From contig JWZX01002205.1 of NCBI GenBank assembly GCA_001275005.1, positions 1-33,912 of the forward strand: DNA of 33,912 bases, read 5' to 3'. This stretch comes from Chrysochromulina tobinii. Taxonomy: Eukaryota; Haptophyta; Prymnesiales; Chrysochromulinaceae. The translations under genes and the position numbers were made by a program. Shown piece by piece: positions 1 to 33,912 of the stretch. How positions within the stretch are numbered: the first letter of the stretch is position 1; each line of letters starts with the position of its first letter. A model generated the notes under the pieces. The model did no database searches and had not been told where the DNA came from. It was given only the letters and a program-made list of their open reading frames with translations.

Positions 1-1711
1 TCACATCTGAGGCCTCAAAGAAGGCGGGTGCGGATGGCGCGGCGGCGGTGGCGGTAGCGGGGCAAAAAGCAAGGGCGTCGGCAGCTGAGCAGGGCGCCAG
101 CCGAGCGGCGAAGCAGCTGCCTGCAACGACGCCACCGGTACAGGCGGCAGTTGCGGCAATGTGACCGGCGGCGGCGGTGGCATACTCGCTGGCGGCGGCG
201 GCAGTGCTGCCGCCATCTCCGCAACTGCCGAGGCTGCCAGAGTCGCTGCCGCCACCGCCAGTGCCGACGCCGGCTGTCTTGCTGCCGCCACTGCCGCCAC
301 TGCCGCGCCTTCCGCCGCGCCTTCTGCCGCCGCATCCACTGCGGCGGCATGCGACGCCTCCAGCATTGCCAGGCGGTGGCGCGCATCGCGCCCGTCCTCC
401 TGCAGCGCTACCGCCGCCGCGCGCAGCCGCCGCGCCTCCTCGCGCGCCTCGTCAAGTTCCCGATGCGCTTCGGCCAGCAGACGCTCCTTGGTGTCGAGAC
501 GGCGCTCCATCGCGCGCACCTGCTCGGTTGCGGACTGCATGTCGTGTGCACGGCTTGCACCTGATGAGGCGGGCACTCAGCATGCCCTCAGCATGCCCTC
601 AGCATGCACTCATCATGCACTCAGCATGCACTCAGCATGCACTCATCATGCACTCATCAACATCATTCACTCGGCATCTTGCACTCAGCATGTCGTGTGC
701 ACGGCTCGCACCGGCCTCGTGCGCGTTTGCGTCGGCATGTGCGAGCTCGCGCAGCAGTAGCTGTGTCACTGCTTTCCCCTGCGCGAGCTGCCACATCAAA
801 CCTTCGCTCTTCTCGGCCTGACGCAGCGAGCTGGCCTGCGCCTTCTGCAGCTGCTCGACGGCCGCACGCCGCTGCGCGTGTGCGCCGAGCTCGCGCATGT
901 GGCTTGCGTTTGCCTGCGCCTGCGTGCCATTGAGGGCCTCGGCCGTGCGCGCGAGCGTCGCGTGCGTCGCCGCGAGCTCAGCCTCTTTGGCCGCGTGCGC
1001 GCGTTCCTTGTCTGCTGCGGCGTCGCGCGCCTGCTGCACCTCGCGTAGCGCGAGCTTGAGGCGCTGCTCGAGATGCGCGCGCGGTGCGGCCGCACGCTGA
1101 GTTGCTTCAACGGCCTGCAGCTGGTGGCGCATCGCTTCCTGGTCCTTGCGCACGCCGCCGATGGCGTCCTTGCATGCGTGCTCCGCCCGTGCGGTCGCCT
1201 CGATCACGCGGCTAACCTCCTCGATCCGCGCGCGGAAGGTGGAGATCAGGTCCTCAGCTTCCTCCTGCTCGAGGCGTAGCCGGCTCACCTCGGCGGTGCG
1301 AGCGCGCAGCTGCTCCTCGAGCGAGTAGAGCTGCTGGCCCTGCTGCTGCAGCTTGGCTTGCGCAGCCTTGGCCTTGTCACTGGTGAGCTTCTGCTGCAGC
1401 TCGTGTCGCGAGCGCTCGTCCTCGGCCGCCTTGTGCTGCGCTGCCGTGCGCTGGTCAGTCTCCTCCTCCTTGCGCGTCGCCTCATCGAGGCGCCGCTGCA
1501 TGTCGGCAAGCTCCGCCTGGCGTGTCTTCGCTGCTTCGACCTCCTCCTGCAGGCGAAGCTCAAGGTCTTGCGAGCGCTGCTCGAGCAGGCCGTTCTCGTG
1601 CACAACTCCCAGAAGAGCCTGCTTGAAGCGCGAGAGCGAGATGGCTTCCGAAACGCCCTCGGACACGGAGCACAGGCCGCCTGAGGGCTGCGTGCTGGGC
1701 GAGGCCGCCAT
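1..1711 (-). CDS. Long coiled-coil protein with Pro-rich C-terminus, two exons
   Basis: Exon 1 is 1711..712 and exon 2 is 560..1, giving about 519 residues and ending with TGA exactly at base 1. The ATG at 1711 begins MAASPSTQ. From about residue 25 to 390 the protein is an almost unbroken heptad-type coiled coil rich in E, Q, R, A and L (for example LELRLQEEVEAAKTRQAEL). It then becomes Ala-rich and ends in a proline-rich tail (PPPPASMPPPPPVTLPQLPP). The splice joins GAGGCCG to GTGCAAGC and restores the reading frame through HEAGASRAHDMQSATEQ, continuing the coiled coil. Without splicing, the frame runs into a stop inside the minisatellite. I recognise no named family. A structural, cytoskeletal or flagellar/centrosomal role is typical of such proteins but is not shown here. 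Confidence 0.72.
561..711 (-). other. Intron of the coiled-coil gene, built of 11-base repeats
   Basis: This 151-base intron has donor G|GTGCGAGC and acceptor GCCTCATCAG|GTGC. Its body is about seven copies of an 11-base unit, TGAGTGCATGC or TGAGTGCATGA. The first 24 intron bases (711-688) repeat the first 24 bases of the next exon (560-537) with one mismatch, so exon sequence is duplicated around the insertion. Because of this repeat, the exact splice position could slide by whole equivalent bases, but only this choice keeps GT-AG and the frame. Confidence 0.7.
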
Positions 1712-1816
1712 ATCGTATCGTCGTCTGCAGGGCTCGCGATCGGAATTTCTTGTTTCGTTGAACTATTCGTCACATGCATGCCGCAATTTGGACCAAAAAC
1801 TTTACAGTGTGCGCAC

Positions 1817-1822
1817 ACATGT
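1817..1822. promoter_or_regulatory. ACATGT motif upstream of the coiled-coil gene
   Basis: This is the six-base palindromic core of the TACATGTA element seen upstream of other genes in the window. It lies 106 bases before the ATG at 1711, in the 270-base gap between two minus-strand genes. Alone it is weak evidence. Confidence 0.2.
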
Positions 1823-1981
1823 TGTCAACCCACACGGAACCCCGCCGGTGGCATCCGCGATCTGCAGTCCGCCGCGGCGTGCGTGTGGCCACTCGTGCAC
1901 TCCCCTTATCTCGCGCATCGCAGCCAGGTTCCGTACACGCCTATGTGCCTCTCAGTCTTGCATGCACTCCTCCTCGTGCGT

Positions 1982-3115
1982 CTAAATGCGCTGGGTCATC
2001 TGCTGCTCGACGTCGGATGCGTCGCGCGCCTTTACGGCCGCCGCTGAGCGCCGTTGCTTGAGCCAGTCGCGCCAGCCCTCGGGCTTTCTGCCAGAAGCGA
2101 GAGGTGGACCCCCGTTCATGCCTCGCATGCCTCCTAGCGACGCTGGCAGCCGGCGGGCGGCAGGCGGCGAAGGGCCGTCGGTGGGGTGCCCTGCATGCAC
2201 ATGGGCCGCGCGCGGCAGATAACGACCGTCGCCATAGGCGCGCTGGTCGTCGGCGTCGTCGTCGTCGTCGTCGTCATCGTCTTCATCGAGCTCGTCGCCG
2301 TCCTCGCCCTCGCCCTCGTCTTCTGCGGCCACGCGGGCCGTCTCCGCCTCCGCCTGGCGCTCCGCCCGCGCCTGCGACTCGAGGGCCTCGAGCTCATGCA
2401 AGTCGACCTCGGCAGCGGGCACCAGATGCATCTCGATGTGGCCCACCATCTGGCGCAGCAGACTCGCCGCCTCGGCGGGCGCGGTGCACTCGCGCCCGTT
2501 GATGCGCATGATACGGTCGCCCGCGGTGAGCGTACGCGCCGCGAGCCCACCTTCCTTGATGCTCTTGATCACCGAGTGCTCGCTAAAGTCGGGAGAGAAG
2601 CCCAGGCCGAGCATCGTAGCCTGCGTCGGCTTGACGAGCACGCGGCGCACGAGCCTGTCACGGCGCGGCCAGTACGCGCGCCATATGGCCTGCACGAAGA
2701 TCGTCGCGCGTTGAGCCGATTCGGGGCACTGACGCTTGCGGATCACGAGCTCGCCCGCCGGCGCCTCGCGGATGAGTTTGACCGCGTGCACTGCACTCTC
2801 GACTGGCTCGCCGTTGATCTCGAGCAGCTCGTCGTACATCTGGATGGGCGCGACGGATGAATCGGAAGCGAGCGGCATCGACGCGGGCGTGCCGGGCGCA
2901 GTCGTGTTGACAATCGCACGGTCCGGCTCTTCAGGCGCAAGGCCGATGCCGATGCGCGTCGTTGCCGATTCCTTACGGATCGAGACGGTGACTATCTTGG
3001 TGGCCGATTGTAGCACGAACGCGGGTAGCGTCAACGGCGTCGACTCGATGACGCGGCCCTCGACGATGCACTCCTCGTCGTCGCCCAGCGCGGCACCAGC
3101 ACGCACACGAGGCAT
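1982..3115 (-). CDS. PDZ-IQ-PDZ domain protein with acidic linker
   Basis: The protein has 377 residues; the first true ATG in frame is at 3115 (MPRVRAG). PDZ domain 1 spans about residues 41-127, with a carboxylate-binding-loop-like GIGLAP and the strand pattern YDELLEINGEPVESAVHAVK. An IQ-like motif follows at about 136-154 (ATIFVQAIWRAYWPRRDRL), which would bind calmodulin or a related EF-hand protein. PDZ domain 2 spans about 160-233 and has a textbook GLGF loop and GDRIMRINGREC. Then come a charged helix and an aspartate run (about 277-290), and the C-terminus is basic. PDZ domains bind C-terminal peptides, so a scaffold role is likely. There is no signal peptide or membrane segment. The next gene downstream is on the same strand 270 bases away. 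The partners are unknown. Confidence 0.8.
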   Translation of the reverse strand: MPRVRAGAALGDDEECIVEGRVIESTPLTLPAFVLQSATKIVTVSIRKESATTRIGIGLAPEEPDRAIVNTTAPGTPASMPLASDSSVAPIQMYDELLEINGEPVESAVHAVKLIREAPAGELVIRKRQCPESAQRATIFVQAIWRAYWPRRDRLVRRVLVKPTQATMLGLGFSPDFSEHSVIKSIKEGGLAARTLTAGDRIMRINGRECTAPAEAASLLRQMVGHIEMHLVPAAEVDLHELEALESQARAERQAEAETARVAAEDEGEGEDGDELDEDDDDDDDDDADDQRAYGDGRYLPRAAHVHAGHPTDGPSPPAARRLPASLGGMRGMNGGPPLASGRKPEGWRDWLKQRRSAAAVKARDASDVEQQMTQRI

Positions 3116-3514
3116 GAATCCGTGCACGGGCTGAACGCGATGCGCAAGGGTCTTCTCCTCTTTTGAGCCGTTGTGAACGAGAACGCCCCTCCTGTGAATG
3201 CGCTGATTTTTGGGGGTGTGACTGACGAAAGCCTACCAAGGAGGAAAGGCGTTTAGCCTATCACCTAGATGGTCCTAGATGCACAAACATGATACATCTG
3301 AGCTAAGGCTGTTTTACAGGAGCCGAGCGCCGCCCAATTGGCGCCGCCCCGCGCAGCATGATCCCCTTGGCCCTGCACTGCTCAGAGCATTTCCCCAGGG
3401 AGTTTGTTCCTTAGATAAAGACTACAAGTACCTAAAGCGCGAAAGGTCGAAACGACAAATGTGGCATTTGACAAATGCCCCCAGTGCTGGACGCTGGATC
3501 CCGCATGGGGGCGT
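3116..3514. other. Intergenic region, 399 bases
   Basis: This lies between the PDZ gene start and the stop of the next minus-strand gene. It should hold the PDZ gene promoter and the 3' end of the coiled-coil gene. I see no RNA gene, no convincing open frame, and only unremarkable sequence with a somewhat AT-richer stretch around 3260-3330. Confidence 0.5.
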
Positions 3515-4492
3515 CTAGCTGCCCACCCGTACCAGCCGCCCGTCGAGGAGGTGCTCACCGCCACCGCCTCCTCCGCCCTCCTCAACCACAAGCCGGCCCG
3601 CCATCACGGCGCGCAACTCCGCTGTCTCAGCGCGCAGCGCTGCGCAGGCGCGCCGCTCCGCGAGCAGCGCGTGCGACGCCTCGGCGGCACGCTCGGCGGC
3701 GCGCTGGAGGGCCATCTGCTGGCTGTGCTGCACGACAAGCGCCGCCTCCAGCTGTGCCACGTGCACGCGCAGCCGCCGGCCCTCGGCGAGACTCCCGTCC
3801 AGCGCACGCCGTAGCTGCTCGTGGCCGTCCGCAAGGGCGGCGCGAGTCCGCGGCAGGACGTGCGCGACCGGCACGAGCGACTCCGGGTGGAAGCTGTTCA
3901 GGCCGACCGACGCCTTGGCCGCCCAGCTTGTGAAGCTGTGCGCCATCGCGCGCGCCGCGTCCTGCCTGACGAGGCTGGCCATCCGCCGAGCGCCAAGTGC
4001 GCGCGCTTGGCGCAGCGCCGCCTGCCGCTCGGACTTCAGACCGTGCGAGGCGGCCACCTGTCGCTCGGCTGCCTGCTGCGCCTTGACCTGCGCTTCGCGC
4101 AACGCGCGCTCGCGCTGATGCCCGCGCTTGCGCTCCGCGTCGAGCTCTGCAAGCAGTGCCGGCACAGAGGTGTTCTCGGTCTGCAGCACGCGCAGCTTCG
4201 AGGCCTGCCGCATGCGGAGGGTGCGCTCGCGCAATGCGGCTTGCAAGGCGTCCGCCGCAGTTTGCTCCATGGCCTCGGCATCGGCAGCCGCCGCCTTGAG
4301 CAACTCGGCGGCCTCGTTTGCAACCCGGACTGCTGCACGCTCTGCCTGCGGCGAGGTGTGCACGTGGACGATCCGCTCGTCCTCGAGCGCGCGGATCTCC
4401 TCCCCGAGGGTGCTGGCGATCACCAGAGCGGCATAGATCTCGTGCATCAAGAGCTTTGCGTCGTCCAGCACCGCGGCAGAGGCGGCGCTCAT
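3515..4492 (-). CDS. Alanine/arginine-rich coiled-coil protein
   Basis: The protein has 325 residues and starts at ATG 4492 (MSAASAAVLDDAKLLMHEIY). An in-frame upstream start would add 17 residues of no clear character. Nearly the whole chain is predicted coiled coil: residues about 60-170 (AANEAAELLKAAAADAEAME and following) and again about 215-300 (LRRALDGSLAEGRRLRVHVA and following). A short hinge containing VGLNSFHPESLVPVAHVLP separates them. A glycine run (GGGGGGGG) precedes the last 12 residues. It has no signal peptide or membrane segment. I do not recognise the family. The gene is divergent from the FolD-like gene, with 289 bases between the starts. Confidence 0.65.
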   Translation of the reverse strand: MSAASAAVLDDAKLLMHEIYAALVIASTLGEEIRALEDERIVHVHTSPQAERAAVRVANEAAELLKAAAADAEAMEQTAADALQAALRERTLRMRQASKLRVLQTENTSVPALLAELDAERKRGHQRERALREAQVKAQQAAERQVAASHGLKSERQAALRQARALGARRMASLVRQDAARAMAHSFTSWAAKASVGLNSFHPESLVPVAHVLPRTRAALADGHEQLRRALDGSLAEGRRLRVHVAQLEAALVVQHSQQMALQRAAERAAEASHALLAERRACAALRAETAELRAVMAGRLVVEEGGGGGGGEHLLDGRLVRVGS

Positions 4493-4781
4493 TTTCGTTA
4501 CCGCCGGCGGGAACTTGCGCGAACACACGGGCGAAGACCGCAAGGGGGAGAAGGGGGAGGGGGGAGTCGGGGGTGTAAACGTGACTCAACAGATGCCTTC
4601 GGAGGCCTGGATTCCACGCACGTCTCGCTCGTGTTGAATGGACTCGAAAAATGGTACATTAGTAATGAAGTTCGGAAAAAACGCAATCAAAGAATTCGGC
4701 AAAAGGTTCCTGATTCGTCATTCTACTTCGGGAAATTTGCGAAGCATTTTTCTCCGATGCGGCGACAAAAAATCTGAGTTG
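4493..4781. promoter_or_regulatory. Divergent promoter region
   Basis: These 289 bases separate two diverging genes. The half next to the FolD-like gene (about 4640-4780) is clearly AT-richer than the surrounding sequence. It is also open in the FolD-like frame from an ATG at 4638, so part of it may instead encode a 48-residue basic N-terminal extension, possibly a targeting peptide. Confidence 0.35.
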
Positions 4782-5981
4782 ATGGGGTACTCCTGTGCAG
4801 CCTCGGGCACAGCGGCGGTCCCGTGCGTGCCCGCCTCATTCATGGCGGCCCGATTGCCCCTCCCCTATGCGGGCGACGAGTATCTCGCTGGAATTTGCAG
4901 CGTTCTCGTCAGGCACATGCTTGGCGAGCTCAAAGAGATCGGCCGCATGCTTCCAGACCACGGATTGAGCGAGCCCAGCTGTTCCTTGCTCTTAGTGGGC
5001 CAGCATCCTGCGGCGGTGTCGTACACCTTGAGCACCGTCGCGGCGGCGCGCGTCTCGGGCGCATTGCTCGACGTGCAGCGGCTGTCCGAGGAGACGACAC
5101 AGGAAGATCTGCTGCACATTATCGGCCGCCTGAACAGTGACAATAACTGCCACGGCATCGTGCTGCAGCTGCCGCTGCCGGCACACCTCGATGCTAGCGG
5201 CCTGGTGCACGCCATCGCTGACGACAAGGACATCGATGGGCTCAAGGCGGCGAGTATCGGCCGACTTCCAAACGGCTCCGAGCTCACGGCCGGACCGTGC
5301 ATCGCCGCGGCGATCGAGGAGGTGCTGCGCTCGCTCAATGTTCTCCCACCCGTCGCCGCTCCTTCCAAGTCGCCACCCAAGTCGCCACCCAAGTCATCGC
5401 ACAAGACGGCCAGCCGTATCTCCGAGGTGCCGCATGTGCTGCTGCTCAGCGTGCCGCCGCTACTGAGCTTCCCTTTGGCGCTCTCGCTCGAGGCGTCGGG
5501 CTGTCGCGTCACGTGTCTCGGCGACGACCAGCCCGTCGACGCGGTCCGCACCGAGCTGCCGCACGCCGACGTGCTCCTGATCGGCGCCCGCCGGCCTGAC
5601 GTAGTTGCGGCCCAGTATGTGCGCACGGGGTGCGTGCTCCTCGACTTAGGCCTCTCGACGAGCGCCGCGCCCAAACTGCTCATGCACGCGGATTCATCAG
5701 CCGATTCATCAGCCGATTCATCAGCCGATTCATCAGGCCTGTCCGACGACTCATCGGACGGCTGCAGCCCAGCAGGAACGCGCGACGACGGCTCGCGTGG
5801 CGGCGCCGCTCCGGCAGCGGCAGCGCCGACCATGGCGCGATCGGCCTCGCGCGAGGTCCTCTGCCTGTGCTGCAGCGACGGCCTGTCGGCAATGACCGCC
5901 GCTCTGCGCATGCGTCACCTGAGCCACACCGCCTTGCTGCAGCAAAACTTCCTCGAGCATGCTGGCAACGGTAAGCCCTAG
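4782..5981 (+). CDS. FolD-like methylenetetrahydrofolate dehydrogenase/cyclohydrolase homologue, probably inactive
   Basis: The protein has 399 residues from ATG 4782; the ATG at 4638 would add 48. The FolD fold is recognisable: LLVGQHPAAVSY (about 70-81), a helix, LNSDNNCHGIVLQLPLP (117-133) and DDKDIDGL (147-154), then a Rossmann-like half from about 215. In active enzymes the motif is YxxxK. Here it is Y81-TLS-T85, so the catalytic lysine is missing. Gln129 and Asp152 remain. The PCTPxG motif reads PCIAAA, the NADP loop GRSxxVGxP reads SVPPLLSFP, and the C-terminal PGGVGPMT reads CSDGLSAMT. Low-complexity inserts (SPPKSPPK and four ADSS) interrupt the Rossmann half. Bifunctional folate chemistry is therefore unlikely; a regulatory or structural role is inference. 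The open frame of 400 codons argues against recent decay. Confidence 0.75.
   Translation: MGYSCAASGTAAVPCVPASFMAARLPLPYAGDEYLAGICSVLVRHMLGELKEIGRMLPDHGLSEPSCSLLLVGQHPAAVSYTLSTVAAARVSGALLDVQRLSEETTQEDLLHIIGRLNSDNNCHGIVLQLPLPAHLDASGLVHAIADDKDIDGLKAASIGRLPNGSELTAGPCIAAAIEEVLRSLNVLPPVAAPSKSPPKSPPKSSHKTASRISEVPHVLLLSVPPLLSFPLALSLEASGCRVTCLGDDQPVDAVRTELPHADVLLIGARRPDVVAAQYVRTGCVLLDLGLSTSAAPKLLMHADSSADSSADSSADSSGLSDDSSDGCSPAGTRDDGSRGGAAPAAAAPTMARSASREVLCLCCSDGLSAMTAALRMRHLSHTALLQQNFLEHAGNGKP
5689..5736 (+). repeat. In-frame 12-base repeat encoding ADSS
   Basis: There are four near-identical copies of gccgattcatca inside the FolD-like gene, encoding ADSS four times. They sit in a region with no counterpart in normal FolD enzymes. 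The unit contains TTCATCAG, which resembles the 3' end of the introns in this window. Confidence 0.85.
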
Positions 5982-6417
5982 CATACCGGCCGCCTCCGAG
6001 TTAACCTCCGAGGCATCGCTGCGCAAAGGCGCATTATCCCTCGCTGTTTGCGGCCCGCCGAGCGTCTATATCGATACCATACCATGGGATCGGCCGGGTG
6101 AAGAATGCAACACAAGCAGGCTGCTTGTGTTGCTGTTGTGACTGACATGATGGTGTGTTGTCGCAGTTGTTGTGTGTCTGAAACTGTAATAAACTGTAAG
6201 TGTAACGGTCCGGAAACCGGAATGAAAATGCCATCGACCTTACCATTCTCCGGGCCGGGTTTCCAGGCCGTTTCGTTTCCTGACAGAGCGGGGGCGCTGC
6301 CGCGAGCTGCCCGGCAGGCGCGGAGGCGCGGCGCGCCGGCGCCCGGCGCGCCCCTTGATGAGGGATGTAATTTCGCCTGCCTGGCTTAGTTTCCTGCACC
6401 CTCTCCTCCCCGCGAAC
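5982..6417. other. Intergenic region with palindrome and AATAAA
   Basis: These 436 bases lie between two plus-strand genes. They contain a perfect 27-base palindrome (6107-6133) and an AATAAA at 6188-6193, 207 bases past the FolD-like stop, which could serve as its poly(A) signal. The last 100 bases are GC-rich and should hold the MRS2 promoter. Confidence 0.45.
6107..6133. repeat. Perfect inverted repeat, 13-base arms, 1-base centre
   Basis: The left arm gcaacacaagcag (6107-6119) is followed by one g and then the exact reverse complement ctgcttgtgttgc (6121-6133). It lies 126 bases past the FolD-like stop. It could form a hairpin in the 3' untranslated RNA or a cruciform in DNA. Confidence 0.9.
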
Positions 6418-8040
6418 ATGCCAGCCGCAGTCGCGGCGAAGTTGAGGGTGCTCCAGTTCTCCAGGAGCAAGCCACCCGACGACCTCCCCACTATCATGAA
6501 TATCCCCCGCAAGGCCCTCATCGATGAGATCAACGGTCCGTACGCTGTGCTGCAGTCGCCTGCAAACCAAAGCAAACTGAAGGTGACCTTTGTGACGCCA
6601 CGCGACATTCGCAAGATCGATCCAGCTTTCGCCACTCGGCTTGAGCCAACAATCCTTGTGCGCACGGGCTGCATCATCGTTGCATTTGGACGCTCCGAGC
6701 TGCGTGTGATCGTCACGCCCGACGCGCTATTCTGCATGCTGCCTCCACATCTCACTCCAAACCTTGCGAGCACGAGCAACGGCAGCCCACTCGATAAGAT
6801 CCTGGGAGCCCTCCACAGAAACCTCGCTGCAACACGGACCGCTCCCGTCTCCGAGGTGGCCGTTCACTCGTCGTTAGGCTCTGCCCCTCTGCATAGCTCA
6901 GAGCTCGAAGAGAACTCGTTGCCCTCGCCATCGAAGCCCTTTCCCCTTCAGAGGAGCAATTCCGAGCCCGAACTCTCTACGCTCCTCCACACACCGTCCA
7001 GCTCTATCCTTAGGAGCGGCTTGCACCGAGGAGACAAGGGGGCTAGCAGCAGCTTAGCCAGCTTAGCCGAAGGCAAGGAGACGGGCTCGTCTTTCGAATT
7101 CCTTGCCTTGGAGGCGGTGCTAATGACAGTCTGTGGTGATCTGTCGCAGCGGCAGACGGCGCTCACTGAGGCGGTGCAGCGCGCTTTGCTGGCGCTGCGG
7201 CGCAGCGTGACGGGCACGCAAGTGGCGGCGAGCGCCCGGCAGCTCGACCACGTGCGGAGGCTGAAGCAGCAGGTGCGCGAGCTGCTGGGGCAGTCGATGG
7301 CGCTCGAGGAGGAGCTGCAAGAGGTGCTCGACGCGAACGAGGACATGGAGGCCATGTACCTCTCGCGCATACTCCTTTTCGTCGAGAACGCAGATGGCGA
7401 TCTCCCAGAGGCTGACCTGCACGACCACGAGGAGGTCGAGGTGATCCTCGAGTCGTACCTGCAGGAGGTGGGTGCGACGGTGGCCGAGCTCGAGGTGCTC
7501 ACATACGCCATCGAGGGCACCGAAAAGTTCGTCTCGTTCCGGCTCGACAGCGCGCAAAACCGGCTAAAGGCTCGACGAGGCGTGCTGACCGCCTCCGCCA
7601 CTACGCTCGGCCTGGGCAATCTCTTTTTGAACCTCTTTGGCATGAACCTTCCCGCCACCATCTTCGTCTCCTCCGCAGACGACGAAGACAGCGAGAATAC
7701 AGGGTTCTGGGTTGCCGCGGGCTGCATTACACTGCTCGTCACGGCGCTCTTGCTGTTCGTCAACGGCTGGTTTGGCCTGTGGCAGCTCGAGACCTGGTTT
7801 GGCACGTGCTGGGGCAAGAGCGACGAGGCGCATGCGCAGCTTGGTGGGCAGCTTGGGCAGCTCGGCGCCACGAAGGGCGGCGCGAGGGTCGCTGTACCGG
7901 GCACCTCGGCCGCGGGCGCTGTACCGGTCACCTCGGTCACGAGCGCTGCAAGCACTACTACTGCCGCGGTGGAACGAACGCCACCCATCACGCCACCCAT
8001 CACGCCACCGCCGCCGCCACGCCGCCAGAGTCGAAATTGA
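6418..8040 (+). CDS. MRS2/CorA-type magnesium channel
   Basis: The protein has 540 residues from ATG 6418, which has A at -3. An in-frame ATG at 6358 would add 20 residues and could supply an organelle presequence. Family marks appear in order: N-terminal RDIRKIDPAF; the MRS2 hallmark FEFLALEAVL; long helices; EVEVILESYLQEVGATVAEL; SAQNRLKARRG; TM1 ending in the selectivity-filter motif G408-M-N410; and TM2 (GFWVAAGCITLLVTALLLFV). A loop with several acidic residues (SSADDEDSE) joins the two membrane helices, as in CorA. MRS2 pentamers carry Mg2+ across mitochondrial inner or plastid membranes. A Ser/Pro-rich insert of roughly 130 residues precedes the helical core, and the tail is Thr/Pro-rich with ITPP repeats. 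Confidence 0.93.
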   Translation: MPAAVAAKLRVLQFSRSKPPDDLPTIMNIPRKALIDEINGPYAVLQSPANQSKLKVTFVTPRDIRKIDPAFATRLEPTILVRTGCIIVAFGRSELRVIVTPDALFCMLPPHLTPNLASTSNGSPLDKILGALHRNLAATRTAPVSEVAVHSSLGSAPLHSSELEENSLPSPSKPFPLQRSNSEPELSTLLHTPSSSILRSGLHRGDKGASSSLASLAEGKETGSSFEFLALEAVLMTVCGDLSQRQTALTEAVQRALLALRRSVTGTQVAASARQLDHVRRLKQQVRELLGQSMALEEELQEVLDANEDMEAMYLSRILLFVENADGDLPEADLHDHEEVEVILESYLQEVGATVAELEVLTYAIEGTEKFVSFRLDSAQNRLKARRGVLTASATTLGLGNLFLNLFGMNLPATIFVSSADDEDSENTGFWVAAGCITLLVTALLLFVNGWFGLWQLETWFGTCWGKSDEAHAQLGGQLGQLGATKGGARVAVPGTSAAGAVPVTSVTSAASTTTAAVERTPPITPPITPPPPPRRQSRN

Positions 8041-8537
8041 AGTGTAGGTAAACGGTGTAGTCTGTAGACGCGGAAATGACGGTGCTCACTCTCACTCCGT
8101 CCGTGCACCGCCGTGGTGACTGGTGTTTCTCGCGGACTCGGCTCTCGGCGCTCTCCGGAACTCCGCTCCGGGAAGCGCTTATATTTATTTGAAGGTGCAT
8201 CACGGTACACGGACACGCCGGGCCCCGCCGCGCGGCACCCGGACCGGTTCGGACCCGCGCCGGATCGGGGACCGTGCACCGTCGACCGACGCGCGCCGGA
8301 CGGGAACCGGGCGTCGGACCGCGCCGGCCGCCGCGAGCGGCGAGGCGCGAGGGGGGGGCGCCGGGGGGGCGACCGAGGCGCGCACGGCGAGCTCTCGGCG
8401 CAACCCGGACCGAACGTCGGAACGCTAACGTAAATTAGTTAGAAACATAGCGTAGGAATCATAGCCAACTCCGCTCTCAATAAAACAATAATCGAATACG
8501 ACGGTCACAGGTGACGCGCCGGTCACCGCGTCCGTGG
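8041..8537. other. Convergent intergenic region, 497 bases
   Basis: This separates the 3' ends of MRS2 (+) and the hydroxylase (-). The middle (about 8220-8420) is extremely GC-rich, with G runs of eight and seven near 8350-8370. It is followed by an AT-rich stretch with AATAAA at 8479-8484, a possible poly(A) signal for MRS2. The reverse-strand AATAAA at 8184-8189 could serve the hydroxylase. I see no gene. Confidence 0.4.
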
Positions 8538-9941
8538 TCAAGCTTCAAGGGCCGAAGCCGAAGCTAAAGGCCCCGCCCTGGCTTTCACACCGCGCGGCGG
8601 CTTCCCACACGGCCGCAAGGTGCGCAGTGTTGGGTAGGGGCAGGCGACGACGGGGTCGGTGGCGGCGTTGACGGGAGCGGCCGCTGCCGCTTGCGCTACT
8701 GCCTTGGCGTCCGCTGCCGCAGCCACAGCGCGCGCGCGCTTGCGCCGAGCAGCGGCGTCGACGAGCGTGGCGGCAGCGGCGGCGGCACGTTCCTCTGGCG
8801 TGTCGCGGAGCAGCGCCGCCGACACGAACCAGAGCGTGATCGCGTACCGCGGCCTCCGCGCGGGAAAGACCTCGTGCGGGACTGTACAGCTAGGGAAGAC
8901 AACAACTGTCCCACCGTGGGGCACAACCTCGACGGTGCAAGGGGCGCCTGGCGGCGCATCGGGCGCATAGCAACGCAGCATGCCGCCATCGTCGGCGCTC
9001 CAATCAGGCGCGTTCAAGTACAGGATCGCCGTGAGCACACGGTAGTTACGCCACTGCTCAACGTCTCGTTGCTCGCCGGTTCCGAGGCCCTGTCGTTCAC
9101 AGTGTCGTTCACAGCCTGGTGCGCTCGAGCTGCTGCCACGTGCGGCCGACTCGATGCCGTCGGTGCTGCGAGAAGCCGGGACGCGCTCGTTGTCCATGTG
9201 GCGCACGTAGCCGAACCGAGGATCGTCATACACAGCCACCATGCCCAGGCGTGGCACGAGTAAACGGCCGCAGCCCAGCACGACCTCGAGCTGTGCGCCC
9301 ACGCTCTCCAAAAGCTCGAAGCCACGGCGCAGCTCGGGCGGGCACGGCGCGTTGCCATCATCGTCATCGTCATCGCCGTCGCCCTCGTCGGTGAGCCGCA
9401 CGAAGCCCACGCGGTCGCCACGGGTGGTTGAGGCCTGCGCGTGGTTACGCCTGCGCAGCCCCCCATCGACGTCGAGCTGCTCAACTGCGGCGCGGCAGCG
9501 CGCGACAGAAGCTGCGTCCATTGCGTCGCACCACTGCGATGCACCACCGTTGCGGATGGACTCGAGTATTGAAGCGGGCACCGAAGGCCAGTTGAGGAGC
9601 ACCTCCCGGCGAATCGTGGTGGCTGTGAGCAGCTCTCCTACCCATTCGCCCGCTGCGAGCTCCTCGTCGAGCGTGACGGAACCCGAACTGTCCAAGCTCC
9701 CGACAGCCGGGCCTGGCGTGCCGTCAGCAAGGTTCTGGAGCAGAATATTGCCGTGATACATGGTGTACAGCGTCTCGCCGATGGTGAGAGTGGACGGCGG
9801 CGGCGCAGACGTTGGGGATGAATGGGGCAGTTGCTGACCATAGATGCGTGGCAGGTTGCCCAGAGCACGGCACCCATCGGTACCGCAGTCGTTGTTAGAC
9901 TTGCCGCGCAGCGAGACGACCCGTTTGTCATCAGTGAACAT
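8538..9941 (-). CDS. EGLN/PHD-like prolyl 4-hydroxylase (2-oxoglutarate/Fe(II) oxygenase)
   Basis: The protein has 467 residues from ATG 9941; an ATG at 10046 would add 35. The catalytic domain follows the animal EGLN (HIF prolyl hydroxylase) pattern: DVDGGLRRR...TRGDRVGFVR, GMVAVYDDPRFGYVRHMDNE with iron ligands H248 and D250, NYRVLTAILYLNAPDW, FPSCTVPHEVFPARRPRYAITLWF with the third ligand H356, and R365 for 2-oxoglutarate. Such enzymes hydroxylate prolines using O2; in protists the known target of the group is SKP1. An insert of about 45 residues (Ser/Arg/Cys/Gly-rich) splits the domain just after the HxD motif, and an acidic run (DDDDDD) lies before the domain. The last 90 residues are Ala/Arg-rich. 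The N-terminal 90 residues are unassigned. Confidence 0.87.
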   Translation of the reverse strand: MFTDDKRVVSLRGKSNNDCGTDGCRALGNLPRIYGQQLPHSSPTSAPPPSTLTIGETLYTMYHGNILLQNLADGTPGPAVGSLDSSGSVTLDEELAAGEWVGELLTATTIRREVLLNWPSVPASILESIRNGGASQWCDAMDAASVARCRAAVEQLDVDGGLRRRNHAQASTTRGDRVGFVRLTDEGDGDDDDDDGNAPCPPELRRGFELLESVGAQLEVVLGCGRLLVPRLGMVAVYDDPRFGYVRHMDNERVPASRSTDGIESAARGSSSSAPGCERHCERQGLGTGEQRDVEQWRNYRVLTAILYLNAPDWSADDGGMLRCYAPDAPPGAPCTVEVVPHGGTVVVFPSCTVPHEVFPARRPRYAITLWFVSAALLRDTPEERAAAAAATLVDAAARRKRARAVAAAADAKAVAQAAAAAPVNAATDPVVACPYPTLRTLRPCGKPPRGVKARAGPLASASALEA

Positions 9942-10934
9942 GATATGTGGCGTCGCCAATGCACAAAAAGGCGGCCCGCGGGGTCCGCGGGCTTTCTCAC
10001 CGTGAACAGTCCGTGAACTTCCCGTGCATGAAATTATCTTGTACATGTATTTTCCAATATCCGTAATTCACGTTCCATCGACTATCCTCACACACGCCCA
10101 CGTGGCGCCGCTCGATGGCGGTCGCTCGCACGGCGCACGTCGGCTCTTGACAAGTGACAGGTGTGCGCGAGAGTGCACGCGGTGCACCTCCTTTAGCGCG
10201 CAAGCACCCGAAATCTCTGTGGTACCGATGAGGAAGTCTATGAGCACACGAGCGGCAACCTTAGCCAAGTAACTTCACGTTCGGCGGGTCTGTGACGCTA
10301 TCCAATTGAAGCAGTGATAGGACTGAGGCAACCACTCTCTGATCCTGGCACACCAAGAACTATGCTGGCCAGCCCTTGCAATATGCTAGACTTGCAAGTC
10401 TCTTACAGTGTGCTATTCGCCCGCAGGATGATGCGACTGTCGTGCATCCACATGACAAGGCACATACGGATTAGAGTAGACTGAGACTCATGCCTCCTAG
10501 GCCAGGCTGGCTCTGCATCAAAACAGTTTATTGATGTTAAAACGAACACTCACTCCGCGCCGCAAGCGGAACAGCTGGCCAATGCGTGCACGCACTATTT
10601 CAAAGTGTGACTACGCTATGTTGCGCGCACACACCCCGCCCGCCTGGGACCGCGACGAGCCGCGGCGACCGCCCTCGCGCGTCGCGTCGCACGCCGCATC
10701 CACAGGCGTATTCCAGGACCCAGCCCGCACCGCACCCCAAACGAAAACCGGGGCGTTGCGCGCAGCGGTCCAGACAACGCACATCGTCACTGCGGGCAGC
10801 GGTACGCATGCGCACGTGGCGGACGGCGCCAGGGGCCACACCTTCACGCTGGCAATGATTGAGGCATGATTTCGCGGGTCGCCCCGCAGCCTTATCGGCC
10901 GCGCAATCGAGACACGCAATCGAGCCGCGCACGA
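9942..10934. other. Intergenic region, 993 bases
   Basis: This lies between the hydroxylase start and the UNC-45-like stop, both on the minus strand. The near end carries TACATGTA at 10042-10049. The middle (10270-10530) is of balanced composition, and the far third (10600-10920) is very GC-rich. The short open frames here show no codon structure or recognisable protein, and I found no tRNA-like arms. It is the largest apparently empty gap in the window. Confidence 0.4.
10042..10049. promoter_or_regulatory. TACATGTA palindrome upstream of the hydroxylase
   Basis: This is an exact eight-base palindrome 101-108 bases upstream of ATG 9941. The same octamer occurs upstream of the protease and CBP20 genes. 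If the upstream ATG (10046) were used, this motif would overlap the start codon, so the motif favours the downstream start. Confidence 0.4.
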
Positions 10935-13900
10935 TCAGATCACCTCCCCATCATCGTCGTCCTCATCGTCATCCGCCTCCTCGATGACGGGCGCCATCTC
11001 GCCTAGTGTCGTCTCGCCAGCGGGAAAGCCTTCGGCGAGCGCCTTCGCTGCCTTGGCCTTCTCAGCCTGAGCACCGATGCCAAGAGTGAGATACGGATCA
11101 GATCAATCATAATCAACCATACTCAACCACACTCAATCATAATCAACCAACCACATGCAATCACCTTAGCTGCCTTCTTGCGCTCAGCCTCGGCTTTGGC
11201 CGCCGCCTCCTCAGCCTCGGCAGCGGCGTCGGCGGCCTCTTGCTCGGCCACCCGTCGTTGATGCTCCTCCTGAAGCCGTGCGATGGCCTCAGCGACAAGC
11301 TCTGGTGGAGGTGGTCGCATGTCGGGCCGCGTCCTGTTGAGCACTTCGAGCGCGTCCTTCGCGGCCTTAGCGGCTGGCGCCACGCGACAGTTAGAGGCGA
11401 GGTGCGAGAGGGCCCCGAGCGCCAGGACAGCATGCTCAGGTACCTAATTAGGCAGGCACTCGATTTCGACGAGACGCACTCAGAGGTCATCATAGGTCAT
11501 CATAGGTCATCATAGGTCACCATAGGTCATCATAGGTCACCATAGGTCACCATAGGTCATCAGAGGTCATCAGAGGTCATCAGAGGTCATCATAGGTCAT
11601 CATAGGTCATCATAGGTCATCAGAGGCCATGCTTGGCACTCACTGTCCCCCCCTCGGGTCCGATCATCGCCTCGGTCGAGCTGGTGAGTAGGCGCTGGAG
11701 CGCCGCGGCCGCGCGATGGACTAGACCAGGCTCCTCGCAGATGAGGGCAATCTCGACGAGAGGCTCGAGCACACCAGCCTGCAGGAGGCTACCGCCGATC
11801 TCAGGCGACTGCCAGCCCAGCAGAGTTGCGATGCCGCCCACGGCGGCGATCTGCGACTTGACGTCATCCGAGCCGCAGAAGCCTACGAAGACCTTGGTGG
11901 CCGTCGAGGTAGGGCTGGTGAACTTTTGGGCGATCTCGTCGTGGGAGACAAGGTTGGACATGGCCTCAATCGCGGCGCGTTGCACGAGCGGGTTTTCGGA
12001 GGTGAGCGCCATCTCGAGCGCGCGCCACCCCTTCTCTTTGACGATCTTCTCTTTGAGATCGTCCACAGTCGCCAGATTGCATAGGCACATGCATGCCTCG
12101 AATGTGCTCAGCTCATGGCTCAGATCATCAATGAGCTTGATGATCGGCTTGACCATCGCCTCGGGCCCTGAACCGGTGCGACGCGGATAGAGCGCCGGGT
12201 TGATCGAGATGCCCACCTGTTCCGGGAACCAATCGAGATGTACTCACATGCACTCAGAAGTCATCATCGGAGGTCATCAGAGGTCATCGGAGGTCATCAG
12301 AGGTCTTCGGAGGTCATCAGAGGTCATCAGAGGCCATCAGAGGTCATCGGGAGAGAGGCCTACCTTCGCGAGCGCCCAAGCTGCCGCGCTGGCGGTCTTC
12401 GCGTCCTCACTCAAGGTGAGCCCACATAGCGCCTTGAAGCCGCCTTGCTGCACGATCTTGCCGCGCGCGTCCGGCTCGGTGGCCATGGCGAGCAGCACGT
12501 CAGCCGCGGGCCGGTGGAGGGATTCACTCTTCGACTGGGCGAGCGCCTCGGCGACGACGAGGACGGCATCGTCCATGACGAGCCTGTGGGCGAGCTTGGT
12601 GAGGATGGCCGGGTCGTCTTCCCTCTCGGAGGGCGGTGCGCCGAGTCCGCCGGCGGCCAGCTGCTTCATCTGCTCGATCTGCGCCTTGTCCATTTCGGCC
12701 TCAAGTCGCTTCTGGTCGTCCGACTTTTCGCGCGGCGACACGAGCCTGATGAGGGAGGCAATCAGCGGCCATCATCAGAGGTCATCATCAGTGGTCACCG
12801 GAGGCCGTCCTCAGTGGTCATCAGTGGTCCTTCAGAAGCACTCACCGTCGGAAGGAGGAGAGGAGAGAGAAGCCGAGAGAAGGCTCTGACGCGATGGACT
12901 GGGAGAGGGCGGTGAGGGAGCCAAATGAGGTGCCTTGCTCGACTAGGAACATCTTCGTGTCGGGTAAGATGGTGAGGTACATGAAAGCCTCGACTGCCCA
13001 TCGGTGCACCGAGGGCGCCACCTGATGAGGGACGCAATCAGAAGCGCTCAGGGCAACTCAATTAGAGGCCATCCGATGCGCTCAGAGGCCATCAGAAGCA
13101 ACTTTGAGGCACGTTGAGGCACGTTGATGCATGTTGAGGCACGTCGAGGCTCGTCGAGGCAATGACGCAAGTTGAGGCTATCCAATCAGACGCACTCAGA
13201 CGCACTCAGACGCACTCAGACGCACTCGGACGCGCTCACCTTGGCCTCGAGCAACCCGAGCGTCGCCGTGAGCAGCTTGCCCGTCGGGTTGATGGTCACT
13301 CGGTGGCTCTGGTGGATGAGCGCCGTCTTGGCCAGCGCGACGCACGCGCGGCAGCGTACGCGCGGCTTGGTCGATTTGAGCATCGTCTTCAAGTTCTTAA
13401 TGGGCTCTTCGCCAGCCTTGTCCCGGAATTGCGACTGGTCACTCGCAGCGTGCGCGTAGATCTCCGCGAGCGACTTTTGGAGGTCTTCATCGTCCAGATC
13501 GGCCGCTTCGGCCAGGGACCAAAAGATGGACTCTTGGCGCAGAAGATTCGCGCCGACCTCCTTGTTGACCTCGAGGACTGCAGTCACGCCATGCACGGCG
13601 GCCACGTGCTCGGCCCACTCGACGTGATCGGATCTGAGGATAGGAGAGAGTACGGACTCGATGAGGGAGGCAATCAGCATGCAATCAGTCATGGAGTACC
13701 CCCATGCTCCGAGTGGGCACGCACCTGATGAGGGAGGCAATCAGCATGCAATCAGTCATGGAGTACCCCCATGCTCCGAGTGGGCACGCACCTGATGAGG
13801 GAGGCAATCAGCATGCAATCAGTCATGGAGTACCCCTATGGGCACGCACCTGAGGATGGGCGAGAGTACGGACTCGCACACTTTCGAGAGAGCGGGGGTG

Positions 13901-15102
13901 TTCTCGCCCTCCTCCTTGCCATCCTTGGAGCCCCCAATCTTCGCCATGAGCACCGAGAGCACCCCGAGCGCCATCTTGTGCTGCTGTGACTCCTCGTCAC
14001 CGAGCAGCCAGATGAGCTCCTTGAAGACCTGTGGAAGCACCGCACTCGCCGCCTCCTTATCTTTATCCACGACTCGAATGAGGCCGTCCTGGCCGGCACG
14101 CGCGATGCTCGACTCGTGGTGGCGCAGAAAGGGCAGCAGACTCACCACAAGCATCCCCTGCGCATCCTGCGTGCCGAGCGCCGAGCGACAGCCGGCGGCA
14201 CTCGCAAGCAAGGAGAGGGAGCGACGCGCCGTCAGCAGCAGGTTCTTGACGCGATCGGGCTCTTTTGGCGGCGCCGGTGGGAGGCCGTGCGCGATGGCCG
14301 CGGCGGCCGCCTCGGCATCCGCTTCGCCCAGCTCCTTGCCCGCCTCGGCCGCGGCCGTCGCGACCCCGAGCAAGCGACCAATCGCGCTGCCTCCTTGGGC
14401 CTTCGTCATCGCTTTGAGCACCTCCGACTGTGCCTTGTCCTCGGGTCCAGACATGCGGTCGAGCGCCTCGATGGCGAGGCCCACGATCGGCATCGATATG
14501 TCCGCGGCCTTCGCTACCTCGCTCGGCAGCAGCTGCACGAGCACCTCGACCGCGCCCGCGTGCACCAGCTCTGCAGAGCGGCCGCCGTCCTCCGCGATAC
14601 GCGAGAGCTTGCCTGCAGCCTGCAACTGGTCGTCGCTGCCGGCTGCGGCCGTACGCAGCATCTCCACGGCCTGCGTGGGCGTCGACAGGTCGCTCTTCGC
14701 CGCGCGCTCCTCCATGGCGCGCTTCAGCTTCGCTGCGAGCTGGACTGCCTCCTTGTTCGTCGGCTCGAGCTGCATCAGCATGCGCACATCCTTGAAGGCG
14801 TCGGCGAGCTTGTTCATCGCCTCGCATGCCTGCGCGCGGCGGTAGTACGCCTTGCCGTAGCGTGGGTTGATCGCGAGCGCGGCCGTGCAGTCCTCCTTGC
14901 TCTTCTCTGGCTGCGACAGCTTGAGGTACACGAGCGCGCGGTTGGCGAGCAGTGCGGACGCATCGGCGTGCTTCTTCTCAGGATCCTTGTCCAGCGCCGC
15001 CGTGTAGCTCGTCAATGCTTCCGGGAGCTTTCCCGCCTTCAGCTGCTCGTTGCCCGCCGCTTTGAGCGACTCAATCATGGACGAGTCGTCGGGCACGAGC
15101 AT
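10935..15102 (-). CDS. UNC-45-like TPR/armadillo myosin chaperone, seven exons
   Basis: The exons are 15102..13850, 13633..13240, 13021..12846, 12745..12364, 12216..11644, 11443..11165 and 11066..10935. Together they give 1062 residues, against about 930-940 in animal UNC-45. Residues about 10-120 form three TPRs (NEQLKAGKLPEALTSYTAAL, ANRALVYLKL, KAYYRRAQACEAM), the Hsp90/Hsp70-tail binding part. Armadillo-type helices follow. The myosin-binding UCS region is clear: VHRWAVEAFMYLT, RLVMDDAVLVVAEALA, GKIVQQGGFKALCGLTL, INPALYPR, STFEACMCLCNLA, VQRAAIEAMSNLV and GFCGSDDVKSQIAAVGG. All junctions keep frame. The tail encoded by exons 6-7 is unusual: an Ala/Glu coiled coil, then an acidic end (DDDEDDDDGEVI). 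The ATG at 15078 is an alternative start. The protein probably folds myosin motors. Confidence 0.88.
11067..11164 (-). other. UNC-45-like intron 6
   Basis: This 98-base intron has donor AAG|GTGATTGC and acceptor GGTGCTCAG|GCTG, phase 0. The first half is a 10/20-base repeat related to GGTTGATTATGATTGAGTGT. It lacks the shared 3' module. Confidence 0.8.
11444..11643 (-). other. UNC-45-like intron 5, decamer minisatellite
   Basis: This 200-base intron has donor ACA|GTGAGTGCC and acceptor CTAATTAG|GTAC, phase 0. About fourteen tandem copies of the decamer GATGACCTAT (with CTCT and GGTG variants) fill most of it. Each copy with CTGAT or TATGAT carries a branch-point-like sequence. Confidence 0.85.
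12217..12363 (-). other. UNC-45-like intron 4
   Basis: This 147-base intron has donor AAG|GTAGGCCTC and acceptor CCCGGAACAG|GTGG, phase 0. Its body is the decamer GACCTCTGAT with CCGAT and CCGAAG variants. Close to the 3' end CATCTCGATT repeats the start of the next exon (CATCTCGATC), a 9-base duplication across the splice site. Confidence 0.82.
12746..12845 (-). other. UNC-45-like intron 3, carries the shared 3' module
   Basis: This 100-base intron has donor GACG|GTGAGTGC, phase 2. It ends exactly in CTGATTGCCTCCCTCATCAG, the 20-base module shared with the PRMT intron. The body has degenerate CTGATGACC units. Confidence 0.85.
13022..13239 (-). other. UNC-45-like intron 2, several minisatellites in series
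   Basis: This 218-base intron has donor AAG|GTGAGCGC and acceptor CTGATTGCGTCCCTCATCAG|GTGG, phase 0; one base differs from the shared module. It starts with four or more GAGTGCGTCT decamers, continues with GCCTCAACGT-type decamers, and ends with CTCTGATGGC-type units. Confidence 0.82.
13634..13849 (-). other. UNC-45-like intron 1, tandem array of intron-like units
   Basis: This 216-base intron has donor CCTCAG|GTGCGTGCC and acceptor CTATCCTCAG|ATCC, phase 2. It consists of three repeats, each starting GTGCGTGCCC and ending at or near CTGATTGCCTCCCTCATCAG. Two internal AG|GT junctions lie at 13794/13793 and 13727/13726. The last 26 bases duplicate the end of exon 1 with two differences. Retaining the intron gives an early stop after RCVP....LHD. 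Confidence 0.82.
13660..13849 (-). repeat. 67-base tandem repeat, three copies
   Basis: Copies occupy 13849-13794 (56 bases, internally shortened by 11), 13793-13727 (67) and 13726-13660 (67, with the last bases altered from CATCAG to CATCGA). The two full copies are otherwise identical as far as I can read. Each unit includes both a donor-like start and an acceptor-like end. Confidence 0.9.
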
Positions 15103-15533
15103 CTCATGACGCGTCTCGCGCGTGAACAAGAAAATTTTCGTCGTTCACAGCGACGGCACAACGTCGAGCCGGCCACAACAGTCCTCAAAGTGGGGAGCAG
15201 CTGTCGACTGGCCGCAACATGTATACAAAACGCCCCGGCGGCTTGCAACGTTGCAACGCGGGGCATACCACACAGAACTCGAGAGGCTCGAGATACAGAC
15301 GCCCGTTTAAGTACACGCGGCTCGATGGTGCTCGCCTCGTCCCCACCCGCACTGTCACGCAACGCTCGCGCGGCAAGATGGCGAGAGGTTCCGCTGTGGT
15401 GCGCGTGTTCGCACGTGATCAGGTTCTCTCGCGCGCCACGCCGCAAGCAACGTCGCAGCCGTCTTCCGCGCAGTTCTGCTCACGCGTCACTCGTGACGAG
15501 ACCCAGCTGTCGGGGACTGCAGCGTGACGAACC
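15103..15533. other. Intergenic region upstream of the UNC-45-like gene
   Basis: These 431 bases hold the UNC-45-like promoter and the PRMT 3' end. ACATGTA lies at 15217-15223, about 115 bases upstream of the ATG at 15102, and a short direct repeat TTGCAACG lies near 15245. I see no convincing gene. Confidence 0.4.
15217..15223. promoter_or_regulatory. ACATGTA motif upstream of the UNC-45-like gene
   Basis: Seven of the eight bases of the TACATGTA octamer are present, at the same kind of distance (115-121 bases) from the start codon as at other genes of the window. Confidence 0.3.
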
Positions 15534-17003
15534 TTAATCGGCGCGCGGGATGTCTCTCTCGAGCTGGAACTGCAGTGTGACGCCATCAGCCGAGTAGCGC
15601 GTCACGAGTATGAGCCATTCGCCCTCGGTCACCACAAAGGGCGCGGGCGCCATGCCCGCGGCGGCCTGCGAGAGGTCCTCGATGAGCTGCAGGCCCTGCC
15701 CCCACTGCATGTCGCGCGGGAAGTTATCGAGCGTCGCATCCGGATGGGTCGACATCGTCGCGACCAAGGGGCGTGGCGGCGCTGGTGGCAGCGAGCCGCC
15801 GCCAACGCCGCCGCCGCCGCTGCTGCTGCTGCTGATGCTGCTGTCTGCTCCGCTGGCGGCGCAGGCGTCGAGGGCGGCAGCGCCAGCCACCGGAGAAGAG
15901 TCATACACCTCCCACGAGGCAAGAATAGCATGCACCTTGCCCGATTTGGTCGCCTGCACGCGCTGGCGCATCTCTCCGCGCCACAAGCCAACTACGTCGT
16001 ACGCAAAGTCGACGTGTAGCACTGCCTGTCGTGCGGCGAGCTCGCGGTAGTGGCACGAGGAGAAGCGGAAGCCGTACTGCTTGGTGAAGACCATCGAGGT
16101 CGTGTCCTGAAGCGTGTTGAACCAGCCGAGATCGATACCCTCCCACGAGCGCACCTGATGAGGGAGGCAATCAGAGGTCATCAGAGGCCATCAGAGGTCA
16201 TCAGAGGCCATCAGAGGCCATCAGAGGCTATCAGAGGCTCTCACCGACGTGATCGACTCGATGTCCTGACTCTCGACGAGCGTGGCGAACTGGCAGCCGG
16301 CGCGCGGCACGACGGCGGCGTTGTGCGCGACGAGGCGCTGACGCGCGTCCATCACGTAGTGCAGCGCCGACTCACCCAGTAGCAGAGTGCCCAGGATCTC
16401 TGAGAGCAAGACAGTCGGCGTGCCGCCATATGCGGCGACCTCCTCCGGCTGACACTCGGTCGACATCTTGTTAATGATGTGTATGCGCGATTCGAAGCCG
16501 TTGCGCCGGATGATCTCGCGCGCCACGTTGGCCAGGTGGCGGTTCGCTTCGATGGCGATCACGGCCTTGGCACCGAGCGAGGCCGCGATGATCGAGAGCA
16601 GGCCCGAGCCCGCTCCGATCTCGAGCACGATCGACTCGGGCGTCACGACGCGGCGGAGGCAGTCGCGGTAGAACTCGTTGCGCGGATGGTCGTTCATCAT
16701 AGCGTAGTGCCAGTCGTTGGCCGCTTCGATGAGCTCATATGGCTTGTCGCGCAGCCGCTCGGGTATTAGGAATGCTTTGGGCACATTGGCCTCGAAGAGG
16801 TTCGTCTCCTTGCCTTCCGATCCGGGAGGCTTGTAGGGCATCCCCTCGTCGTACGGCTCGTCGCCGTCGTAGGCGTCATAGTCGTGCTCGTCATAGCCCT
16901 CCTGCTCGGCCAGCTCGTCGTCTGGCGCGTCACTCATGCCGACGGCCTCTGTGTTCATGCACGCTTTCGCAAAGACCTCGTCGCCAATGTGAAAAGTAAA
17001 CAT
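15534..17003 (-). CDS. PRMT7-like protein arginine methyltransferase, two exons
   Basis: The exons are 17003..16245 and 16154..15534, giving 459 residues. The SAM-binding core is clear: motif I VLEIGAGSGLLS (126-137), IEAN (151-154), IINKMSTE as in PRMT7 (human VINKHSTE), and the double-E loop SEILGTLLLGESAL with E202 and E211, which bind the arginine guanidinium. The C-terminal barrel includes VHAILASWEVYD and RDMQWGQGLQLIEDL, which lines up with RDHWMQ of PRMT7; the THW-loop histidine appears to be Gln. It has one PRMT module only, whereas animal PRMT7 has two. The N-terminus is acidic (EQEGYDEHDYDAYDGDEPYDEG). A Ser/Gly-rich loop interrupts the barrel. Substrates would be nuclear or cytosolic arginine-rich proteins. 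It is divergent from the neighbouring membrane-protein gene. Confidence 0.88.
16155..16244 (-). other. PRMT intron, almost pure decamer repeat
   Basis: This 90-base intron has donor TCG|GTGAGAGCC, phase 0. About seven copies of CCTCTGATGG or CCTCTGATGA are followed directly by CTGATTGCCTCCCTCATCAG. It is the cleanest example of the family: donor, decamers, 3' module and nothing else. Confidence 0.88.
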
Positions 17004-17066
17004 AGGCTGTGTAAAGTCATCGGCAAGTCTTCCTGTTGTGAATAGAAGCAGGTGTTGGCGGCTGAA
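17004..17066. promoter_or_regulatory. 63-base bidirectional promoter gap
   Basis: Only 63 bases separate the start codons of the PRMT gene (-) and the Frag1-like gene (+). Both transcription starts and both 5' untranslated regions must lie here or inside the neighbouring genes. No TATA box is obvious. Confidence 0.6.
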
Positions 17067-18620
17067 ATGGGAGGGAAGTTGTGCGGACGCGCTGGTGCGG
17101 ACGCGCCCTCTTCCATGCCAGTCCTCTCCATTGGAGCGCCCACCTTCGGCCACTTCGTGTGCGCCATGGTGCTGGCCTCGCTCGCTGCTACCTACACGCT
17201 CTCCGTGGTCGAGGGTGCCGCCTTCCTGCCCATGCTGAGCGGCACGTTCGTGCCCATCCCGGGCAATTACATTTCGCGCATCGTGCTGAGCTTGACGGGG
17301 CTGGCGCTCTACCCTCTCGCCGCCATCCCTTACTACTCCCCTGCTCAGCCGCATGAATGCATCTCGCGCAAGCTCCTCGCCGGCATGGCGATGGTCGGCG
17401 CCACGTGCCTCGCGGTCGTTGGTGCCGTGTGCGAGTCGGACAACGAACCGACGTGCATGGGCAACAGCGACGTCCACACCGCGTCCGCCATCACCTTCTT
17501 TGCGTGCTACGGCATGTACATGATCACGCTGTCGCTGCACGGCCACTTTTCAACCGCGGGCTGGGCCACTCGCACGGCGGTGCACGCCGCGATCGCGCTG
17601 TCGCTCGCGTCCAAGGTGCGCTTCCTCGACACGGGAGCGCTCGTGGGCTCGCTGCTCGTGCACCAGGGCAAGCACTTCGAGCACTCGCCGCACGGCTTCG
17701 GCGACAACCTGCTCGCGATCTTCGAGTACCTTGACACCGGGGCCATCGCCGTGTGGGTTGTGGCGGCGATGCAGCACATGGGGGCGAGCCTCCGCTTCGG
17801 CTTCGCGCCCGACACGACGCCCAAGGGCGCCGTGCCGAGCTCCTATAGCGTGCAGTACGCGCTGCCGGTGCAGACGATGGCACTCGCAACGGCGGGCTTC
17901 GGTCTGGTCACTCTCGCCTTCACCTTTGGCATCGCCTGCGCGCAGGGCACCATCGAGCCACGCGTGTCGTGGCCGTACATCTCGGACTTGTGGGTGGCCA
18001 AGCCGAGCAACATGATCTCGCGCTTTGCCATCTGCCTGACTGGCGCAATGATCGGCGTCTCGCAGCTCGGCCACTACGCCGCTGTCAGCCTGCCGCGCGC
18101 CGGCAGGCCCAGGCTGACGAAACTCGCGCTTGCCTTTTCGGTGCTAGCGGGCCTTGGGCTGATGGGTGTGGGCATGTGCAACAAGCAAGAGACGCCCAGC
18201 GTGCACTTTGGCTCCGCCGCCGTCTTCTTCGGCAGCCTCGCTCTCTGGATGCCGCTCGACCTTGCCACGTCGGTCGGGCATTGGATAGGCCCGTCGCGTG
18301 CTGCCGCTGTGATCGCCGCCTCGGTCTGCATCGGTGCCAAGCTCGGTCAGGGGTGGTGTCACCTGAAGCACGGTGCGGCGGCCCGTCCGAACGGCTCGCA
18401 CGGGGTCACGGAGATCGGCGTCTTCTCCGACATGTCGCCCGAAGGCCTCGAGTGGTCCGCCGCCCTCGCGGGCACCTGTTACTTTGTGCTGACGCACGTC
18501 GCCGCGCCCGCCGCGAGCTTTCTCGTCTACTCGGACGCCGCAAATAAAGGCGAGCTCCTCCCGCAGATCGATGCGATCGCGATGCGTGCGAAGCCGAAGA
18601 AAGTGGACGTGCGAGTGTAG
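17067..18620 (+). CDS. Duplicated Frag1/DRAM/Sfk1-like multi-pass membrane protein
   Basis: The protein has 517 residues from ATG 17067 and about twelve hydrophobic segments. Two halves resemble each other. The first has a loop SGTFVPIPGNYISRIVLSLTG after its first membrane helix; the second has WPYISDLWVAKPSNMISRFAICLTG after the corresponding helix. This WPYISD...P...F motif is typical of the Frag1/DRAM/Sfk1 family, normally six-helix proteins of ER, Golgi, lysosome or plasma membrane; members include PGAP2, which acts in GPI-anchor remodelling, and the autophagy modulator DRAM. The double length implies internal duplication or fusion. The conserved histidines in the helices (for example HGHFSTAGW and GHYAAVSL) are visible but unassigned. 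The exact substrate is unknown. Confidence 0.7.
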   Translation: MGGKLCGRAGADAPSSMPVLSIGAPTFGHFVCAMVLASLAATYTLSVVEGAAFLPMLSGTFVPIPGNYISRIVLSLTGLALYPLAAIPYYSPAQPHECISRKLLAGMAMVGATCLAVVGAVCESDNEPTCMGNSDVHTASAITFFACYGMYMITLSLHGHFSTAGWATRTAVHAAIALSLASKVRFLDTGALVGSLLVHQGKHFEHSPHGFGDNLLAIFEYLDTGAIAVWVVAAMQHMGASLRFGFAPDTTPKGAVPSSYSVQYALPVQTMALATAGFGLVTLAFTFGIACAQGTIEPRVSWPYISDLWVAKPSNMISRFAICLTGAMIGVSQLGHYAAVSLPRAGRPRLTKLALAFSVLAGLGLMGVGMCNKQETPSVHFGSAAVFFGSLALWMPLDLATSVGHWIGPSRAAAVIAASVCIGAKLGQGWCHLKHGAAARPNGSHGVTEIGVFSDMSPEGLEWSAALAGTCYFVLTHVAAPAASFLVYSDAANKGELLPQIDAIAMRAKPKKVDVRV

Positions 18621-19019
18621 CGCGCGGGCACGGAGGAGGCGAGCCTCGAGGTCTCGACCAAACTCCAAAGGCCTCTCTCGGAGTGGGAGTCGGAGCGACG
18701 CGAGCTCGTGTCACCAGTGCACCGGACCGCCCGGGCGCGATCATGATTGTTTTAGAACCGCTGAGATTGTATATTTAGCATATTGGAATATTGGACGCTG
18801 TGAGTCTAGAGGGCAAGGACTAATGAACTTCGCTAGATGAGGATGATGTGACACCGTCAGCGCGGACTCTCGCGTGCAGCGTGCTCTCGCTCCGCGTCCG
18901 GTTTGTGGAATCTCAATCTGCCGACACCGCAATCAGCGGCAACCATGTGCATCATGCGCTGATGCGCACATCTCATGGGCCGTATGCCAATATGTGCGTG
19001 CCACACTATGTGCGTGCCA
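18621..19019. other. Convergent intergenic region, 399 bases
   Basis: This lies between the 3' ends of the Frag1-like gene and the next minus-strand gene. An AT-rich patch (about 18745-18800) may contain poly(A) signals. I see no gene. Confidence 0.4.
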
Positions 19020-19628
19020 CTATCGCGGCAGCGCGGCACGAAACCGCACGGTGCCGATGGCGACCGGTGCACCGAGCTCGTATCGCGCGCTGTCCACCAG
19101 CGGACCCTCGAACGAGGCGCCTGTTGCCGACGCGGGCGGGCTCGGCGCGGCGCGCTTTTTGCCAGCGGCGCCAATCTGCGTAGCCTCGAAGACGCCCACC
19201 TGGATCAGGCTTTCGCGATCATTCGTGGGGAAGGTGAAGTGGATACGCTTCATGCCAGTCTCGTCCTGCAGCCAGCCAATAAACTTCCCGACGATGGCGG
19301 TGCTCGAGCTGCGCAGCACGAGCTGCTCGTTCACCTCCGTGCCGTCTATGGTGCAGCGCACGACCCGCAACGCGCCCGCACGCGGCGCGTGCTCGCGGAG
19401 TTTGATCTCGACCTCGTAGGCTGCACCCGGTGGTGCGACCACGCAGCCATCGACCATGTCGTAGGTAGGCGAGCGGAAGGAGAGCATCCGCCGCAGCATG
19501 TCGGTCGGCGAAGAGGCATTTCCGCATGCGAGCAGCGCGATGGTGACGTCTCCGGTGGCGAGCGAGCCGGCGCCACTGGTGCGCGCCCAGGGCAAGGCAA
19601 GGGGCTGGGAGGCCTTGGGCAAGGACAT
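19020..19628 (-). CDS. Unknown protein, 202 residues
   Basis: It runs from ATG 19628 to a stop at 19020. The middle (about 55-160) looks like a beta-rich domain: SFRSPTYDMVDGCVV, AAYEVEIKL, VVRCTIDGTEVNEQLVL, IVGKFIGWLQD, GMKRIHFTFPT and IQVGVFEAT. An Ala/Pro/Lys linker follows (AAGKKRAAPSPPASATG), then a final strand-like stretch VAIGTVRFRAAL. The pattern recalls fungal DUF7918-type domains, but I would not assign it on that basis. It has no signal peptide or membrane helix. It is divergent from the MAP kinase, with 126 bases between starts. Confidence 0.65.
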   Translation of the reverse strand: MSLPKASQPLALPWARTSGAGSLATGDVTIALLACGNASSPTDMLRRMLSFRSPTYDMVDGCVVAPPGAAYEVEIKLREHAPRAGALRVVRCTIDGTEVNEQLVLRSSSTAIVGKFIGWLQDETGMKRIHFTFPTNDRESLIQVGVFEATQIGAAGKKRAAPSPPASATGASFEGPLVDSARYELGAPVAIGTVRFRAALPR

Positions 19629-19754
19629 GGCTCGGGCGGACCCAACTTCTTCTGATGAGCTTTTCCATCAGCTCCTTTGCACAGGCAACCGCAAGCTCAA
19701 GCAACCGCAGCCTCGGCCGCCCACTCCCGTCTCCCTCGCCGCTCCAATCCCACC
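19629..19754. promoter_or_regulatory. 126-base bidirectional promoter gap
   Basis: This lies between the start codons of the unknown gene (-) and the MAP kinase (+). The kinase ATG has a strong context, caccATGa. No TACATGTA occurs here. Confidence 0.5.
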
Positions 19755-20917
19755 ATGACAACCTCGGGCACAGTATCGTGCACCGTGCGTGGCACTGACT
19801 TCACCGTCGACAAGCGCTACGCCGTCCAGAAGTTCGTCGGCTGCGGTTCGTACGGCGTAGTGTGCGCCGCGGTCGACACGCGCGACCCCGCTCGCAGCCT
19901 CGTCGCGATCAAGAAGATTGGCAACGTCTTTAAGAACGAGACCACGGCAAAGCGAACGCTGCGCGAAATCAAGCTGCTGCTGCACTTCGATCATGAGAAC
20001 GTGATCTCCATCCGTGACCTCATGTGCGGCTCGGCCGACTGCTCCGACCTGTACGTCGTCACGCACCTGATGGACACCGACCTGCACAAGGTGATCCGCT
20101 CGCCGCAGCCCCTGTCCGACCAGCACGTGCAGTACTTTCTGTACCAGGTGCTCCGCGGTCTCAAGTACATCCACTCGTGCAATGTGCTGCACCGCGACCT
20201 GAAGCCGTCCAACCTTCTCGTCAACGAGAACTGCGACCTGAAGATCACCGACTTTGGGCTGTCGCGCGGCGTCAACCCGTCGGACTGCCTTGACTTCTTG
20301 ACCGAGTACGTCGTGACACGCTGGTACCGCGCGCCCGAGATCGTGCTCTCCTCCGACACGTACACCAAGGCGGTCGACATGTGGAGCGTTGGTTGCATCT
20401 TTGCAGAGCTGCTCGGTCGCAAGCCACTCTTCCCCGGATCCGACCACGTCAACCAGCTGCAGACGATCCTCGACGTGCTCGGCACGCCGAACGTCGAGAG
20501 CGAGCTGCGCCACGTGCCCGAGAAGGCGCGCCGCTACATCGCCGGCCTGCCACCCTCGCCAGGTAAGCCACTGCGCCATATCTATGCGGAAGCTTCCGAG
20601 CAGTCGCTCGAGCTGCTCGCGGGTATGCTCTGCTGGGATCCGTCGCAGAGGTGCACGGTGGCGCAGGCGCTCGCGCACCCCTACCTTGCGGCATTCCACA
20701 ACCCCGACGCCGAGCCCGTCGCGCTGCACCCCTTTGACTTCGACAGCAGCCATGTACGCGATGCTCAGGATGCCCTGTTCAGTGAGGTGGTGCGCTTCCG
20801 GCCGGAGCTCGAGCCTCAGAGGCTTCCGAGGGACGTGGCCATGGCGCAGAAGGCGAAGCGTTCGCGCCAGCCCTCGAGCGAGAACAGCAGCAGCCTCCCA
20901 CAGCAGCTGCCAAAGAT

Positions 20918-20983
<66 letters not shown>

Positions 20984-21239
20984 CAATTCGGTACGCGGCA
21001 CCGGTGGGATTGGGTACGCGGGCGCCGTGGGAGGGTACGCGGGCGCCGTGGGAGGGTACGCGGGCGCCGTGGGCGGGTTCGCGCCCGCGGCGGCATCTCG
21101 TCTCGGCACAGCGCCCCCCGTTGCGGGCGAGTACCAACGGTATGGCGAGACTCGCAATGTGATGAGCAGTCGGCATAGCGCGTTGCCAAGCCGAGCAGTT
21201 GCGCCCGGCAGGCCTCAGCGTGTGGGCCAGCCAGCGTGA
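19755..21239 (+). CDS. ERK-type MAP kinase with polyglutamine tail
   Basis: The protein has 494 residues. The kinase domain spans about 22-320: glycine loop VGCGSYGVV, catalytic K53 (VAIKKI), E71, HRDLKPSN with D149, D166-F-G, and the dual phosphorylation motif T183-E-Y185 inside LTEYVVTRWYRAPE. A MAPK insert and a common-docking-like acidic stretch follow (HPFDFDSS). These are the marks of an ERK1/2-like kinase activated by a MEK. After about residue 350 the tail is low-complexity: Ser-rich, about 21 glutamines from a CAG run, three GYAGAVG repeats, and an Arg/Pro-rich end. Closest ERKs end soon after the docking motif, so the roughly 140-residue tail is an addition. The TEY loop shows that it is not a CDK or GSK3. 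Confidence 0.96.
20919..20981 (+). repeat. (CAG)21 run encoding polyglutamine
   Basis: This is an uninterrupted CAG run in the MAP kinase tail, read as glutamine. Being pure, it should vary in length between strains. Confidence 0.97.
21012..21074 (+). repeat. Three 21-base repeats encoding GYAGAVG
   Basis: The unit gggtacgcgggcgccgtggga occurs three times in tandem and in frame, with one change in the last copy. It lies 30 bases past the CAG run. Confidence 0.95.
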
Positions 21240-22061
21240 CGCACCCGAGCCGCCACGGTGCAGTCGGGCGCCGTTGCCAGATGATGATGATGATGATAAT
21301 GGAGCCTGCGGTGATGGGATGAAGCCGGCGTCGGTGCGGTGACCGTTCGGCCTTGCGAGGCGTGCGCCAACCTGCACGGCGCCTGAGCTCTCTCTGGGGA
21401 GTTGGCAGCGGCGGTGGCCGTTGCGGACTCCGAGGCAGGCAAGATTCGTGCCGATGCACATGGCGTGAAGATGATCTGTGATGCGTGCCCTTGTGGAGAT
21501 GGATGCTGCACATTCAGCCAATGTCCGCTTTGTGACGAAGGATGATGGTTTTGTTGTTTGTTGAGATACGATATGAGAATCTGATGCGTGTGCGAGCGAG
21601 TGTATGATGCATGGTGTGGTGGTTGCGCAGTCTGTGCACTGTGGCGTGTCGATGTGGAGCTGTGGCGTGTGGGCGAGTGTCAGTGTGCCCGCTCGTTGCG
21701 TCGTTGCATGGCGTTACGTTGGCGTGGCGGGTGGTTGCCGGGTTTTTGCCGCGCGGTCCCGGGCGCGAATCAACAATCATTTTTCATTTATATTAACGAA
21801 ATCCGGTCCGTTTTTAACGGATAACGCCGTTTAAACTTTAATATTGCACGTGGTATGAACCGCTTCGAGAGCGAGTTCCTGCCGTCGTTCGAGAACCGCA
21901 TGTGCCAGGCCCGGGGTGGGGCTGGGGGTCCATCGCGCATCGGCCCGAGGGCTAATATCCGTTATCCCGTGCGTAATGTGCGTCGAGACAAGTCGAGACC
22001 ATCTAAAGACCATCCCGGGGCTCCCGGGGCCCGCTCGCTCAAGCTCACCTTCCAACCTCTG
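21240..22061. other. Convergent intergenic region, 822 bases
   Basis: This lies between the 3' ends of the MAP kinase and the protease gene. It holds a short ATG/ATA repeat (about 21281-21299) and a strongly G/T-rich plus strand from about 21555 to 21750. An AT-rich stretch follows (21775-21850), including a small hairpin TCCGTT-TTT-AACGGA near 21805-21820. The open frames here look random. I see no gene. Confidence 0.4.
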
Positions 22062-23360
22062 TCACACAAACACCTCGTGCGCCGTGTAGATCATCCGAGG
22101 CCGCCGGCGCAACACGTCAGTGCCGAGCACAACGGCCGGCCCTGCGCTAGCACCGAGCCCATCGAGTAGCGCAAGGCCCGGCAGATCGCCGACGTACGGG
22201 CGAAGGTCGTTTCCAAAGGAGGCCGAATCGCCGAGGCTCATGGCGACCGCGCTCTGCGTGCGCGTGAGCTGCACTGGGCCGTGAAGGCCGCCGACAGTGA
22301 GAACGTCGCCTCGCGCGACAGCCTGCGCGCTCTTCACACGACTCTTCACACCAGCCGCAAAGCTCGCGAGCGGGTTGGAAGTCTCCGCCGCACCGCTGCC
22401 CTCCTCGAGACCCACGAGGGTGGCGGCCGCCTTGTTGAGCACCGTGATGGGTGAGCCCGTGTCGAGCAGCGCATTCACCACGACGCCGTTGATGCGAAGC
22501 GGCACCGTCGGCAAACAACTCCCTGCGAGCGACGTCACTTTCACTGCGCTCAGCTCGGCGCGACTCGCGGCCGTGCCGGCCGAGTCTCCAAAGAAGGTGA
22601 TTGAGGGCGGCACGCCACCGCTGCCCCACACAAACTCGACCCCGCCCGGAAAGGAGTTGAGGAAAGACACGCCCAGCAGTCCAGCTGCGGCCGGCGCGGC
22701 GATCGGCAGGGCCGATGCGGTAAGGCCCGAGATGAAGGGAATGCGCTCCTCCTTGGGCAAATCCGCTAACTCGGCGACGCCCAGGCTGTACGTGGGCGAG
22801 GTGCCACCAAAGGCACCGGCGGCGCCGACGACACCTGAGAGGCTACCAACCTGCTGCAGCTCAAGGCCGCCCTGCACCGTCGGTCCGGCTACCTGCGCGC
22901 TGATGGTGTTTGCATTCGCAGCCGTGTCGACAATAAAGTCGAGGGTCACGCCAATGACGGTCGCCTCGCCACGCAGCTGGCGCGCCTTCTGAACTGGCGA
23001 GCTCAGCATCGGAAAGGAGAGCGCTACAGCCGGGTAGACGCCACCGATCCAACGCAGCGGCGACCGCAACGCCATCGGCTCATTGTCGACGATCACATCG
23101 GCAGCGACAGGAGCGGATGTCGATGGAACCTCGGTCACAGGGTTCTCGAGCCGCAGTTGCTGCGCTTGCAACTCCGCCTGCTCGGCCTCGAGGGCGGCTC
23201 GTTGGGCCAGCAGAGCCAGTCGCTCTGCCTTGCGCCTCGCGTCACTCACTTCCGTCAAGCTAACGCGAAAAGACCTTGGTAGGGATCTCAGTTCGGTGCA
23301 CGGTACCGTTGAGGACGGAGCCCACGCGCAAACCAGGACGCCCATTACCGTGTTAAGCAT
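22062..23360 (-). CDS. Retropepsin/pepsin-like aspartyl protease homologue with plastid-type presequence
   Basis: The protein has 432 residues from ATG 23360. The first lobe has DFIVDTAANANTIS (D145) followed by the psi-loop-like GLLGVSFL (228-235). The second lobe has VVNALLDTGSPITVLN (D300) and VVLGTDVLRRRPRMIY near the end. Two lobes each with an hhDT motif and hhG strand describe a two-domain aspartyl protease. The first active-site triplet is DTA rather than DTG or DSG, which may weaken catalysis. The N-terminus MLNTVMGVLVCAWAPSS is a signal peptide with a likely cut before WAP, as in ASAFAP-type plastid presequences of red-lineage algae. A basic Ser-rich stretch and a short Ala/Glu/Gln coiled coil (about 40-72) follow. 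No reverse transcriptase or LTR is near, so it is a cellular gene. Confidence 0.75.
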   Translation of the reverse strand: MLNTVMGVLVCAWAPSSTVPCTELRSLPRSFRVSLTEVSDARRKAERLALLAQRAALEAEQAELQAQQLRLENPVTEVPSTSAPVAADVIVDNEPMALRSPLRWIGGVYPAVALSFPMLSSPVQKARQLRGEATVIGVTLDFIVDTAANANTISAQVAGPTVQGGLELQQVGSLSGVVGAAGAFGGTSPTYSLGVAELADLPKEERIPFISGLTASALPIAAPAAAGLLGVSFLNSFPGGVEFVWGSGGVPPSITFFGDSAGTAASRAELSAVKVTSLAGSCLPTVPLRINGVVVNALLDTGSPITVLNKAAATLVGLEEGSGAAETSNPLASFAAGVKSRVKSAQAVARGDVLTVGGLHGPVQLTRTQSAVAMSLGDSASFGNDLRPYVGDLPGLALLDGLGASAGPAVVLGTDVLRRRPRMIYTAHEVFV

Positions 23361-23520
23361 GATTTGAAGTGTTCCGTCCGCGACGATGGAGAGCGGCGCG
23401 ATGAAGAATCTCTCATCACCTCGAAAGACGAAACTTTCGTGAATGGTCTCGTTTCAAAGAGAGGACCCGGATGCGGGAACATGCGGGAAGAGCAAGCAAG
23501 CAAGAATCAAGCACTTGTGT

Positions 23521-23528
23521 TACATGTA
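23521..23528. promoter_or_regulatory. TACATGTA palindrome upstream of the protease gene
   Basis: This is an exact octamer 161 bases upstream of ATG 23360, in the 200-base gap to the ATG9 stop. It is the same sequence as upstream of the hydroxylase and CBP20 genes. Confidence 0.4.
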
Positions 23529-23560
23529 TTTCGACTTAAGAGCTTGCTTGCTTGGTCTCT

Positions 23561-26446
23561 TCAGACGGTGCCGAGCGTTTGGAGAATCGACGCTGCGCAC
23601 GCGGCTCCCGCCGCGCGGCTCTGCTCCGCACTCGCTCTGACGACCGGCCGAAGCTCGTACCCCGTGCCGTCGTAGTGGCCATCGCCGCTGGGAGGCGGCG
23701 CCGCGTCGGCCGCGTCGTCGTGCAGCTGGTAGTCGTCATCGGCCATGCCCGCAGCGGCTGCCGACCGGGGCGGCGCCGCGCCACGCAGAGCCTCGCCTCG
23801 CAGACCCGAGCCAGCCACAACGGACTGCTCGCAAGGGGAAGTGGCGGCGTAGAAGAGATCGAGGCGCGAGTACAGGCCGGTGGCGATCTGCTGGGTGCGG
23901 GTCTCGCTGCTGACGGCCGTGTTCATCCCGAGGGAGGAGTGCGTAGCCGCGAGCGCCGCGAGAGAGTGTGGAAGGAGGCTTCCAGCGAGCCCGTTGCGCT
24001 GCAGGCCACGCATATGCGCCGTTGTGGGCGCCATCATCGGCATCTGCTGCGCCGTGAACGAGTCGACATTGGCGACGCTCGCGAGGGCCAACTGATGTGA
24101 GGGATCAAGCAGATGCGACGAGCGCATGAGCATCTCCATCGCAGAGGCGGAGAAAGACGCGTCGATGCCGAGACCCAGAGCGGTCATCCCCATACCCGTG
24201 GAGCCAGCTGCACACGAGAACGTGCCGCCGCAGCCGGCCGTATGGCTGAAGGCGACCGAGCGCTGCTGCGGTAGATTGTGGCTGAACGCTACGGAGCGAT
24301 GCGGCAGGCTGTGCATGGCAGCAGCGCCCACGTGCGTCGCTCCGGGCGACATCGCCGATGCCATGAAGCCAGGCACCGCCGTCCCTGGCACGGCCGCCGC
24401 CGCCGCTGCCGCTGCCGCGAGGGAGGGCGGCTCGATTGCACCGAAGGCGGCGGGTAGTGGCATGAGAACGCTCTCCGCAGCCGAGGCGGGCGGGAGCGCG
24501 CTCGAAGCGGCGGCGGCCGCCTCGGCTGCGGAGGCTCTGCCGCCGCCACCGCCACCGCCACCGCCGGCGGCGCCGCCCAGACCGTCGCTAGCGTCGCCCT
24601 TACCAGCGCCGCCGGCGCCGCTTGGCTCGCTTCCCTCGACGCCCATGGAAGCGCTGAGGGCGGCCCCGCCGCCCGCACCGCCCACGCCAGCAGCGCCGCC
24701 AATGTTCTTGAGCAACCCATCGCCGCGGTCGTCGCGCCACGAGGGATGCTGCGCGCGGAAGTTGACGTATGCCTTCTCCATCTTCCCATCCCTCGACCGA
24801 AGGAAGGGAGCCCCCTCGTGCGGCGAGCCGTAGCGTGGATCGCCGTGCCGTTCGAAGTCGAAGTTGGCCAAGGAGCACACGTGGCCGACACCCTCGACGT
24901 AGACTGTGAAGGTGCGCAGGAAGTCAAGCACTGCTCCTGCGCGTGGTGGGAGGAGGAAGATCATGATGAGGGGCGCCGTCACCGCGCCCAGCACCTCGTG
25001 CAGCAGCAGCGCGAAGCGGTACGGGTACAGCGTCTTGAACTCCGAGTACACGGCGCGCGTGTGGCCTCGGCCTCGCCAGTGCTCAGGCATGTGATGCGTG
25101 TGCAGCGCGAGGGACTGGAGCAGAGCGTCGGGCTGCATGGTCACGAGGCCATACGGGGTCTCAGTACCGCCCTGCCCAAGCCCATCGAAGGTGCGCGACA
25201 CGGCAAGCACCGTCGAGAGCAGCGCGAGCCACCAGAGCACGTTGAAACCAACCTCAGGGGCGCCGGGCGGCCAACGGTAGAAGAGGAACTTTTCGTTCAT
25301 GAGGGAGAGTAGCAACAGGATGGCGGCGACGGCCGACACGATGAAGGTGATGAAGCGCGCGAAGAGGGTGGTCAGCGGCGCGGGGAACTGCCGAATGTAC
25401 GCCGACGCGTCCGCGTGGCTCGCTTGCAGCCGCGCCTCAAAGACATGCGGCAGCTCGTTGAACTCGCGCATGGTCCAGCGCGCATGCAACGAGTAGTCTC
25501 GGGAGAGCGCCGAGTTGGCAGGGCGGCGGCGGAACTCTTCGGCGTGCTTGAGGAAGAAGAAGACGAGCATGAAGAGCACGAAAAAGGGCGCGAGCGCCAG
25601 GTTCACCACGCCGCAGAGCACGAGCCGAAGCTGGAGCGCACCTACGTCTCTCGTGAACGACTTCCGGATGCGGAACTGAGCGTCGAACATGGCGTCGAGC
25701 ACGCTCACGTAGAGCGACCACTCGAGGGGCTTGGACATGCCGCTGGAGAGCAGCATCGACATGCCGAGGCACATCGAGAGCGGCTGCAGCTGCAGCAGCG
25801 GCTCGTGCGGCAGCAGCCCGTGGTTGACGAGAGCGATCAGAAAGTTGTCCTTGCGCATGATCCGACTGGCGATGTCGTGCGCGGTCAGCTCGTCCTTGAC
25901 GATGCACAGGCGCGCGGTGCGCTGCAGCTCGATGACCTTGACCACGAGCTCGTCCCACGAGATCACGTGCAGGTCCGCGTCGTCGATCTTGAGCTTGTCG
26001 CGGAAGAGCGCATGCATCTCGAGGAGTGGGCGCAGCTCGATAAGGAAGTGCACAAAGCTCCAGAGCCAGTAGAGAGTGAAGAGCAGGTAATAGTAGAGCA
26101 TCGTATAGGTGGACATGCCGCCGAAGGCGTCTGAGCGAATGATGCTGATGGTTTGGCACGTCTCTTCGCTCGTGCACTCGTGCAGGATCGCGTGCCAGTC
26201 GAGCACCTCGACGAGGAAGAAGAAGAGCAGGATGGTGAATGCCAGCGTCAGGAGGCTGATGACGCGCGAGAAGAGGATGCACCGCAAGCCGCGCTCGTAG
26301 TAGTAGGTGTACATCCGGCCGAAGAAGGCGTCGAGGTCCGATATTGCTTCCCATGTCTCCTTGGGGCCGTCGTTGAGCAGCGCGACCGGATCGATCTCGA
26401 GCAGGCGTGTTTGCTGCTGACGCTCCCGATGGTGTGGAGACTCCAT
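23561..26446 (-). CDS. ATG9: Autophagy protein ATG9 (lipid scramblase)
   Basis: The protein has 961 residues from ATG 26446 (MESPHHRERQQ). The ATG9 core is unmistakable: AISDLDAFFGRMYTYYYERG, RCILFSRVISLLTLAF, and membrane segments near VISLLTLAFTILLFFFLVEV, LLFTLYWLWSFVHFL, VNLALAPFFVLFMLVFFFL, FITFIVSAVAAILLLLSL and VLGAVTAPLIMIFLLP. Signature pieces also include DELTAHDIASRIMRKDNFLIALVN, ALSRDYSLHARWTMREFNELPH, and, after the membrane core, FLRTFTVYVEGVGHVCSLANFDFERHGD. ATG9 trimers scramble lipids in Golgi-derived vesicles that seed autophagosomes. The C-terminal 370 residues are Ala/Gly/Ser/Met-rich low-complexity sequence, longer than the conserved domain needs. No other autophagy gene is adjacent. 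Confidence 0.96.
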   Translation of the reverse strand: MESPHHRERQQQTRLLEIDPVALLNDGPKETWEAISDLDAFFGRMYTYYYERGLRCILFSRVISLLTLAFTILLFFFLVEVLDWHAILHECTSEETCQTISIIRSDAFGGMSTYTMLYYYLLFTLYWLWSFVHFLIELRPLLEMHALFRDKLKIDDADLHVISWDELVVKVIELQRTARLCIVKDELTAHDIASRIMRKDNFLIALVNHGLLPHEPLLQLQPLSMCLGMSMLLSSGMSKPLEWSLYVSVLDAMFDAQFRIRKSFTRDVGALQLRLVLCGVVNLALAPFFVLFMLVFFFLKHAEEFRRRPANSALSRDYSLHARWTMREFNELPHVFEARLQASHADASAYIRQFPAPLTTLFARFITFIVSAVAAILLLLSLMNEKFLFYRWPPGAPEVGFNVLWWLALLSTVLAVSRTFDGLGQGGTETPYGLVTMQPDALLQSLALHTHHMPEHWRGRGHTRAVYSEFKTLYPYRFALLLHEVLGAVTAPLIMIFLLPPRAGAVLDFLRTFTVYVEGVGHVCSLANFDFERHGDPRYGSPHEGAPFLRSRDGKMEKAYVNFRAQHPSWRDDRGDGLLKNIGGAAGVGGAGGGAALSASMGVEGSEPSGAGGAGKGDASDGLGGAAGGGGGGGGGRASAAEAAAAASSALPPASAAESVLMPLPAAFGAIEPPSLAAAAAAAAAVPGTAVPGFMASAMSPGATHVGAAAMHSLPHRSVAFSHNLPQQRSVAFSHTAGCGGTFSCAAGSTGMGMTALGLGIDASFSASAMEMLMRSSHLLDPSHQLALASVANVDSFTAQQMPMMAPTTAHMRGLQRNGLAGSLLPHSLAALAATHSSLGMNTAVSSETRTQQIATGLYSRLDLFYAATSPCEQSVVAGSGLRGEALRGAAPPRSAAAAGMADDDYQLHDDAADAAPPPSGDGHYDGTGYELRPVVRASAEQSRAAGAACAASILQTLGTV

Positions 26447-26816
26447 GGGCCACGCGAGGCGGGATGCACCGTGTCTCCTCTCACCAGAGCAACGTTCCCC
26501 TTCGCGTGAGTCCGTCCGCCTTCGTCGCACCGCGCACGAAGGGCCCATTACGGCGCTTTTTCCGCGGCGGGATCCGTGGCAATTTTGGCGGTGGAGCTGC
26601 TACCACTACCGTTTCGCGTCTTTCCATGAACGGAGCGGTGTCTCCAGTGGAGCTGACCGCGCTCCATTTCGAGATTCGACCCGTTCTGGGCCATGCGTTC
26701 TGACTCTCTGGGGACGTGTGTCGCCGTGTTTGGACTTTGGTGTGACGTGTGTGACTGTCCGACAAAACCATATCTGCACTCGGAGAGTCCTGGATTATAC
26801 AGTACAAAATGGGGGG
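26447..26816. other. Intergenic region, 370 bases
   Basis: This lies between the ATG9 start and the CBP20 stop, both on the minus strand. It carries the ATG9 promoter and the CBP20 3' end. It has no TACATGTA and no gene that I can see. Confidence 0.4.
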
Positions 26817-27377
26817 CTAGTCGTCATCGTCGGCGTCCTTGTCCTCGCCTCGAAAGCGAGGGTTGGCCTCCTGCTTGCTGCGCTTCGAACCTGGATCTGG
26901 CCCTCGCTCGTGGCCTCCCAGCGGCCCCGCAATTCTGTGCTCCAGCGGCGCGAGAGGCGGCAACGCCGGCCAGGGCTCATAACGCTTTTGACCGCCCGAA
27001 CGCCCACGGCCGTACTGCCGGCCCTCCTCGAAGCCACCGTCAAAGTCGACTTGAATTTCGCGGCCATCGACCTCCATTCCGTTAAAGAAGCGCTTCGCGT
27101 CCTCCGTGTCTGCGCGCCGGACGTATTCAACGAAGCAGAAGCCGCATGGCGTCTTATCGTTGCGATCGAGCCCCATGATGATGCGCTTCACCTCACCCAC
27201 CCGGCCAAAGAGTGCGTGGAGCTGATACTCATTCGTATACTTGGAGAGCTTGCCAATGTACAGCGTGGTCGAGCGCTCGATTGCCACCTGCCACTGCTTC
27301 GGATCCTTCCACTGCTGCCAATGTCTTTCCTTTTGCAGCTGTTGGTCGAGGATGTCCGATCCGTACAGATGCGCCAT
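26817..27377 (-). CDS. NCBP2: Nuclear cap-binding protein subunit 2 (CBP20)
   Basis: The protein has 186 residues from ATG 27377 ([10 protein letters not shown]). The RRM has RNP2 LYIGKL (39-44) and RNP1 CGFCFVEY (78-85), with the family marks [22 protein letters not shown] and [19 protein letters not shown]20 with CBP80 binds the m7G cap of nuclear transcripts. The cap-stacking tyrosine of RNP2 is kept (Y40, human Y43). The second one, human Y20 in QYRDQHF, aligns with LQKERHW here and seems to be replaced. The C-terminal tail is Pro-, Arg- and Lys-rich with an acidic end (DKDADDDD), instead of the Gly/Arg tail of animals. Two TACATGTA motifs lie 127-154 bases upstream. Confidence 0.95.
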
Positions 27378-28301
27378 TCTCGAGGTTTCTGAGGGTCTCC
27401 CCGCGTCGCGTGTACCTCGTGGTAGAAAGTCCCAAAGAGAGAAATCGTCAATTGGCAAGTTTTTCGCCGCACAACCCTGCCGCGACGGTATCCGGATACG
27501 TGATACATGTAAAAAGACACAGATACATGTACACAAAGCTGTGTGAAAGCGGAAAGACGGCGCCACTTTTGTGTGCGACTTGCGTGCGTATGTTCCCGAC
27601 GCTCGTTTTCTTCCGGTTTGCACGATGAAGAACCGCAGGACCATCGGGAACGCCGAACGCTCGGTGACCCGTCTCGACTGGTGCGCGCAAAGGTACGTAC
27701 TACCGTTGGCCCCGAGCGCTGACGCGCATGATCAAATCGCGCGCTTTCAGACCAGCGCCGTGATTGGCCCCAGCCCCGCAGTGCCCGCGCCAAGCAATGC
27801 ACTGGGCGCGCACGCGCGCGAGCCAACCCAGTGGCCGCACGCTGGCGATCGATATCGCGCGACTCATCGTGCGCTACCCGCCCGCCCGCCTTCCTACGCA
27901 GGGACTACATCCTGAGCCGTCTGCACTACATTGATATCACCACCTCCCTTGCAGTGGCTTTGGCCGCTGCCGTGGCTATGGCCGTTGAGTTGTCGGCCGC
28001 TGCGATCCTCACCTCCGCCGCGGCAGCCACGACTCTGGTCGGCGTCACGGTCACCAGCTCTCCGACCGTCACCAAACAAACGGCTGTCGTTTCGCTGGCC
28101 CTCGGCCGCGACCCCAACTTTCGCCTCCTGGGCTCTTGCATCGCCATCATTGCCGCGGTTGCCGTGCTCGCCGCCATCCTCTCCTGCAGCCGATGGATCT
28201 CCAAACCTGAGCGGAAATTGAAAACGGGTACCAACCGTTCCGGTGGGCTTCCGACATCGCTCCGTCCACACCCGAAACTCCCGACCACTGTTTGCCTCAC
28301 A
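27378..28301. other. Divergent intergenic region, 924 bases
   Basis: This lies between CBP20 (-) and the large secreted protein gene (+). Two TACATGTA motifs sit near the CBP20 side. From 27831 to 28301 the frame of the large gene is open without an ATG at its beginning. It would encode a hydrophobic segment (LLGSCIAIIAAVAVLAAILS), so an unseen upstream exon cannot be excluded. No other gene is visible. Confidence 0.4.
27504..27531. promoter_or_regulatory. Two TACATGTA palindromes upstream of CBP20
   Basis: Exact octamers lie at 27504-27511 and 27524-27531, each preceded by GA, 20 bases apart. They are 127-154 bases upstream of the CBP20 ATG. A 20-base spacing is about two helical turns. Confidence 0.45.
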
Positions 28302-31300
28302 ATGAGGGTGGCACAACTCGTTCTGGTGCTCTTGCTTTGTCCCGGGGGTATGTCAACTACGCTCGATTCGGGACCCATTCTTATTCACCAAGTCGGCATG
28401 CATGCAGGTAATCAGGGCATGGCCACAGAACGGGCGGTGCGAGAGGCAAAGTTCCATAAGGCAGAGGCTGCAGCGGAAGATGCCTTTCTTTTCAAGCATC
28501 GCCTTCAATATCATGATGCTGTTTTGAACAAACTCACGTATTACGAGTACAGTGCACGTCGCCATCGTCACGTCCTCATGCTGAATGAGATGAACATTTC
28601 TTCGTGTGCACTGGAAGTTGTGGGTGACCAGATTCAGAAAGTTCATCTGACGTCTCGCGATCACGATGGGCTCAGAATGAACATGACGGCAGGTACGTTT
28701 CTCTCGCACCTTCGCTCTCGTGTTGATCGTTGTTTTCTCACGAACTGCGTTCGGTTATATGTCGCAGGGACGATATTTGCGGGGAAGATTGATTGCCAGG
28801 TCCAAGGAAGCCAACACTTGTATGGCAAGCCGCTACAAGAACAGGCGGTCACAGATCCTAATGTCACACTCGACGCGAACGGGTTCGAAGCCGTCCTGAT
28901 TGTCGCTACGAGACCGGTGGGTTTCAATGACTGTTTCGAACACGCGGAGATTGAGTACTTTCATGGCGAGCCGCAAAGTCTCTACGACGCACGTCTCGCA
29001 CGAAATTTGTCTCTTTCTTCCAAGGGATACAGCGTTCCTGATGAAGGCTTTGCCAAAACACATGAGGTGATTGCTGATTCTGTACGCCACAAGGGGAACG
29101 CAAGCGTTCAAGCGACTTGGACTTCTGTCGAAGACCTGGCATCGAATCGGACCGCACGCGCCTCTCGTCATCTTGCGCATTCATCCTGCCCTTTTGGTGC
29201 AGATCCCGATGATATTACAATCGACATCTTTGGGACTGATTGTACGGATCTGGCTCCTGGAGCCGCTATGGAAGGCACGGATTGCTTCTGGCATCCATCC
29301 CCGACCTCGGCTGTCCCCGTACTTAAAGTCGGCAACACGTACACCTTGCAATGGGCATCGACAACTGCGTCAAATCCAAATGTTGCCATTTATATTCAGA
29401 AACTTGGGGCACTCTGGGGAAGTACGAGCTGTGCGGACTTGTCACCACAATACTGGATTGACAACCAAGCTTACTCAGGTTCTACGTCAAGCTCCCCGAA
29501 CTCCTTCACATTTCAAATGCCTGATCTTCGGGCGCTTGCGTGTGCAAGCGACTTTCTTGGCGGCTTCCCGGTATTTCAGTTCAACATTTACACCGAAGGC
29601 GAATGCCATCGTGGTTCGTCGAGTGAGTTCAGGCTTTTGCAGAACGCCTCAAGAACTTCTCAAGCAATTTCTCTGAGCGTCCCTGCCCAATACGAGCTTG
29701 GTAGCGCAAGTGAAGGTCTTAGGGTCAAGTGTGCGAGTTGCTATGCCAGTGGCACAGGTAGCATTCATGTCCTACTTCGCACCTCGAGTTACAATCCCTT
29801 CGATGAGACATGGACGTGGGGCAACTTGAACCTGAGTGGCCATGTAGATGTCGAAGCACAAGCGTATGCAGCGGCATCGCGGACTCTTGGCCCTGTTCAG
29901 GTCCTCGGCCGTCTTTGTATTCCACCTCTCTGTGTTCCAGCCAGTGTTGCAAGCGTTGACGTCTTCTTTGGAGTCCTTGCGGATCTTTGGGTGGGCGCAG
30001 AAGCAACATTTGATGCAATCGCCACTCTCACGTATCAACGCACTTTGAGCTCCTCTGGAACGCTGGCACATCATACATGGCAGGGTTCGGTCCTACAAAC
30101 TTCCATAGACGGATTCGTTCCCAGCGCTCCGACAACAGCTTCTCCGGCAACACCGCAACTGCGGCTGAATATTGATGCAACTGCTCGTGTGCACGTGATC
30201 CCCCGATTCTACGCTGGTTTCTTCCTATCCGCCTCAACATGGACGCAAGCAGAGGCGTACATTAAAGTCGAGGTTCAAATGTCGCTATCAGCTCAGTTCA
30301 ACTTTCGAACTGCACTCGGGACAAGCAATTTCTTCCCAGCCAGAAACTTAGCCCTGGTCGCACCTCTCTCCCGCCTTCCGCCGATTCCCTATGTGCTGTG
30401 CGGCGAGACCTGCGACTACTCATCCGATGGCTCATGCGACGACGGCGGCCCCGGCGCGGAGTACTCGGATTGTGGGTACGGCAGCGACTGCACCGACTGC
30501 GGCCCGCTGCTTTCAGCGTGCACAGAGACTTGCAACTATCCATCCGATGGCTTTTGCGACGACGGCGGCCCCGGCGCGGAGTACTCGTCTTGTGGGTATG
30601 GCACTGACTGCACCGACTGCAGCCCGCGGCCCGCACGGCTTCCAGCAGCAGCGTGCACAGAGACCTGCAACTATCCATCCGATGGCTCATGCGACGACGG
30701 CGGCCCCGGCGCGGAGTACTCGGATTGTGGGTATGGCACTGACTGCACCGACTGCAGCCCGCGGCCCGCACGGCTTCCAGTGGCACCGCCCGCGACTGGC
30801 CTCTGCACAGAGACGTGCGGATCTTATGCCTCGGATGGCTCATGCGACGACGGCGGCCCCGGCGCGGAGTACTCGGATTGTGGGTACGGCACCGACTGCA
30901 CCGACTGCGGCCCCCGCACCTCGGGAAGCCCACCGGGAAGGCCCCCGCCGCCCTCTGCCCCTGCAACCGGGCCGCCGCAGACCTGCACCAATGCTTTGAC
31001 TGGTTGTTCATCAGCATGCTCAGGAAATCACGATACACATCTAGGATTCCGGCTCAGCACAACTGTCTATGGTGCATACAAGTTCTATCTTCAAACCTCA
31101 CTTCCTCTGTTTGGGGCTTTGAATTTCGGTTCCCCGTGGGAGATAAGTTTATCATCCTTGTCCTATGTTTACAACCGGTACATTGGCTCCTTCTGCTATT
31201 ACCTCTTCCCTCAATCGCTCCCACCACCGCCGCCATTGCCGCCGCCGCCGCCATCGCCCTCACCGACGCCTTTGCCGCCGCCGCCCTCGCCCTCGCCCCC

Positions 31301-33912
31301 GCCGCCCTCGCCCTCGCCCCCGCCGCCCTCGTCGCCTCCACTCCCGCCGCTCGCTCCGCTCCTGACTAATGGCGAGTGCGCCGTCATCTACGTGAAGAGC
31401 GACGAGCCAGACAACTTTGGGATCGTGCTCTTCGACTGGGTCTATGCTGGCCAGCAGATCTTCGTGACCGACAACAATTACTTGGGCGGCTGCACCGACA
31501 CGTGCAACTACGCCTCCGACGGCGACTGCGACGACGGCGGCCCCGGCTCGGAGTACGTCGCTCGACGCCAACTGGAGGAACGCCGACTTTTTTTCGGCGG
31601 CGGGGGGGCCACTGAATGCACTTACGGTACCGACTGCACCGACTGCGGGCCCCGCGTTGCGAGGTTCAGCGATACAGAGACCCATACGACGTACACGGCC
31701 CCCGTGGACCAGCCCCCCGGATCCGTCATCACCTTGAACTCCCCCGGCATGTCTGGCAGCATTCAGCTTCAGACCGACGGAGATGAGCTCATCGTCTACC
31801 GGGGCTCCCGGGCCAACCCGATTTTCCTGTGCGGCTTCTGCAACAGGCCGCTCTTCGCGAACTGCAATTTCAACTTAATTCCAGGCTACAACTCGAGCAT
31901 GCCCGCTGGCGTCTTCAACTACCTCCAGAATCCCGGCGGATCATCCCGGGCCGACCAGTGGATCTACGATACTCGCCCGCGTGGGACCCCGGGAATCCCA
32001 GTCTCGACTGGAACGCCACCTCCCGGCCTTGGCGCCCCCTTCGCCGGCTCGGCCGCTACGCTGCTGGCGGCCATCAACAACCGCTCGAATTGGTTTCAGA
32101 GCAACACGCTCTGGATCGCCGTTCAAGATGTCGTCCCTGCGGGTGGGTACCGCATCGGCAATCTCCCCCCGTCGCTCCCCCCCCCGAGTCCGAGCGCGCC
32201 GCGATCCCAATCGCCGCCGCCGCCACCCAGCCCCCCCAAGTCGCCGCCGCTGCCACCCGCCGCGCCGCCGCCACCGCCGCTGGGCCCGGGCGACTGTCTC
32301 TTCACCGCCCTCAAGACGGACGACCCGGACGACTTCGGGCTCGTCCTCTTCAAGACGCTCGGCTACACGGAGACGCTGTACGTGACCGACGACACGTGGC
32401 TCTCGCCGACCGGACCGTTTGCTCGGAACCCGCTTGAGCCCCACCTCATGTTCCGGCCCAGGATGAACCGCGACGTGCCCGCGGGCACGGTGCTCCGGAG
32501 GGCCAACTTCACCCTGACCAACGGTGCTCCAGGTAATTTCCAGCTCAGCGACGCCGGCGACCAGCTGCTCGCGTACCTCTGGCCAAACCACTTTAGCAAC
32601 ACCACCCAGCCCACCTTCCTATGCGGCATCGACAACACCGCCACGGGATGGTACGTCCCCTCGTCCACCTGCACCGAGACGTGCAACTGGGCCTCTGACG
32701 GCGAGTGCGACGACGGCGGCCCCGGCTCGGAGTTCAACGCTGGACGCCGACTGGAAGAACGCCGACTTTTTTTCGGGGGAGGGGGGGGAGGGGGGGATAA
32801 TGGATGCCCCCTCGGTTCCGACTGCAGCGACTGCGGCCCGCGCGTGAACCCTCTGTGCCCTCTTAATGCTGACGGGCTGCCAAGCTGCGGAGAGAAATCG
32901 TATTTGCCCTCAAGCCTCGTGACGGACTACAGCGCGCTGAGCTTTGGGCACGACGACAACTTGAGGTACGTGGGCGGCTTCCAGAACGTCACCAACGCCG
33001 GCACCGTCGCGGCTCTGCGGGCGTCCATCGTCCGGAGAGCAAACTGGGTGTTCAACAACGTGATCACCGGCCCATTCCAACAGATAACCTCTTTTGAAGT
33101 CTACCCCGACCCGCCCTCCCCGCCGCCTTCTCCGCCCTCGCCGCTGCCCCGACCCCCCCCCCCATGTCGCCGCCGCGGCCACCCGCCGCGCCGCCGCCAC
33201 CGCCGCTGGGCCCGGGCGACTGTCTCTTCACCGCCCTCAAGACGGACGACCCGGACGACTTCGGGCTGGTCCTCTTCAAGACGCTCGGCTACACGGAGAC
33301 GCTGTACGTGACCGACGACACGTGGCTCTCGCCGACCGGACCGTTTGCTCGGAACCCGCTTGAGCCCCACCTCATGTTCCGGCCCAGGATCAACGGCAAC
33401 GGCCTCGACGTGCCCGCGGGCACGGTGCTCCGGAGGGCCAACTTCACCCTGGCCAACGGTGCTCCGGGCAATTTCCAGGCCAGCGACGTTGGCGACCAGC
33501 TGCTCGCGTACCTCTGGCCAAACCACTTTAGCAACACCACCCAGCCCACCTTCCTGTGCGGCATCGACAACACCGCCACGGGATGGTTCGTCCCCTCGTC
33601 CACCTGCACCGAGACGTGCAACTATGCCTCCGACGGCGACTGCGACGACGGCGGCCCCGGCTCGGATTCCCCTTTGTGGAAAGTTATAGCGGGTCTATTT
33701 GGGGGTGATTGCCCCCTCGGTTCCGACTGCACCGACTGCGGCCCGCGCGTGAACCCTCTATGCCCTCTTGTTGGCGGGGTGGCAAGCTGCGGTGAGAAAT
33801 CGTATTTGCCCTCAAGCCTCGTGCCGGACTACAGCGCGCTGAGCTTTGGGCACGACGACAACTTGAGGTACGTGGGCGGCTTCCAGAACGTCACCAACGC
33901 CGGCACCGTCGC
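28302..33912 (+). CDS. Large secreted modular Cys-rich/Pro-rich protein, partial, with a frameshift
   Basis: ATG 28302 begins a signal peptide (MRVAQLVLVLLLCPGG). Residues about 20-690 are a globular region with many possible N-glycosylation sites. It includes a beta-sandwich-like stretch with TLQWAS and later LRVKCASCYASGTGSIHVLL, loosely recalling fungal secreted-wall proteins. From 30399 come four cysteine modules (CTETCNYPSDGSCDDGGPG.. ending GTDCTDCGPR). A hydroxyproline-type linker (31215-31365) follows, then three units of a module starting GDCLFTALKTDDPDDFGLVLF, each holding a further cysteine module. At 33153-33163 a run of eleven C shifts the frame: the upstream frame ends at 33311, while the homologous protein continues in the next frame from 33164 to the window edge. 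The pattern suggests a sequence or assembly error, or a real frameshift. It is probably a cell-surface, scale or extracellular-matrix glycoprotein. Confidence 0.78.
30399..30917 (+). repeat. Four tandem cysteine modules
   Basis: The copies are at 30399-30506, 30519-30629, 30654-30764 and 30804-30917, each of 36-38 residues. The consensus is C-x-E-T-C-x(3)-SDG-x-CDDGGPG-AEY-x-x-CGYGTDCTDC. Six cysteines per module suggest three disulphides, and the aspartates suggest calcium binding. DNA identity between copies is very high. Confidence 0.93.
31491..31655 (+). repeat. Fifth cysteine module, interrupted, nested in unit 1
   Basis: It has the same consensus, but about 18 residues (ARRQLEERRLFFGGGG core) are inserted between SEY and the fourth cysteine. 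It lies after VTDNNYLGG, early in the surrounding domain. Confidence 0.88.
32670..32843 (+). repeat. Sixth cysteine module, interrupted, nested in unit 2
   Basis: It carries nearly the same insert as the fifth module (GRRLEERRLFFGGGGGGG). It is placed after LCGIDNTATGWYVPSS, later in the domain than the fifth module. Confidence 0.88.
33605..33748 (+). repeat. Seventh cysteine module, nested in unit 3
   Basis: It sits at the same position as the sixth module, but its insert differs: SPLWKVIAGLFGGD replaces the LEERRLFF insert. It is encoded in the shifted frame after the C run at 33153-33163. Confidence 0.85.

Follow-up and report, generated by a model that had tools for sequence, protein, structure and literature searches.

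The origin of new introns is a long-open question, because most introns are too old to reveal their source. Target-primed retroposition of LINEs and SINEs leaves 3'-anchored, 5'-truncated copies with long and variable target duplications. Among the described routes of intron gain, surveyed introners have target duplications of 3-9 bp, with 4 bp in Symbiodinium and in the Chrysochromulina sp. example of Gozashti et al. 2022, which carries its own 5' site (PMC9860276). In Daphnia, neo-introns from the repair of staggered breaks are flanked by repeats of 4-12 bp (PMC4202315), and the reverse-splicing model has a spliced intron inserting back into an mRNA, without any step that duplicates the target (PMC3443670).

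Our data indicate that the nuclear genome of Chrysochromulina tobinii very probably contains a recently multiplied introner-like family, in which what moves is an intron's 3' end. As in the surveyed introners, many similar introns lie at new positions, but the duplication is variable and usually 11-44 bp long, the inserts are 5'-truncated and clear inverted repeats are missing (PMC9860276). The low-complexity intron body is of the kind that was filtered by hand from the pipeline of that survey (PMC9860276). The arrangement seen in Daphnia, a direct exon repeat on both sides of an inserted filler, is found here as well, with repeats longer than 4-12 bp; however, the C. tobinii inserts have a common 3' end and are intron-derived, whereas the available text does not present those of Daphnia as a single family (PMC4202315). 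Reverse splicing likewise takes an existing intron as its source, but it predicts a full-length copy without duplication, in contrast to the 5'-truncated copies and long duplications observed here (PMC3443670). In intron gain by tandem duplication of an AGGT-bearing exon piece, the 5' part of the intron likewise stems from duplicated exon, but in C. tobinii the two exon copies are separated by foreign intron sequence that provides branch site and acceptor (PMC3443670). Simple AGGT tandem duplication was rejected, as the insert is not exon-derived.

The window (the whole stretch of DNA analysed, 33,912 nucleotides of contig JWZX01002205.1) contains seven matches to a 20-mer with up to three mismatches, all on the minus strand, where dinucleotide shuffles expect 0.01. 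The introns and related elements are as follows:
537..560, minus strand: second (exon) copy of the 24-bp target duplication in the coiled-coil gene, with one difference
561..711, minus strand: intron of the coiled-coil gene, 151 nt, ending in CTGAGTGCCCGCCTCATCAG (561-580, three mismatches to the 20-mer)
688..711, minus strand: first copy of the coiled-coil duplication, forming the 5' end of the intron and the source of its GT donor
12217..12363, minus strand: UNC-45 intron 4, 147 nt, with an end that is not the 20-mer
12746..12845, minus strand: UNC-45 intron 3, 100 nt, with the exact 20-mer at its end (12746-12765)
13022..13239, minus strand: UNC-45 intron 2, 218 nt, with the 20-mer at its end (at 13022) carrying one change
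13634..13849, minus strand: UNC-45 intron 1, 216 nt
13634..13657, minus strand: second copy of the 24-bp duplication of UNC-45 intron 1, with two differences and with CCTCAG as the acceptor
at 13658, minus strand: altered 20-mer in UNC-45 intron 1, with two changes and ending in CATCGA
at 13725 and 13792, minus strand: two exact 20-mers inside UNC-45 intron 1
13850..13873, minus strand: first (exon) copy of the duplication of UNC-45 intron 1
16155..16244, minus strand: PRMT7 intron, 90 nt, consisting of tandem 10-nt units and the exact 20-mer (16155-16174)

A sequence-only reading of this DNA had proposed that the 20-mer closes UNC-45 intron 3 and the PRMT intron exactly and UNC-45 intron 2 with one change, that intron 1 holds two intact copies and an altered third, and that the coiled-coil intron ends in a relative of it. 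A mismatch search of the window confirmed all of these placements. UNC-45 intron 1 contains 2.7 repeats of a 67-bp unit (13660-13840), with the 20-mer in each. The UNC-45 boundaries were placed by hand. At each of the four UNC-45 junctions, 16-17 of the 19 aligned homologues run without a gap at the joint, with short gaps a few residues upstream in the intron 3 alignment, and the PRMT7 junction gives a V..W continuation in 38 of 40. Metagenomes also contain proteins with 98% and 86% identity to PRMT7. The junctions in these conserved proteins are in frame, and on the protein-level alignments the UNC-45 and PRMT7 introns are predicted to be spliced. Removal of the 151 nt from the coiled-coil gene also gives a junction with an uninterrupted reading frame. 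Of the six introns of the window that were examined, two (coiled-coil and UNC-45 intron 1) each carry a 24-bp duplication of neighbouring exon. UNC-45 intron 4 shows an 11-base similarity between intron start and next exon, GTAGGCCTCTC and GTGGGCATCTC, with two differences. In the PRMT7 intron and in introns 2 and 3 of UNC-45, an exon duplication was looked for and not found; this absence in three of the six counts against our reading.

The test set by the earlier reading was a genome search for the 20-mer beside splice sites. With at most one mismatch, 1,945 copies were found in the C. tobinii genome and none with the reversed pattern as control. Among 93 exact copies not chosen for GT, GT follows directly in 61 (GT makes up 5.2% of dinucleotides in the window), while the 32 without it count against the reading. 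Of 100 places listed from the genome search, those on contigs C336-C380 and C158 were left out, as were copies too near the end of a stretch or repeated in overlapping stretches. Sharing between unrelated genes was also borne out, with copies in genes with AAA ATPase, asparaginase, P-type ATPase, protein kinase, FtsZ and HEAT-repeat matches above the Pfam cut-off. No copy was present in the viral contigs or prokaryote genomes searched. Many introns are filled by tandem units of about 10 nt, each with a branch-like CTGAT; body similarity alone is therefore no proof of copying. Copying is instead proven by the target duplications and the donor-derived exon sequence described below.

The exon following the 20-mer is repeated upstream, with a score of at least 12, in 53 of the 93 exact copies compared to 16 of 465 re-paired controls, and with a score of at least 20 in 34 of 93 compared to 4 of 465. 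A score of 12 was not reached in 40 of the 93, which again counts against the reading. When the start was left free, a duplication was found in 82/114 versus 8/114, and 53 of the 82 begin exactly after CATCAG. In 45 clean cases, including 11 from loci picked because GT follows the 20-mer, the duplication measures 11-60 bp (median 23; up to 44 bp in 41), unlike the fixed 3-9 bp of MITE-type introners. The two copies are identical in 18 of these cases, and the second begins with GT in 36. A non-GT second copy was seen in nine clean or array cases, another point against the reading; an obvious donor was sought for these, and for some none was found. The 5' side of the intron, including the donor, repeats target exon sequence and varies among copies.

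For some inserts the donor intron can be identified; such an insert is a 5'-truncated copy of the donor's 3' end, with donor exon sequence still attached. One such pair consists of two introns within a single gene on contig C289. In another, from C395 to C19, both loci have a common 36-mer that occurs nowhere else, the first part of which is an open-frame exon on C395, and they match only at the introns and a few adjoining bases. As some inserts are truncated in this way, this is introner-like gain by 3'-anchored copying, with long variable target duplications and no clear inverted repeats.

Intronless sites were found among paralogues of a HEAT-repeat gene on contig C45, the one gene examined for insertion at a previously intronless position. 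Six paralogue sequences examined have neither the intron nor the duplication; neither intron of the C45 gene is present in paralogue C1931 (86% identity over 463 bases). A further 23 matches cross the first junction, and their lengths differ by no more than 21 nt. In the same comparison, intron 1 is absent by coordinates from 18 rows besides the six paralogues, and intron 2 is absent too in the nearest. Judged from these alignments, the C45 introns appear to occupy previously intronless positions.

Taken together, these data support the view that the 20-mer copies are introns made by insertion and form an introner-like family. The earlier suggestion that an intron-making element is copied is supported: the 20-mer occurs genome-wide and in unrelated genes, and intronless paralogous sites exist. 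The shared part, however, covers the 3' side only. The insert does supply a complete splice module of branch site, pyrimidine tract and CATCAG, and the 20-mer is the 3' end of the insert. In the mechanism that we propose, a piece made of a variable number of CTGAT-bearing units of about 10 nt and then CTGATTGCCTCCCTCATCAG, which comprises branch site, pyrimidine tract and acceptor, would enter an exon just ahead of a GT. The exon bases past the entry point (median 23, usually 11-44) would be duplicated, so that the GT of the first copy could become the donor and the CATCAG of the insert the acceptor. The second copy would restore the exon, and the message would therefore remain unchanged. We infer from their sequence that these duplicated-target introns are spliced in the cell. 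An intron 3' end probably served as template for the insert. Intron RNA would have been reverse-transcribed at a staggered break, or the copy would have been made from DNA during repair, through template switching or insertion of filler, and arrays may have arisen by later slippage between repeats.

Neither way of templating reaches an even chance in our estimate. Repair of a staggered break at the DNA level, in which template switching or filler copies an intron end and selection keeps the products ending in an acceptor, is quite possible. It fits the enrichment of related inserts on the same contig (13 of 292 pairs versus 95 of 17,754, counted in both directions and not independent), the numerous other duplications that occur locally in random stretches and the match of donor and recipient over six bases past the acceptor in the C289 and C395/C19 groups (background for at least six, 1.0%). 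However, the other groups share 0-1 bases, the mean shared prefix of 41 filtered pairs is 1.73 compared to a background of 1.56, and inserts end exactly at CATCAG even with a non-GT second copy, for which selection for splicing alone is no obvious explanation. Templating by RNA, where reverse transcription copies a released, 5'-trimmed intron RNA into a staggered break in an exon, much as in target-primed retroposition, seems possible as well, if slightly less so. The fixed CATCAG end with a variable 5' end, the varying duplication length, the dispersal of copies between contigs and 26 matches to the reverse transcriptase domain (RVT_1) are all consistent with it, whereas the same-contig enrichment speaks against it. 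The copies resemble LINEs and SINEs in being 3'-anchored and 5'-variable with a variable target duplication, but no poly-A or LINE tail was seen and the assembly, which may miss repeats, has hardly any LINE-type endonuclease (PF14529, one match of 30.7 bits at a cut-off of 27.4). The fuller proposal that introns spread as retroposed 3' ends, with the duplicated bases of the staggered exon cut standing in for the missing donor, is tentative. If true, a good branch-acceptor block could be enough for any intron to seed new introns without a dedicated transposon.

A non-autonomous DNA transposon with terminal inverted repeats, as in known algal introners, would also give many copies with target duplications, but we consider it very unlikely given that the duplication (11-60 bp) is not fixed, the insert 5' end varies and donor exon is carried along. 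No general terminal inverted repeat was found at the 5' ends of 58 inserts, with a slight excess of matches of at least 8/10 between the 5' end and the reverse-complemented 3' end (4 of 58 versus 1.8% at random). Most improbable of all is that no transposition took place and old introns look alike by convergence, as they share a rigid signal for splicing and a 10-nt repeat prone to slippage. The tandem CTGAT-bearing units that fill many introns would suit this reading, and low-complexity families were set aside by Gozashti et al. for a similar reason (PMC9860276). Purely convergent origin of repeat-filled introns is nevertheless contradicted by the exon duplications, the sites without intron and the inserts with unique donor exon sequence, although convergence may account for part of the copies without duplication.

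In our literature search, which covered the papers themselves, none was recognised as describing this family. In the available text of PMC4580454, 'intron' occurs in a single place (about one per gene), and no word begins with 'transpos'. According to the same source, C. tobinii transcriptome data exist, which makes tests practical. The copies keep readable scars, namely a duplicated target, an exact end and, in some cases, the donor intron together with a remnant of the donor's exon. Source, direction and truncation can therefore be counted, and RNA- and DNA-templated models can be tested against each other. This gives a rare legible record of intron birth, with many copies in one small genome, and suggests that surveys discarding low-complexity introns may miss whole intron-making families.

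The family was also looked at in 20 random stretches of 10 kb. These contained 13 members (up to three mismatches, ending in AG), of which seven had a duplication score of at least 12; six of these seven sit in two arrays, the copies of which are not independent, and this too counts against our reading. Codon-model scoring of the short flanks was noisy and gave no clean sense-strand count; since many flanks also hold further introns, no sense/antisense count is given. When 233,912 bases were searched for direct repeats of any kind, with or without the 20-mer, 185 pairs came up; among the matches listed, repetitive coding sequence predominated.

The sequence-only reading had claimed that a 20-base module, CTGATTGCCTCCCTCATCAG (a CTGAT branch site, a pyrimidine tract and a CATCAG acceptor), ends several introns in unrelated genes, and matches were found at the places it named. 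When searching the window with up to three mismatches, we obtained 7 matches, all on the minus strand, where 0.01 would be expected by shuffling; four are exact and one each carries one, two and three changes. In the genome (53.15 Mb, 2,253 contigs), a search allowing one mismatch gave 954 forward and 991 reverse copies of the 20-mer, compared with 0 occurrences of the reversed control pattern, and the core of the 20-mer, TCCCTCATCAG, has 2,351 copies versus 13 for its own reversed control. The exact 20-mer is followed by GT at 425 genome positions. Twenty 10-kb stretches picked regardless of the motif held 13 family members, counting copies with at most three mismatches and a final AG, which corresponds to about 65 per Mb. 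No match to the exact 20-mer was found in the viral contigs or prokaryote genomes searched.

With the predicted introns removed, UNC-45 and PRMT7 each form a single open frame, and the coiled-coil gene keeps one frame throughout once its 151-nt intron is taken out. In an alignment of 19 UNC-45 homologues, junctions 1-4 are covered by 17, 17, 16-17 and 16 rows, respectively, with no gap at the joint and conserved surroundings; the other rows are truncated or divergent there, and at the intron 3 junction short gaps lie a few residues upstream. At the PRMT7 junction, 38 of 40 aligned homologues (40 of 120, among the matches listed) continue from SITS into V..W, or nearly so. Two window introns are flanked by a duplication:

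537-560 and 688-711, minus strand, coiled-coil intron duplication, 24 bp with one difference
13634-13657 and 13850-13873, minus strand, UNC-45 intron 1 duplication, 24 bp with two differences

The acceptor of UNC-45 intron 1 comes from the second duplication copy, and this intron additionally holds 2.7 repeats of a 67-bp unit. Tested in the same way, UNC-45 introns 2 and 3 and the PRMT7 intron showed no duplication, and intron 4 showed an 11-base similarity with two differences. Further UNC-45 intron stretches (window 11480-11630 and 11102-11149) consist of other 10-nt units, TCATAGGTCA and ATCAACCATA (plus strand), and their ends differ from the 20-mer.

The exon directly after the 20-mer was compared with the preceding 380 bases (match +1, mismatch -2) for 93 exact copies from the listed genome copies and the window, chosen regardless of what follows the 20-mer. 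A score of at least 12 was reached by 53/93 copies versus 16/465 re-paired controls, and a score of at least 20 by 34/93 versus 4/465. When any start within the following 60 bases was allowed, a score-12 repeat was found in 82 of 114 copies (a set including added copies picked because GT follows the 20-mer) versus 8 of 114 controls; among these 82, the repeat starts immediately after CATCAG in 53 and no more than two bases away in 61. In 45 clean cases from 42 loci (score at least 11, insert at least 30 nt, no other copy's end directly before), 41 duplications measure 11-44 bp, and the other four, at 57-60 bp, sit in repeated units on contigs C54, C205 and C334; the median is 23 bp. The insert has a median of 53 nt and the whole intron of 81 nt. 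The second copy starts with GT in 36/45 and the first in 32/45, a G directly precedes the first copy in 35/45, and the two copies are identical in 18/45. We read the GT of the first copy as the donor and the second copy as the restored exon. The proposed intron family is borne out, the module being the acceptor half of an intron-building piece with a long target copy.

Sites lacking the intron were found among paralogues of a C45 gene (locus L008; HEAT repeats by Pfam) that has introns at two places. With both spliced out in silico, the 550-nt query returned 27 matching stretches, of which C45 accounts for three. C1931, the closest paralogue, aligns to query positions 1-463 (86% over 463 bases), and therefore neither C45 intron is present in it; the absence of the second is also seen in the aligned C1931. 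The remaining 23 stretches are 66-81% identical and extend across the first junction, each differing in length from the query by no more than 21 nt. In six aligned paralogues (C1931 and five others) the GACATCTC..CTCTC region or its counterpart leads directly into the exon, whereas C45 has at the same place 52 foreign bases and a second 22-base copy. This multigene family (C1931, C2049, C1244 and others; 24 DNA-level matching stretches outside C45) offers material for tracing where paralogues gained introns. At about 885-975 of L008 (minus orientation) lies an intron-like (GATGACT)n insert flanked by an 18-bp duplication, CTCGCGGAGGCGCTGCAG; here the acceptor would come from the second duplication copy, in a mirror image of the main arrangement. 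Among the PRMT7 homologue proteins, P0080, a cluster of 48 proteins 98% identical to PRMT7, ends in VRASDSL, the read-through of the PRMT7 intron, and P0096 (86%) and P0103 (76%) continue past the site. We infer that P0080 represents unspliced ORFs and that P0096 and P0103 lack the intron. P0130, a 75%-identical relative, diverges at the junction into VRRPASDSAH..., which may reflect a different-sequence intron at the same site.

The origin of inserts can be followed in a C289 gene, which we take to be Lon protease; Pfam gave no match on a short fragment of it. In its first intron, ACCGATTAC, part of the exon duplication, precedes an insert of TCTGATGATGACCT plus the 20-mer. The second intron lies 269 bases upstream. 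It combines a separate 28-bp duplication with an insert of CCGATTAC+TCTGATGATGACCT+20-mer, and therefore holds exon sequence native to the first intron's site. The insert of the second intron is a 5'-truncated, 3'-complete copy from the first, and the direction of copying is known. The intron of a C19 asparaginase gene (Pfam) carries a 36-mer found elsewhere only on C395, twice in tandem (up to three mismatches). There, the initial 26 bases of the 36-mer appear again beyond the array, in open-frame exon and with a single difference; matching between the two loci is limited to the introns and a few adjoining bases. On C214, two introns have 52 bases in common and different duplications, the C111 insert type occurs elsewhere only on C298, three times, and a 34-mer subfamily has 38 positions, spread over 29 contigs, when up to three mismatches are allowed; five copies form an array on C1300. 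Related inserts made up 13/292 same-contig pairs versus 95/17,754 other pairs, counted in both directions after filtering out self-repetitive extensions, the pairs not being independent. They occur both on the same and on other contigs, and therefore copying is partly local and partly dispersed. Tandem arrays of whole duplication-plus-insert units (about 67-82 bp) lie at C1300:5066-5407, on C334 (L088) and C107 (L040), and at window 13660-13840. Through slippage, the flanking duplications may allow introns to grow or to be precisely deleted.

The sequence comparisons show that copies are anchored at the 3' end and variable at the 5' end, the target duplication is long and variable, the boundary is exact, the exon is precisely restored and duplication-plus-insert arrays are present. 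Two routes carry about equal weight. Reverse transcription of an intron 3' end into a staggered cut would account for the fixed 3' end and the truncation, and the genome contains reverse transcriptase domains (26 RVT_1 matches), but only one match to a LINE-type endonuclease. A DNA route, by template switch or by break repair with intron filler, would account for the local bias of related inserts and for the six bases that two groups share after the acceptor (background 1.0%), though the remaining groups share 0-1.

Introners described in Gozashti et al. 2022 duplicate 3-9 bp (PMC9860276), in contrast to 11-60 bp (median 23, 45 clean cases) in the C. tobinii family. The method described there demanded that similarity reach nearly to both splice sites, and low-complexity families were discarded manually. 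The Chrysochromulina sp. example given there, from a TARA metagenome genome, has 4-bp duplications and carries its own donor (PMC9860276). Repeats of 4-12 bp are described for Daphnia neo-introns (PMC4202315), and direct repeats of 4-30 bp near the splice sites of 213 introns in a 2025 paper (PMC11782384). None of the seven intron gain mechanisms in the available text of a 2012 review combines an intron-derived insert with a target duplication, as found in C. tobinii (PMC3443670). Intron sequence families are not a topic in the available text of the C. tobinii genome paper (PMC4580454); supplements of introner surveys may already list the species. We file the family as a variant form of introner-like intron gain, outside the transposon-type introners because tests of the C. 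tobinii inserts showed no fixed short duplication and no general inverted repeats.

Elsewhere in the window, 135-bp tandem repeats encoding cysteine-rich repeats lie at 30405-30913 within a large ORF (27831-33311). At 20918-20982, about 22 CAG/GCA triplets form an uninterrupted run within a long ORF, presumably a kinase.
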